From: Mixophyes australis
Lineage: Eukaryota; Chordata; Amphibia; Anura; Limnodynastidae
NCBI GenBank assembly: GCA_036250195.1
Contig: JAVHZZ010000003.1
Location: 20,269,504 to 20,333,503, forward strand
Direction: 5' to 3'
DNA length: 64,000 nucleotides
Shown here: positions 1-64,000 of the stretch, piece after piece
Layout: each line of letters opens with the position of its first letter
Numbering within the stretch: position 1 is the first letter of the stretch
The notes under the pieces: generated by a model
Told to the model about the DNA's origin: nothing
What the model saw: only the letters and a program-made list of their open reading frames with translations
Databases searched by the model: none
Translations under genes and position numbers: made by a program

Positions 1-793
1 TGCTGGGGACCCTGCTCCTTCCACTATATAACTCTCAGTCTGTGGCTTCCTGCTGCTTCCATTCCCCTCCTCACATCATGTCACTGCCCCTGTCATGTGC
101 AGCTCTGCCCTCACTAACACAATCATACAAGTGACCAGGTCTGATTTTACTGAAATCATCTGATCTGCTACAGGTTGTTCTGTCCCCGCCCACTTCCATG
201 TGACATAGGGAGATTGATAACAAAAAAAGTGCTGACCCCAATCACTTACCACTTTTAGGAGTTCAGGAGGTGGCGTTTGCTTATCATTTTCTTTTAAATC
301 CAGTTCATTCTTCCAAATCCGTCTGCAAAGTAAAAGATTGTAAGCGTTTGTCATACATAGCGCTAGATCCCACCCATGGCAGTCTATATATTTATACTGT
401 AGGTGACCCTGTAGGTACTGTACCCAGTGTAGGTGCTTGCTTTGACCTTGACTTGCCGGCTGTGTCTAACATATTTGTTACGGCTCATCCGTACAAGGAC
501 TCCCTCAACATAAATAAACCGCTGAATTGTGTCAGCATCATTTACTTGGGGTAAGCTTCGTGCCAGCTATATTACTGCGGTTGGTGTGGGTATTATCGGA
601 GGCATAGCGCAAAGATCAATGAATTCCTATGGAACACTGTGTCCCCTTCTTCTTCTATTGTTACATTCTGTTTGGAATGTAGCGAATGTTCCCTTAGAGC
701 TTTGTGTGAAGTCAGTATACTTGTATACTCACAGGTGTACAACAACAAGAAAATTTATACATTTGCTTGATTTGTAAAAATTAACAGGAAGTG
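1..793. other. No recognisable feature
   Basis: AT-rich single-copy-looking sequence. The open frames are short, lack splice-site support and show no domain I recognise. Confidence 0.5.
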
Positions 794-985
794 CATACTT
801 GCCAACTCTCCCAGAATGTCCGGGAGACTCCCGAAATCCAGGTCGGTCTCCCGGGACTCCCGGGAGAGCAGGCAATGCTCCCGATTCCCGACCGGCTCTG
901 CAAATTAAATAGAGTGGGGCGGGACTTAGTGGTGCCGTGTACGCGTCATCGTGGCCCCACCCCCTATTTTTATTGGCCAAAAAAT
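794..985. mobile_element. MITE copy, CATACTTGCCAA family, one end lost
   Basis: The copy starts with the terminus CATACTTGCCAACTCTCCC and runs through several CCCGGGAGA-type palindromic motifs. It matches, in reverse orientation, the intact 197-bp copy at 20464-20660, which has both termini and an 8-bp target duplication. Here the distal end is not recognisable, so the right boundary is approximate. Confidence 0.6.
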
Positions 986-2744
986 TAGTAGCCACACAAA
1001 TTGCTCGGAGGTCCAGCCGTCTGCATCAGAATAAATGACCCCACACTTTCACCAGCATTATCTAGCATATATAATAGCTACATACTGTACTATTCCTAGG
1101 TGCTCCTGGCATTGAAGTATAACCTTGCTGTGTGTAGCAGGACTGAAGATGTCACTTAATTGGTGGATAATTAACCAGGGGAGCCAGTGGCACTTGGATT
1201 GCCTTAAGCAATATTTAGACATGTCACGTCTGTCAGAATAAGTACATACATGGTGTCCATCATGTTTATTCACCGGTAATTCCATTAATAACAAGTTATA
1301 GAAACATATTCATTATCAGCATCCCAGCTGAGTAAATAATTTGTGACGAGCCGACGGGTTATCTGCTCATGGACCTCTGATCTTATCGCAAGCATTAAAG
1401 CGCTGATACGTTTTAAGACCTGCCATTTTTATCGTAATAAAAGCAAATTAGAAAAACAATTAAGATGTCCTAGTAAAAAAGGTGGACACAAGGTTTTTTT
1501 GGGGGGGAGGTGGTGATATTTTTGGCGTCGTAGAGAGGAAGCGGATGCAACGCCCCAAATTTGCTCAAAGCCTGCGCTGATGTATAAATGAGAACTCTAA
1601 AAAACAAAACTAATTATAGAGTGAGGACAAATAAGACATATTATTCCACTGATGCTCCTTAACCCATCCTGTCCGCAGAAACCACAGACGCAATTCTTAG
1701 CAAGTGCCTTACACAGACAATGTTGTTGTGCATTTGGATTTTGAAGTCCTTTCCTTACTCTGTGAAACATGTTGTTTTTGGTTTCTTTTCTCTAAAAGAT
1801 GCATAGATAGGTTTTCGTTTCAAGAACATACTTTGAGGAAGTTGCGGCTGCAACAGAACTACTTATCCCTTCCTCCCGATCCCTATCAAGCAAGATGTCA
1901 TCAGTCATTGCTGTGTAATCTGTTACTTTGCACAACTGAGTGTGACTTATCATCACCATCAGACCAAGTCTAATTGTAACTGATTCATCATCACTGTTGG
2001 CACTGACAGGCAATGCAACAGCAGTGATGATATCATCAACATCATCACACCAATCAGGACTGTCTTCTGGGGGGTGGGCTTGCAGACACAGAGTGTGCTG
2101 AGGGAATGGGGGAAATGCTGATCTTGGGGATAGCAGCTGGAGAATAAAGTGAAACTAAATGGTCCATTATCATCATCACCACCCTCACTTTTAGCTTAAT
2201 TTTTTTTACATGTAAGTAAACTCGAATTGCCCCCTCTTGCTTTGTCTATCCCTCAACATTATAATTACAATCAGTATAACGATCTTGCATTGGATAATTG
2301 TACACTCTCGACTGCCGATATTGTTTAAGTTTGTTTTTTTTGTACTCTAGTGACAACAATAACCGTCTTATGGCTGCTGTTTTTGCTGCCTCTAAGTTTG
2401 TGTCAACATCAGCAAGGACACCAATAAAGACTTGCCAGGGCAGCTAAGCATTATTGTGCCAAATTAGTCCAATGTTCTTAGGCTCTCTGGGTCTAATGGG
2501 TGTGACGACTCCCTGGCACAGCCAAAGCCTCAATGGGTAGAACAAATGTAACCTCCCATCTCCTGGTATGCAGACTGGGCGACGGGTCAAGGAGACCCCA
2601 AAATGTTTGGGAGACTTGGCAGCCCTGATAATGGGTAAGTTGTACAAGACTACACTAGTAGATATCTTTAAGCACAATGAAGCATTTTTTTTAATGTTTA
2701 GTTGTTGTTTCAGCTCAGCAAGATGGATTGTTCAGAACATGTGG
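986..2744. other. No recognisable feature
   Basis: No gene, RNA or repeat could be supported. Short ATC-rich stretches occur around 1945-2190, but no clean array. Confidence 0.4.
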
Positions 2745-3010
2745 GGGTCATTGGTGCGGCCTCATCTAGAATACTGTGTTCAGTTCTGGAGGCCATATCT
2801 CCAGAAGGGTATAAATACATTACAGACTGTACAAACAAGGGCAACTATAATGGTGCATGGTCTACAGCACAAAACTTACCCGGAAAGACTAAAAGATCTT
2901 ATTATGTATAGTTTGGCGCAGAGAAGGGAAAGGGGGGACATGATAGAAACTTTCAAATATATCCAGGGTTATAACAAGGTGCAGGAGGGAAACATTCTAC
3001 AAAGGAAGAG
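2745..3010 (+). pseudogene. CR1-type LINE reverse transcriptase C-terminus, 5'-truncated
   Basis: The frame reads LVRPHLEYCVQFWRPYLQKG, then an LQTVQTRAT segment, then YPERLKDLIMYSLAQRRERG and GDMIETFKYIQG. This order is characteristic of the region after the palm in CR1-clade LINE ORF2 proteins (established family knowledge). The endonuclease and catalytic YADD parts are missing, as in a normal 5'-truncated insertion. The frame continues into a QRKRSIRTRGHALTLGG segment, where the 44-bp minisatellite begins. The rest of the same ORF resumes at 6078, so the array sits inside the LINE coding sequence. It is not functional. Confidence 0.8.
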
Positions 3011-6000
3011 AAGTATTAGAACACGAGGACATGCACTGACACTGGGGGGAAGAGAAGTATTAGAACACGAGGACATGTACTGACACTGGCGGGAAGAGAA
3101 GTATTAGAACACGAGGACATGTACTGACACTGGCAGGAAGAGAAGTATTAGAACACGAGGACATGTACTGACACTGGCGGGGAAGAGAGGTATTAGAACA
3201 CGAGGACATGTACTGACACTGGGGGGAAGAGAAGTATTAGAACACGAGGACATGTACTGACACTGGGGGGAAGAGAAGTATTAGACCACGAGGACATGTA
3301 CTGACACTGGGGGGAAGAGAAGTATTAGAACACGAGGACATGCACTGACACTGGGGGGAAGAGAAGTATTAGGACACGAGGACATGTACTGACACTGGGG
3401 GGGAAGAGAAGTATTAGAACACGAGGACATGTACTGACACTGGCGGGGAAGAGAAGTATTAGAACATGAGGACATGTACTGACACTGGGGGGAAGAGAAG
3501 TATTAGAACATGAGGACATGTACTGACACTGGGGGGAAGAGAAGTATTAGGACACAAGGACATGTACTGACACTGGGGAAGAGAAGTATTAGGACACGAG
3601 GACATGTACTGACACTGGGGGGAAGAGAAGTATTAGGACACGAGGACATGTACTGACACTGGGAGGAAGAGAAGTATTAGAACACGAGGACATGTACTGA
3701 CACTGGAGGGAAGAGAAGTATTAGAACACGAGGACATGTACTGACACTGGGGGGAAGAGAAGTATTAGAACACGAGGACATGTACTGACACTGGCGGGAA
3801 GAGAAGTATTAGAACACGAGGACATGCACTGACACTGGGGGGAAGAGAAGTATTAGAACACGAGGACATGTACTGACACTGGGGGGAAGAGAAGTATTAG
3901 AACACGAGGACATGTACTGACACTGGGGGGAAGAGAAGTATTAGAACACGAGGACATGTACTGACACTGGTGGGAAGAGAAGTATTAGAACACGAGGACA
4001 TGTACTGACACTGGGGGGAAGAGAAGTATTAGAACACGAGGACATGTACTGACACTGGTGGGAAGAGAAGTATTAGAACACGAGGACATGTACTGACACT
4101 GGTGGGAAGAGAAGTATTAGAACACGAGGACATGTACTGACACTGGAGGGAAGAGAAGTATTAGAACACGAGGACATGTACTGACACTGGTGGGAAGAGA
4201 AGTATTAGGACACGAGGACATGTACTGACACTGGGGAAGAGAAGTATTAGGACACGAGGACATGTACTGACACTGGGGGGAAGAGAAGTATTAGAACACG
4301 AGGACATGTACTGACACTGGGGGGAAGAGAAGTATTAAAACACGAGGACATGTACTGACACTGGGGGGAAGAGAAGTATTAGAACACGAGGACATGTACT
4401 GACACTGGCGGGAAGAGAAGTATTAGAACACGAGGACATGTACTGACACTGGGGGGAAGAGAAGTATTAAAACACGAGGACATGTACTGACACTGGGGGG
4501 AAGAGAAGTATTAGAACACGAGGACATGTACTGACACTGGCGGGAAGAGAAGTATTAGAACACGAGGACATGTACTGACACTGGGGAAGAGAAGTATTAG
4601 AACACGAGGACATGTACTGACACTGGCGGGAAGAGAAGTATTAGAACACGAGGACATGCACTGACACTGGCGGGAAGAGAAGTATTAGAACACGAGGACA
4701 TGCACTGACACTGGGGGGAAGAGAAGTATTAGAACACGAGGACATGTACTGACACTGGATGGAAGAGAAGTATTAGAACACGAGGACATGTACTGACACT
4801 GGTGGGAAGAGAAGTATTAGAACACAAGGACATGTACTGACACTGGGGGGAAGAGAAGTATTAGAACACGAGGACATGTACTGACACTGGGGGGAAGAGA
4901 AGTATTAGGACACGAGGACATGTACTGACACTGGGGAAGAGAAGTATTAGGACACGAGGACATGTACTGACACTGGGGGGAAGAGAAGTATTAGGACACG
5001 AGGACATGTACTGACACTGGGGGGAAGAGAAGTATTAGAACACGAGGACATGTACTGACACTGGGGGGAAGAGAAGTATTAGAACACGAGGACATGTACT
5101 GACACTGGCGGGAAGAGAAGTATTAGAACACGAGGACATGTACTGACACTGGGGGGAAGAGAAGTATTAGAACACGAGGACATGTACTGACACTGGCGGG
5201 AAGAGAAGTATTAGAACACGAGGACATGCACTGATACTGGGGGGAAGAGAAGTATTAGAACACGAGGACATGTACTGACACTGGAGGGAAGAGAAGTATT
5301 AGAACACGAGGACATGTACTGACACTGGTGGGAAGAGAAGTATTAGAACACAAGGACATGTACTGACACTGGGGGGAAGAGAAGTATTAGAACACGAGGA
5401 CATGTACTGACACTGGCGGGAAGAGAAGTATTAGAACACAAGGACATGTACTGACACTGGGGGGAAGAGAAGTATTAGAACACAAGGACATGTACTGACA
5501 CTGGAGGGAAGAGAAGTATTAGAACACGAGGACATGTACTGACACTGGGGGGAAGAGAAGTATTAGAACACGAGGACATGTACTGACACTGGGGGGAAGA
5601 GAAGTATTAGAACACAAGGACATGTACTGACACTGGAGGGAAGAGAAGTATTAGAACACAAGGACATGTACTGACACTGGGGGGAAGAGAAGTATTAGAA
5701 CACAAGGACATGTACTGACACTGGGGGGAAGAGAAGTATTAGAACACAAGGACATGTACTGACACTGGGGGGAAGAGAAGTATTAGAACACAAGGACATG
5801 TACTGACACTGGGGGGAAGAGAAGTATTAGAACACGAGGACATGTACTGACACTGGGGGGAAGAGAAGTATTAGAACACAAGGACATGTACTGACACTGG
5901 GGGGAAGAGAAGTATTAGAACACGAGGACATGTACTGACACTGGGGGGAAGAGAAGTATTAGAACATGAGGACATGTACTGACACTGGAGGGAAGAGAAG

Positions 6001-6077
6001 TATTAGACCACGAGGACATGTACTGACACTGGGGGGAAGAGAAGTATTAGAACATGAGGACATGTACTGACACTCGG
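3004..6077. repeat. 44-bp minisatellite, about 70 copies
   Basis: The unit is 44 bp, built from GGGAAGAGAAGTATTAG, a RACACRAGGACATG part and YACTGACACTGG. It repeats for about 3.07 kb with few substitutions and small length changes in the G run (some units lose 2-3 bp). The first unit is continuous with LINE coding sequence (the RKRSIRTRGHALTLGG codons), so the array arose by expansion of a piece of the LINE ORF. Because 44 is not a multiple of 3, no long frame is kept. Confidence 0.97.
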
Positions 6078-6245
6078 GGGAAGTCGGTTCAGAGGAAATG
6101 TGAGGAAAAACTACATCACAGAAAGGGTAGTGGATAAGTGGAATATCCTCCAATCAGAGGTCGTATAGGATAATACAGTAGAGCAATTTAAACATCTTTA
6201 GGATAGTCATAATAGATAGAGCTATTTTGCTTGTCTCACCAATAT
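6078..6245 (+). pseudogene. CR1-type LINE ORF2 extreme C-terminus, beyond the minisatellite
   Basis: After the array the sequence reads RKNYITERVVDKWNILQSEVV with a stop, then DNTVEQFKHL. This is the usual CR1-clade ending (VV-x-W-N-x-L-P-x-EVV, then V-x-x-FK). Together with 2745-3010 it shows one LINE copy split by an internal array. In-frame stops show decay. Confidence 0.75.
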
Positions 6246-6364
6246 TCATGAAAATACAGCCTACTATATCAATTCAGTAGGATCCAATGACAATACTAAG
6301 CCCCCATGCAAGAAACCATTTTACGGGCTCAACTAACTCTGCGCCTAAGGGGTAGCTTTGGCAG

Positions 6365-6520
6365 ACCTTCTAAAAATTAAAAGTGGAGGCGTTGCCTGTA
6401 GCAACCAATGAGATTCCAGCTGTCATGTTCTAGAATGTACTAAATGAATTATAACTAGAATCTGACTGGTTGATATGGGCCACATCTGCAGATTTCCATT
6501 TTAGGTTTGATCACCAGCTC
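6365..6520. mobile_element. Old foldback MITE, same family as 15503-15674
   Basis: The arms read GTTGCCTGTAGCAACCAATG and ATTCCAGCTGTCAT on the left, and TAGAATCTGACTGGTTGAT on the right. They correspond to the inner arms of the near-perfect palindrome at 15503-15674. The arms have diverged and the outer termini are not clear. Confidence 0.5.
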
Positions 6521-7419
6521 TCTGTTATGTCGGTCTCCTCTGTGGGTTAAACAAAGTGAGAAAAACATTTCAGTAAATAGAAACCTTAGTTTCTTTTTCT
6601 ATCTCAATTTTTGTTTACATTTAAAGCAAGAAACAGGGCCAAAGGTGCCAGAATAAGTGGGTTTATTGCACATAATTGGCCAAACACCCGAGACATTGTG
6701 TTCTGGCCCCTAACTCCAGCCACTAATTCCGTACGATACATTACAAAGCCGCAAGGACCTCACAAACGGATGCCAGAATCCTTTATAACTCTGAGGCTAT
6801 TGTTAGCAACATCAGGAGTAAGTCTGTTTTCATCAATTGCTACACAGAAGCCCTGATACAGTTATTTATCAAACCTGCCAGATCTACACTGTTAATATGG
6901 GCCAGATGCATCCAATTTCCTGGACCTAAAACCTGTTCTCAGTGCATCCACCATAGAGGCTCGTTGGACACCCCCGAGAACGCTGCACATTTAACTATTT
7001 ATTCACCTTTTTGTAAATTGTTTCAGTAGATATAAAAGCGGAGTTATTGACGAGAATCCCCGCAAGCTCAGGGTGTTAATCATGCCAGGATTATAAGAGG
7101 CCTTCAGCAAGTGTCTGGGGGCCATGACTTTAAATGGGACCTAGCACCAGACTACGGGGGGGGGGGGGGCTATTTATTAAACGTCTTTCTACCGCAGAGC
7201 CATTTTATAAAAATAATATCACTGGGGAAGCTCTAACAGCAATATACTGGCTAGCGTGATAAGGTTTAATGATCATTTTGCCAGGTCAGTCTCCATCATT
7301 GTGACATGCACTACTGCTACAATCTTTCAGTTCCAGTAATAAAAAAATTCAGTATTCAGAAAAACAAACACATAAGACTTTGAAATGGACCAGTAGGAAC
7401 GAGCATCCTTTAAATATTT
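6521..7419. other. No gene seen; G14 run
   Basis: No supported gene. A run of 14 G at 7156-7169 is the only notable structure. Confidence 0.4.
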
Positions 7420-7665
7420 CAGGTCACATGATAAGTTCCCAAGGAACCAGTATCCCATGGTTATGTCAGGTCACATGATGAGTTCCCTAGGAACCAGTAT
7501 CCCATGGTTATGTCAGGTCACATGATGAGTTCCCTAGCAACTAGTATCCGATGGTTATGTCAGGTCACGTGATAAGTTCCCTAGGAACCAGTATACCTTG
7601 GTTATGTCAGGTTACATGATAAGTTCCCTAGGAACCAATATTTTATGAATATCTCAGGTCCATGA
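7420..7665. repeat. 47-bp minisatellite, about 5 copies
   Basis: The unit begins CAGGTCACATGATRAGTTCC, followed by CTAGGAACCAGTAT and CCCATGGTTATGT. Later units are more diverged. Confidence 0.9.
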
Positions 7666-7686
7666 TAAATTGCCTGCATCCTATCG

Positions 7687-8584
7687 CAGGGGCAAACACA
7701 GAATTTGTAGAGAGAGGTTCACAGCTCTCCCTTTTTGAGCAGAGCTGTGTCAAGCAGGACTTACCTCCCAGCTGTCCCTACAGTCAGGACAATCTCCTGA
7801 CTGACTGAGTGTGTCACCACAGTTGTTAGACTGTCCTGCTCTCTCCTATCTGTTCTTGTAGCTGTCACTACTTGTTGCTGCTGCTCGGGTCCTAAGCTCA
7901 GTTGCTGCTTGTCTGGATCCTGGAATGTTGGGTCCCTGTTTGGAAAAAGGACAGGTACATGATATAGAAATCCCAGCAATGAGTGAACACAGTAGGCCTC
8001 CCTCCCCCAAAGCAGACTGATATTAAATCAAATGTACCCACGTTTAATAATTAGGCCTCCCAGCAACCAACCCAGACAGCAAGTTAATGTCATTCACCTT
8101 TAATAAAAATATCCATTTACCCCAAAACAACCCCAGAATTAAATTAATAGTGTTTACATTTAATAAATAAACCTATTTCTTCCCAAACAATAAATAATTA
8201 GCATTCACTTTTAATAAATATCTCTCGTTCTCCCCAAACTCAGCCACACATTCAATCAATAGCATCTAAACCACCCCAGCATTAAATGAATAGTCCCATC
8301 ATCCCACCCTTAATAGGTCCACAACAACCCCACTATTAAATTAAATATCCCCAACCTTCACCACACCAATAAATTAAAAGCTCCCACTCTGAACCTACTA
8401 TGGAATTAATATTTCACACCCCATCCACATCACATAAAATACCCCCCCTACACTTACATTAAAATCCCTCTCCCCTCCCCCACACATATATTAAATGCCC
8501 CTCCGAGGCTTGTTTACAAGGGAACTATTGTACTTATACATTAACTCACCCACTTACATTAAAAGCACATAAGAACCCCCCCCC

Positions 8585-8621
<37 letters not shown>

Positions 8622-8874
8622 CCTCTTCATCTAGTGCTGTGTCTTGTGTCCTCCTGCTGCACATGAGACACACTGGCAGTGGGAGAGAGGGACAGAGGGA
8701 CTCAGAGCAGGGTAGAGATGGCTGTTAACAGGGCAGACAGAAACGATCTGCACACAAGCTGCAAAGTGGCTGGTCCCGGGGGCAGGGTCCAGCCACCTCA
8801 AGCATACAGTGCCCCAGGCTGGGAGGAGGGTTTCCAGGCACTAGGAAACCCCTCCTCGGTTTGCCTATGCTATG
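7687..8874 (+). mobile_element. Non-autonomous DNA transposon, CAGGGGCAAAC terminus
   Basis: The left end reads CAGGGGCAAACACAG and the right end reads GGTTTGCCTATGC. The same two ends occur in opposite orientation at 36821-37132. The inside carries an A/T-rich core with repeated ATTAAAT and TTTAATAAATA blocks, introduced by GTCTGGATCCTGGAATGTTG. That core is shared with the elements at 32381-33530, 57586-59119 and 63137-64000. No transposase frame is present. Boundaries are approximate and no target duplication was confirmed. Confidence 0.55.
8576..8617. repeat. C run followed by (CA)n microsatellite
   Basis: About 12 C, then about 15 CA units, inside the transposon above. Confidence 0.95.
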
Positions 8875-10643
8875 TATACACACCTCCCAGGTTACAGACA
8901 CCCTGTCTGACGCCATGACTTAAATCAGCAAAGAACAACGGACTCATAAAATAAACCTAGGTTCAAAATGTCACAAAGTTCTTTATTTCTAGAGCAACCT
9001 CACACCGGCCCCCAGGATCTTCTCCACCAATCACAAACTCCATCCATCTCTATCATATTGTAAAGAAGATTCATTGAATGACTGACAGGTGACTGGTGAC
9101 ACATGGTCAGATTTATTTTCTGGAAACCTGTGTGATACCGGTGAAATCTGTGGCTATGAACGAGCTTCATTTTGTCAGTGAAGTTAATTGTAGCAATGTA
9201 TCCATGCACTTAATTGATACTGTTAATTTACAGCCCAACGGGGGTTTGGAACAGTTTCCTCACACCCCAGCCAATCAAAGGAACGCTGCTCCGATTGGCT
9301 ACTCGCAAACAGACCCCCCCCCCCTTCATTCATCTCATTGTCACTGGACGTCCTGCATTGTCCAACATGGGTTTTATTTATTATTTAGCCATTGGTTGCT
9401 TCAAGTAAAAAACAAGGAAGATCCCTAAGGATTTAGGAGACATAAAAGACAGAATTGGAGAGTGTTATAAGTTAATAAATATTTTTGCAATTGTGTGGTG
9501 TCTCTATTTACTATTAGTTTTCTGTGGCGAACTACAGGTACCAGCTTTCCGCTGGCAGATAATGGCTGTCAGGGCTTGTCGGCACTTGTTCCCCACATAA
9601 AACTAATTTTTCGCTACAGCTAACTTATTACCCCAACCTGCAGAGGCCATGTGGTATATCACGGAGCTGGTTCTTACTAGGAGTGGGGCACGTTACATTT
9701 TGTGAGTGCATTTCCCTTGTGCAGTAAAAGAAAGAGGAATTTTGCACCTCAGAGTTAGACTTACGTTCGACTCTAAATATTTTTAATCCTTTCCCGAAAT
9801 TGGCCGTGTTATGATGTCTGCATTATACTCGCTTACTCATGACAGATGTTAACAGCTGTAAAGAATTTACTGTTTCCGAGACTAGCAAATTGTCTGCAAC
9901 ATTGGCAGTAACAGAGCTGGTTTGGTTCCTGCGCTCACAGACACCATTGTTCAAAAGAAATCTTAAAAACACATCAATACTCAGACTCAGAACACTGACA
10001 GAGAGGATTAAAACGGCAAAATAAGTTAATGTCACAACATTAAACGATATTCATTAATAATATATTTTATCCCGCTTTAAATCCTTGTGGAACAGATCCA
10101 TCCTGACAATCTGACGCTATACGGATGATTTAAATGCTCACAGAAATAAATTGGAAACAGACTTCTGTAAAAACAGCAGAAAATAGAGAATGTTATTCAT
10201 CGCAAGTCCTTCAGGGATCTGAGAACTTCTGGTATAAATGTTATTGACTTATTCATTTCAAACAAAAGAAGAAAAGAAGTTTTATTTTTTTCGAAATGGT
10301 GCTCTATTGGACTGTGCCCATTAATTATATTAAAAACATCATTCTTTATTAGTGATGCTTGTTTAAAACCACAGATGTTCTTTAGTCCAGGACTTGTTCT
10401 TCCAGCGAAGTATTATTAAAGTTTACAGAATAGGATAGATAGGAAACTGACGGATTGTTTGCCGCTACATACCTCTACTTTTCCATTTATATTCACACAA
10501 AAATAATTGTTTCCTCTCTCAATACTGAAATTATGGCTTTGTTCCTTATATAATATGTTTGTTGCGAGAGACTATTGATGTGTCTCTGAACATGTATAAA
10601 CATCAGACAGACTTTACAAGTTGGAGGCAGTTGGTGTGAAATA
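8875..10643. other. No recognisable feature
   Basis: No supported gene or repeat. C-rich homopolymer at 9313-9322. Confidence 0.4.
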
Positions 10644-10815
10644 CATACTTTAATACTCTCCCAGAACGCCCAGGAGACTCACGAATTTCAGGAAGTCCCC
10701 AAGGGGTCCAGGCAGAGTTTAACACCCTCCCGGATCGTTTATTACTGTCTATTGAAGTGGGCTAATTGTGTAACAGGGGATGGAGCAGTGAAAGCGCAAA
10801 TCACGCCATCACGTC
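10644..10815. mobile_element. Degenerate copy of the CATACTTGCCAA MITE
   Basis: Reads CATACTTTAATACTCTCCCA, then AGGAGACTCACGAATTTCAG and ACCCTCCCGGATCG. This is colinear with the 794 and 20464 copies but diverged. The end is approximate. Confidence 0.45.
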
Positions 10816-10864
10816 CCCTGCACTTGTCCGAAAGGTAAACAGGTATGCAGCATAATAGAGTATG

Positions 10865-11690
10865 TGCTGTCGAAATCGGTTGAAGCTTATACTGTTTGGT
10901 TGAAAGCAGAGATGTACTGGTTGAAGCTTATACTGTCTAATTTTTATCAGAGGTGAACAGGTTGAACTTATGCTATCTGGTTGATATCAAAGATGAACCG
11001 GTTGAACTTATGCTGTCTGGTTGATATCAGAAATGAACCAGTTGAACTTATGCTGTCTGGTTGATATCAGAGATGAACCAGTTGAACTTATGCTGTCTGG
11101 TTGATATCAGAGATGAACCGGTTGAACTTATGCTGTCTGGTTGATATCAGAGATGAATGAGTTGAAGCTTATACTGCCTGGTTGTTATCAGAGATAAACC
11201 AGTTGAAGCTTATGCTGCCTGGTTGTTATCAGAGATGAACTGGTTGAAAATGATGCTGTCTGGTTGATGTCAGAGATGAACTGGTTGCAACTTATGCTGC
11301 CTGGTTGATATCAGAGATTATCCGATAGCTTATGCTGACTGGTTGTTATCAGAGATATACTGGTTTAGAACTATACTGTCTGGTTGATATCAGAAATGAA
11401 CTGCTTGAAAATGATGCTGTCTGGTTGATATCAGAGATGAACTGGTTGAAGCTTATGCTGTCTGACTGATATCTGAGATTATCCGATAGCTTATGCTGCC
11501 TGGTTGTTATCAGAGATATACTGCTTTAGACCTATGCTGTCAGGTTGATATCAGAGATGATCCCATTGAAGCTTATGCAGCATGGTTGTTATCAGAGGTG
11601 TACTGGTTTAGAACTATGCTGTATGGTTGTTATCAGAGATGAACTGGTTGAAATCTATGCTGTCTGGTTGTTTTCAGAAGTGTAATGTTT
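10865..11690. repeat. 40-42-bp minisatellite, about 20 copies
   Basis: The consensus is CTGGTTGATATCAGAGATGA, then ACYGGTTGAA(GC)TTATGCTGT. The central copies (about 10960-11160) are nearly identical and the flanking ones are diverged, the usual pattern of array homogenisation from the centre. Many copies contain GATATC or AAGCTT. Confidence 0.95.
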
Positions 11691-11814
11691 GCAGTCTGTG
11701 TTGCAGTGCTATTATAACAGAGCAGAGCTAGGACACTGGGGAGGTACGTGGACCTTTAGGCCCCATAGCCGTACCCCCAACAAAGCTGATGGTTACTCCC
11801 CTACAGATAGCTTA

Positions 11815-11945
11815 ATTGTCTGTGAGGTGGGGAACTTAGACCGTAGCCTCCAATGGGGCAGCAACTGATGGGAATGATTAAACATTCCCTGTACAGCGGT
11901 ACATAATATGATGCCATTATATAGAGATAATAATTATAAGCATTG
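11815..11945 (+). mobile_element. L2/SINE 3'-tail fragment
   Basis: Reads CTTAGACCGTAGCCTCCAAT, GGGGCAGCAACTGATGG, then TGTACAGCGGTACATAATATG and a CATTATATAGA-ATAATAATTA end. It is colinear with the 3' part of the SINE at 21153-21290. Confidence 0.6.
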
Positions 11946-12345
11946 GGCAAGTGTTCACGCCCATTAAATTGTCACCCCCCCCCCCCACACCTTTCCATTA
12001 TTTGATAGTAGAATGGAGGAGAGATGGATACACACAAAGATCATTAATATCTATACAGTAATGCCCATGGGTATTATACAGACGTGGATGTGAAATGAGG
12101 GGCATAGTGGTCTCGAAACCAGCCAAGTGTGCTTTTAGTCCGTTGCTCCATATAGATCAATGATCTCTGTGTAAGTATACATCTCACCACTATTACCAGT
12201 TGTGTATGTGACCAAGGTGACCAGACTGGTCCCATTCACCACAACGCTTGGCCTGGTACCGTGACTTCCCTACGCTCTAGGGGTATCGTCGCCATATCTA
12301 AAGTGCACAGCATGAGAAACTTAGTCATTAATATATGCTGATCCG

Positions 12346-12412
12346 GGCTGGTGCTACCACTAGGTGAACCTAGGTGGTTGCTTAGGGCCAAAGGCGATAG
12401 GAGGCGCCTATA
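12346..12412. mobile_element. Fragment of the hAT-like family at 45971-46381
   Basis: Reads GGGCTGGTGCTACCACTAGG, then CCTAGGTGGTTGCTTAGGGC and AGGCGCC. It matches the left terminus of the intact element at 45971. The remainder is missing. Confidence 0.5.
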
Positions 12413-13771
12413 ATACTGAATGAGTGACGGAACATCAGTCATTCAATGTCTGTATTGTCTGAGCACTGTCCTCTAACATGAATGGGTTGCAGTCGGCAGC
12501 TTCTTACCTCTGAATCCGCTGGCTGTTGTTCCTCCATGTTTGTAATGGGCTATGATCAGAAGATGCTGACCTGCCTCTGCTCTACACTACCTAAGAAGTG
12601 AGGGGGGGGGGGAGGGTAGGGAGGGCAGGGGGGCAGCGCTCCCGAGGATGCTCACAATGGTGCAGGTGGCGATGACTGTACGCAAGATCTCTGTGTCATC
12701 TCTAGTACTATGTGATGGTAGAGGAACCAGTAGTCTATGTAGACAGAGGGGATGCAGAGGGATGGTTGTTCCTCGCTCAGGTAGAGATCTACCTGTGGGA
12801 TCTGATAAGCACCGGTCACTTAGGGCTCTATGCTACTAGGTAATCTTAAAAATCTCCATTCCATATGACCCATGGGCCCTGCACTTGGCTCCCACTATAG
12901 ATGTAGACAGAACTGCATGACGAAATCACATAGGATAGCTCATCAATGCATAGGATCACAAGACGAAATCAGAAACTGCATTGACAACCAATTATTACAC
13001 AGCTAAATATATTGGGCCTGATTCATCAAGTAACGTAATTGCCGATTTTGTGCATATCGTGCGCAAAATGAATGCCTGGGGCTGGACCATAGGCAACTAA
13101 ACGCTGCAACATTCAATTCATCTTCGTATGCAAAGTACACTTACTATAACCTATGATTCCTGGGAGGAAACGGGACGGGAAAGGGGTGTTTTTCTGCAGT
13201 CAATGTACAGTAAGGGGGGTGCCAAGCTCAAGCGCACACAACAATGTCCGATTGAAGTTCTGGGCATCTCAAAGTTACTTGTTTTTCTAACGTATCTCTT
13301 GCTCCAGCTACAGGGCTAGTCTGAGTCTTGATCAGCAGTAATGACAGTCTCGTATGCATGCTATAACATGTGTTTGCCATCAAGAGCAGCTGTAACATTT
13401 ATTTTATGCTCAGTAGACATTAGGATCATCTTAACAAATGTTTTTCATTTAAAAAAAATATAAAATTTTTATTTTTTATTTTGCTACTTTGTCATTAAAT
13501 GCTTCTATTATTACCAGGTGACATTAACGGAATAGGTTTTTCTTTTCCGTGTGTTCTTTTGCACATGTATATTCCACATAGGTATTGGACGTATCCCGTG
13601 TTGTAGAAAAGAGCGAACCTACACCCAAATTTATCAGCGCACGTATCTGTTCTGTACTGAGCTAACTTTTAAGGGTCACTTACAAATACGTAAACTATAT
13701 TTTTGTTTTGTGATGGCATACATCTATATTTTGCTTAAACGTATACAGATAACACTGCACTTATTTTGAAC
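12413..13771. other. No gene seen; isolated Harbinger-like terminus
   Basis: A terminus GGGCCTGATTCATCAAG occurs near 13015, without a matching opposite end that I can find. A G-rich stretch lies at 12602-12635. Nothing else is supported. Confidence 0.35.
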
Positions 13772-13925
13772 CTACTTGCAGAACGAGCAGGACAGAAGAA
13801 GGGCTGCCGACAGAATCACCGTGTTCACCAGAATAAGCAGTAAGGACACTGCGCTACTGTTTACATAGATGTAATGCAGAAATTCATCTGTAGAGGGAGC
13901 CATGGAACCACCTTCCAGAGTATTT
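13772..13925 (-). CDS. Putative terminal coding exon, hydrophobic C-terminus (host gene)
   Basis: I do not recognise the protein. On the minus strand a strong 3' splice site (pyrimidine-rich TTCTCTTTTCTTGTTTGG ending in TTTACAG) precedes a 154-nt open stretch. It has one leading base (upstream intron phase 2), then 50 codons and TAG. The peptide contains LEGGSMAPSTDEFLHYIYVN, a hydrophobic span VSLLLILVNTVILSAALLL, and ends SCSFCK. That fits a single C-terminal membrane span with a very short tail. Alternatively it is a GPI-attachment signal with NSS as the possible anchor site. Codon use looks coding-like and no repeat family covers it. The splice site, open frame and membrane span are seen; exon status is inferred. 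The exon at 35828-35933 on the same strand could belong to the same gene, but at least one further exon would be needed to fix the phase. Confidence 0.45.
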
Positions 13926-15045
13926 CTGTAAACCAAACAAGAAAAGAGATGAGAATTTATTAAAATGACTCACATTAGTCCTCATTCAGATATAGCTGCA
14001 AAGCCAGCTAAAAGGTGTCAATGTGCACCTGGAAAAAACAATGCTGCGAGAGGAGAAGGGGTGGAGATGCATGTTATATGCATGCAAAAAAAAAAAAGCA
14101 CCGTCTGCTATTGTATGTAGCACAGAAATACTGGGTAGCATTACTTTTACACTTTGATTTGCCAGCACATGCCCCCTGTCAACTGCAAATCGGTCCACAC
14201 GTTTTTAATTTGCCCTAATGATTTTGCCATGGTGCAAAATTGCATGCTCTAGCTAGATTTGCTCCTAACACTAAATGGGTCCCGAAACTATGTCCCAATA
14301 ATGAATATGACAACATATTAGCTAAACCCCCCCCCACAACCACTGTTCCGCACAGAATTCCGACTACCATTTTTGTTTCACCCTTATTGGCCCCATTCTG
14401 CACTATGACATTCCCTGATTTCTTCTGTGAAATGCAAAACCCACTATAACAGGTTCTGCCCCATTGCCAGGTGCTGTGAGAATTCTGCCCACAGCCACCA
14501 ACACACCAGCACGCAGGACACAGGTCCAGAGAGGGAGAGAAGGAGACAGTAGGAAGGCAATTTTGCTTCCCCTCAATGCTCCGATGCATGATGCAGTGTA
14601 TGGACTGGCATTCACGGATTGTTACATCTCTGGCAAAAGTGTTGGTCAATGGTGATGAGCTCCATCGGGTCTTGTGTTGGCATTTGGGCACCAGTGTTGC
14701 AAAGTGCCACAGGGTGGTTTATGCAACTACCAATTTCCAAATGGTGATAATTATGAAGTGCCACAGAACAAGGACAGAGAGATTCTCACAGTGATCAATA
14801 TACTGGTTAACAGTTGTCCAAAATAATAATTCAAATCAAGATCAATGATATAAATTTAGCCAAGCTTCTATTTTGCTGCTGTCCTGAATTGGCACTTAGC
14901 GGTACTTGTAGTGTGCGAAACTATGGTCAAGTGACTATAGGTGTCAATACCATTGCTATAAAACTATGGCTTGGATTGGGACTAACCTCCTCAAATTGGT
15001 CACCATCAGCCCTTAAAATTTAAATCTTTCCAATATTTTAAATAC
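13926..15045. other. No recognisable feature
   Basis: Contains several overlapping open frames on both strands (14215-14691) without splice support or known domains. I treat them as chance. Confidence 0.35.
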
Positions 15046-15048
15046 AGT

Positions 15049-15311
15049 GGGCCTGATTGATTGAGGGAAGTAAGGCAAAAAATGAGTAAGTTTTCTCCTG
15101 GACAAAACCATGTTACAATGCAAGGGGTGCAAATGAGTTAATTATTTTTAAATACTGGCTGTTTTTTTCAACTAGCACACAAATACTTGATTGCTTTATT
15201 TTAACACTGTAATTTAAAGCTGAATTTACCTCCCCTCCAATACAACATGGTTTTGCCGAAGTCCAAAGTTACTCATTCTTTTTGCTTTCATTTCCTAAAT
15301 GAATCAGGCCC
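15049..15311. mobile_element. Harbinger-like MITE, GGGCCTGAT termini
   Basis: Begins GGGCCTGATTGATTGAG and ends AATGAATCAGGCCC, flanked on both sides by AGT. The 3-bp target duplication and the terminus match the element at 53901-54432. No coding capacity. Assignment to PIF/Harbinger rests on the 3-bp duplication only. Confidence 0.7.
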
Positions 15312-15502
15312 AGTATTGCTAATGTACATATAACCCATATTGGTGGCATTAAAGCTCTCGACTGGATGCTGCAAGAGTTACTGCAGAAATTATTTATTGC
15401 ATTAATCCCCCCAAAGGAACCGTCTCCTGTTGCCCCAAGGGCCCTGCACTTGTCACCTCTGTCCCTGCCAAGGGCATCAACACTACCAGTTTAAATACCA
15501 AA

Positions 15503-15674
15503 GGCTAGATTTACTAAGCTGCGGGTTTGAAAAAGTGGGGATGTTGCCTATTGTAACCAATCAGATTCTAGCTTTCATTTATTTAGTACTTTTACAAAAT
15601 GACAGCTGGAATCTGATTGGTTGCTATAGGCAACATCCCCACTTTTTCAAACCCGCAGCTTAGTAAATCTAGCC
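15503..15674. mobile_element. Near-perfect foldback MITE, GGCTAGATTTACTAA termini
   Basis: The left arm starts GGCTAGATTTACTAAGC and the right arm ends GCTTAGTAAATCTAGCC. The ~71-bp arms differ at about three positions and enclose a ~30-bp loop. The inner arm carries CCAATCAGATTC. A transcript through it would form a long hairpin. No target duplication was recognised. An older copy is at 6365-6520. Confidence 0.75.
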
Positions 15675-16316
15675 CCATGTCTTAAACCTTGCTGGGATGA
15701 TGACGCTTTTAATGCAACTTGTGGTCATTCCTCAGGCTGTCATTTTCTTTGTCAGTCTACACTTTTATAATGGCCTATATACAATTTGCTAATGTTTGAT
15801 ATAACAAGTCCTTCAATTTGTGTTTGAGGCGAAGATGTCAAGAAAGTAATTGTTTCATTTATTTATTGACTTGACACAGGTGTCATTTAAAAAAATTAAA
15901 CAGCTACCAGTAATAGTACTTGTTGTACATACATCAATTTAAAATAAATTGTATGAATTTCAGGTGCTTTACACATGGGCTGCAGCGGTACAGAGAATGG
16001 AACTGGCGCAGTACTATATTGTAGTACACTGTGCAAACTGGACATACAGAGAGAATGAGACAATAACGAATGAGCAATCCGACCGCCGGCAACATACAAG
16101 TGTGACAAATATCCTGCTCATGTTTGTGAAAGGCAATTACTTAAGACAATAGGACAGAGCAAAATATTGATGTTACTATTTATATATTCTTGTCTTGTGA
16201 TTGTTACACCTGAAGAAGTGGCCAGACCCCCTGAAGCGTAACGCTTAATGTGTAGCTGTGGCCTTTAATAGGCTGATTTGGTTATTATTGGGTGTGTTGG
16301 TAAATGTAGATGACCG

Positions 16317-18112
16317 CTGTCTGCACTACCCTGTGGTAACGCTCTGCAGATTATTGCTGCCTGTTCTCTGAGTCTTCAGCACATCTATCTGCAGATCATC
16401 ACAGCCTCCGTGTCTACTCCAGTATCCTGTGGTAACGCCCTGCAGATTATTGCTGCCTGTTCTCTGAGTCTACAGCACATCTATCTGCAGATCATCACAG
16501 CCTCTGTGTCTACTCCACTACCCTGTGGTAACGCTCTGCAGATTATTGCTGCCTGTTCTCTGAGTCTCCAGCACATCTATCTGCAGATCATCACAGCCTC
16601 TGTGTCTACTCCACTATCCTCTGGTGACGCTCTGCAGACTATTGCTGCCTGTTCTCTGAGTCTTCAGCACATCTATCTGCAGATCATCACAGCCTCCGTG
16701 TCTACTCCAGTATCCTGTGGTAACGCCCTGCAGATTATTGCTGCCTGTTCTCTGAGTCTACAGTATATCTATCTGCAGATCATCACAGCCTCTGTGTCTA
16801 CTCCACTACCCTGTGGTAACGCTCTGCAGATTATTGCTGCCTGTTCTCTGAGTCTCCAGCACATCTATCTGCAGATCATCACAGCCTCTGTGTCTACTCC
16901 ACTATCCTCTGGTGACGCTCTGCAGACTATTGCTACCTGTTCTCTGAGTCTTCAGCACATCTATCTGCAGATCATCACAGCCTCCGTGTCTACTCCAGTA
17001 TCCTGTGGTAACGCTCTGCAGATTATTGCTGCCTGTTCTCTGAGTCTCCAGCACATCTATCTGCAGATCATCACAGCCTCTGTGTCTACTCCACTATCCT
17101 GTGGTAACGCTCTGCAGATTATTGCTGCCTGTTCTCCGAGTCTCCAGCACATCTATCTGCAGATCATCACAGCCTCCGTGTCTACTCCAGTATCCTGTGG
17201 TAACGCTCTGCAGATTATTGCTGCCTGTTCTCTGAGTCTCCAGCACATCTATCTGCAGATCATCACAGCCTCTGTGTCTACTCCACTATCCTGTGGTAAC
17301 GCTCTGCAGATTATTGCTGCCTGTTCTCTGAGTCTTCAGCACATCTATCTGCAGATCATCACAGCCTCTGTGTCTACTCCACTATCCTGTGGTAACGCTC
17401 TGCAGATTATTGCTGCCTGTTCTTTGAGTCTCCAGCACATCTATCCGCAGATCATCACAGCCTCCGTGTCTACTCCAGTATCCTGTGGTAACGTTCTGCA
17501 GATTATTGTTGTCTGTTCTCCGAGTCTCCAGCACATCTATCTGCAGATCATCACAGCCTCCGTGTCTACTCCACTATCCTGTGGTAACGCTCTGCAGATT
17601 ATTGCTGCCTGTTCTCCGAGTCTCCAGCACATCTATCCGCAGATCATCACAGCCTCTGTGTCTACTCCACTATCCTGTGGCAACGCTCTGCAGATTATTG
17701 CTGCCTGTTCTCTGAGTCTCCAGCACATCTATCTGCAGATCATCACAGCCTCTGTGTCTACTCCACTATCCTGTGGTAACGTTCTGCAGATTATTGCTGC
17801 CTGCTCTCTGAGTCTTCAGCACATCTATCCGCAGATCATCACAGCCTCTGTGTCTACTCCACTATCCTGTGGTAACGATCTGAAGATTATTGCTGCCTGT
17901 TCTCTGAGTCTTCAGCACATCTATCCGCAGATCATCACAGCCTCTGTGTCTACTCCAGTATCCTGTGGTAACGTTCTGCAGATTATCGCTTCCTGGTCTC
18001 TGAGTCTACAGTATATCTATCCGCAGATCATCTCAGCCACTGTGTCTATTCCAGTATCCCGTGGTAACGCTCTGCAGATTATTGCTACCATTGCTACCAG
18101 CCTCTTGTGTTA
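16317..18112 (+). repeat. 96-bp tandem repeat, about 18.5 copies, open throughout
   Basis: The 96-bp unit encodes a 32-residue repeat. It starts STPVSCGNALQIIAACSLSL and is followed by QHIYLQIITASV. It runs from about 16317, and the frame from 16410 stays open for 567 codons. The first six full units form two copies of a 3-unit (288-bp) block of PVSCGN, PLPCGN and PLSSGD types. Later units mix PLSCGN and PVSCGN. The open frame follows from a unit length divisible by 3 and a stop-free consensus. There is no splice site, signal or known domain to argue for a real protein. Confidence 0.95.
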
Positions 18113-20079
18113 ATAAGCACACTGCTCTACTGTCTCCTAATCTCTCAGCCATCCTGGTACTCCTCATGCGAAGCATCTTCAGTTATAGTCCTGGTTCTCT
18201 TTGCAGTTTCGTTCATCACCTCCTAGGAGAACTGCGACCTGCGGTCAGGGAGCTGCGAAGACCAAGCGCCCTTGTGGGAGTCTCTGGTGAAAGCCTCCCA
18301 CTCCGTTAGACTCCCGCGCCTTCTAGGTGGTAGCGCCAATGTGAGCAGACTGTACGGGTACTCCTCTGACCCTACTGGTTGTGATACTTACTACATAACT
18401 CTTTCATGTTTCCTTTTTATTTCAGAGAACAACTATTCTCTTATATTTTAAAATTAAGTTCAGTTTATATCTTTCCTTGTCACAAATTAGCACCCCCAAA
18501 AATGTAGACCCTAAAAAAAGAGCCTTGTGCCTTAGGCTGAAGCCTAGCCAGCCTATTGGATAATCAGGCAAAATTCCCGATAGGACTAAAGTTGCATCCA
18601 TGTCTTATTCTAATATTAGCATGTGATGCTTCTAGATACAGATCTCATGTCCCAAGAGCTGGACAGGCATAGCTGGATGTCACCCTTCCAGTCATACCGC
18701 CGACACATTGAAGCTGTACAGCGACACTGTACTTAGCCGCCGTCTCCTATAACGGTCTGCCAGCTGCCAGTTACATCTTGGTCATGTGACAACGGCCGCT
18801 CGGTAAATGCAAAATGCAAAACTTTGCAGAATTATATTTCCGAGATTAACGAGTGCTCTGAATTATGAGTCTGTTCCGACAACCACATCGTTTTAACATT
18901 TTTCTCATTCTTCCCTAATAGACAGCTGACCTCAAAATAACATTTTAAAAAGAATGTTTCAGTATAATTTTATTAACTGCGCTTTATAAATTCCTGCTGA
19001 GGTCTGAGGTTCGAAGCCTGTAACCTTCAATTGTTGGTCTAACAAAAAAGTCTTGTGTTATCTATTTTTCTTTTAAACAAATGATCGCTGGGAGATCACT
19101 GCGCTAACAATGTGTAACTGACAGTGATTGTGAGCATCACCCTAGTTTCAAAGACTCTATTGTTAGTACACACAAGCACAGGTGTTATTTGTTAATGATT
19201 TATTAGACGCACTCATTGCCTGCAAATGGAGGCAGTCATTTTCTGCCTGTCAGTTCGATATGAATGTGTGACATGGCTGAGGCACGAGGAATGAGCCACA
19301 AACATATTTCATCCTCCTCTATCTGCCGGGTCAGCAAACATCAGCCATTCCTTTCAGCATAAACAGCTCCAGTATCTCCATCCCCCCCCCATTGGGACCT
19401 GTGCTGGAGATAACAAGCTTCTATGACCAGCTACTAACTTCTTCCTTCAATAGGGCCACAACCAAAAATAATGTCAACCAATACAATTCTCATTGAATAT
19501 TACCCCACTTATCCACAATGACCATTGTTAGAGGACCATTAAACATAACAATGATTGTTTCAAACATTCCTAGGCTTAATAACATCCTACTGTGCAGGGC
19601 TTCACTAGGAAGCCCTGCTGAGGAAGCAGTTTTCTCATTTTAAACCTCCATCTTTGGTTTTAGAGCTGGGAAATTGAGTGTGAATGGCCTAGTACAGTTT
19701 CTACGGTTTATTGGTTTCCACAAGCCCAACGATCCAACAGAGTGGAATTGTCAGAGCCTCAATCAGCTCAGGACTTGCACTGTGCCCCCCTCTCTAGATG
19801 CTCCGATGAACAGATCACTAATGTGCGTCCGAGCTTCTTCTTTGGTAATCTCGGTGTCCTAGACGGTAGCAGCAGCAGCCGTCACAGCTTTCAATGTCAT
19901 ATGTCCACCTTCCACTGTCTCTCCTCATTCCAACCGCACCGGACCGCCGGTAGCTGCATGAACATGCCAATCACCAATGGCTGCGTTGTTATTGGTGACT
20001 GATAGTGCTGCTGCCTTACAGTTTCCACACCCACATTCCCCACCACCAGCTACAAGTATTATTCCGATACTTTATGAGA
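18113..20079. other. No gene seen; one transposon-terminus-like fragment
   Basis: CAGCCTATTGGATAATCAGG at about 18549 is the reverse of the start at 36429 (GGCCTGATTATCCGATAGGC), so both are probably ends of one MITE family. No other feature is supported. Confidence 0.35.
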
Positions 20080-20255
20080 TAGCACAATGGTTAGCATTGT
20101 TGCCTCACAACGCATGGGTTCGATTCCAAACATGGCCCTATCTGTGTGAAGTTTGTATGTTCTCACCATGTTTGCAAGGGTTTCCTCCGCGTGCTCCAAT
20201 TTCCTCCCACACTCTTAAAACATACTAGTAGGTTAACTGGCTGCTGACAAAAATG
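20080..20255 (+). mobile_element. tRNA-headed SINE, 5' part
   Basis: The head reads TAGCACAATGGTTAGCATTG, then TGCCTCACAACGCATGGG and GTTCGATTCC. These resemble the A and B boxes of a tRNA-derived pol III promoter. The body follows: GTTTGTATGTTCTCACCATG, CCTCCGCGTGCTCCAATTTC and CTAGTAGGTTAACTGGCTGC. The SINE continues after the GT tract at 21153. Other copies: 23236-23575, 24592-24694, 50590-50790, 61880-61966 and 61980-62325. Confidence 0.7.
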
Positions 20256-21154
20256 AATGTGTGTGTGTGTGTGTGTGTGTGGTGTGCATGCATGCGTGTG
20301 TGTGTGTATGTGTGTGCGTGTATGTGTGTATGTATGTGTGTGCGTGCGTGTGTGTATGTGCAAGTGTGTGTGTGTATGTGTGTGTGTGTATGTGCGCTCG
20401 TGTGTGTGTGTTTGTGTGTGTGTGTGCGTGTGTATGTCTGTGTGTGCATGTGTGTGTGTATGTCATACTTGCCAAGCTTTTTAAAGTTCTTTCCTGGAGA
20501 TTCCAGGCAGGGGGGCGTGGTTGGAGGGCGGGAGGGGCGGGGTGCGGTGAATCGCGTCATTTGGCTGTTTGCGGGATATTTGCCTGCTCTCCCGGGAGTC
20601 CGGGAGATATACCCAAATTTCGGGAGTCTCCCAGACATTCTGGGAGAGTTGGCAAGTATGGTGTATGTCTGTGTGTGTGTGTGTCTGTGTGTGCACGTGT
20701 GTGTGTGTGTGCACGTGTGTGTGTATGTGTGTGTGCGTGTATATGTATGTGTGTGTGTGTGTCTGTGTGTACGTGTGTGTGTGTGTGTATGTGTGTGTGC
20801 GTGTGTGTGTACGTGTGTGTGTGAATGTGCGTGCGTGTGTGCGTGCATGTGTATGTGTGTGTGCGTGTGTATGTCTGTGTGTACGTGTGTGTGTGTGCGT
20901 GTGTGTGTGCGTGCGTGTGTATGTGTATGTGCGTGCGTGTGTATGTGTGTGCGTGCATGTGTATGTGTGTGTGTGTGTGCGTGCGTGTGTGCGTGCGTGT
21001 GTATGTGCGTGCGTGTGTATGTGTGTGCGTGCGTGTGTGTGTGTGCGTGTGTGTGTATGTGTGTGCGTGCGTGTGTGTGTGTGCGTGCGTGTGTATGTGT
21101 GTGCGTGCGTGTGTGTGTGTGCGTGTGTGTGTATGTCTGTGTTTGTGTGTGTTA
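20256..21154. repeat. Expanded (GT)n-rich tract inside a SINE
   Basis: About 700 bp of GT with GC and AT variants (TGTGTGCGTGTATG patterns), interrupted by a 197-bp MITE. In the SINE copy at 61980-62325 the same position holds a CA tract of only ~25 bp. The array is therefore an internal SINE microsatellite that expanded. The very long open frames on both strands are artefacts of the dinucleotide repeat. Confidence 0.95.
20464..20660. mobile_element. Intact hAT-like MITE, CATACTTGCCAA family
   Basis: Terminal inverted repeats CATACTTGCCAA and TTGGCAAGTATG enclose 197 bp, flanked on both sides by GTGTATGT (20456-20463 and 20661-20668). The 8-bp duplication suggests hAT. Because the flanks are GT-rich, the match could partly be chance. 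Internal CTCCCGGGAG-type motifs are shared with copies at 794 and 10644. Confidence 0.75.
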
Positions 21155-21290
21155 GGAGATTTAGACTGTGAGCTCCAGTGGGGCAGGGACTGGTGTAAAT
21201 GACCACAAATTCCATGTACAGCACTGGGTATCATAGTGGCACTATATAAATGAATATAGTATTAATAAATAAATAAATAATAAATGTATC
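21153..21290 (+). mobile_element. SINE 3' part with L2-type tail
   Basis: Reads AGATTTAGACTGTGAGCTCC, GTGGGGCAGGGACTGG, CATGTACAGCACTGGGTATC, then GGCACTATATAAATGAATA and an AATAAATAAATAATAAA end. It completes the SINE begun at 20080. The tail matches the 3' end of the L2-type LINE at 30264-31672. Confidence 0.7.
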
Positions 21291-21294
21291 AATT

Positions 21295-21425
21295 GATCCC
21301 ATACCTCTTAGATTACAAGCTCAGTTGGGCAGGGTCATCGTCTGATTCATGCCATCATGACCTCCTCCATGGACAGTGCAGCATAGTATGATTAACGGAT
21401 AATAATGATAATAAACCAGCAGAGG
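21295..21425 (+). mobile_element. Older SINE/L2 tail copy
   Basis: Reads TCTTAGATTACAAGCTCAGT, TGGGCAGGGTCATCGTCTG, ending in GGATAATAATGATAATAAA. It is diverged from the preceding tail and has lost the CTATATAAA part. Confidence 0.5.
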
Positions 21426-21865
21426 GCAGCAGCCAGTGGGACAATAATAGTGTTGTGCCCTTCTTCTGGGGTCCTAAATGTTCCTGCAGTGACAGGGTCC
21501 TGATTTTCCTCTTTAGGTTCAGAACTGATAGGGGAGGTGCTCAATTCACACTGTCATTCATGCAAGTGCAATTATGTCTATTTATCTCTTTGCTCTAACT
21601 AGTCAAGATGTTTATCCTTATCTGAGATTAGTGTGTTTGACATACAGTGTTGTACGACAGAAGGTAACGGGTTCTCTGCTACAGCATTGGTCCATCGGCA
21701 AGGCCAGCGGAAGCCGGTAAGCACGGAGGTGGGCACCATGCTTACAGGGGTCCTCGTCAGCCCCCCTGTGCCAGAAACAAAATATTTCTGGGCTTGGCGG
21801 GTCTGCGGGTGATGTTCTACTGTACTTTCTGCTCTTCACTAATGATCTTTCAAAATAATTAGATA

Positions 21866-21922
21866 ATATATATATATCTATATATATATATATAGATATA
21901 TATATATATATATATATATATT
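21866..21922. repeat. (TA)n microsatellite
   Basis: About 55 bp of AT dinucleotides with a few CTA or GTA interruptions that make local inverted repeats. Confidence 0.95.
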
Positions 21923-23235
21923 ATTTTCATTGTATTAGATAATGCTGTTTTACAATCGACTGTTGTTTGTATAACATTCAATGTGTGGCTTCCATACATT
22001 GAATTTAGTCATTATTAGCGCGAGTATCTATATATGAAGATTGTGGCTCACAGTGTATGTAGCTTTTTGTTGGTTAATATTCATAAGGATAATTCTAGTA
22101 TTAACTCTATGTTTAGAGCAAGTTAATCAGCATAACTCCCAACATTTGCCTGGAGGTAACCCAAGTGCTACCCAAGTTTTAGGGCACAGAGTACATGGCC
22201 ATTTTAGCATGGGGAATGTCACAGCAGGGTCAGCAGTCTAATAACACTCAATCGCCGGTCCCATAGAAAAATTGTGAGTGGGGTCCATCAATTTGCTGCG
22301 GAAATCCCCGCTCCTTTCTTCGGAGAGGGTCTAGAATATGTGCGGTGAAGCACCATATGGGCGTTCAGTTTTGGTGGCTAGTTAGAAGAGCAGAGTGTGG
22401 GGCTTTCGTAGTGGATGGTCGCCCTCACCGCATGGGCTGCTTTGGTGGTAGTTATACCACTGCTTGTTCTACTATATCCTGTCCCTGCCTTTCAGCCACC
22501 TTGGTGTCTTTACAAAGTTGATGATGGAACCAGGACAAGGGAAGGTAAGACCTGCTCTGGTTTCCTCCATCCTAGCTCTGTCATCTATCTTGCTAAGATG
22601 ACCATGTGCATTGCAGTGGAGACTCCTTACAGATCAATGATCTCAACTTTTCGTCTCCTTTCACCAGTCGAAAACAGAATAAAGGAGAGACGAAATTACC
22701 CGCCGCCTTTGTGCACGAGCCCTTATTGTGGGAATAAAAAGTCAGGACTCTCAACTTTCCATAACTTCCTAACCAGGATTGGAGGTTTGCCAAGCTCAGA
22801 TGACACAGCTCCATCCGATCCACCATTCGCGGTGCAGCAGAGATTTCTTGTATCTTCTTATACAGCTTGTTCCTCGACCCGCCCTGAGGGTAACAATCAC
22901 GTCATTTTCACTTTGTTTCCTGTTAACCTCTAGACTGTTTTCTCTTCGTGTGTGTACCTGGCTTTCAAACACATAACATCACGATTCAGGTTTATAGCGG
23001 ATTGTGTCCTCTGCTGTCTTAGGGCAAGGTTTCTGCTTCCATCTGGTATCCAGTCTAATGGCCAAACATTCCCCAGTAGAACAGGATAAATACTGCGGCA
23101 GTAGGTTTGCAATAAATGGAGAGGGTAAAACATTCCTTATTGAGTTTGCATCGTCTGTATATAAAATTGCACCACATACAAAAACTTGACCAATATAGAG
23201 CCGCCAGGGACGTCACCCATCCTACTTTGAGCTCC
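21923..23235. other. No supported feature
   Basis: A 172-codon frame at 22415-22933 starts with a signal-like hydrophobic stretch, but it has no domain, splice context or conservation evidence. See the rejected items. Confidence 0.3.
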
Positions 23236-23575
23236 TATACGTTTTCATCATCATCATCACCATTTATTTATATAGCGCCACTGATTCCGCAGCGCTGTAC
23301 AGAGAACTCACTCACATCGATGCCTGCCCCATTGGAGCTTACAGTCTAAATTCCCTAACATACACAGAGAGAGAGAAAGAGTGACTAGGGTAAATTTTTG
23401 ATAGCAGCCAATTAACCTACTAGTATGTTTTTGGAGTGTGGGAGGAAAGCGGAGCACCTGGAGGGAAGCCACACAAACACGGGGAGAACATACAAACTCC
23501 ACACAGATTGAACTCATGACCCCAGTGCTGTGTGGCAGAAGTGCTAACCACTTAGCCACTGTGCTGTCCACCTTT
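23236..23575 (-). mobile_element. Full-length tRNA-headed SINE with L2-type tail
   Basis: On the minus strand the tRNA-like head lies at about 23510-23572 (GTGGCTAAGTGGTTAGCAC, then a GGTCATGAGTTCAAT B-box-like part). The body with GTGTTTGTGTGGCTTCC follows. Next come an internal GA/CA-rich variable tract, TAGACTGTAAGCTCCAATGG, CTGTACAGCGCTGCGGAATC, GGCGCTATATAAATAAATGG and (TGA)n. It is about 340 bp, the most complete copy together with 61980-62325. Confidence 0.75.
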
Positions 23576-24360
23576 TTTCCAACTCAAAGTCTTTAACTCA
23601 CAATACACTTTCCATCATTTCAACTCCTGTTGAACTCAAACTAGCAGGAAAAGTGGAAATAAGTACCTATAAATGCTTTACCTTTATCAAAAATTGGCAG
23701 GCGATTATATGGCCTACCTCTCTTTAAGTAGGTGCCTTGGTTTTTCATTTCATAATTATGGGAACCTTGATCCTACGGACCCACCACACCCCCAGAGCTG
23801 GCTCCTACGGAGGCAGCATTACAATGGCTCACCCAATATCCGTGAGAAAGCCGCCTATCCATTTTTGTGCCTCGATGATTTTGCTGGTTTTCTGTGAAAG
23901 GGATAAAACTGCATTCTAAAGAATACATGAATTCACAAATTAGCCACTTCCCCTGTCCATGGGTGGCAGGTGCATGTTACTGCACAGTAGATGAATACAA
24001 ATATTTGGGGTGTTTAATTTCTTTTTTATTTCAGAACTTTGTTTACTCAAAAGTTTTTTGATTGTTCAAAAGTTATTACCAGCATTATATTCTGCCAGCG
24101 GGAGGCGCTGTTCCATAAAAGTCAACCTCTGATATTTCATTTTCTCCGCAGACTGGTCAGCTCTCACTCCTGCGTTATCTTTTCTTACAAAGCATTTACA
24201 ATTTCTACACGGAGCTTTGTACAAACTTATTCAGGTGTAGCTTCTCTGTCTATTTGAACTTACAATGTCATATATCCCGATTTTAATAGGACTGTCCTAA
24301 ATATCAGACCCCAAAACAGATCCAGTGAAAAGCATGAGCGTTTTTTACAACAAGTCTTTG

Positions 24361-24587
24361 GAGGCAATTCAATTGGCCACATGATGCCGCCGGACATCAC
24401 CTCGATGTACGACTGCGCACTTTGCTGCCCAAATCAGTACAGAAATCTCCACTCATTTTCCCTCGCGTCTCAATAGGACGCGAGGGAAGATGAGCAGAGA
24501 TTTTCGTAAAAATTCTGATGAGCTGTGCCTCCATGGACTGTTCCGGGGACACATCACGGTATTTCGCGCCGAATTGAATTCCCCCTT
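24361..24587. mobile_element. Foldback MITE, GGCAATTCAATT termini
   Basis: Starts GAGGCAATTCAATTGGCC and ends GCCGAATTGAATTCCCCC. The centre is a strong hairpin, CCCTCGCGTC paired with GACGCGAGGG, extended by AAATCTC and GAGATTT. No coding capacity. No target duplication was confirmed. Confidence 0.55.
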
Positions 24588-24591
24588 CTAA

Positions 24592-24694
24592 CTCGGGGAG
24601 AACATACAAACTCCTCACAGATAAGGCCATGGTCGGGAATTGAACTCATGACCCAGTGCTGTAAGGCAGAAGTGCTAACCACTGAGCCACCGTG
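24592..24694 (-). mobile_element. SINE head fragment
   Basis: On the minus strand it carries the A-box part (GTGGCTCAGTGGTTAGCAC), the TGAGTTCAATTCCCGACC B-box region and GGAGTTTGTATGTTCTCCC. Only the first ~100 bp of the SINE is present. Confidence 0.65.
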
Positions 24695-26164
24695 GTATTA
24701 ACCAATCCAACTTTACCCTTCTCCATTGTTGGCTAGCAATTTATTGACGGCCATGTTCCAGTGGTACAATCTGGCACTTCCTGTTACACATACAGTGAGT
24801 CCCAAGGACCCCCAAAGGGCGGATGGTACATGGTACATCATCTAGAACTTCCTATGATGCCTCACCAAAGTGCCTCCTCAGGCTAAATTCTCACCCTGCT
24901 CCAGTTTATTCACCATTTAGACATAAACAGTGCAGTATTTATAAGCACTTTGCGTTGTTATAAGTAATAGCTCAAAAAATGGGGACGAAATTTCCCCACC
25001 ACTGCCCTCAAGCCACTCCCACTTTCACCAACGCCATGCTACAATTGGCTGAGACTGCCCCTTTCTGATCCAGAAAATCTTAACTGTCCTGCAACTCTCC
25101 AGATTATTGGGAGTTATGTATATTACATGCCCTAGGCATAATATATACAGTGTAACTGGGTTAGGGGAACAGGTACCATCTCTTGGGGTAGATGGTGGTA
25201 TATAGCAGCAGAGAAGTCACATAAGTCCAAGGTTTTGGTACAACTGGCTTATACAACACACAGGAACACCTTCTCTCCTGTGAAGGACCTTGTATCCCAC
25301 ACACATAGAAAATATAGAAGTAATTAGTCAACATTTGCAGTGTCTCTCAGAAGGCATCTAACCTCCTCCCCAGGTCTTAGTGATAGAGGATAGCATATTT
25401 TTTAAACATCTCTCACAGGTGTAACAATTAACCAGTCTGCTGTCAGACTGGTAGAACAGAAGATCCATTTTGGGCCTTGTAAATGGAGCCCACCCTTCTC
25501 TCTCCATGTACACCCAAGGGACCCTTACCAGTTTTTCCCGAAGCTGAATACACTCTTCAGGGTGCTCCTTTCCATACAAGCCAATCTCTGTGGGGTTTTA
25601 GAGCATACAAGACAGAAAAGGCTTGGGACATATACCTCTGCCATTCACCACTTGCCCAGTGCTTCTGTTACAACAATTAAATTCAGCACTGCAGAATGGG
25701 GTTTCCTCCTATAAATATTCACATTGTCTTCCTGTGGAGAATACGTAACACACAGGTAACAGGCTTATAGTGGGGAGATATTTGTCTTATTACTTCCTTA
25801 TCTAGTTGGAATGTCCAGCTTTACAGGTGCTTGTGTTGGTTTCGCTTGTATGGTGGGCTGGGCCTGGGGTTTGTCAGCATTCAATAAGAAGGATGGGGAA
25901 AAACTAGCAACAAAGATCAAGGAGTAGCCCTGCCTAATACGTGCATTACATACATGCACTCAGGCAATCACAGCTTGGGGAGCACTGTTGGAAGTTATAG
26001 CAAAAACAGAATATATTTTCACCTCAATAAATGCATGTTACAAATAGGATGTATTTATCATAGGGTGAAAAGCCCTATCACCAGAGAATATTGGTGCTTT
26101 TGCCAGAATTAGGACTTTATCTGATATATCTAAGGAAGAAGTTTCCCCATACGAAAGCACAGGG
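24695..26164. other. No recognisable feature
   Basis: A 73-codon minus frame at 25358-25579 has no recognisable domain. Nothing else is supported. Confidence 0.35.
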
Positions 26165-28050
26165 AAACTTTTCTTTTTCCTTTTGAGCAATCAATTTTTA
26201 TTGAAAGTGGAACAGCTTAGGTAACTTACAAAAAACAAGATATTACAGGAGCGCGGAACGTATATACCCTAACAAAATATAGTTACCTTGTGTCTTAGTC
26301 AGATCGGTTTATCAGCAAAAAGAAAAACCTCAGTGGAATGCAAATAAAGCAGGTAGAAATAAACTGTAAACAGTTTAACACTTATGCTGTCTAGTGGGAT
26401 AGGTAAGGGGGGGGGGGGGGGGGGGGGCAGTAGTAAAGTGAGGTAATAAGGCACCAAGGACATAATTGTGGCTTTTTTGATAAGTTGTGAGACGTGTTTC
26501 TGTAACCACGAGAGAAGAAAGCCAAGTGGTCAGGGTCTAGAACTCAATTGTTTCAAAGGGCGACCATTTGGGAATCTTTGAATTCCATCCAGTCACTCCA
26601 TATAGTATTCGCAGTACTTATCTGCAGGTGATCAGATCAGGTAGTCCATGAACATATAAGTCTAATCTCAGAAAACATACCTTTATAGACGGCAGTGTTG
26701 GAGATCTCCAGTGAAGCAGTATCACAGCCTTTGTAGCGCAATTAAGATAGTTCTGTATGGACTTCTAATATTGAGAAATGGACATTTCAGTAACATTGAG
26801 CAGTCAAAAATTTTGGACAATTTGGAACATCAAACCTGGTGATTGCCTGGGATATGAGTATCCCTGCCTCCCAGAAGGGGTGGAGTTTGCTGCATTCCCA
26901 CCAAATATACAGTGGGGAGCCAGGGGACAAATTACCCCTCCAACATAGATCGGTGAGGCCAGGTAAATCTTGACCAGCAGGTTAGGACCACCAGGATCGG
27001 ACTATGTGTTGTTTGAAAAATATCAAGCCAGTTACAGACTGAGATGTCAGTTCCCAAGTCTTGTTCCCAGTCCCTAGTGAATTTTGGCAAGACACCAAAG
27101 GAGTGTTCAATCAAACCTTATGGTGCACAAGGTTTCAAATATCGTAAGATTCCTCCCCGCCATCTTCCGGACCTCCGGGGTGCTCAAGAAATGTTTTAGT
27201 TGTAGGTATCTTCACATCTCACAATTGGGCAAATCCCATTTTGTCTGCATGTCTACAAACGGCAGGATACCCGGTACTCCCACCAACTGGCCGACCCTAG
27301 AGACTCCTGCATGTGTCCAGTGGGTGGAGGGGGTGGTTTTCAAACAATGGAATCAAGGGGAGGTCAGGGAGGATATGTGGTCAGTGGTTCGAAGCTTGGA
27401 CCAACTTCTAGGGGTAGGGGTTATTGTCAGGTGGTTCATAGAGGGAAACGCGGAGAGCCAAGGATTATTTTGGATTGCGGTGATCAACATGAATCCCTCC
27501 ATCCATACCCACTGCTTAACACTCCCACCTCTCGTCTAGTCTAAGACTGGATTCAGCATTACAGCATTGTGATATGTGGCTAAGTGTGGCAGATGTAGAT
27601 TCCCTGATCACTTGAGCTTATAAAGTATCTCATGCTTGAAACAAGGCTTTCTGCCTTTCCAGATAAAGTCACCTATCGCCCGATGTACATCATTGAACCA
27701 GAGGTTGGGAATATGTATGGGAAGGGTTTGTAGAAGATATAGGACTCTTGGCAGTAGGTTCATATTGACTAGTAACTCTCCCTATGAAGGAAAAGCCCTT
27801 AGGGTGCCCATCTCTCAAGTTTTTGTGGATTGTTGCGATTAAGGGCAAGAAGTTGTCTGCAAATGTTTTGGACACATCTCTATTGATAATAACTCCCAGG
27901 TATTTTAACTGGGTGTGATGCCAGGGGAATGCAAACAAATATTTCAGGCCTTCAACCACAACTGGAGAAGCTGAGATGTTGAGGGCACGAGGAGGCATAT
28001 TTAATAAGAATCGTGGTGGCACAAGTACCACCGAAATCATTTTTCTGTTA
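26165..28050 (-). pseudogene. Decayed L1-type LINE ORF2 3' half
   Basis: On the minus strand the 5' piece (27690-28040) reads LKYLGVIINRDVSKTFADN, the post-palm segment seen in L1/Tx1-clade reverse transcriptases. After frameshifts, 26840-26980 reads LTDLCWRGNLSPGSPLYIWW and then ECSKLHPFW. This is the C-terminal CWRC-x-x-G-x-HIWWEC-FW signature of L1-clade ORF2 (family knowledge), with its second Cys replaced by Gly. The 3' end has an AATAAA near 26190 and an A-rich stretch ending near 26165. The element is 5'-truncated and has many stops and frameshifts. Tx1 and L1 subclades cannot be separated by eye. Confidence 0.65.
26407..26427. repeat. G21 homopolymer
   Basis: Uninterrupted run of 21 G on the plus strand within the LINE 3' region. 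The length may be unreliable in the assembly. Confidence 0.9.
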
Positions 28051-28394
28051 TCACTATCTCAGGATGATAATAGCAGAAGAAAATCAGTGAAAAAATACTT
28101 TATTCTGAAAATAAAGCATTTTTTTATATGGCTAAATTGTTTTTAATTTTTTTTATGTTTTTCTTTAATATTTTTACTTCCTTTTAGTTTTTTGGTCAAA
28201 CCTGGTCTTTCAGTTCCTCTGCGCATTTTCAGGGGCATCCGGCCTGGAAAATTGATAAGTTAACTAGGTTAACTTAAGATTTTCTAAGTACTAAGTTAAC
28301 TTAGTACTTAACTTAACCTAAATTAGGGTGATAGGTGATTTTCTAATAAGCCATATCTTAATAAATAGACCCCATCATTTGTTCCATAGACGGC

Positions 28395-28750
28395 TATACC
28401 TCCCAACATTTAACTATCCAAAATCAGAGTGACATAACCCGCCCGAAAACTGTCCAAACTCCTCCCCAATCTACCTAAACACCGCCCATTCACACCCACA
28501 TTTGATGGAGATCTATTTTCAATAAGTCCCGCCCTTTGGAGTGGGCACACATCTATGTCTCCGACAGCTGGACAGGGGGAGTGGTCACGTCATAATAGGG
28601 GTGTGGCCATGCCCCCAAAGAGCTGCCTAGCGTTGCAAAGCGCTTGGCTGTCCATTAGCTAATTCTCTTCCCTCAACATTCCCACCCAAGGGATAAACAT
28701 GTCCCTGGACGGGACAGCGGGACAGTGACCTAAAATCGGGAAAATATTTT
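28395..28750. mobile_element. Probable MITE of the ATACCTCCCAAC family
   Basis: Starts with CTATACCTCCCAACATTT. Later it contains GGGACAGCGGGACAGTGACC and AAAATCGGGAAAAT. Similar motifs (GGACAGTTGGGAGGTATG) appear at 33341-33361. The right terminus and target duplication are not certain. Confidence 0.4.
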
Positions 28751-30263
28751 TGTGTGTTTGATGTCGGTATCGTAATGCGGCAGTTATCCTTTAGCTTTGT
28801 ATTTGCTATTGAGGAGTATTTAAAATGTAGAAAACTACATTATAGTCCAATTCAGAAAAGATGACATGATGGGGGTTGTAATGCTACAAAGCCACAGGAC
28901 GGACTTGGATTCCTTGGCGAAGCAGATAAGGGTCCGTGGAAATTATTATAAAATGTTGGCATTATCCAATCAGCAGATGTCACATTACGGGGCTTGTGAC
29001 AGGATTTACCTCCTATGCCACCCTGTCCGTGTATTGCTGGGAACCACCTCGACTTGCCTCACCACTGTCCCCTTTTTTTCTCCCAAATATGTCCCTCTAA
29101 CCGCAGTAGGAGGGGCTATTGCTGCAGCCACCACTAGACTCCTTAGCTGCACCTAGAACCGCGTCCTTCTGGGTAACTCTCGCTGCTAGTGTACCACCTT
29201 GCTGGTAAACCTGGGCTGGTATCTGTGGAACCATCCACCTACTGTGGCTGGTTCCCCATGGCCTATCACACTGGCCAGAGCTGCAGGTAGCGGGCAGAGC
29301 ATTGGTACTGGATGCTGGTCCAACCTCACAACAGCCGGATAACGGATTAAATTGGTTTAATCTGTAGTCACAGGAATTACACATGTAGTGTGGTCTATGC
29401 GGCCCTAATAGACAAATCAGAAGAATTTCAAAACATACAGTTTGCCTTGAAAAAGCTATTAGCGAAACGCGTGCAGCTCGCTCCTAATTCAGTGCTTCCT
29501 TTAACTTTCATGATCATGCCAGTTAGATAGTAATTGCCCAAGCTAGTAGCTGTATTGTATGAAAAAGTGCATTATGAGTTTCATTCCAACAAATCAGAGA
29601 TAGAATCAGTTACTAATACAGCACGATAAATAGTCCTGTGGATATTAGTTGTATGATAGAAGGAGGGGCATATAATACCTAAGACAGCCTTCTCCTATTG
29701 ATCTACTTTACATGCTTCTATTCTACCGACCTGACCGTATGTTGTGAAGTCCTTCTGAATTGTCTATTAGGGCAGCATAGAGCATACTACCTGTGTATAC
29801 AGATACAGGCAGAGAAGGTAAAGTAACGGTCTATGGTTACAGAAATCATTGTACAACTTAATAGGAGCTTATAGCAACGGCTCACACTAGCGGTGTACAA
29901 TTGCTATTTTAACAGTTCTGAATATCATCTTTTGATATCCAGAATACACATTAATTTTAAAGATTTTGCTAATATTTCTTGTATCTTTTGATTTTTAAAG
30001 GGAATTCTTGGAAAAATACCAAGACGATTTTAATGCATACCAATAATGCTTGAAAGTATGTTTTATTTAATTTAGACCTCTGAGTGCCCCGTTATACACA
30101 TTTTATCTCTATCATCCCCTTTGTTCAACTAATCGATTCATATGTGTGGGTGCACCTCTCCTTATACGATCTTGGGAGGATTGTGACTAACGTAAAAAAG
30201 GTAGAATGACCAATTTGATAATTAAACATCAAGGAGAAGTTAGGTCTACTCGATGCGATATAA
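28751..30263. other. No gene seen
   Basis: Contains the recurrent GCGAAACGCGT motif at 29462-29472 (see findings). Nothing else is supported. Confidence 0.35.
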
Positions 30264-30264
30264 A

Positions 30265-30301
<37 letters not shown>

Positions 30302-31672
30302 TTTTATTTATAGGGCGCCACTAGGTATCCGTAGCGCCGTACAGGGACAGACAGAAACACGATACAGGGTGAGACAGCACAGTACAGTTAACAGAAATCA
30401 CAGTAACTCAGAAGCTCAATGAACAGCTAGATGAGAGGTGAGAGCCCCCAGCGGGGTAGAGACAGGGGCCGGAGGACCTCATGGAGGAGACAAGGAGCTG
30501 GAGAGCAGAGTTAAGGTGGTGGAGAACAGGAGGAGAGGAGGCTCTGCTCGGAGGAGCATACAATCTAAGGGGAGGGTAGGACGGACAGAGACGCAATGGT
30601 AGGAGGAGGGAATGGGGAGAATGGAGGCAGAGACGGAGAGGGGGGGGAGAGGAGAATGAAAAGGAGGGAAGTAGGAGAAGGACAGGAGAGGGAGGGGGGT
30701 AGGGGGAGACTGGGAGGAGGTCAATGGGTGGGGGACTGAAGGGCTTTAAGGAAGAGGTGGGTTTTTAAGGCCCGTTTGAAGCTGGACAAGTTGGGGGAAG
30801 TTCTGATGGAGCGGGGGAGCTGGTTCCAGTGGAGAGGGGGCAGCGCGGGAGAAGTCTTGGATGCGAGCATGGGAGGAGGTAACCAGGGGGGAAGAGAGGC
30901 GGCGGTCGTTAGCCGAACATAGAGGGCGGGATGGAGCGTGAATGGAGATAAGGTTGGAGATGTAGGGAGCAGTGGAGTTGTAGAGGGCCTTGAAAGAAAG
31001 AGTGAGGAGCTTGAACACGATTCGGTAGGGGATGGGGAGCCAGTGGAGGGATTGGTAGAGGGGGGAGACAGAAGAGGAGTGGCGAGAAAGGAAAATGAGC
31101 CGAGCGGCTGCATTGAGTACGGAGCGAAGGGGAACGAGATGAGAGCGGGGGAGGCCAGTAAGGAGGAGGTTACAGTAGTCCAAGTGGGAGATAATAAGAG
31201 AGTGGACAAGGGCTTTAGTGGCATCTTGGGAGAGGAAGGGCTGAATGCGTGCGATGTTGCGCAGCTGGAAGCGGCAGGATTTGGCGAGAGAGAGGATGTG
31301 AGGGACAAAGGAGAGAGAGGAGTCCAGGGTGACGCCGAGGCAGCGAAGTTGAGAAACAGGGGAAATAGAGGAGTTGAGAACGGTGATAGAAAGGTCGGAA
31401 GGGGAGGGGGAGTGAGTGGGGGGAAAGACAATAAGTTCGGTTTTTGTGAGATTGAGTTTGAGGAATCTAGAGGACATCCAGGAGGAGATGGCGGAGAGGC
31501 AGGCGGACACCCTGGAGAGGAAGGAGGGAGAGAGATCGGGAGAGGAAAGGTAGAGTTGGGTGTCATCCGCATAGAGGTGGTACTTGAGACCAAAGGAGCT
31601 GATGAGTTCACCGAGGGAAGAGGTGTAAAGGAAGAACAGTAGGGGTCCGAGAACAGAGCCTTGGGGAACCAA
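30264..31672 (-). pseudogene. L2-type LINE, 5'-truncated, nearly intact RT C-terminal half
   Basis: On the minus strand the frame from 31672 starts [20 protein letters not shown] (RT motif 4), followed by [13 protein letters not shown], where YADD at residues 34-37 holds the catalytic aspartates. Downstream are [37 protein letters not shown] and [10 protein letters not shown]. The last part is in another frame: [19 protein letters not shown], ending in [13 protein letters not shown] and a stop at 30721. So there is one frameshift near 30845, in a G-rich run. The 3' UTR runs to a CTGTACGGCGCTACGG, GGCGCCCTATAAATAAA tail and an (AAT)n end at 30265-30300. It lacks the endonuclease and RT motifs 1-3, as expected for 5' truncation. 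L2 versus other CR1-superfamily clades is judged from motif spelling. Confidence 0.85.
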
Positions 31673-32380
31673 GTAAGAAATACTTACTTGGTCACAGGAA
31701 TTACAGCAGGTAAGTAGGCATCAATGCAGGATCTTGAAGCAGTGATGTTTTATTAGCTTAAGTGTCCTAAGGACAGTTACACTAGTTTGTGGTACTAATG
31801 ATTTCAGAAGGTACAGATGAATAATGATACTACATTACATAGTCAAACAGTGCACTTTTTATACAGATTTACATAGCTTTTAACGCAATTTAACGTGAAA
31901 AATTCACATTAATCTGTGATCGCTTGCGTCCTGAGTCTTATACACATAAGAAGTCTACCAGCAAGTCTAATTCTCCCTCCTGTGCTTTCAGGCTCAACAG
32001 ACGTGTTGGTCATTCAGCGATGAAATGGTTTAATTAACATGAGATTATCTGTCTCTAGACGGTTTCAAAAACACATCCACTCCACACATATATTTACTTG
32101 GGATTTCCTATATAAAAGTTACAAAATCCAAACATGAGATACTGTCTCAGAAATCAATACCTCCGAATCAGAACATTTCTAATACACAGTATCAAAATCC
32201 AGTACATTTACAATTAAATAAAATATATATCATAATAAATATATTTATACAATAAGTTATTTATAAGTCATACAGACTGATATAGAGAAAGGATGAAAGT
32301 TTTGAGTAGCAAATGTGAGGGGGCCAGACTTAGCCCAACTCTAAAATGCAGTGTAATAATAGAGCTGGCCAGCATGTGTA
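31673..32380. other. No gene seen
   Basis: AT-rich. A short inverted repeat, CCAAGTAAG and CTTACTTGG, sits exactly at the LINE 5' junction (31667-31689). Confidence 0.35.
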
Positions 32381-32781
32381 CAGGGTCGGGCTGGGCCAGG
32401 GGGGCAAATTTCTCCCCCGGGCCGGACAGATTCAGTCTATTTTTGGCCGGTTCAATGGCACAAGTCTCTATTGCTTGGTGGCTGGCCCCTCCTCTGGGAC
32501 CAGCCACCTACTATCACTGGCCGCGGATCTTCCGATCCGCCCCCCTCCCTCCCCTATCTCTCCCTCCCCTCTCTCTCTCTGAGCCCCGGTGTCACATGGG
32601 ACGCGCACCACGTGACAGGTGCCGTCCCATGTGTGAGGAGCAGTGTGCGGATGGGATGAATAAGATAAGTGATGGGCTGCATGTTAGTAAAATGTGTGTG
32701 TGTGTGTGTGATGGGCTGCGTGTCAGTAAAGTGTGTGTGATGGGCAGCATGTTAGTATAATGTTTGTATGAGATGTCAGTA

Positions 32782-32818
<37 letters not shown>

Positions 32819-33530
32819 GCATCCCAATATAATGTGTGAGGGAAGGGGGGGTCTTAATTTAGTGTGGGAGGTAGGCTATTTAATGGTGGAGTGCAGGAGG
32901 GGGCTAGTAATGGGAGCTATTTTGTTTTTGGATTGGTGGGGGCAATTTAATTTATTGGTGGGGCTGTTTGGACGGAGGGAAATATGTTTATATAATAAAT
33001 GTGTGTGCTATCTAATGTCAGGGTTGGTTGGAGGGAAAGAGACCTATTTAGCAAATGTGAATATTATTATTTTAATGTTGTGGCTGGAGGGAGGCCTAAT
33101 TATAAAACGTGGGTGCTGTTGATTTAATACTAGGACTGGTTGGAGTTTTCTAAATTTTATGTACCCATTTTGTTTCCAAATAGGGCCGCCAATATTCCAG
33201 GATCTAGACAACCAGCAAATGAGCTAAAGTAACCAGCAGCCACAAGTGGTAACAGTGACAAGAACAGGTAGGAGAGAGCAGGACAGTCTGCCAACTGTCC
33301 TGAATCTGGTGGGACAGTCCCGAATTTGGGTAACTTTCGCTTAGGACAGTTGGGAGGTATGTCCCGCTTCACTGTGTACTGCTCGTGAAGGCAGAACTGT
33401 GTGCACCTAACAGTAGTGCACACAGTATTGCCTGTGTATTTGTCTAAAATGATAACCATGTTACATCATAGGGCGTTACCCTGTCTAAAGTGCACAGGCC
33501 CCCCAGAGTCTTAATCCAGCTCTGGGCCTG
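32381..33530 (-). mobile_element. Non-autonomous DNA transposon carrying the shared A/T-rich core
   Basis: Starts CAGGGTCGGGCTGGGCC and ends CCAGCTCTGGGCCTG, a CAG...CTG arrangement as in hAT elements. Inside, on the minus strand, it has the core seen at 7890-8500 and 63430-64000 (ATTCCAGGATCTAGACAACC on the plus strand), and GGACAGTCCCGAATTTGG. (GT)n tracts occur at 32695-32710 and 32782-32815. No target duplication was found and there is no transposase. Confidence 0.5.
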
Positions 33531-35827
33531 GGCATAAAAATATATATATGGATTAAGCAACACTACAATAGCCTCTTTTTATATAGATAAATATATATTG
33601 TACCAAAAACCACCCTTTAAGGATGGGCCGCTTCTTATTGGCCAGTGCTGTGTGCTTGCCCCCCGGGCCAAAGTCTGCCAGCTCTCCCCTGTATGTGTGT
33701 GCAACATGTAGAAGCATGTTGTATTTGCCCGGCAATCAAATTTTCTTTTGCCTTTGCACCCCTTGCAGGCACAAATGGTTTGCTCGGCTGCAAATTCGAC
33801 ACAATCCTACGCATCCTCTTTCATATGTCCTGTATTTATCTATAATCTTCCTTACCCAGGCCTAAGCCCTAATCTCCAAACTCTGCCCCGCAGTCCGCAC
33901 AGCTTTCGTTCGGAAAAAGCCCTGTATATCGAGCACATCCTGACTTCAGCAGCAACACTCAGGAACAGGATTCCTGCCTCAATCAACGAACAATCATATT
34001 GTGATACCTTCCGCTCCATTAGCAGATCAGGAATTACATGGAACAGGCATGCAGCCCTGTCTGTCACCTTATACCCGTCAGGCGACTACTTGTTCATTCC
34101 AGGAATACTTAACCCTTTAACTAACTTCTAGCCAAGTTCTGAGGATAATACACTAGGTGCTGTGTTTGCATTCTTGGTCTGTTAAGGATCACTTAATGTG
34201 CAAATATGCTTACTTGCCTGTATAGTTGCACGCTATCTCCAGATTATTTTTGGGCAAGCGTTTAGCCGCCTGCATGGAAATGTATATGGTGGGACATGGA
34301 AAAGTGTTATTTCAAAATACATCTTATTAAATTAGTGTCCTTTATTTCTTACATGAATCATGAGGGCAAAAGGACACGAGGAAATGTCTTTATTTCATGT
34401 GTCAAAATTACACATATGTATTTTTTTAATTAAATTGGTATTTGGGCACCTAATAATGTGCTTTGAGACATAAAATATTCAAGTTTGGTGTAAAAGGCAG
34501 ATAAGATATTTGCCGGGAAAAACAGATCTGTGGCGGCCCGCTTACCTGGGAAGACCCCGCTAAATGCATGCTCTTCCCGTGAATCTTGCTTAAATATCTA
34601 ATTCTAGTGCTACATGGTGTTTTTCTGTATACAACAGGAAAAATTTGCCGCCCCCCAGAATTTGCCCCCACTATAACCCACTGATGTATATGCTTGCCTG
34701 AATAAAGCCAGTTCCCTTTATTAATAAGGATTCATAATGATTTTTTTAAGCTGCAACCATGTACAGAGTTGGCAACAAGAGGCCGGGCTACGCTTCACCT
34801 GCGCTCTCTAGATCTATGCCACGCACTAACTTATTGTCTGCTTGATGTCATGAAACGCGTTGCGGGCAGCTTCAGTGTCACATGACCTCTTCTGCTCAAC
34901 GCTCGGAGATCACGCAGGGTATTTATTCATAGGAGAAGGCGTGAGCGCGTCTCTCTCCTTCCTCCGTGGACCCCAAGCCACGATCATGATTACTAATTGT
35001 GACACTAGGTAAGGAATAATTTTTCAAGCTGGCGTTAATGCAAATAATAATTTAATTATAAACTAAGTAGTGTTCATTAGATTAGTAGTGAGCGGTCACT
35101 GGTACTCCCATGTGTTGGGACATGTGGGGGGGTCTGATTGGCATGTGGGGAATTTTGTGGCAAATAGGGGATCTATGGGCATATGGAAGAATTTTGAGGC
35201 AAGTGAGGAGTCCGAGATGCACGTGGAAGGTCTGAGGGGCATTTTGGGATGAGCGATGTGGGGGTGAAAGGTCATCTGACGCCCCCTTGAAGTATATCAG
35301 TTTGCCTATAACAGGTATAGAGTCATATAAAATACAGCATTCTCCTAGTAGCCAGATAGATAACATACTGCAAAAGTAACAACTAGTCTCTGTATGAGTA
35401 AACTAAATAAACTGAAACACAAAACTCGCCCCCGGAGACCATCGCACAGTATATCATATTTGTGTGTGTCTACTTAGACAATGACAGCATCATTGTACGC
35501 TACCTCACGCCTGTATCTTTTAAACACATAACCCTTAATAAGCAAAAAAATAATATATAATTATATAACAAAGAGCACGCTTTAAAAAACCCCCAAAAAA
35601 ACAAGATAACATCTGGTACTCTTTGGTGTACTAAAATTAGGCTGTAGATTTTTTTTCGTTTGCCTCTCCTGTTAATCATTTTACATGACATACAGCAATG
35701 CAGAGAGTCACGGGTTGCTCCAACACTGTCCCTTGACATTTGGGTCTCCGGTATCTTTAATTGTTATAGGTAGAGAACAGGGAATGACACACTTAAATAT
35801 ATGAAGGTTTTAAGAGATGATACTCAC
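33531..35827. other. No gene seen
   Basis: Contains a GAAACGCGT motif at 34852-34860. The plus open frame 33748-34131 has no recognisable domain. Confidence 0.35.
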
Positions 35828-35933
35828 TTGGGCAGAGGGGTGTCTGGTCCACTCTCCTGCTCCGCACAGCTCTTTCTCCCTGCAGTAGTCACACATAAGC
35901 AGCCAGTTCCTGGCACTCATTCCAACTCCGATA
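35828..35933 (-). CDS. Putative internal coding exon, Cys-rich (host gene)
   Basis: I do not recognise the protein. On the minus strand a 3' splice site (GATTCTTGTTGCAG) precedes 106 nt ending at a consensus 5' splice site (CCCAA followed by GTGAGTATC). The frame starts after one base (upstream intron phase 2) and gives 35 codons ending in phase 0. They include IGVGMSARNWLLMCDYCREK and ELCGAGEWTRHPSAQ. The CxxC and a further Cys suggest a folded or metal-binding segment. No stop occurs in the frame, and the sequence is unlike the surrounding A/T-rich repeats. Splice sites and frame are seen; exon identity is inferred. It lies on the same strand as the exon at 13772-13925. Confidence 0.5.
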
Positions 35934-36820
35934 CTGCAACAAGAATCACCTGTATTATCTAACCTTTGTGCATGGTTACCCCTCTCTTCCTCATTCCGTG
36001 ACTCAGATAAACACCTTAGCAAACTATGCTGCTCTTACTCTACAGGAATGTCGCAGGTATGAGGGAATGCAGGTAACGCAGTACACAACAGATCAGCGTT
36101 AGGGTCAATGATATAAGCGATATGTAGTATACTGAGCTATGTGGAGGCCACATAGATGCAGACACAGACCTCTGATAATAAAGCACACCCTCTTTCCGAT
36201 CTGTGTTCTTACACAGATAAAGTAAGTACACCCTTATTTCTTCCAAGATCTGAAAGGCCACTTATAGATAAATAGGTAACAATTTCGGTCTAATATCCTG
36301 GTTCCTACACCTCTCCTCTGACTATGCCAACAGTGCCCATCGCACAGGTGGAGTGATAAGTGTCCTATTACTCCGACTTACCCACCCTATGCCCCATTGA
36401 GGAGAGCAAAGGTCAAAAGCTATTGGCAGGGCCTGATTATCCGATAGGCTGTCCAGGCTGTAGCCTTGGGCGGAAGGCGATTTTTGAGGGTGCAAAATTG
36501 TGACAGGGAGCGGTATAAACGGAAATCCATTTTAAAACATGAAAGTGAATAGTTGTTCTTCAAAGTAAAAAGAAAACTTGAAAGAAAAATAGTAAGGTTT
36601 TAATAATGATGTATTCCCATGGCAAAGACTAAGGACAATGAGTCATCCTTGGGCGGGCGCTCGAGGATGAGCGTATAGAAGAGACAAGGGCGGCGACAGG
36701 CGCAGGCGTGACAGCCCCTTCCCCTTCACACCTTCACCCTCAGTAGCGCTCGCTCATGCCTTAATGAAAATTAAATGATTGGTATGATCCTCTATAAAAT
36801 CCATGTGGAACATAGACATT
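35934..36820. other. No gene seen; MITE terminus at 36429
   Basis: GGCCTGATTATCCGATAGGC at about 36429-36448, with CAGGCTGTAGCCTTGGGCG following, looks like the start of a MITE related to 18530-18570. Its other end is not clear. Confidence 0.35.
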
Positions 36821-37132
36821 CATGGGCATAGGCAAACCAAGGGGGGGGGCGGTTCCTATTGCCTGGAAACCCCCCCCTGCAAGCCTGGGGCACTGTATAA
36901 TTGAGGTGTCTGGACCCTGCTCCCACTTCACACGGCTCTGCTTGAAAAGGGAGAGCTGCATGCACCTAACAGTAGTGCACGCAGCATTGCGCATGTATAT
37001 TATGGGGATAGGAAGAGTTGGAGAGCAGCCAAGCACTGTCTAATATTATAGCCACGCCCCCATGCATGCTGGTCACGCCCACTGGCGGCGTGGTGTGGAA
37101 ACCCCCCACTACAGATCCTGCGTTTGCCCCTG
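36821..37132 (-). mobile_element. Internally deleted copy of the CAGGGGCAAAC family
   Basis: Left end CATGGGCATAGGCAAACC and right end GCGTTTGCCCCTG correspond, reversed, to the two ends of the element at 7687-8874. It also shares GCACCTAACAGTAGTGCAC with 33398-33418. Too short for the A/T-rich core, which has been lost. Confidence 0.5.
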
Positions 37133-37455
37133 ATGGGGGGATGAAGGAAGCCAGATTTTAAATTAAAGACATTTTAATTTTTACCTACTGCGTTATTGCC
37201 TGGTGTGGAAGGCGAGGAAGCTTTACAAGAGTATTATCCTAGGACGATCTGAACCCTTATACAGGCCCTGCAATTGCTCAATTCAGATTGCTGGTTTTAT
37301 TAAGGTGAATGCATCATCTGCTTAAGACATTTTTATTTTCTATACTATAGGGATTCATGCAGGTGTGAAATATGAACAGAAACAGCCACATTTTTTTCAT
37401 ATTTTCTTTCTATAAATTTTACCTTTTGGATCCCAGTTATCAGGGGTCATGAACA

Positions 37456-40136
37456 TGTAACGCCCCCTGCGGGGAAAAGACAGGGACAGACGCACACAAA
37501 AGAATTTACCTTGTAAACGATGGTCACCTCCAGTCCGCTTCCACTTTCCCAGCTGCGATCCAATCCCAGCAGATCCGCAGCCGCAGTCACCTCCGATCAC
37601 GTCCCTCTAAGATAGAGGCAGAGATTACGGCCGTGCCTACCAGGTAAGGGCTGTCCGAGACTACGGCAAAGCACAAGGACACGGTCAGTCCAAGCTCCTT
37701 GCCGCCTCCTCACTTTGTTCTTGCCAAGACGCGGGGGACTACAGGCACTGAAGGCCAAGACTAATCCGAAGACTAATCCCGCCTCAAGTGCCTCACACAC
37801 CTGCCGGTGAGGGCCTAACCGAAAGGGGGAATCGAGCGTGATACTCACCGGGACACTCCCACTTCCGATCCGGTTCTCCTGCACCTTCCCGACTCCTGCG
37901 GATGACAAGAACACACAGCCTCCCTCTACTCTCTCCGTGAGACTAAGTTGGCACCCACAAAACTGGACTGACTACAACGGCGACCCGACCCTAACAACGT
38001 TCTAATGGTCGGCAACGCAACTAAGTCAAACACTATGACTAACTAAGTGTGGTGCACTAACGGAACTACTCACTTACACGCTACGGGGAACACCAGCCGG
38101 TGTTCACAGCCTAAACCGGAGGGCGGTTCCTAACCCCCTCACCCAGGTCGTACCAAGAAGCTGCCTTCTTGCTATGGAGTCACACACAGGCCCCAAGTAC
38201 GGGTTCTTTAAGCCCGGCTGAGGCTCAGTAGAACAGCACACTAACCCGCGGGCCGACTGCCGCACGGAACAGCCGATCGAACTGAACCGCCCGACTGCCT
38301 GTACTCGGGTATCTCACACGTGTCCCTACGTCCGGAACCACAGGTCCACCTGCACGGAACCGGCCTTGAGGACCCTTGATCAGAACCACGGCCGCCCCTG
38401 GAACTGCCTCAAGGTGTGCTGCACTGCCACCAACTCACTCAGCCACCCCCCTTGGGTACCAGTGTGACCCCGGGGACCTAAGGGACAGGGAAACTACGTG
38501 TGTTCTCCCCTGACTATGTGTATGCTGTTACTTACACTTGTCCCCACACAGCACGGGTTAACACAGGAAAACCACAGGAACAAGAGCCTACCTTTAATGG
38601 GGGCCTGACGTCTTGCCCCTGGAACACAATTACATAGCACACCCAAAATACTGTAATGTAAACTACCCTCGCCACACAGACAGAATAAATACAGTCTACA
38701 GTACTTTGCACGCTACTTACCAGAGCACACCGCTGCTAGCCAACCAGCAGGTTGCTACAGCACCACAGGAGCCTCCGCTCTACTGCACCTCCTAACCACG
38801 TGTGCTCACCTCACACAGGACCGCGCCTACACTAACGAGGCTCCCACGCCTCTACCACACAACACCAGGGCCTTATGCCCTACACACCATGGGTCTCTGC
38901 CCAGCTACGCACAGAGCCTTGTGCTCAGATTAATGGGCCTCAGCCCCCTCTCTAACTAAGGGCTCTGAGCCCACTCACTAGGGCCTTATGCCCTACTACC
39001 TAGGGGTCCTAGCCCCTGCCTGAGGCCGGTGGCCTCCCTAACTGAATGAGGGCCTTGTGCCCTTAATAGCCTACGGGCTACCAGCCCCTATGGCCTTCCT
39101 AACTGAGGGCCTTGTGCCCTTAATAGCAGATGGGCTACCAGCCCCTAACCAGGCCCTATGGCCTTCCTATGGCCTCTAGGCCACTAACTACCTAAGGGCC
39201 TTGTGCCCTTGTACACCTGGGGCTCTACGCCCCTCCTAACTAACTGGGGCTTGTCCCCTTTATCAAAGTTATGGCCTACTGGCCCACTATTTCGTTGGGG
39301 CCTAGTGCCCAGGTCCCTGGGCCTTGTGCCCCTACTTTAGCGTGCCCACGGGCCTTGTGCCCGACCGTGCCCACGGGCCTAGTGCCCGAATTAAAGCTGA
39401 GTATACTTACCTGCTCTGCGCAGGATACTCGACTTGCCACGCCGTCTTCTGTTTCTTTCTTCTCCGGGTCTTCCAGACCCTCCAGCCGGCGGCGCCTCTT
39501 CTCCGCTTCGGCGCTGTTGAAGGCTGCTTGGCGGGGGCGCTCTCAGCCCTGACAAGGGCTCCCCGCCGACGATCTCCGCTCCGGCGGCTTGATAGAAGTC
39601 TTCTGGCGGCAGGGTAGCTCACGGCCCTTACAAGGGCCCCCTGCCGCCGCTGCCGCTGGTCTTCTGGCTCGACGTCGTGGAGAGACGTCCTCTCTGTTCT
39701 CCGCCGACGGACTTCTGCCAAAATGGCGCCACCCGGCGACTTATATAGTCGCCGGCGTGACGTCATCAGCCGGCGCGAGCGCTGATTGGCTCGCGTCGGC
39801 GCCAATCTTTTGAATGGCCGGGCGCGAGCCGTGATTGGCTCGCGCATCCGGCCGCTGATTGGCCAGCGGGGAGAGATGAGCCCTGATTGGCTCATCCTTC
39901 CCCCGCGCACAGGACCTGCAAGAAAGAAGTTATACTCACCGCCGCTGGATCGATGGACGGGTAAGTTCTTCTTCTCTTCTTTCTTCCTGCTGGGCACCAT
40001 CAGGGACCTCTTCAGCCCCTCCAGGGGCACAGCGCTGCCGGATATCTTCGCCCTCTTCACGGGCACCGGCTCTGACATCTTCTGTCCCTCCAGGGACACA
40101 TCGCTGGCGGGGGTCTCCACCAGAGACATCCCCACA
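37456..40136 (-). repeat. 3' LTR of the retroelement
   Basis: Starts TGTAACGCCCC and ends CATCCCCACA on the plus strand. U3 lies at the right (about 40136 to 39715) and contains the promoter motifs. The rest would be R and U5, at over 2.2 kb unusually long. It is GC-rich and holds the hairpin array at 38837-39388. An ATTAAA on the minus strand at 38593-38598 is a possible polyadenylation signal; no AATAAA was seen. Confidence 0.93.
38837..39388 (-). repeat. Array of 23 perfect mini-hairpins in the LTR
   Basis: Twenty-three short inverted repeats, each 12-17 nt, follow one another in 552 bp. Examples are GGGC-CTTGT-GCCC, GAGC-CTTGT-GCTC (38914), AAGGGC-CTTGT-GCCCTT (39194), CGGGC-CTAGT-GCCCG (39374), GGGG-CTTGT-CCCC (39246), GAGGCC-GGT-GGCCTC (39022) and GGGCT-ACC-AGCCC (39075, 39132). 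Stems differ in sequence and length (4-6 bp) but pair perfectly, while loops recur (CTTGT, CTTAT, CTAGT, ACC). The array would be in the transcribed R/U5 leader. The same array is at 42488-43039 in the other LTR. Confidence 0.9.
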
Positions 40137-41080
40137 TTTCCGCCGCCTTTTTCCATTGTGGTCCCCACAATCAACGTCTTCTCTTCTACGTCCACCTCCA
40201 AGGGTCGCTTACCGGCATCCCTGACTTGCGTCCACCGGGTCCTTCGCGGTAAAGCCCTCTCGCGCAGGATCCACACCATCCTGGCAACTTCCTCGCCCGA
40301 AGTCGGTATCCAGGGAGTCTCTTCCTCGGCGCATGCCGGAACCTCCCATCCGTCCGATACCTCCTCGGTTGTGCGGGAAGCTTCTTCAGAAGGTGACAAC
40401 ATCCACCACTCTCCAGCTGCGCTCTCTAAAGTACAGTCTTCTTCAGGCAGTACTTCTTCAGCAGCTCTCTCTTCCGGGGTACTGATGGCTTCCATCCTCT
40501 CAGGTACCACCGGGCAGACATCTTCACATGTCTCCGGACACAACGTTGCCCCGTGGAGGGTCTGCTCAGTTCTCCCTTCGTCTTCAGGGACCAACTCTTC
40601 CACAGCCACGGACAAGTCGTCTGACGTATCCGACGTCTCCAATACCCCAGCTCCAGCATCCGGCTGACGCGGGTATTCCTGTCGCGAATCTTGCTTGGAC
40701 GGGACGATCACCTGCGATCCAACAGTCAGCAGGCTCTGCCGATCCTTCCCTCCAGATTCCGACTTCTCTTGAGACCATGGATGGAAGGCTTCCTCGTCCT
40801 TCCACTCGAAGACTTCTACGTCTTCCCATTCATCGGAGACTTCTTCGTCCTCCCATTCACCAAAGAGCTCCTCGGCAACTGGGCACTGGTATGCGAAGTG
40901 TCCAGGGAACCCACACTTCCAGCACAGCATTTCTTCCACCGGTTGCCGTTTAGTACCTCTGTTCTTCTTCTTCCTTGTCTCACAACGTTCCAGGATTTGC
41001 TTCGTGAACGCTGCCACTTCGTCACGAGAGATGACACAGCTGTATCCCTCGTACAGCGGAATGATCCCCCGATGAGCCAT
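39407..41080 (-). CDS. Zinc-knuckle protein of the LTR element (GAG-like, 557 aa)
   Basis: Starts at ATG six bases after the primer-binding site, in a good context (A at -3, G at +4). Residues 53-66, CWKCGFPGHFAYQC, form one CX2CX4HX4C knuckle (C53, C56, H61, C66) as in retroviral and retrotransposon nucleocapsids. A basic patch (RKKKNRGTKRQ) precedes it. The middle (about 70-290) is strongly acidic, with EWEDEE-type stretches and many Glu. The last ~150 residues are Arg-rich (SRRRLYKSPGG, KRRRGAAG, KTRRRKKQK). Only ~52 residues precede the knuckle, so no capsid domain is present. The frame crosses from the internal region (first ~315 codons) into the 3' LTR, passing through the U3 promoter. 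The distal part may simply be open by GC-richness. Expected role: RNA binding and packaging with a partner's proteins. Identity beyond the knuckle is unknown. Confidence 0.7.
   Translation of the reverse strand: MAHRGIIPLYEGYSCVISRDEVAAFTKQILERCETRKKKNRGTKRQPVEEMLCWKCGFPGHFAYQCPVAEELFGEWEDEEVSDEWEDVEVFEWKDEEAFHPWSQEKSESGGKDRQSLLTVGSQVIVPSKQDSRQEYPRQPDAGAGVLETSDTSDDLSVAVEELVPEDEGRTEQTLHGATLCPETCEDVCPVVPERMEAISTPEERAAEEVLPEEDCTLESAAGEWWMLSPSEEASRTTEEVSDGWEVPACAEEETPWIPTSGEEVARMVWILRERALPRRTRWTQVRDAGKRPLEVDVEEKTLIVGTTMEKGGGNVGMSLVETPASDVSLEGQKMSEPVPVKRAKISGSAVPLEGLKRSLMVPSRKKEEKKNLPVHRSSGGEYNFFLAGPVRGGRMSQSGLISPRWPISGRMREPITARARPFKRLAPTRANQRSRRLMTSRRRLYKSPGGAILAEVRRRRTERTSLHDVEPEDQRQRRQGALVRAVSYPAARRLLSSRRSGDRRRGALVRAESAPAKQPSTAPKRRRGAAGWRVWKTRRRKKQKTAWQVEYPAQSR
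40137..40160 (-). other. Polypurine-tract-like sequence before the 3' LTR
   Basis: On the minus strand the bases just upstream of the 3' LTR read GAAAAAGGCGGCGGAAA. They are purine except for two C residues. The position is exact for plus-strand priming, but the tract is imperfect. It also encodes part of the ORF (TMEKGGGN). Confidence 0.6.
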
Positions 41081-41085
41081 CGTTG

Positions 41086-41103
41086 ATCCTGCCGACTACG
41101 CCA
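41086..41103 (-). other. Primer-binding site matching tRNA-Ser (AGA/TGA type)
   Basis: The plus strand reads ATCCTGCCGACTACGCCA. This equals the 3'-terminal 18 nt, including CCA, of vertebrate tRNA-Ser of the AGA/TGA isoacceptors as I recall it. On the element strand it starts TGGCG and lies 3 nt (TTT) after the LTR end. Eighteen nt is the classical length. Serine primers are uncommon among vertebrate retroelements. Confidence 0.88.
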
Positions 41104-41106
41104 AAA

Positions 41107-43787
41107 TGTAACGCCCCCTGCGGGGAAAAGACAGGGACAGACGCACACAAAAGAATTTACCTTGTAAACGATGGTCACCTCCAGTCCGCTTCCACTTTCC
41201 CAGCTGCGATCCAATCCCAGCAGATCCGCAGCCGCAGTCACCTCCGATCACGTCCCTCTAAGATAGAGGCAGAGATTACGGCCGTGCCTACCAGGTAAGG
41301 GCTGTCCGAGACTACGGCAAAGCACAAGGACACGGTCAGTCCAAGCTCCTTGCCGCCTCCTCACTTTGTTCTTGCCAAGACGCGGGGGACTACAGGCACT
41401 GAAGGCCAAGACTAATCCGAAGACTAATCCCGCCTCAAGTGCCTCACACACCTGCCGGTGAGGGCCTAACCGAAAGGGGGAATCGAGCGTGATACTCACC
41501 GGGACACTCCCACTTCCGATCCGGTTCTCCTGCACCTTCCCGACTCCTGCGGATGACAAGAACACACAGCCTCCCTCTACTCTCTCCGTGAGACTAAGTT
41601 GGCACCCACAAAACTGGACTGACTACAACGGCGACCCGACCCTAACAACGTTCTAATGGTCGGCAACGCAACTAAGTCAAACACTATGACTAACTAAGTG
41701 TGGTGCACTAACGGAACTACTCACTTACACGCTACGGGGAACACCAGCCGGTGTTCACAGCCTAAACCGGAGGGCGGTTCCTAACCCCCTCACCCAGGTC
41801 GTACCAAGAAGCTGCCTTCTTGCTATGGAGTCACACACAGGCCCCAAGTACGGGTTCTTTAAGCCCGGCTGAGGCTCAGTAGAACAGCACACTAACCCGC
41901 GGGCCGACTGCCGCACGGAACAGCCGATCGAACTGAACCGCCCGACTGCCTGTACTCGGGTATCTCACACGTGTCCCTACGTCCGGAACCACAGGTCCAC
42001 CTGCACGGAACCGGCCTTGAGGACCCTTGATCAGAACCACGGCCGCCCCTGGAACTGCCTCAAGGTGTGCTGCACTGCCACCAACTCACTCAGCCACCCC
42101 CCTTGGGTACCAGTGTGACCCCGGGGACCTAAGGGACAGGGAAACTACGTGTGTTCTCCCCTGACTATGTGTATGCTGTTACTTACACTTGTCCCCACAC
42201 AGCACGGGTTAACACAGGAAAACCACAGGAACAAGAGCCTACCTTTAATGGGGGCCTGACGTCTTGCCCCTGGAACACAATTACATAGCACACCCAAAAT
42301 ACTGTAATGTAAACTACCCTCGCCACACAGACAGAATAAATACAGTCTACAGTACTTTGCACGCTACTTACCAGAGCACACCGCTGTTAGCCAACCAGCA
42401 GGTTGCTACAGCACCACAGGAGCCTCCGCTCTACTGCACCTCCTAACCACGTGTGCTCACCTCACACAGGACCGCGCCTACACTAACGAGGCTCCCACGC
42501 CTCTACCACACAACACCAGGGCCTTATGCCCTACACACCATGGGTCTCTGCCCAGCTACGCACAGAGCCTTGTGCTCAGATTAATGGGCCTCAGCCCCCT
42601 CTCTAACTAAGGGCTCTGAGCCCACTCACTAGGGCCTTATGCCCTACTACCTAGGGGTCCTAGCCCCTGCCTGAGGCCGGTGGCCTCCCTAACTGAATGA
42701 GGGCCTTGTGCCCTTAATAGCCTACGGGCTACCAGCCCCTATGGCCTTCCTAACTGAGGGCCTTGTGCCCTTAATAGCAGATGGGCTACCAGCCCCTAAC
42801 CAGGCCCTATGGCCTTCCTATGGCCTCTAGGCCACTAACTACCTAAGGGCCTTGTGCCCTTGTACACCTGGGGCTCTACGCCCCTCCTAACTAACTGGGG
42901 CTTGTCCCCTTTATCAAAGTTATGGCCTACTGGCCCACTATTTCGTTGGGGCCTAGTGCCCAGGTCCCTGGGCCTTGTGCCCCTACTTTAGCGTGCCCAC
43001 GGGCCTTGTGCCCGACCGTGCCCACGGGCCTAGTGCCCGAATTAAAGCTGAGTATACTTACCTGCTCTGCGCAGGATACTCGACTTGCCACGCCGTCTTC
43101 TGTTTCTTTCTTCTCCGGGTCTTCCAGACCCTCCAGCCGGCGGCGCCTCTTCTCCGCTTCGGCGCTGTTGAAGGCTGCTTGGCGGGGGCGCTCTCAGCCC
43201 TGACAAGGGCTCCCCGCCGACGATCTCCGCTCCGGCGGCTTGATAGAAGTCTTCTGGCGGCAGGGTAGCTCACGGCCCTTACAAGGGCCCCCTGCCGCCG
43301 CTGCCGCTGGTCTTCTGGCTCGACGTCGTGGAGAGACGTCCTCTCTGTTCTCCGCCGACGGACTTCTGCCAAAATGGCGCCACCCGGCGACTTATATAGT
43401 CGCCGGCGTGACGTCATCAGCCGGCGCGAGCGCTGATTGGCTCGCGTCGGCGCCAATCTTTTGAATGGCCGGGCGCGAGCCGTGATTGGCTCGCGCATCC
43501 GGCCGCTGATTGGCCAGCGGGGAGAGATGAGCCCTGATTGGCTCATCCTTCCCCCGCGCACAGGACCTGCAAGAAAGAAGTTATACTCACCGCCGCTGGA
43601 TCGATGGACGGGTAAGTTCTTCTTCTCTTCTTTCTTCCTGCTGGGCACCATCAGGGACCTCTTCAGCCCCTCCAGGGGCACAGCGCTGCCGGATATCTTC
43701 GCCCTCTTCACGGGCACCGGCTCTGACATCTTCTGTCCCTCCAGGGACACATCGCTGGCGGGGGTCTCCACCAGAGACATCCCCACA
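41107..43787 (-). repeat. 5' LTR of the retroelement
   Basis: Copy of 37456-40136 at constant offset 3651, with one substitution noticed (42387). Transcription on the minus strand would start near 43366, about 25 bp beyond the TATA box at 43392-43398. It would give a leader of more than 2.2 kb before the primer-binding site. Confidence 0.93.
43384..43547 (-). promoter_or_regulatory. U3 promoter of the 5' LTR: TATA, CRE and four CCAAT boxes
   Basis: On the minus strand TATATAA lies at 43392-43398, a perfect TGACGTCA (CRE/ATF site) at 43409-43416, and CCAAT at 43436-43440, 43485-43489, 43509-43513 and 43537-43541, all upstream. A plus-strand CCAAT is at 43453-43457. A GCCATTTT (YY1-like) motif lies just downstream near 43370-43377. 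The same set occurs in the 3' LTR at 39741-39890. TATA and three of the four CCAAT boxes are in or at the edge of perfect hairpins. Activity is inferred from motifs only. Confidence 0.65.
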
Positions 43788-43791
43788 AACA

Positions 43792-44471
43792 AGCAAAGAA
43801 AAGCACAATTAAATCACAGATAACAGGGGGGAATTAATTTTACCAAATACACATAATATTTTGAGATGATTTGGTAACTTTAATACTTAAATTTGTATTA
43901 AGAAATGTATTTGTGTATTGTGTTCTATTCTTTTATGTCATCTAATGACATGCAAGAAATTCTCATGCTCGAAGCATAGAGATAAAGAGTGGTACTTTGC
44001 TCAGTCTTATCCTGACTTTCCTCTGCTACTGTTTTGAAGTAGTGTTTTATTTTATCCTCACAACTGCTACTGACATCCTCTCAGCTGTAAATCGGTGCTA
44101 ATATAGGACAAAAGGCTCAAATGATAAAGCAAATTTATACTGCAGGCATGTCCTTAGTCTCTTAACAAAAGTACTTGATTATTTTACATACTTTAGTACC
44201 GGTTTTTATTTTCTATCAGTGACAGTTAATGTTGTTTGGTAGAGGTGACTTTATATGTCGGACTATATCTCATTAATGGGTATGAGTCAATGTAGACAGG
44301 GATTATTTCATTACTGACCAGTCCTAATTGGTCTTTTTAAGTGAATGGTTGGTCCTTAGTTACTTTAAAGGCCTTTTAAAGGAGTACAACTCTGATCTGT
44401 TTATATGAGGAGGTGGCAGTTCCATAGATGTATAATGTATGTGTTCTTCAACTGTGCCTTGCCACTGACAC
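43792..44471. other. No recognisable feature
   Basis: AT-rich flank of the LTR element. No gene or repeat is supported. Confidence 0.4.
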
Positions 44472-44648
44472 CAGCGGCGGATCCAGAGGGGGGTGATTGG
44501 GGCGATCGCCCCCCCTAGCAGACACTTGCTGCCGACGGCTGCACATACTGTGCAGCCGTCGGCAGGCTAAACTGTTAGAAAGGGGCGGGGCCTAAATTGC
44601 CCCCCCCTAAATCGTCCCGGGTACAGTAGTTTTCTAGATCCGCCCCTG
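44472..44648. mobile_element. hAT-like MITE with 8-bp target duplication
   Basis: Begins CAGCGGCGGATCCAGAGGG and ends TCTAGATCCGCCCCTG. It is flanked by ACTGACAC on both sides (44464-44471 and 44649-44656). An internal hairpin GCCGACGGCTGCACA pairs with TGTGCAGCCGTCGGC. A fragment of the family may be at 61262-61300. Confidence 0.85.
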
Positions 44649-44943
44649 ACTGACACGGGCGTAAAAAGCATGATCTGATGCCCATGAGCCCTGAGGGCTT
44701 CATCAATTTCACATTACCAGGACACCTACAGCGTATTTCCCAACACCAAAGGATGAAGATTGCACCGGGAGTTAACCAGCAATGACGGCTGCACCAAGTC
44801 ATGATTCCAGTGTATCACCTGCACCAAAACCGTGGACATGGGAAAGTATTATTACAACCAAGCAAATATCTGAACAAAGATTATTAGGTTTAATCAACAT
44901 AATTCACCAAACGAGCTATACCACTTTTCTGAAAGGGTTAAAC

Positions 44944-45091
44944 CAGGCCTGTCCAACCTGCGGCCCTCCAGATGTTGTGAAACTACAAGTCCCAGCATGC
45001 CCTTCCAGCTATCAACAGGTTGTCTACTGGCAAAGCATGCTGGGACTTGTAGTTTCACAACACCTGGAGGGCCGCAGGTTGGACAGGCCTG
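44944..45091. mobile_element. hAT-like foldback MITE with 8-bp target duplication
   Basis: Begins CAGGCCTGTCCAACCTGCGG and ends CCGCAGGTTGGACAGGCCTG, flanked by GGTTAAAC (44936-44943 and 45092-45099). Long arms include GTGAAACTACAAGTCCCAGC and its complement. A transcript would fold into a ~60-bp hairpin. Confidence 0.9.
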
Positions 45092-45099
45092 GGTTAAAC

Positions 45100-45970
45100 A
45101 ATCACACTATAGCGCTATGATATAAAATAAATAAAATGGAAAACAATACATTGCTCTTAATGACCTCTTAAAGTCAATCCCTACGTACCAATATCTTCTG
45201 GCTTTGCTTGCTCCAACTGTCGGCAAGGCAGCTGACCGGTTCAAGTGTCATCCTGCTTTTGGCAGGCACACACAGTCCCCAGGACTTACAGGATTAAGAT
45301 AGGATGGAAGAAAGTATCTGATCTTCGTAGTCTGCAGAGCTCAGCAGTCTGGTGGGAGCGTCCACCTTCAGTTCAGCCTCACCAATCGCAGCTCTCACAG
45401 GTTTATTCTTCAGCTGGTCACAGCCTCCAGGCCTCTCCTGGATAGTCCGGTGGAAACCTTAATCTCCAGCCATTCCTGGCAGTCATCATCATCATCATTT
45501 ATTTATTTAGTGCCAGCAAATTCTGTAGCGCTTTACAATTGGGAGAGTCGAGGCTTCCAGAGGTTCAGCAAAGAAGCCTAATCACTACTGATGTAGATAA
45601 CGGTGGTATTCTCAGGGAAATAACCCGTTTTGTCAAGTTTCTGAGCACCAGGGCGACCGACACTTCTGGTGGAGTCTGGCCGGCCCTTTTGACGCATAGT
45701 CCAGAGCAGAAAGAGCTGCGCTTAGAGAACTTTTAGAGTGATGGTCGTTGTTCTTCCTAGTTTGGCTGCAGCTCTTTCAGGAAGCATTTTGCAGTATAAT
45801 GTGCACAGATGACTGTATCCATAACAGCATACATACATGAGCTATGTTTAAGAGAGGGGAATCCCAGCTCTCCTTGGCCTCGGGAATAACTGGGGCACAC
45901 AAGAGGGTAAAAACTATCCCTGCCACAGCCCATTTACTGCGGGAATTGAGGGGGGCAGCAATGGTAGAGC
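45100..45970. other. No gene seen; L2/SINE tail at 45483-45545
   Basis: The plus strand at 45483-45545 reads (CAT)n, TTTATTTATTTAGTGCC and TCTGTAGCGCTTTACAA. This is a minus-oriented L2-type tail. Nothing else is supported. Confidence 0.45.
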
Positions 45971-46381
45971 CAGGCCCGGCGCTCCCATTAGGCAACCTTA
46001 GGCAGTTGCCTAGGGCGCCGGGACCTGCAGGGCGCCGCTGACTAGATTTTCTAATCTAGTCAGTGGTTCAGCGGCTCGGGAGGGAAGCCGCCGCCGCTGT
46101 TTTTCAATGTCCGCGGCGCATCTCACACATGACTGACGTCAGTGATCATGTGATAGTCTGTCCGGCGGCGCCTCTGAAGTATCACACTGTCTGACAGACA
46201 GAGTGAATAAAGTTCTTCCCGACGCCCCCCTCCCCTCCCCTCCCAGCATGCATCGCGAGGAGCAGCTGGAGGAAGAAAAGGTAAATAAAATCTAATTATT
46301 TTTTTATTTAGTGTGTTCGGGGGGCGGGGGCGCGGCGGCGAAATTTTGCTTAGGGCGCCGCGAACCCTAGCACCGGCCCTG
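45971..46381. mobile_element. hAT-like non-autonomous element with 8-bp target duplication
   Basis: Begins CAGGCCCGGCGCTCCC and ends AGCACCGGCCCTG, flanked by GGTAGAGC (45963-45970 and 46382-46389). GC-rich. Contains GTTGCCTAGGGCGCC and an inverted repeat CTGACTAGATT and AATCTAGTCAG. No coding capacity. A fragment of the family is at 12346. Confidence 0.88.
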
Positions 46382-46389
46382 GGTAGAGC

Positions 46390-48029
46390 AAGTTTTACCC
46401 CTCCGTTCGCTTTGAAATTTTCCATGTTTTAATGCCACTTAATGTAATAATTATGATTAAATCAGATTTCTTTAAATCGGCCAGGCTTACTTTGCAACCT
46501 ACAAACGGCTTCTGAAAAATATTTAGGTTGGAATGTTGTCAGACAACAACATATTTCAGCTATGGGGAAGCATCATCACCAAAATACCATTCAGGTAGAT
46601 TTCTCCTACACAATGCATTGAATTTTAACATGATTAAAAAAGCAACATAGGAAGGAATGTTAATTCTGTTTTTTTTTATTTAGTCCCTTTATTCTCTTTG
46701 CATCCATTAAGTGTTTGTATCGATATTGGCTAAGGCTTCTATTTATTTATTGGGTGTCAAACAATCTATTGATAACCCACTGTGTTTGCTAGGGCGATTT
46801 CTGTATCCGGGTGACACAGACGGATGGTCATATCGCCGACAGTGGGAGTAGTGATGATCTTCCTTGCCAAACACCCAGGTTGTGGGCCCCAACGTATCTC
46901 CTAGACAGCAGCTTAATGTGCAAGTACAACATGACAATAGGGTGACACACGTGGACCAGCCAGTGTCCAGCATAGGTAGCACATGTTCTAGGTCAGAATT
47001 AACGCCAAACAGTGGCCAGAACTGTTGTCCACTAGTGGCCAGAATGGGCCGGGTCCAGGGGCTGGCTGAGAGGGTGAGGAGGAAGGCGTTCTGCTCACCA
47101 GACCAGTCCCATAGTGGGCTATATTGGACTGAACCGAGTCTCACGCCCCTACGGGCTACAATTTGCTAGCCAGCCCCTGGCCAGGTCACTAAAGTCAGCA
47201 GATGGCACCCGATATGAAGATACTGGTGGGATCCTTCGCAGCAAATGAGAACAAAAGCGCGGTTGGCCCAGAAATTAACGCTACTGGGTGACTCATTTTA
47301 TCCCCATGTTTAAACGCTTAATTGTCTGTCTATTGCCCGATATTGTGCTGATCCACATGTCAGCTTCCTGTAAGGACACACAAGTATCTGATCGGTGAAG
47401 ATAACGACCAGATTATTGCTTTACCAATGTCTGTGTTTATCTTGCTGGGGTAATGTGTAACTGTATACACAGCGTGTTTATCTAACACCACACCTACTGA
47501 CGTTCCACTGACTATGCAATAACATTTCCCGATTCACTGGGTTTATGTAAAAACTAAGATTACCTACGTTCATGTTTGCATTTGATTTGGGGAAATTCTT
47601 ACATTTTCTGCTCCTTACTGTTTCTTCGTCTGCTTCTTTTTTTTAGCAGTTGGAATTTCCAACCCGATGCCGGTGGCTGCAGTATGCATATGAGACTTGA
47701 CCTTCAAATTCACCAGCATCGTAAAGGTCTAAAAAGAGAGGTGGCCTCTGTCAATACGCCACGGGGAGGGAAGTAGTAACACAGACAACTTGACCCCATA
47801 CTAATCCTTGGAAGGTTTGTGAACTATCTATGAACTTTTTGGCTGACACTGGGGACTTGGTGTGCCCATTGAGACCCTAAAACCACTTAGAGTGGATGTT
47901 TTATATGTTTGTTTGCTTCAATTCTTTGAATTGAAAAGTTTAAACGGTGAACAGATCGGCCTCTCCCTATACCTCTGGGCCAGGTATGTGTACACTGGAA
48001 TTAGCCTCAAAGTATTAACACTATTTTAA
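46390..48029. other. No recognisable feature
   Basis: A 133-codon minus frame (46743-47144) has no recognisable domain and no splice context. It is left unannotated. Confidence 0.35.
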
Positions 48030-48655
48030 GCTTGATTTAACGGACATCTATGCATGTGATTCCAGCATTCAGACAAGCCACTAAAGAAACCTGCAGCACA
48101 GGTGGTGTAAGTGAGAAGAACAGGTAGGAGAGAGCAGCAGAGTCTGTGAAATGTTGTGATTCTAGTGGGACAATCCCAATTTTTGGTGACCGTTCAATGG
48201 TGTACACAACAATGCAGGTTTTTTGTCTGTAGGAGGGTGGCCTGGCCATGCCCAGTGATGCATTATCAATGGTATTTTAATTTGCGGTATAACTGCTAGT
48301 TTTAATGTGCATTATAAATTTTATTTTTAAAGTGCGGTATCATTGCTAGTTTTAGTGTACGTTATCAATGGTATTTTTAATGTGTGATATCATTGCTAGT
48401 TTTAATGTGTGGTGTCAATACCCATTTTAATGTGGTGTTTTGATGATTGTTTTAATGTACAGTATTTTAGTTTGTGGAAGCAATGATTTTTCTTATGCAG
48501 ACAACCTAAGCGAGCCCTCTGGGAGAGCTGTAAGTGTCATACTGTGGGCTGTAGGTGATGTAATGCAGCATCTGTCACTATGCCCTTAATTTTAGATCTT
48601 AGGGGCCCCCCTGTCTTAAGTGGCCCGGGCCCCCCGAAGCCTTAATCCAGCTCTG
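48030..48655 (-). mobile_element. Diverged non-autonomous DNA transposon
   Basis: Near 48055-48200 it resembles 33190-33320 (ATTCCAGCATTCAGACAAGC, AACAGGTAGGAGAGAGCAG, GGACAATCCCAATTTTTGG). It ends GGCCCCCCGAAGCCTTAATC, CAGCTCTG, as at 33500-33523. Repeated GTTTTAATGTG motifs fill the middle. Boundaries are approximate. Confidence 0.45.
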
Positions 48656-49156
48656 CCTGCACCCCAACCTGCACGACAAGTCCATAAAAGTCACCTCATA
48701 GCAGTTCACTAAAACGAACTAGACTTAATGGCAAACCTAATATTGCTACTTGTGTCCAAGTAGCGCTGGTACTTGTTCTAGCGCTGCTGCAGCTTGTGAC
48801 ACACTATTAAAGAGACCAACAAAATGTATTATTTTATTATTTTGCGTGTAATGGCTCAGTAAAGCTGACAATCTATTTTGCCCTACAGACACCATGACAA
48901 GAGTGGCAGAGGTAGAGGCCACAATAACCAGCTCACAAAGAGCGATGCTCTACAATACGGAAAGTAATAACGGTTATTAAGGTTTGTGTTTTTGTTATTT
49001 AAAGTGCAGCTACTAAGTAAACTTTTCATTTAAAATAACTTGTAAAAGTTTCAATTAGCCTCTGTCACCGATGCAGGAGGTTTGTCAGTGCAGACTAATC
49101 ATTTACACTTCTGATCTGACAAGGAGTGATGTGTGAGCCATGATCTAAACACAGGT

Positions 49157-50102
49157 CTCCTCCGTCCTCCTCTTCTGCTCCCTTCTCCTCATCTCCTCCT
49201 CCTCAGTCCTGCTCTTTCCTTCCTCCTCCTCACTCCTCCTCCTCTCATCCCTCTTCCTCCTCATCCTCTCCTCACTTCTTCCTCTCCTCCCTCCTCCTTC
49301 TCTCCTCCATCCTCCTCTTCTGCTACCTTCTCCTCATCTCCTCCTCCTCTGTCCTGCTCTTTCCTTCCTCCTCCTCACTCCTCCTCCTCTCATCCCTTTT
49401 CCTCCTCATCCTCTCCTCACTTCTTCCTCTCCTCCCTCCTCCTTCTCTCATCCCTCTTCCTCCTCCTCTTTCCTCCTCCTCCTCTCCCATCTTCTTTCTC
49501 TCCTCCCTCCTCCTTCTCTCCTCCTCCTCTGCTCCCTTCTCCTCATCTCATCTTCCTCTGTCCTGCTCTTTCCTTCCTCCTCCTCTCTCTTCCTCTTCCT
49601 CTCCTCCCTCCTGCTCCTAACTCTCCCTCCTCCGCCATCCCTTTCTCTACTCATATCTTCCCTTCTCCTCTCCTTCTCCTCCTCTCCTCCTCGCCTCCTC
49701 CTCTCTTCCTCCTCCTTCCTCCACTGCTCCATCCTCCTCTCCTCTCTCCTCCTTCTATCCTCTTTCTCTCTTCTCTGGTCCTCTCCTCCCTCTTTCTCCT
49801 AACTCTTCTCCTCCACCTTCATCCTCCTCTCTTCCTCCTCTTCTCCTCTCTCCTACTCTCTCCTCGTCTCTCCTTCTCTCTTCCTCCTCTCTTCCTCCCT
49901 TCCTCCTCTCCTCCACTCATCCATTCTCCTTCCACCTCTCCTCTCTTCCTTTCCTCTTGGCTCCTCTTTCCCTCCTCTCCTCGTCCCCCCTTCCTCTCCT
50001 CCTTCTCCTCTCCCTCTTCTTCTCGTCCTCTCCTCTCTCCTCCTCTCCTCCTCCCTCCACCTTCCTCTTCTCTTCTCCTCCTTCCTCTCTACTCCTCCTC
50101 AT
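49157..50102. repeat. CTC/TCC-rich polypyrimidine tract
   Basis: About 950 bp of almost pure pyrimidine on the plus strand, built from CCTCCT, TCTCCTC and CTTCCTCCTCC blocks, with a ~155-bp segmental duplication (49160-49290 resembles 49310-49450). The long Ser/Pro/Leu frame (49133-50104) is a composition artefact. The mirror-symmetric blocks could form triplex (H-DNA). Confidence 0.9.
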
Positions 50103-50589
50103 AGTCTCAGTCGCTGCCCTGAGAAGCTGATGATTTATATACTTCTGGTCACTAGGTCACTAGGTGATTATTTTATCAATATTTTCTTTTTCTGCTGCTT
50201 ATTTAGCACATTTTTCTCTCTCTTCCGGCTTCTACAGCCGTTTTTGCTGAGCTGGAATAAATTTACATAGGAGGAAGTGAGATGTTATAAAGAAAAGGTG
50301 CTATAAATCTGTATCTGATGTTTATATCAACTGAGCATCTTGTGATGACTACAGTGACTAATGTGGTCAGAGTCTATTCGTTTTTTCTCTCATTTACTAA
50401 AAGATAGATCCATTATCTTGCCCCAAAAAACGTATTTCTCTGTAAATTTGTGTTTATTAACCATAGGGCAATTGCTTAAGTCAGGGTTTCCCAAATTCAG
50501 TCTTCAGGAAGCCCTAACAGTGCAGATTTTCCATATCTCCTTGCTGTAGCACAGGTGAATTCATTACTGACTGACACATTGTAACAGAT

Positions 50590-50795
50590 ATACAATTGGT
50601 CAGCACGGTGGCTAAGTGGTTAGCACTTCTGCCTCACAGCGCTGGGGTCATGAGTTAAATTCCCGACCATGGCCTTATCTGTGAGGAGTTTGTATGTTCT
50701 CCCCGTGTTTGCGTGGGTTTCCTCCGGGTGCTCCGGTTTCCTCCCACACTCCAAAAACGTACTAGTAGGTTAATTAGCTGCTAGCTAATTTGTTC
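50590..50795 (+). mobile_element. tRNA-headed SINE, 3'-truncated
   Basis: The head CAGCACGGTGGCTAAGTGG, TTAGCACTTCTGCCTCACAG and TCATGAGTTAAATTCCC gives A- and B-box-like motifs. The body GGGTTTCCTCCGGGTGCTCC runs to ACGTACTAGTAGGTTAATTA. The internal microsatellite and L2-type tail are missing. Confidence 0.75.
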
Positions 50796-50854
50796 TGACC
50801 ATACACAGGGTGCAGTCATTTGTTGTTTATGTACCATATTAGCGATTACTGTAG

Positions 50855-51950
50855 AAGAGAGTGTGTACCACAGAGTATGTACCGCAGAGTGTGTACAGCA
50901 GAGTGTGCACTGCAGGGTGTGTACAGCAGAGTGTATACCGCAGAGTGTGTACTGCAGAGCGTCTACTGCAGAGTGTGTACCGCAGAGTGTGTACAGCAGA
51001 GTGTATACCGTAGAGTGTGTACAGCAGAGTGTGTACAGCAGAGTGTATACAGCAGAGTGTATACTGCAGAGTGTGTACTGCAGAGTGTATACCGCAGAGT
51101 GTATACCGCAGAGTGTGTACCGCAGAGTGTGTGCAGCAGAGTTTATACCGCAGAGTGTATACCGCAGAGTGTGTACCGCAGAGTGTGTACAGCAGAGTGT
51201 ATACCGCAGAGTGTGTACAGCAGAGTGTGTACAGCAGAATGTGCACTGCAGAGTGTGTCCAGCAGAGTGTATACTGCCTAGTGTGTACCGCAGAGTGTGT
51301 ACAGCAGAGTTTGTGCCGCAGAATGTGTACCGCAGAGTGTGTACCGCAGAGTTTGTACTGCAGAGTGTGTACTGCAGAGTATGTACTGCAGAGTATGTAC
51401 TGCAGAGTGTGTACTGCGCAGTGTGTACTGCGCAGTGTGTACTGCAGAGTGGGTATTGCAGAGTGTTTACTGCAGAGTTTGTACTGCAGAGTGTGTACAG
51501 CAGAGTGTGTACTGCAGAGTTTGTACTGCAGAGTGTGTACCGCAGAGTGTGTACAGCAGAGTGTGTACTCTAGAGTGTGTACCGCAGAGTGTGTACTGCA
51601 GAGTTTGTACCGCAGAGTGTGTACCGCAGAGTGTGTACCCCAGAGTTTGTACCGCAGAGTGTATACCGCAGAGTGTATACCGCAGAGTGTGTACCGCAGA
51701 GTTTGTACTGCAGTACCTGTGTAAGGCTAAATACACACAATGGCGTTTGCCTGTTTTTTAGCACATAGTAAGAAGCAGAGTTTGTACTGCAGCGTGTGTA
51801 CAGCAGCGTGTGTACTGCAGTGTGTGTACTGCAGAGTTTGTACCGCAGAGTGTGTACCGCAGAGTTTGTACTGCAGTACCTGTGTAAGGCTACATACACA
51901 CAATGGCGTTTGCCTGTGTTTTTTAGCACATAGTAAGAAGCAAGTGAAAC
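50855..51950. repeat. 14-bp minisatellite with duplicated flank
   Basis: The unit GCAGAGTGTGTACC (variants GTATACC, GTGTACA, TTTGTACT) repeats about 60 times to 51718. A ~60-bp spacer follows (TGTGTAAGGCTAAATACACA, CAATGGCGTTTGCCTG, AGCACATAGTAAGAAGCA). Then come more units (51776-51877) and the spacer again (51878-51943). Array plus flank was therefore duplicated as a block. Long frames in all phases are artefacts of the 14-bp period. Confidence 0.95.
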
Positions 51951-52464
51951 CACATATTTTGTTTATGTATGTGTAATATGGGGTTAATATTTTGGAAAAT
52001 GCACATGTTCCTTACCCTCTCGTTGCAGTTACAATGTGTTCTCATGAGATGAATGAGTTTTAAAAATGTAACAAGAAGCATTAAAAAAATTATACAACTT
52101 TGCAATGCATGTTAAATGCACAACGCAGCGCAAATATTTGCAGTATAATTTTCTATGATTTTTATTTTTACATCCATTACCATGCGCTGATCTTGGATCT
52201 TAAATGCAGAATTTGAACGCCAGTGTATTAGTAGCGTTACAGATACTAGAATGGGTACAACGTGTGCACGGCCGCAGATAGTAAAGGGTACGACATTGCT
52301 TTACTCTGAGAGTTTTGTGTTTTGGATCCTAGTAAGTATTACCTGCACTCCTGGGACACAGTACCCCCCGCCCTCTCTTTACAATCCATGCCAGAATATT
52401 TCAGTCTTAGCCCAGTCCAGGTCAGACCACACTCTTCTCTGACAGACCATATCCCTATCAATAA
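51951..52464. other. No recognisable feature
   Basis: No supported gene or repeat. Confidence 0.4.
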
Positions 52465-52821
52465 TCAAAAATCAGGACTGCCCCAGGAAACCAGTTGGCA
52501 TGTGCATGCAGATGCATTCACACCCGCCTGCTGCCAATCCTGAGCAAGCTCTGCCCTTGTGGTGTCCCGATCCCGCAGCTGAATCAACTTTAGGAGACAG
52601 TCCTGACGTTTGCTGGACATTCTTGGGCGTCCTGAAGCCTTCTTCACAACTATTGAACCTCTCTCCTTGATGATCCGATAAATGGTTGATTTAGGTGCAA
52701 TCTTACTTGTAGCAATATCCTTGCCTGCGAAGCCCTTTTTGTGCAAAGCAATGATAACTGCATGTGTTTCTTTGCAGATACCCATGGTTAACCAAGGAAG
52801 AACAATGATTTCAAGCACCAC
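52465..52821 (-). pseudogene. Tc1/mariner-type transposase N-terminal fragment
   Basis: The likely true start is the Met of MGICKETHAVIIALHKKG (residue 13 of the open frame). Two helix-turn-helix segments follow: FAGKDIATSKIAPKSTIYRI, then RTTAREL-like DRDTTRAELAQDWQQAG. GRPR at residues 64-67 is the hook-like linker typical of Tc1-family DNA-binding domains. Homology stops after NASACT. The DDE catalytic domain is absent, so this is a truncated, inactive copy. The sequence to about 53345 may include its 5' UTR and terminus, but I could not fix the inverted repeat. Confidence 0.75.
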
Positions 52822-53706
52822 CCTTCTTTTAAAGCTACCAGTCTGTTATTTTATCTAAATCAGCATGACAGAGTGATCTCCAGCCTTGTCCTTGTCAACA
52901 CTCTCACCTGTGTTAACGAGAGAATCACTGACCCTTTGCCAGCTGGTCCTTTTGTGGCAGGGCTGAAATGCAGTGGAAATGTTGTTTTTCGGATAAAGTT
53001 CATTGTAATGGCAAAGAGGGACTTTGAAATTAATTGCAATTCATCTGATCTCTCTTCATGACATTCTGGAGTATATGCAAATTGCCATCATAAAAACTGA
53101 GGCAGCAGACTTTGTGAAAACCAATACTTGTGTCATTCTCAAAACTCTTGGCCATGATTGTATTTTCACTTGGTCTATACTCTATATGGCCTTCAGGACC
53201 TACCTGTCCTGAGCGTTGCTGATTAATGGCCTTAATAAAATCTACAGCGTTGGCTGGATCGCTGATATGGATGCTGCATTGGAACATTCATTTTCTAATG
53301 GTGACTCTAAATTGCTCCTCTTAATTTCTCCTAACTTACAGTATATAAATGTTTATATTTAAATATTTAAAACACCCAATGAACTAATTTAAATACGTCG
53401 TTGATCCCTTTGTCAGGTAAATCTATTCCCCACTAATGATACAATAAAATCCAGATATCTCATACAGTTTTTTTCCGTTAAGAAAAAGGTTTATCCTGGC
53501 GCCTAATCCTTGAATCTCTAGTGTAGAATCAAAAAGAGTTTAATAATATAATACCTGAAGGAGCAGACCGAGGTCTGCGAAACGCGTTGTGTCTGTTGTA
53601 GGGGAGGAGAAGCACTGCCATTTGTCTTATTCTTTTATAAGTTTATTTTATATTTGAAACACTTTAAGAATCTGTTGTATTTCTAACTTTTAAATATTTT
53701 AAACAT
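52822..53706. other. No gene seen; GAAACGCGT motif
   Basis: GCGAAACGCGTTG lies at 53577-53589, preceded by CCTGAAGGAGCAGACCGAGG (see findings). No supported gene. Confidence 0.35.
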
Positions 53707-53709
53707 TTG

Positions 53710-53897
53710 GGGGTAAATGTGTGAACATGCGGGTTCTTCAACACCCGCGTGTTCAGCGTGTTCGGCGATTAAATTTCAAGCGGCGCTGCATTGTAAAGGG
53801 ATACTTCCCTTTACAATGCAGCGCCGCTTGAAATTTAATCGCCGAACACGCTGAACACGCGGGTGTTGAAGAACCCCCATGTTCATACATTTACCCC
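53710..53897. mobile_element. Near-perfect 188-bp palindromic MITE
   Basis: Arms of about 92 bp run from GGGGTAAATG to CATTTACCCC with a 4-nt loop (TACT) and only a few mismatches. They are flanked by TTG on both sides (53707-53709 and 53898-53900). The 3-bp duplication is Harbinger-like. No coding capacity. Confidence 0.85.
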
Positions 53898-53900
53898 TTG

Positions 53901-54432
53901 GGGTCTGATTCATCAAAGGCGCGTATCTGTAGTTTTTGAGCGCATTGAGCGCAAAATTGTTCTGCGCACGCTCAGAACTGGCAGATACGGGCGGTAAAGC
54001 AGCCTTTTTCGATGGCGCACTGAAAGGACATTTACTGCAGCCTACAATATAGGGGAGTGTATTGGATGGGGAAGGAGCATTCTCCCCTAGTCAATGTGCG
54101 CAGCCAGTAGTCCGCCCCCTCCCCCCCCTCGATTTTGCAGAAACCAGCACTAGGCTGGCAGCTCTATGGTTACTAGCATTAGGAGATGGGGATCTCCAAG
54201 CATTCAATTTTTAAAAATTTATTTTTTACAACTTTATAGAGCCGGTGGGTCGGGCGGGTGTAATGCAGCCAGACCCACGGGCTTCTGTAGGAGCTGGAAG
54301 GTACATATGTGCAGTAGAGCAGCCCTTGAGATCCGTGCTTTGCTGTATTCAGGCGCACGCAAAGCCGAAATCCGTGCGTTTAATGCTGAGCGCAGGTGGC
54401 GCTTAGAATGCATGCCCTAATGAATCAGGCCC
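53901..54432. mobile_element. Harbinger-like MITE, GGGTCTGATTC termini
   Basis: Starts GGGTCTGATTCATCAAAG and ends CTAATGAATCAGGCCC, flanked by TTG (53898-53900 and 54433-54435). Same family as 15049-15311. It abuts the palindromic MITE, sharing the TTG. Confidence 0.75.
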
Positions 54433-54782
54433 TTGGATTGCAGCCAATAAAATACATTTGTAAAAAACGTATCAAATTAGATTTGATATGCATTTAGCTC
54501 TAAGAATATATTTCCTGTACACAAAAGGAATCACACTTAGCGACGGAATAATAACCGTCCAAATCCTTTTGTTCTTTGGCACAGGGGAGTGCAGTTACAC
54601 ATAGATCCCATTTTGCCCTTAATAATCACACAGTGTACACTACAGGTATTTTTTATTTCTCTTCTGGAACTCAACTGATATAACAAAAAAGAGACACTGT
54701 GATCCTGGTACCTGATGAACTGCGCACGGAATTCAGCAATAACTGGTGGACATCGATGTAAGATTGTCCTTAGCATTGATAG

Positions 54783-55362
54783 TAGAGATGCTCAGGCTCG
54801 GTTTCTCGGGAACCGAACACACCTGGACTTAGGTGATCCGAGTACCAGCTTGCGCTTTTTTGGATTTGAAAACAAGGCAAAACGCTGTGACGTCGTCGGA
54901 TCTCGCTATTTTTGGATTCCTTTTTAAGCTCCAACATAACAGTGGGTAGGAGGGAGGGCGGACCCCCATTTTTCTTTTCTGCCACTGCTGTGTGCCAATG
55001 TGTCCTAGATGTGCTAGGAACTGCCGTGTGTTTGTGTCATTGCTCTGTCGCTTACCATCCAGCCAGGTCGCTGCAGTATTTGTCCGAAAGTGTATGAGAA
55101 TAATATTGTGATCTGTGAGGTGGTCAAAATTGACTGCAAATGACTTGAAATTAGTGTTATTGAGGTTCAGAATAATGTAGGAGCAAAAAAAAAAAGCAAA
55201 ATTATGTGATTTTAGCATATTTTAGGATTCTTTCTAAAAAATCCAAAACCAAAACCAAAACCCATGAGGGCGGTTTTGCCAACACCAAAACCAAAACCAA
55301 AACACACAGCTAATCCAGATCCAAAACCAAAACCAGTTCACAGGGGTCAGTGAGCATCTCTA
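54783..55362. mobile_element. hAT-like non-autonomous element, TAGAGATGCTCA termini
   Basis: Starts TAGAGATGCTCAGGCTCGG and ends CAGTGAGCATCTCTA. Flanks are ATTGATAG (54775-54782) and ACTGATAG (55363-55370), an 8-bp duplication with one mismatch. TAGAG fits the hAT terminal consensus. Near the right end, CCAAAA repeats (55240-55340) are prominent. No transposase. Confidence 0.75.
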
Positions 55363-55785
55363 ACTGATAGTATGAACTCTGGGTGAGGGCTTTTATTGCT
55401 AAAAAGTAATTACTTACCACACGGTGTAGACTATTATACTCTTTTTTTATTCTACACTAGAGTTTCAAGGATTAAGCGCAGGAATAAACTTTTTCTGAGC
55501 TAGATGAACCACAGATACAAGCACCTCCAGCGAGTCTTCTATCAATAATTGTGCTTATGTACATACATATCTAAAGGAACCATAAAGAGACTTTTATGCA
55601 TGGGATAGACTTAGTGAAAATGAAAAGCTTTAATGGGAAAGGGTTACCAAAATATATCCTTCTCTGCTCTTTAGAAGCCATAAGACGTTTCTCTTATCAT
55701 TCGTCATGTAACGGGACGCTGCTGTGCCAAGCGGTGGTAGTCCTTTCTGCGAAGACCGTCAGTCCTACAAGATTAGGAGCGATAC

Positions 55786-55952
55786 AAAAATGGCGAATGC
55801 TTTAATCCCGACACGGAAGAAAGAGTGACTTGAGAAAAAACTGGAAGATATTACGTCAGCGGCGGTGTGCTCTTTGTCCAGAATTGTTGTCTGTTAGATT
55901 TTTCTCAAGTCACTATTTCCTGCATGTCGGCATTAAAGCATTCGCCAATTTT
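55786..55952. mobile_element. Foldback MITE, GGCGAATGCTTTAAT arms
   Basis: The left arm ATGGCGAATGCTTTAATCCC to TGACTTGAGAAAAA is repeated inverted as TTTTTCTCAAGTCA to ATTAAAGCATTCGCC, with a ~55-bp centre. The arms differ at several positions. No target duplication was confirmed. Confidence 0.65.
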
Positions 55953-56692
55953 ACTATTCATGTTGCAATAATGCTCCTTGGAAGCTCCTCCCCCACCCGT
56001 GCAAAAATACACTCTGCAAATTGTTTCAGCGTAAGAACAGTTAATATGGATTTTTGTGGCGGCAGTTATGAACAAATCGATCATTCTGTAAATACAATAA
56101 ACCTGATATCACAGCGCACTGACACCGCTAGAGTCATTAGCTCTTGTAAAGCTGAAGAGTAGATGTTAATTAAATCAACATTTTGTTACTCTGAAAACTG
56201 CTTCTGATGAGTCGTTGATTATAAGATCCACAGATTGTTTCATGTTGTAGTCACTGTCAGTACACATTATAAGACCACCTGCGCACTCACAAGCCTGACC
56301 AGTATTTTGTGTACCAAAAACGTGCGCTGCTTTTATAAAAATCGTTAAAAAAAAACAAAGAACGCGCAGGTTTCAGTTCTGGCCATGATTTGTTCAGTTG
56401 TTCTGTGTCATACGTCAATATTACGATTGTGTATCTAACTTTTTTAAATGTGGCAAAGTATAAGCTGGTTTCTTTTAACAACCGAATCCAAACAGAGTCT
56501 TAAATTTTGAATCTGAAAGGAGAGAAAAAGGCAGTTTCATTATAATTCACAGACGCACAACACTTCCTGCGTTCAGTTGTCAGCGCTATTTCATGGTGGT
56601 GGGTTTTAGAACTGTCTCTAACTCTTTGGATGGGTACTTGTAATGTCTTATTAATTTTATTCACTTTTCTGTTTTTTGTCTTTTTTCCACAG
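55953..56692. other. No recognisable feature
   Basis: No supported gene or repeat. Confidence 0.4.
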
Positions 56693-57065
56693 ATTGTTGG
56701 TGTGGGGAGACTCTTATGGGCTCCTCCGCACGATCTATTTGTTGGTGGGAGGGGTGACACTTAGGTCCCACCCTCCTTCCGAAACCTCTAAGATCCCTTT
56801 TCCAGGGGGCAGAAGATTCTGTGTCCTGGTGAAAGCCACGGCAGACCCCAGTGCAAAAAGGGACCCTCCACAGCCTTGCTGCAAAAGAGGGTTCGAAGAC
56901 CGTTGCCCCCTAAGTGACCTTTCGATCTCGGGGGACAGGGTTAAGAGGAAGGGGCCCTTCCTCTTTTGAGGAGAGCCTGAAGTATTGCACCCTTGTGCAC
57001 TTTGTTGACCAAAGGCACCAACCCTGGACTTTCAATAACAAAATAAATGATAAAAAGCTGTCAAT
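56693..57065 (+). other. Weak candidate for a terminal exon
   Basis: A strong 3' splice site (TTCTGTTTTTTGTCTTTTTTCCACAG, given here only as its position 56667-56692) precedes GC-richer sequence. One frame is open to a stop at 56969 (including DPSAKRDPPQPCCKRGFEDR). An AATAAA lies at 57042-57047. No domain is recognised and no upstream exon is seen. It could equally be an unannotated repeat. Confidence 0.2.
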
Positions 57066-57585
57066 GTTGACATTACACTGCCACCTGTCGTCTGTAGCTG
57101 GTATAGCGGCGGATCCTCACATAATGTAGCTGTCAGTGTTGATGGTGCACTGCCACCTGTCGTCTGTAGCTGGTATAGCGGCAGATCCTCACATAATGCA
57201 GCTGTCAGTGTTGAATTTGCACTGCCACCTGTCGTCTGTAGCTGGTATAGCGGCGGATCCTCACATAATGTAGCTGTCAGTGTTGATGGTGCACTGCCAC
57301 CTGTCGTCTGTAGCTGGTATAGCGGCAGATCCTCACATAATGCAGCTGTCAGTGTTGATGTTGCACTGCCACCTGTTGTTTGTAGCTGGTATAGCTTCAG
57401 ATCCTCACATATTGCAGCTGTCAGTCTTGATAGTGCACTGCCACCTGTTGTCTGTAGCTGGTATAGCATCAGATCCTCACATATTGCAGCCGTTAATGTT
57501 GACATTACACTGCCACCTGTTGTCTGTAGCTGGTATAGCATCAGATACTCACATATTGCAGCTCTCAGTCTTGATAGTGCACTGC
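57057..57585. repeat. 72-bp minisatellite, left part (about 7.4 units)
   Basis: The unit begins GCTGTCAGTGTTGATGGTGC, then ACTGCCACCTGTCGTCTGTA, GCTGGTATAGCGGCGGATCC and TCACATAATGTA. The period is exactly 72 bp (24 codons), so minus-strand frames stay open (YQLQTTGGS repeats). The array is interrupted at 57586 and resumes at 59120. Confidence 0.95.
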
Positions 57586-57829
57586 CAGTGTCGGACTGGG
57601 GCATAAAGGGCCCACCGGGGGACTGCAACGCTAGGGGCCCACCAGAGGGGGTGTGGCCAGCCATCATAGAGGCGTGACAAGACACTAGAGGGGGAGTGGT
57701 CAGCTCACAAAGGAAAGCTAGCACCATAGTGTAGCATATAAAGAAAGTAGTGTATATATAAGGAGTACACAGTGTTGACCTGCCCCTTGGGCAGAACAGT
57801 CACCAAAAATCGGGATTTTCCCACTAGAC

Positions 57830-57976
57830 CAGGCTTGGCTAAACTGTGGCACTCCAAGTGTTGTGAAAGTACAAGCCCCAGTAGGCTTTGCCAATATATA
57901 GCAGCTTATTGCTGGACGGATATGCTGGGACTTGTAGTTTCAAAACACCTATAGTGCCACAGGTTAGCCAAGCCTG
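57830..57976. mobile_element. hAT-like MITE nested in the 1.5-kb element
   Basis: Begins CAGGCTTGGCTAAACTGTGG and ends CCACAGGTTAGCCAAGCCTG, flanked by CACTAGAC (57822-57829 and 57977-57984). The related copy at 63137-64000 lacks it, showing the empty site around 63378-63386 (TCACTAGAATC). Confidence 0.92.
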
Positions 57977-58654
57977 CACTAGACTCACAACATTTGACAG
58001 CCTGTCCTACCTGTTCTTGTCACTTTTACCACCTGTGGCTGTTGGTTTTTTTAGTTGCGGCTTGTCTGTATCCTGGAATGTTGAGGGCCCTATTTGGAAA
58101 AAATAATGGGTACATTTAGAAAATTCCAACCAGCCCCGGCATTAAATAAATAGGACCCACAATTAATACTTAGGCCTTCCTCCAGCCCCAACATTAAATT
58201 AATAGTATCACCATTTAATAAATAAACCTGATACCCTCCCTCCAAACAGCCCCAGCAATAAATTAATAGCAAGTACATTTAATACATCTATTTCCCACAA
58301 CCATTCCCAGCATTAAATAATATTCACATTTAATAGATAGCCCTCATCCCCACAGTCAGCCTCACATTCAATTATAGACCCAAAACACCTCAGCATTAAA
58401 TTAAAGGTCCCATCACCCCCTCCCTATAGTGTTCTCTGTGCATCCCCCCTCCCTATAGTTTAGTAAAAAAAACGGCAGCCCACCTATAGTTTAGTATAGT
58501 CAGCCCCCCTATGCCACACAGTAGTGCCCCCAAACAATATTATGCCACACAGGAGTGTCCCCAATGTTATGCCACACAGTAGTACTAAAAATTCACAAAT
58601 GCCACGCTATAGTGTCCCCAATTCATTTTGTGCCTGCAATAGTGCCATCCAATT

Positions 58655-58668
58655 CATATATATCTATC

Positions 58669-58714
<46 letters not shown>

Positions 58715-58772
58715 TGAGACATATATATATATATATATGACATATATATATATGACATAAATATATATAAAC
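58655..58772. repeat. (TA)n/(CA)n compound microsatellite
   Basis: TATATATA blocks with ATC and GAC interruptions around a (CA)11 tract at 58692-58713. Confidence 0.95.
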
Positions 58773-59119
58773 AAGTTGCTGAAAGCTACTTACCCATATG
58801 TTGATTGTAGAAGCCTCTGTGCTCCTTGGTGCACCTTGATGCTCCTCTACTTTTGATGCACTCACCGCAGGCAATCAGCTGACAGGGGGAGGGGTCGGGT
58901 CACATGATCGCAGCTGCGATCGCATTTGAAAGATGACTGGCTGTCAGTGACAGCCAGTCATCTTTCAATTGGGATCGCAGCTGGGATCACATTTGAAGCA
59001 GCGGCGACGCCGGGGAGGGGGACGGGCAGCTCCGCCCACTTTTTAAAGGGGGTGTGGCCGTAAGGCAGCGGGGCCCACCGGTGAGTTTTCCGGTAACCCG
59101 GTGGGCCAGTCCGCAGCTG

Positions 59120-59312
59120 TGCACTGCCACCTGTTGTCTGTAGCTGGTATAGCGGCGGATCCTCACATGTTGCAGCTGTCAGTCTTGACAGTGCACTGCC
59201 ACCTGTTGTCTGTAGCTGGTATAGCAACAGATACTCACATAATACAGCTGTTAATGTTGACATTACATTGCCACCTGTTGTCTGTAGCTGGTATAGCGGC
59301 GGATCCTCCTAA
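59120..59312. repeat. 72-bp minisatellite, right part (about 2.7 units)
   Basis: Continues the array of 57057-57585 in phase after the hAT-like insertion. It ends at GGCGGATCCTCC. Confidence 0.95.
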
Positions 59313-61430
59313 TAAAGTAATGAGAAAAGAGTGTCATGACAGGGTTATTAATAAATGTAAAAGTCACAATTTCCAGTTAAAATGCAATGAAATACAAACA
59401 CCCCCACATTTGTCCTTTACTGCTTTATAAATCCAATGGAAATATTCTTCCCTGTAGTAGTCCAAATGGAAATAATAAATAATACAAATAGACGGCCGTG
59501 ACTTGTCCTAACCTTTCCACAATGGTAATTGCCATCACATAAAGACACAATACGCAAATAGCCAATCAGAACTAACTAAATGGAAACAGTGCTGCTGATG
59601 TCACCATCCGCACCGCATAATTTTACACCAGGCCTCCAGCACCCAGAAAAGTTACGGCTCCTAAGAAGCTTTTCTGGGGACGCATGTAATGCTCATTGTG
59701 TTGCTTCTCCAGGTGATCTGCTGCACTTACATGGACATGTCCTTACTGTACTCAACTAGTGCTTGCCCGCCCCCGTTCTGCCTCTCCAGGGTACAGGGGC
59801 TGCAAGTCTAAGATACGCCCAACACTGGATCTGGACACATTTTAGTGTGGGCCAGATTCATGTTCGAACGTAAGAAACTTTACGTGGAGTATCTTGCATG
59901 AAATTGCTATGCGCAGAAAACGGAGCTTACGCCAATAACAGCAACTGCATGCAATTCATGTCTGAACGCAAATGACACATCCGACTGCCTACACTTTGAG
60001 GGGCGGAACAGGGGTGGAAAGGGGCAGACTAACGTGAGCTTTGTCCAGTACGGGAATACTGAGGGCGTGCTAACGCAGATGCGGCCGATTCAAGTCCTGG
60101 ATTTCTCCTAAGTACGCCTGGTGTCAGCCGTATCATTTGCACCAGATACAGGGCAGGCGTAGGTGTTAACTGATAGTGATGACTGACACGGCATAATCTT
60201 TGGAAAACCACACTTATGCGTGCCGCAAGCTAGCACATAAAATGTGTATGCATGCAGAAAGAACATATTCTTGTGCCTATAACGTGCTCTGTTCCATCTG
60301 TCTACGTAAAGCAAGTAACGTTTAGACACAGCGTACTTGCACCCAGATTCAAACTGAAACGCATCTTGAGATCCACTTGGATTTTGATACGGGCTCAAGT
60401 TCCGTTATCATCTTTAAACCTCAACTTGCTGCAAGTTGCATTCTGATTATGACTCAGGCCCTAGGCCATAGAGATGGTCCTGCACCCAACTCTAGATAAG
60501 GCCCTTAATCTTTAGATCTCTTTAATAACAATTCAAAACGCATTTTCAATATTTTAACGCATGATGCAATTTTATATACAGATATTTGAAAAGTTCCAAG
60601 ATTGGTTTTTAAGAGAGAACTTTCCTGCCCTTGGTAGATTAAGACCGACTCAAGATATTCTTATAAAGATTTTGTGGCTGAACACTCAGAAGGTTATTTT
60701 AAGTGCAGGCGCAATAGATCTTACCTGTAAACGTTCTGGTAATAAGCTTACAACATTTAATCCATTGTCAATAATTCATCACATTCCATTCAGAGTTCTC
60801 TCCAGTCTGACATTCCATTCAGAGTTATGTAAACTGCAATGCTAAATTTGTTTCCTCTATTTTAAGTTGTGGTTGCGGTTTCCACCAGAAGGCTGAAATC
60901 TCGTTATTTACATACTGCATAAAAGGTACTTCTACAATAACTATTCAATGGACCCTCGTTCCCGTATTGACATTGAACATATAACACAGAAAATGGGCAG
61001 TTATTCCCAATGCAGAAATCTATGCCAGAGAGAGAGTCCTATTGGATCTCAATGGGGCTTATTTATTATTGAGAGCCCCATCGTGGTTCAGTTATTGAAA
61101 AGTGAAACTCCTGCTGGAAAGTGTGCGGTCACTTAATGGGGGTGCCATGACGTTGTGTGGTACCTCACTCACTCTTACCCTCCTCTTCTGCTTCGGCTAT
61201 GTTGTGGGCATGGCATTTGCAGCCAGAAGGTCCCCTGTTTAAACAAGATAACATGGAGTCGACCAGTTGTGGATCTAGACTTTTATTTTTTTGAGGGGGG
61301 TGGTGGTTTATCGATTAATTCCGACTTCTCCCCCTCTCCAGTTCTGACTCCTGTGCCCTAAAATACTGTTGCACAAATTATTGTATTTTAGGACACAAGT
61401 CGGTCAGGTTTGTTCTTTGGTTTTTTTTAA
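59313..61430. other. No gene seen; possible old Harbinger-like element
   Basis: GGGCCAGATTCATGTTCG at 59849 and ACTCAGGCCC ending at 60461 could be termini of an old member of the 53901 family, but flanking bases (TGT and TAG) do not match. Nothing else is supported. Confidence 0.35.
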
Positions 61431-61870
61431 GTGCCCCCTCATCACACTATGCCCCCTTTATTGCATTGTCCCCCTTATCAGCCCAATGTCCTCTTCACCA
61501 CACTGTTGCCTCTTCATCATACTGCTCCCCCTTATCACACTGTCCCCCTGCATCAAAATGTGCCACCTTCATCCCACTGTTTTCTGTTATTACACTGTCC
61601 CCTTCATCACACTGCTGCCCTTTCGTCATACTAATCCTCTTATCACACTGTCCTCCTTCATCACAATGTTGCCCCCTTTATCATACTGCTGCCCCTTCAT
61701 CACACTGTACCCCCTTCATCACACTGTATCCTCTTCATCACACTGTGCCCCTTCATCACACTGTGCCCTCTTCATTACCCGGCTGCCCCCTTCATCACAC
61801 CGTGCCACCTTCATCACACAGTGTCCTCTTCATCACACTGTGCCCTCTTCATTACCTGGCTGCCCCCTTC
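61431..61870. repeat. Degenerate ~19-21-bp tandem repeat
   Basis: The unit is about CCCCTTCATCACACTGTG with variable C runs, roughly 20 diverged copies. The long frames on the plus strand are products of the repeat. Confidence 0.85.
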
Positions 61871-61879
61871 ATCATACTG

Positions 61880-61966
61880 GAGCACCCGGAGGAAAACCTA
61901 CGCAAACACGGGGAGAACATACAAACTCCACACAGATAAGGCCATGGTCAGGAATCAAACTCATGA
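61880..61966 (-). mobile_element. SINE head/body fragment
   Basis: Plus-strand GGAGCACCCGGAGGAAAACC, ACGGGGAGAACATACAAACT and GATAAGGCCATGGTCAGGAA match the SINE body in minus orientation. It directly precedes another SINE copy. Confidence 0.65.
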
Positions 61967-61979
61967 CATCCCAATAGCT

Positions 61980-62325
61980 AATTATTATTATTATTACCAT
62001 TTATTTAAATAGCGCCACTAATTCCGCAGCGCTGTACAGAGAACTCAATCACATCAGTCCCTGCCCCATTGGGCTTACAGTCTAAATTCCCTAACACACA
62101 CACACACAGACACACACAGACTAGGGTCAATTTGTTAGCAGCCAATTAACCTGCTAGTATGTTTTTGGAGTGTGGGAGGAAACCGGAGCACCTGGAGGAA
62201 ATCCACGCAAACACGGGGAGACATACAGACTCCACACAGATAAGGCCATGGTCGGGAATTGAACTCATGACCCCAGCGCTGTAAGGCAGAAGTGCTAACC
62301 GCTTAGCCACCATGCTGCCCCGTAC
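61980..62325 (-). mobile_element. Full-length tRNA-headed SINE with L2-type tail
   Basis: On the minus strand: head (GGTGGCTAAGCGGTTAGCAC, then TCATGAGTTCAATTCCCGA), body, an internal GT tract (62096-62120 as CA), TAGACTGTAAGCCCAATGGG, CTGTACAGCGCTGCGGAATT, then GGCGCTATTTAAATAAATGG and (TAA)n. It shows the ancestral short form of the internal GT tract. Confidence 0.78.
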
Positions 62326-62659
62326 ATCCCCCGTACAGCCCCCGTACAGCCATGATGTCTAGTTGTGGCAAACCCCCCCCCCCCACACACACACAGTATG
62401 GGGACCTTTACAAAGGGACAGAGACCTCTCTCTCTCATTACATGTGACTTCCAGCCAATCGCACTCACCCCTTCCAAGGATCTCTCCTCCATTCATGCCT
62501 CTCTCCAGGCACTTTCATCCAAAGGCTCTCCAATATTTTTCATACTTGCAAACATAATATTGACATTGTATAAATGAACCCACACCTTGCATATGGGGTA
62601 TATTTATGTAGAGCCAACTGCAAATATTCAAGGCTACTACAAAGATTTTTCTAACAAAC
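62326..62659. other. No gene seen; C13 run with (CA)n
   Basis: C-rich homopolymer and CA repeat at 62371-62396. Nothing else is supported. Confidence 0.4.
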
Positions 62660-62960
62660 CTTTCTCGTTCTCGCTATCAGGCCAGGGTTCTTTACTGTAA
62701 AGGCGGTGTCATCCTGGAATTGCTTAACACAAAAGATGGTGAGGGTAAATTAACAGAAAAATAGATTAGATGCCTTTCTTACATATAATGGTATCTGTAA
62801 CTATAATCACATTACATTGCAATAGGACCTTATAGGGGGGATTAATCCAGGAAATGTATCCAATTGTCATTTTTGGGGTCGGGAAGGAATTTGTTCCTCT
62901 ATGAGGCTAAATTGCTTCAAAATGGATCTACACAATAAGAATGTATGAAACACTTGAGGG
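62660..62960 (+). pseudogene. CR1-superfamily LINE 3' end
   Basis: KAVSSWNCLTQKMV followed by NRLDAFL resembles the end of a CR1-superfamily ORF2 (VSSWNSLP, then a LD-x-x-L segment). Next comes a 3' part with GATTAATCCAGGAAATGTAT, GGGGTCGGGAAGGAATTTG and TTCCTCTATGAGGCTAAATTG. It is heavily 5'-truncated with an in-frame stop. Confidence 0.5.
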
Positions 62961-63136
62961 ACGTGTGTCTCTTTTTCAAATTTAATATGCAACTATGTCA
63001 TAGTATCATTTATGTCTTCTGACTGTATGAGTTAAGTATGAGCCTTTCAGTCATCTGCTTAACTACCCACCTTGTCGGCTACCTCTCCCTCTCATCCCGT
63101 CTTCCCCCTTCCTCTCTCGTTCTGTGTGGTTCTATC

Positions 63137-64000
63137 CAGTGTCGGACTGGGTCATGAAGGGCCCACCGGGGGACTGCAAAGCTAGGGGCCCACCAGAGGG
63201 GGTGTGGCCAGCATCATAGAGGCGGGGCCTGACACTAGAGGGGGGAGTGGTCAGCCCATGAAGGACAGCTAGCATCATAGTGTAGTATATAAAGAATGCA
63301 GTGTGTATATAAAGAGTACACAGTCTTGACCTCCCCCTTAGATTGGGTAGAACAGTCACCAAAAATCTGGATTGTCTCACTAGAATCAGAATATTTGACA
63401 GACTGTCCTACCTGTTCTTGTCACCACCTGTGGCTGCTGGTTTCTTAAGTTGCGACTTGTCTGGATCCCGGAATGTTGGGTGCCCTATTTTGAAAAAAAA
63501 TGGGTACATTTAGAAAATTCCAACTAGCCCCGGCGTAAAATCTATAGCACCCACAATTAATACTTAGGCCTTCCTCCAGCCCCAACATTAAAGATAGAGT
63601 ATTCTCACTTAATAAATAAACCTATTTCCCTCCCTCCAAACAGCCCCAGCAATAAATGAATATTATTTACGTATAATAAATATACCTATTTCCCACAACA
63701 GTCACTGCCATTAAATAATTCATATTCACATTTAATAAATAGACCTCGTGCTCCTCAAACTCAGCCCCACATTCAATTAATAGCACCTAAACCACCCCAG
63801 GATAAAATTAAAGGTCCTGTCACCCCATCTTAATTTAATAGGCCCCACTCTGAAATTAAATAGCCCACCAATAAATTAAATTGCCCCACCATCACCCCAC
63901 AAATAAAATAGCACCCATTAAATAATTAGCCCCCACCTAAACTCCACCATTAAATTAATAGCCTATCTCCTACCCATGTACTATTAAGGCAACCCCACTC
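63137..64000. mobile_element. Second copy of the 1.5-kb hAT-like element, cut by the window edge
   Basis: Begins CAGTGTCGGACTGGGTC and follows 57586-58430 closely (GGGCCCACCGGGGGACTGC, GTCTGGATCCCGGAATGTTG, the ATTAAAT-rich core). It lacks the nested MITE. The right end is outside the window. Confidence 0.85.

Follow-up and report, generated by a model that had tools for sequence, protein, structure and literature searches.

The 64,000-nt stretch of DNA analysed in the present study (hereafter the window; Mixophyes australis, GCA_036250195.1, JAVHZZ010000003.1, positions 20,269,504-20,333,503, forward strand) contains a minus-strand, gene-poor LTR element, the features of which are listed in Table 1. 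The presence of paired near-identical LTRs with TG..CA ends and one mismatch between them, a target-site duplication, and a primer binding site, which presumably corresponds to the 3' end of tRNA-Ser, agrees with the definition of an LTR retrotransposon. The internal part is only 970 bp, and the stop codon of the long open frame is a TAA within the splice-donor consensus of the 3' LTR. A Pfam scan of this frame alone returned two zinc-knuckle families only and neither reverse transcriptase nor integrase, which suggests that the element is a non-autonomous copy without these enzymes of its own. Plants harbor similar non-autonomous LTR elements, the TR-GAG elements, which have a gag-like zinc-knuckle frame and lack pol. 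Like them, the present element has LTRs, a primer site, and a zinc-knuckle frame but no pol; it differs in belonging to an animal genome and in that its frame reads into the 3' LTR as far as the splice-donor consensus. A search of viral contigs revealed no relatives of the 557-codon frame and no matches (0) to the primer-site pattern.

Table 1. Positions of the element and its leader features in the window
Feature	Position	Strand	Remarks
Target-site duplication AACA (4 bp), left copy	37452..37455	.	sequence
3' LTR	37456..40136	-	2681 bp; lower coordinates, the element being minus-strand
Array of 23 mini-hairpins, 3' LTR	38837..39388	-	hairpin excess over shuffles
Predicted splice donor, 3' LTR	39405..39413	-	same donor as in 5' LTR; consensus match
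557-codon open frame, one CCHC zinc knuckle	39407..41080	-	begins 5 nt past the primer site, runs through U3 into R of the 3' LTR
Nested R hairpin 2	39530..39567	-	same architecture as R hairpin 1, outer stem 3 bp shorter; sequence
Nested R hairpin 1	39605..39648	-	outer stem 10 bp, inner 6 bp, 8-nt bulge; sequence
TATA box in 9-bp palindrome CCGGCGACT.ATATA.AGTCGCCGG	39733..39755	-	sequence
Four CCAAT boxes, each inside its own perfect palindrome	39774..39896	-	arms 6-9 bp; 4/4
Primer binding site TGGCGTAGTCGGCAGGAT	41086..41103	-	also present in the autonomous relative
5' LTR	41107..43787	-	2681 bp; near-identical to 3' LTR
Predicted splice acceptor	41117..41140	-	first exon base 41117; 10.5 bits, best of the element
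Same 23-hairpin array, 5' LTR (predicted RNA leader)	42488..43039	-	sequence
Predicted splice donor CAG/GTAAGT, 5' LTR	43056..43064	-	first intron base 43061; 12.6 bits; 22 nt ahead of the array
Target-site duplication AACA (4 bp), right copy	43788..43791	.	sequence

The donor and acceptor around the leader array are consensus matches at the predicted level only, and would together excise a 1944-nt intron containing the array. The background of donors was one site of at least 12 bits on both strands of 57 kb, and that of acceptors was 0.026 per kb at 10 bits. The sense leader is short of ATG, with 2 in 2288 nt versus 16.7 (sd 3.2) in shuffled sequences. Upstream, in the promoter, palindromes of at least 6 bp surround all four CCAAT boxes, as against 1 of 121 background CCAAT sites.

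The initial annotation described 23 perfect mini-hairpins, and this description was confirmed: the units, which were selected by hand from the sequence, combine perfectly paired stems 4-6 bp long with 3-6-nt loops. With loops of up to 6 nt, 18 perfect stems of at least 5 bp were present, and 500 dinucleotide shuffles yielded 4.2 (sd 1.7, maximum 10); at 4 bp, the corresponding numbers were 22 and 11.2 (maximum 18). Folding of the array, which had been proposed as a check, gave z values of -3.7 as RNA and -4.4 as DNA, with 0 of 100 shuffles equally good for each. Folding of the antisense strand is as good as that of the sense strand (local z -5.5 and -4.9), and the predicted sense-strand pairing of the unit stems averages only 0.63 at a span of 40 and 0.42 at a span of 150, with values of 0.04 or less at both spans for units 3, 4, 18, 19, 20, and 21. 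When units were not selected by pairing and the loop motif A[CT][AT]AG alone was followed, at least four contiguous pairs flanked 11 of its 12 occurrences in the array, as compared with 0 of 6 in the remaining LTR and 3 of 509 elsewhere in the window. Within 5 nt of the loop, 108 of 115 positions are paired; when the 3' arms were re-dealt among the units, which had been picked for pairing, the mean fell to 73.9, and 0 of 20000 trials reached 108. U5 outside the array was at chance level.

The claim that the stems differ between units held in part: the stems vary, but their diversity within the window array is only moderate because 13 of the 23 units share GGGC-N5-GCCC. Furthermore, the units cannot be counted as independent evidence, as originally claimed, because the array contains blocks of 54-113 nt that are duplicates of one another at 70-87% identity. 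There was no excess of stems with one G.U in the window array (5 versus 6.8 expected). By eye, the paired differences between its units were mostly transversions; the loops of homologous units gave 1/25 versus 7/21 in a Fisher test, in which pairs and differences were judged by eye and on which we do not rely. Rfam gave 0 matches at the gathering score in the window, and a plasmid search gave no match. Phage matches to the paired hairpin pattern (L001-L004) were rejected as chance, and by eye resemble coding repeats of the collagen-GXY type.

Comparisons among young copies showed that the stems are the least variable class of site in the array. Across 18 rows (the window and 17 copies; L021, L023, and L025 dropped), variable sites amounted to 4/221 in stems, 7/106 in loops, 19/225 in spacers, and 33/695 in U5, the stem sites of one nested R hairpin missed by the script being tallied as 'R other'. 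Across 44 distinct rows, which comprised the window and the 43 distinct sequences of the 58 arrays cut out of 60 (L021 and L025 dropped), they amounted to 16/220, 18/106, and 46/226 in stems, loops, and spacers, respectively (Fisher 6e-5, stem versus spacer). The few stem changes were nearly all one-sided, and several persist: pair 6 of unit 15 is AC in 11 and GT in 7 of the 44 rows, and pair 1 of unit 11 is TC in 7 of 44. Changes in both arms numbered 0 in a set of 38 rows that includes the window (L021, L025, and L040 dropped as miscut or deleted); the 44 rows contained one clear double change and one pair seen as GC, GT, AC, and AT. In unit 7, the subfamilies differ over the entire block, with GGGGACTCTGAGCCCC-like forms in 30 and the window form in 14 of the 44 rows. 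Apart from this block change and the cases just given for the 44 rows, joint changes of both arms in a single step between close copies, as template switching would leave, were found in neither set.

Older relatives provided a deeper comparison. Seventy loci were selected through a 17-mer promoter motif with 187 sites, independently of hairpins, and 35 of them had more hairpins than all 40 of their own shuffles; the other 35 had no array beyond shuffles. Nine hairpins (56 pairs) of locus L104 were aligned in 27 of the 70 loci (27 of 28 rows kept, L086 being removed for a misaligned half), and 26 of these 27 belong to the 35 array loci. In these 27 rows, Watson-Crick cells numbered 1253 of 1473 (shuffle mean 1214.5, maximum 1236) and double-change cells 36 (mean 20.3, maximum 31), under shuffles that leave the relatedness of rows in place. 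G.U was approximately twice as frequent as A.C (84 versus 45 cells) and occurred in at least two rows at 20 of the 56 pairs, as compared with 10 of 56 for A.C. Paired changes were mostly between GC and AT, and the double changes present in at least four rows, at four pairs, were all of this kind. Double changes affected 9 pairs, which does not exceed the shuffles (7.9, maximum 13), and this count was reached in two of the six slid controls (10 and 13). In 24 older loci, the excess of stems with one G.U was slight (304 versus 265, sd 21), with 259 versus 243 (sd 17) for one A.C. Independent variation of stem positions across copies, which the initial annotation had set against its own reading, is half apparent in the young copies, with their one-sided changes, and not in the old ones.

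A shared head, consisting of a closing C-G pair and the loop RNNAG, was found across 25 arrays. Of 96 distinct hairpins, 37 are of the form C-[AG]NNAG-G, borne by 11 different 5-nt arms, as against 0.8 occurrences in each shuffled set, and 0 have the mirrored motif; the motif is present on the sense strand only. Occurrences of C[AG]NNAGG extend to at least 3 pairs in 321 of 440 cases in the 25 arrays, versus 4 of 228 in the window background. The arrays carry a common loop motif on variable paired stems, the feature that characterizes a degenerate packaging-signal array. The donor AGGTRAGT was present in 23 of the 34 array loci tested (L146 of the 35 omitted), as compared with 1 of 34 on the antisense strand, and the next hairpin stood exactly 28 nt past it in 14 of these 23 loci. 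ATG numbered 79 in 24 older loci versus 157.5 expected.

One copy of an autonomous relative was found, two pol pieces of which were searched separately. Reverse transcriptase, RNase H, and integrase were detected, and the protease PF13975 scored 27.4 bits against a cut-off of 28.2; the domain order of protease, reverse transcriptase, RNase H, and then integrase is that of a Ty3-type element, to which we would assign it. It matches the LTR of the present element at sense positions 772-1401, 1965-2500, and 1301-2137. The two have the primer site, the LTR tip, and most of the array and U5 in common, and differ in the promoter. Such sharing with one copy might reflect the retention of a packaging signal by non-autonomous partners that lose other parts, or else recent recombination. 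By eye, an acceptor is absent at the LTR end of this relative.

Taken together, the conservation of stems, the paired changes and paired cells above shuffles, and the sense-only loop motif support the structural selection on the leader RNA that was suggested initially; of that interpretation as a whole, this part is supported, ongoing rewriting by template switching is not, and the independence of the units is wrong. We lean, with modest confidence, towards the view that the array is a conserved row of short inverted repeats, which remain paired in older relatives although their stems have changed, and which are predicted to fold into hairpins in the leader of the unspliced RNA; the row would probably offer a protein, most plausibly one of the packaging (Gag) type, a series of docking sites. 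The array may have expanded through the tandem duplication of one- and two-hairpin modules, and selection for RNA pairing would maintain the stems as their bases turn over, chiefly by exchange of G-C and A-U, with G-U also present. Use of the donor would splice the array out, so that it would remain in full-length RNA only. The C-RNNAG-G heads may be recognized by a protein, and many weak sites would then provide avidity. Packaging is the least certain step of this proposal. A broader and more tentative idea, which we regard as possible but somewhat doubtful, is that LTR elements of one animal genome use arrays of 20-30 or more hairpins, the heads of which are fixed while the stems drift if paired, and which grow and shrink by tandem duplication into a barcode-like array for each family. 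Gene-poor partners would ride along by retaining the row, and such rows would constitute a new class of RNA packaging code.

Perfect stems may also arise without selection if one arm is copied from the other, by template switching or quasi-palindrome correction during reverse transcription or replication, and the mechanism set out in a published account fits such patterns (PMC8794818). Consistent with this process are the perfect palindromes at the CCAAT and TATA boxes of U3, which leader function leaves unexplained and both arms of which differ between subfamilies, the matched 3-nt indel in both outer arms of the two R hairpins, the block change of unit 7, and, in the window array, the transversions and the lack of a one-G.U excess. 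However, one-sided changes persist in several young rows in which double changes are almost absent, the stems change less than the spacers, a reduction that free rewriting would not be expected to produce, the remaining U5 is at chance, and the loop motif is confined to the sense strand. Older copies also show GC/AT changes, including shared double changes, with G.U. Because of the comparisons between copies, template switching is disfavored despite the U3 palindromes and the missing G.U excess; we consider it unlikely as the source of the stems, and as an ongoing process, the alternative offered by the initial annotation, it is not supported.

An equally improbable reading is that, as RNA, the hairpins serve splicing, export, or translation instead of packaging, with G-rich stems regulating the donor or short stems being tolerated by scanning ribosomes. 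The recurrent 28-nt distance between the donor and first hairpin in older loci is in its favor, and the avoidance of ATG in the leader suggests scanning; however, enhancers made of G-runs need neither complementary arms nor an RNNAG loop. It is very unlikely that the units are duplex-DNA dyads in the LTR bound by a dimeric host factor: the dyad symmetry and promoter palindromes would suit such a factor, but the half sites differ, with 11 arms around one loop motif, their spacing shifts with the loop length of 3-6 nt, and the motif is asymmetric and present on one strand only. NFI- or AP-2-like dyads were rejected because of the varying half sites. Least probable, and only marginally conceivable, is a functionless by-product of the tandem duplication of one GC-rich palindrome, which the duplicated units and a near-perfect 25-nt tandem array at locus L080 would fit, but not the stems being the most conserved sites of the array or the continued pairing of stems of many different letters.

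Regarding known systems, the psi and dimer hairpins of retroviruses and LTR retrotransposons (HIV SL1-SL4, MLV psi, and the Ty1 leader) usually consist of a handful of unique hairpins. The array resembles them as short leader hairpins, predicted here to lie behind a splice donor and in unspliced RNA only, in an element with a CCHC frame; it differs in forming rows of at least 23 degenerate hairpins with one loop code. Dispersed degenerate packaging signals, including the STNV loop A.X.X.A and those of MS2, are described for ssRNA viruses in PMC3662417; as presented there, they are also numerous hairpins recognized through a short loop motif, but are spread over a coding genome, whereas the array stands in tandem in one leader segment of an LTR element. 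Short palindromic repeats dispersed in the organelle DNA of Volvox, called selfish in PMC2670323 and with many nuclear ones degenerate in the stem, are similarly numerous and small with recurring loops; unlike them, the array occupies one place in the LTR and has conserved stems. According to PMC4558846, small LTR elements have a packaging element that is hard to identify because only its secondary structure is conserved. The array is a candidate for the cis-acting part that would let a gene-poor element use an autonomous one. Many diverged LTR copies in this genome (35 of 70 loci) each have an array of this hairpin type, so that comparisons of copy number, pairing, and loop code can be made within one host, and the choice between selection and template switching can be addressed by counting.

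In young copies of the element, pairing within the hairpin array is conserved, unit 7 aside, with no sign of fast rewriting of both arms. The genome (3.13 Gb, 680 contigs, probably animal-like in content) was searched with the array (best 40 of 2510 candidates, 88-100% identical), U5 (best 40 of 2135) and the array of another subfamily (best 40 of 2310), and 60 loci were fetched from these matches. Among 18 rows (the window and 17 copies), variable array sites numbered 4/221 in stems, 7/106 in loops and 19/225 in spacers; the corresponding counts were 8/220, 13/106 and 47/226 in 38 rows, and 16/220, 18/106 and 46/226 in 44 distinct rows. When G/C sites alone were considered in the 38 rows, 7/188 varied in stems vs 23/98 in spacers (Fisher, 6e-7). 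Elsewhere in the LTR, the 18 rows varied at 2/78 sites of U3 palindrome arms and 9/78 other U3 sites, at 0/26 sites of one nested R stem (the second was not located) and 40/305 other R sites, and at 33/695 sites of U5.

The initial annotation had raised the possibility that template switching keeps rewriting the stems into perfect palindromes, which, unit 7 aside, was not borne out in the young copies: none of the six variable stem pairs in 38 rows had changed on both sides in any row, and 44 rows contained one clear double change (unit 16), while one pair of unit 15 occurred as GC, GT, AC and AT. Unit 7 differed as a block between subfamilies, unlike the other units, with the window form in 14/44 rows and, in the other 30, a form around GGGGACTCTGAGCCCC with four G-C pairs kept (GGGG/CCCC stem), and this difference could reflect a copying or conversion event.

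Regarding older families, the genome was searched for VGAGCCAATCAGGGCTC, a 17-mer representing the CCAAT palindrome core with a next base other than that in the AATCAG box of the window; 187 sites were found, and the reversed control gave 0. The flanks of 30 of these sites (27 distinct flank pairs) were complementary at 52/81 positions vs 39.7 when re-dealt, a value reached by 2/10000 re-dealings, and the base next to the 17-mer was unpaired in 11/30 loci. Of the 187 sites, 70 were read, chosen without regard to an array; in 35 of these loci the number of 5-bp hairpins per 900 nt was above that of every one of 40 shuffles (as many as 28 vs a mean of 4.5), and in 35 it was not. The initial annotation had also called the stem variation between units compensatory; paired changes were then counted between older loci. 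A 300-nt segment of one such locus (L104), whose nine hairpins with stems of 5 bp or longer comprise 56 pairs and alone defined the structure, was matched in 28 loci; 27 rows were counted, and 26 of these belong to the 35 loci with arrays. Watson-Crick cells (1253/1473; mean and maximum of 500 shuffles, 1214.5 and 1236) and double-change cells (36; 20.3 and 31) both exceeded the shuffles, with the kinship of the rows remaining in both comparisons. The number of pairs with any double change (9) was not above the shuffles (7.9, maximum 13), and was reached by two of six slid controls (10 and 13); these two controls contained 15 and 21 cells with a double change, and their paired cells were much fewer (422 and 296). 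Double changes in at least four rows occurred at four pairs, all GC to AT or the reverse. G.U was found in 84 cells vs 45 for A.C, and in at least two rows at 20 vs 10 pairs; minority letters per site-row were 0.107 in stems, 0.145 in loops and 0.172 in spacers.

The array of the window consists of duplicated blocks of 54-113 nt aligning at 70-87%, and the hairpins noticed at first exceeded shuffled sequence, with 18 stems of at least 5 bp vs 4.2. Units picked by the loop motif alone were paired in 11/12 cases in the array, 0/6 in the rest of the LTR and 3/509 in the background. In 25 arrays (the window and the 24 older loci of highest z), 96 distinct perfect hairpins with a 5-bp stem and a 5-nt loop were found, 75 with a closing C-G pair; 37 of the latter had RNNAG as their loop, with 11 different 5-nt arms among them (average number of such hairpins in shuffled sets, 0.8). 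C[AG]NNAGG was extended by at least 3 pairs in 321/440 cases vs 4/228 in the background, and the mirrored loop motif had 0 occurrences among the 96 hairpins. Judged from sequence, a constant head above stems that vary freely yet stay paired, confined to a single strand, is the look that would be expected of an RNA-binding site; a symmetric DNA process would not predict this strand bias. In locus L080, one hairpin unit is repeated in a near-perfect 25-nt tandem array from approximately 600 nt past the CCAAT palindrome, and this array is probably a recent expansion. Three loci of the genome (G000) hold three equally spaced arrays each (C1:265324678-265332480, C12:59119176-59127154 and C4:81350886-81366085; spacing 3620, 3704 and 7365 nt); each is probably an element in which three LTRs follow one another in tandem.

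Features of the window discussed in the text
Feature	Position	Strand	Details
Complete, young LTR element	37452-43791	minus	LTRs 2681 bp each, one difference; TG..CA ends; 4-bp target-site duplication AACA; internal part 970 bp with primer binding site
Hairpin array, 3' LTR	38837-39388	minus	23 hairpins
Hairpin array, 5' LTR	42488-43039	minus	begins 22 nt downstream of splice donor (sense)
Hairpin unit 7	39219-39233	minus
Open frame	39407-41080	minus	557 codons; one CCHC knuckle; begins 5 nt past primer site
TATA and CCAAT region	39733-39896	minus
Predicted unspliced leader	41081-43368	minus	2288 nt
Best splice acceptor, predicted	41117	minus	first exon base; 10.5 bits
Best splice donor, predicted	43061	minus	first intron base; 12.6 bits
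Long tandem array elsewhere	3004-6083		44 bp
Long tandem array elsewhere	16324-18086		96 bp
Long tandem array elsewhere	50858-51876		14 bp

The TATA box at sense 390 places the predicted transcription start near sense 420. In the unspliced leader, ATG occurs twice vs 16.7 expected (minimum in 500 shuffles, 9) and CAT is not depleted (20 vs 14.5); the sense strand therefore appears to be constrained, and the near-absence of ATG is as if ribosomes scanned the leader. Splicing from the predicted donor to the acceptor would excise 1944 nt, the array among them, and the remaining 344-nt leader would contain no ATG. ATG was likewise depleted in 24 older array loci (79 vs 157.5), and CAT was not (237 vs 165.7). 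AGGTRAGT was present downstream of the CCAAT palindrome, at 100-700 nt, in 23/34 array loci tested, vs 1/34 in antisense; the distance from this donor to the start of the next hairpin of the form scanned for was exactly 28 nt in 14 of the 23 loci and 27-31 nt in 4 more, and lay outside this range in 5.

The primer site of the element is presumably that of tRNA-Ser. Within the 3' LTR, the zinc-knuckle frame extends across U3 and the promoter and enters R, ending at a TAA inside the donor consensus CAG/GTAAGT; the longest open run within the initial 730 nt of the LTR (242 codons) was reached by 3/2000 mononucleotide shuffles. In some copies, approximately 7.4 kb separates the LTRs. One such copy, an autonomous relative on contig C4 near 343.52 Mb that was read in pieces, matches RT, RNase H and integrase, with protease just below its cut-off. 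Its LTR is identical to that of the window at 92% over sense 772-1038 and 98% over 1047-1401 (piece L034), 98% over 1965-2500 (piece L078), and 100% (rounded) over 1301-2137, and 31/33 nt of the primer site and LTR tip are common to both. The promoter and R differ, and there the CCAAT and R hairpins match in short cores alone. A donor, CAG/GTAAGG, precedes its array, and no acceptor was seen by eye at its LTR end.

Selection to keep the sense RNA paired, together with recognition of the hairpin head, would explain the conservation and the older covariation, as well as the excess of G.U over A.C, the strand bias and the position. Packaging appears to be the likeliest use because this leader is the main part that the gene-poor element has in common with the autonomous relative, and a common particle would need it in both. 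Packaging hairpins with A.X.X.A (PMC3662417) and Volvox palindromes (PMC2670323) are described in the literature, small LTR elements are viewed as having packaging elements conserved in structure only (PMC4558846), and template switching is stated to create and maintain hairpins (PMC8794818). Within the wording searched, titles and abstracts of open-access literature contained no hairpin arrays of this kind in LTRs.

Selection on RNA hairpins does not explain the palindromes of the promoter; these may be a separate phenomenon, or they may hint at a copying process whose products were then filtered by selection. Hairpins of at least 6 bp exceeded chance in the promoter (5 vs 0.67; 0/300 shuffles) and R (4 vs 0.76; 0/300), and weakly in the internal part (5 vs 1.56; 4/300), with no excess in U5 outside the array (3 vs 2.37). 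Each of the four CCAAT boxes in the sense LTR lies within a palindrome with arms of 6-9 bp (background at 6 bp or more, 1/121), and a 9-bp palindrome encloses the TATA box. Both arms of the CCAAT-region and TATA palindromes differ jointly between subfamilies: in the second (L034, L046), GGTGAGCC.AATCAG.GGCTCACC replaces GATGAGCC.AATCAG.GGCTCATC of the window, and GCGCCGACT.ATTTA.AGTCGGCGC replaces CCGGCGACT.ATATA.AGTCGCCGG, this TATA form being absent from locus L038. Two nested R hairpins, aligned by eye, have a common architecture and an 8-nt bulge, and are set apart from each other by a matched 3-nt indel that affects both outer arms. The promoter of the autonomous relative also contains a 17-bp perfect palindrome with a 3-nt loop (L034, sense 711-747), roughly at the place of the CRE-like TGACGTCA of the window element.
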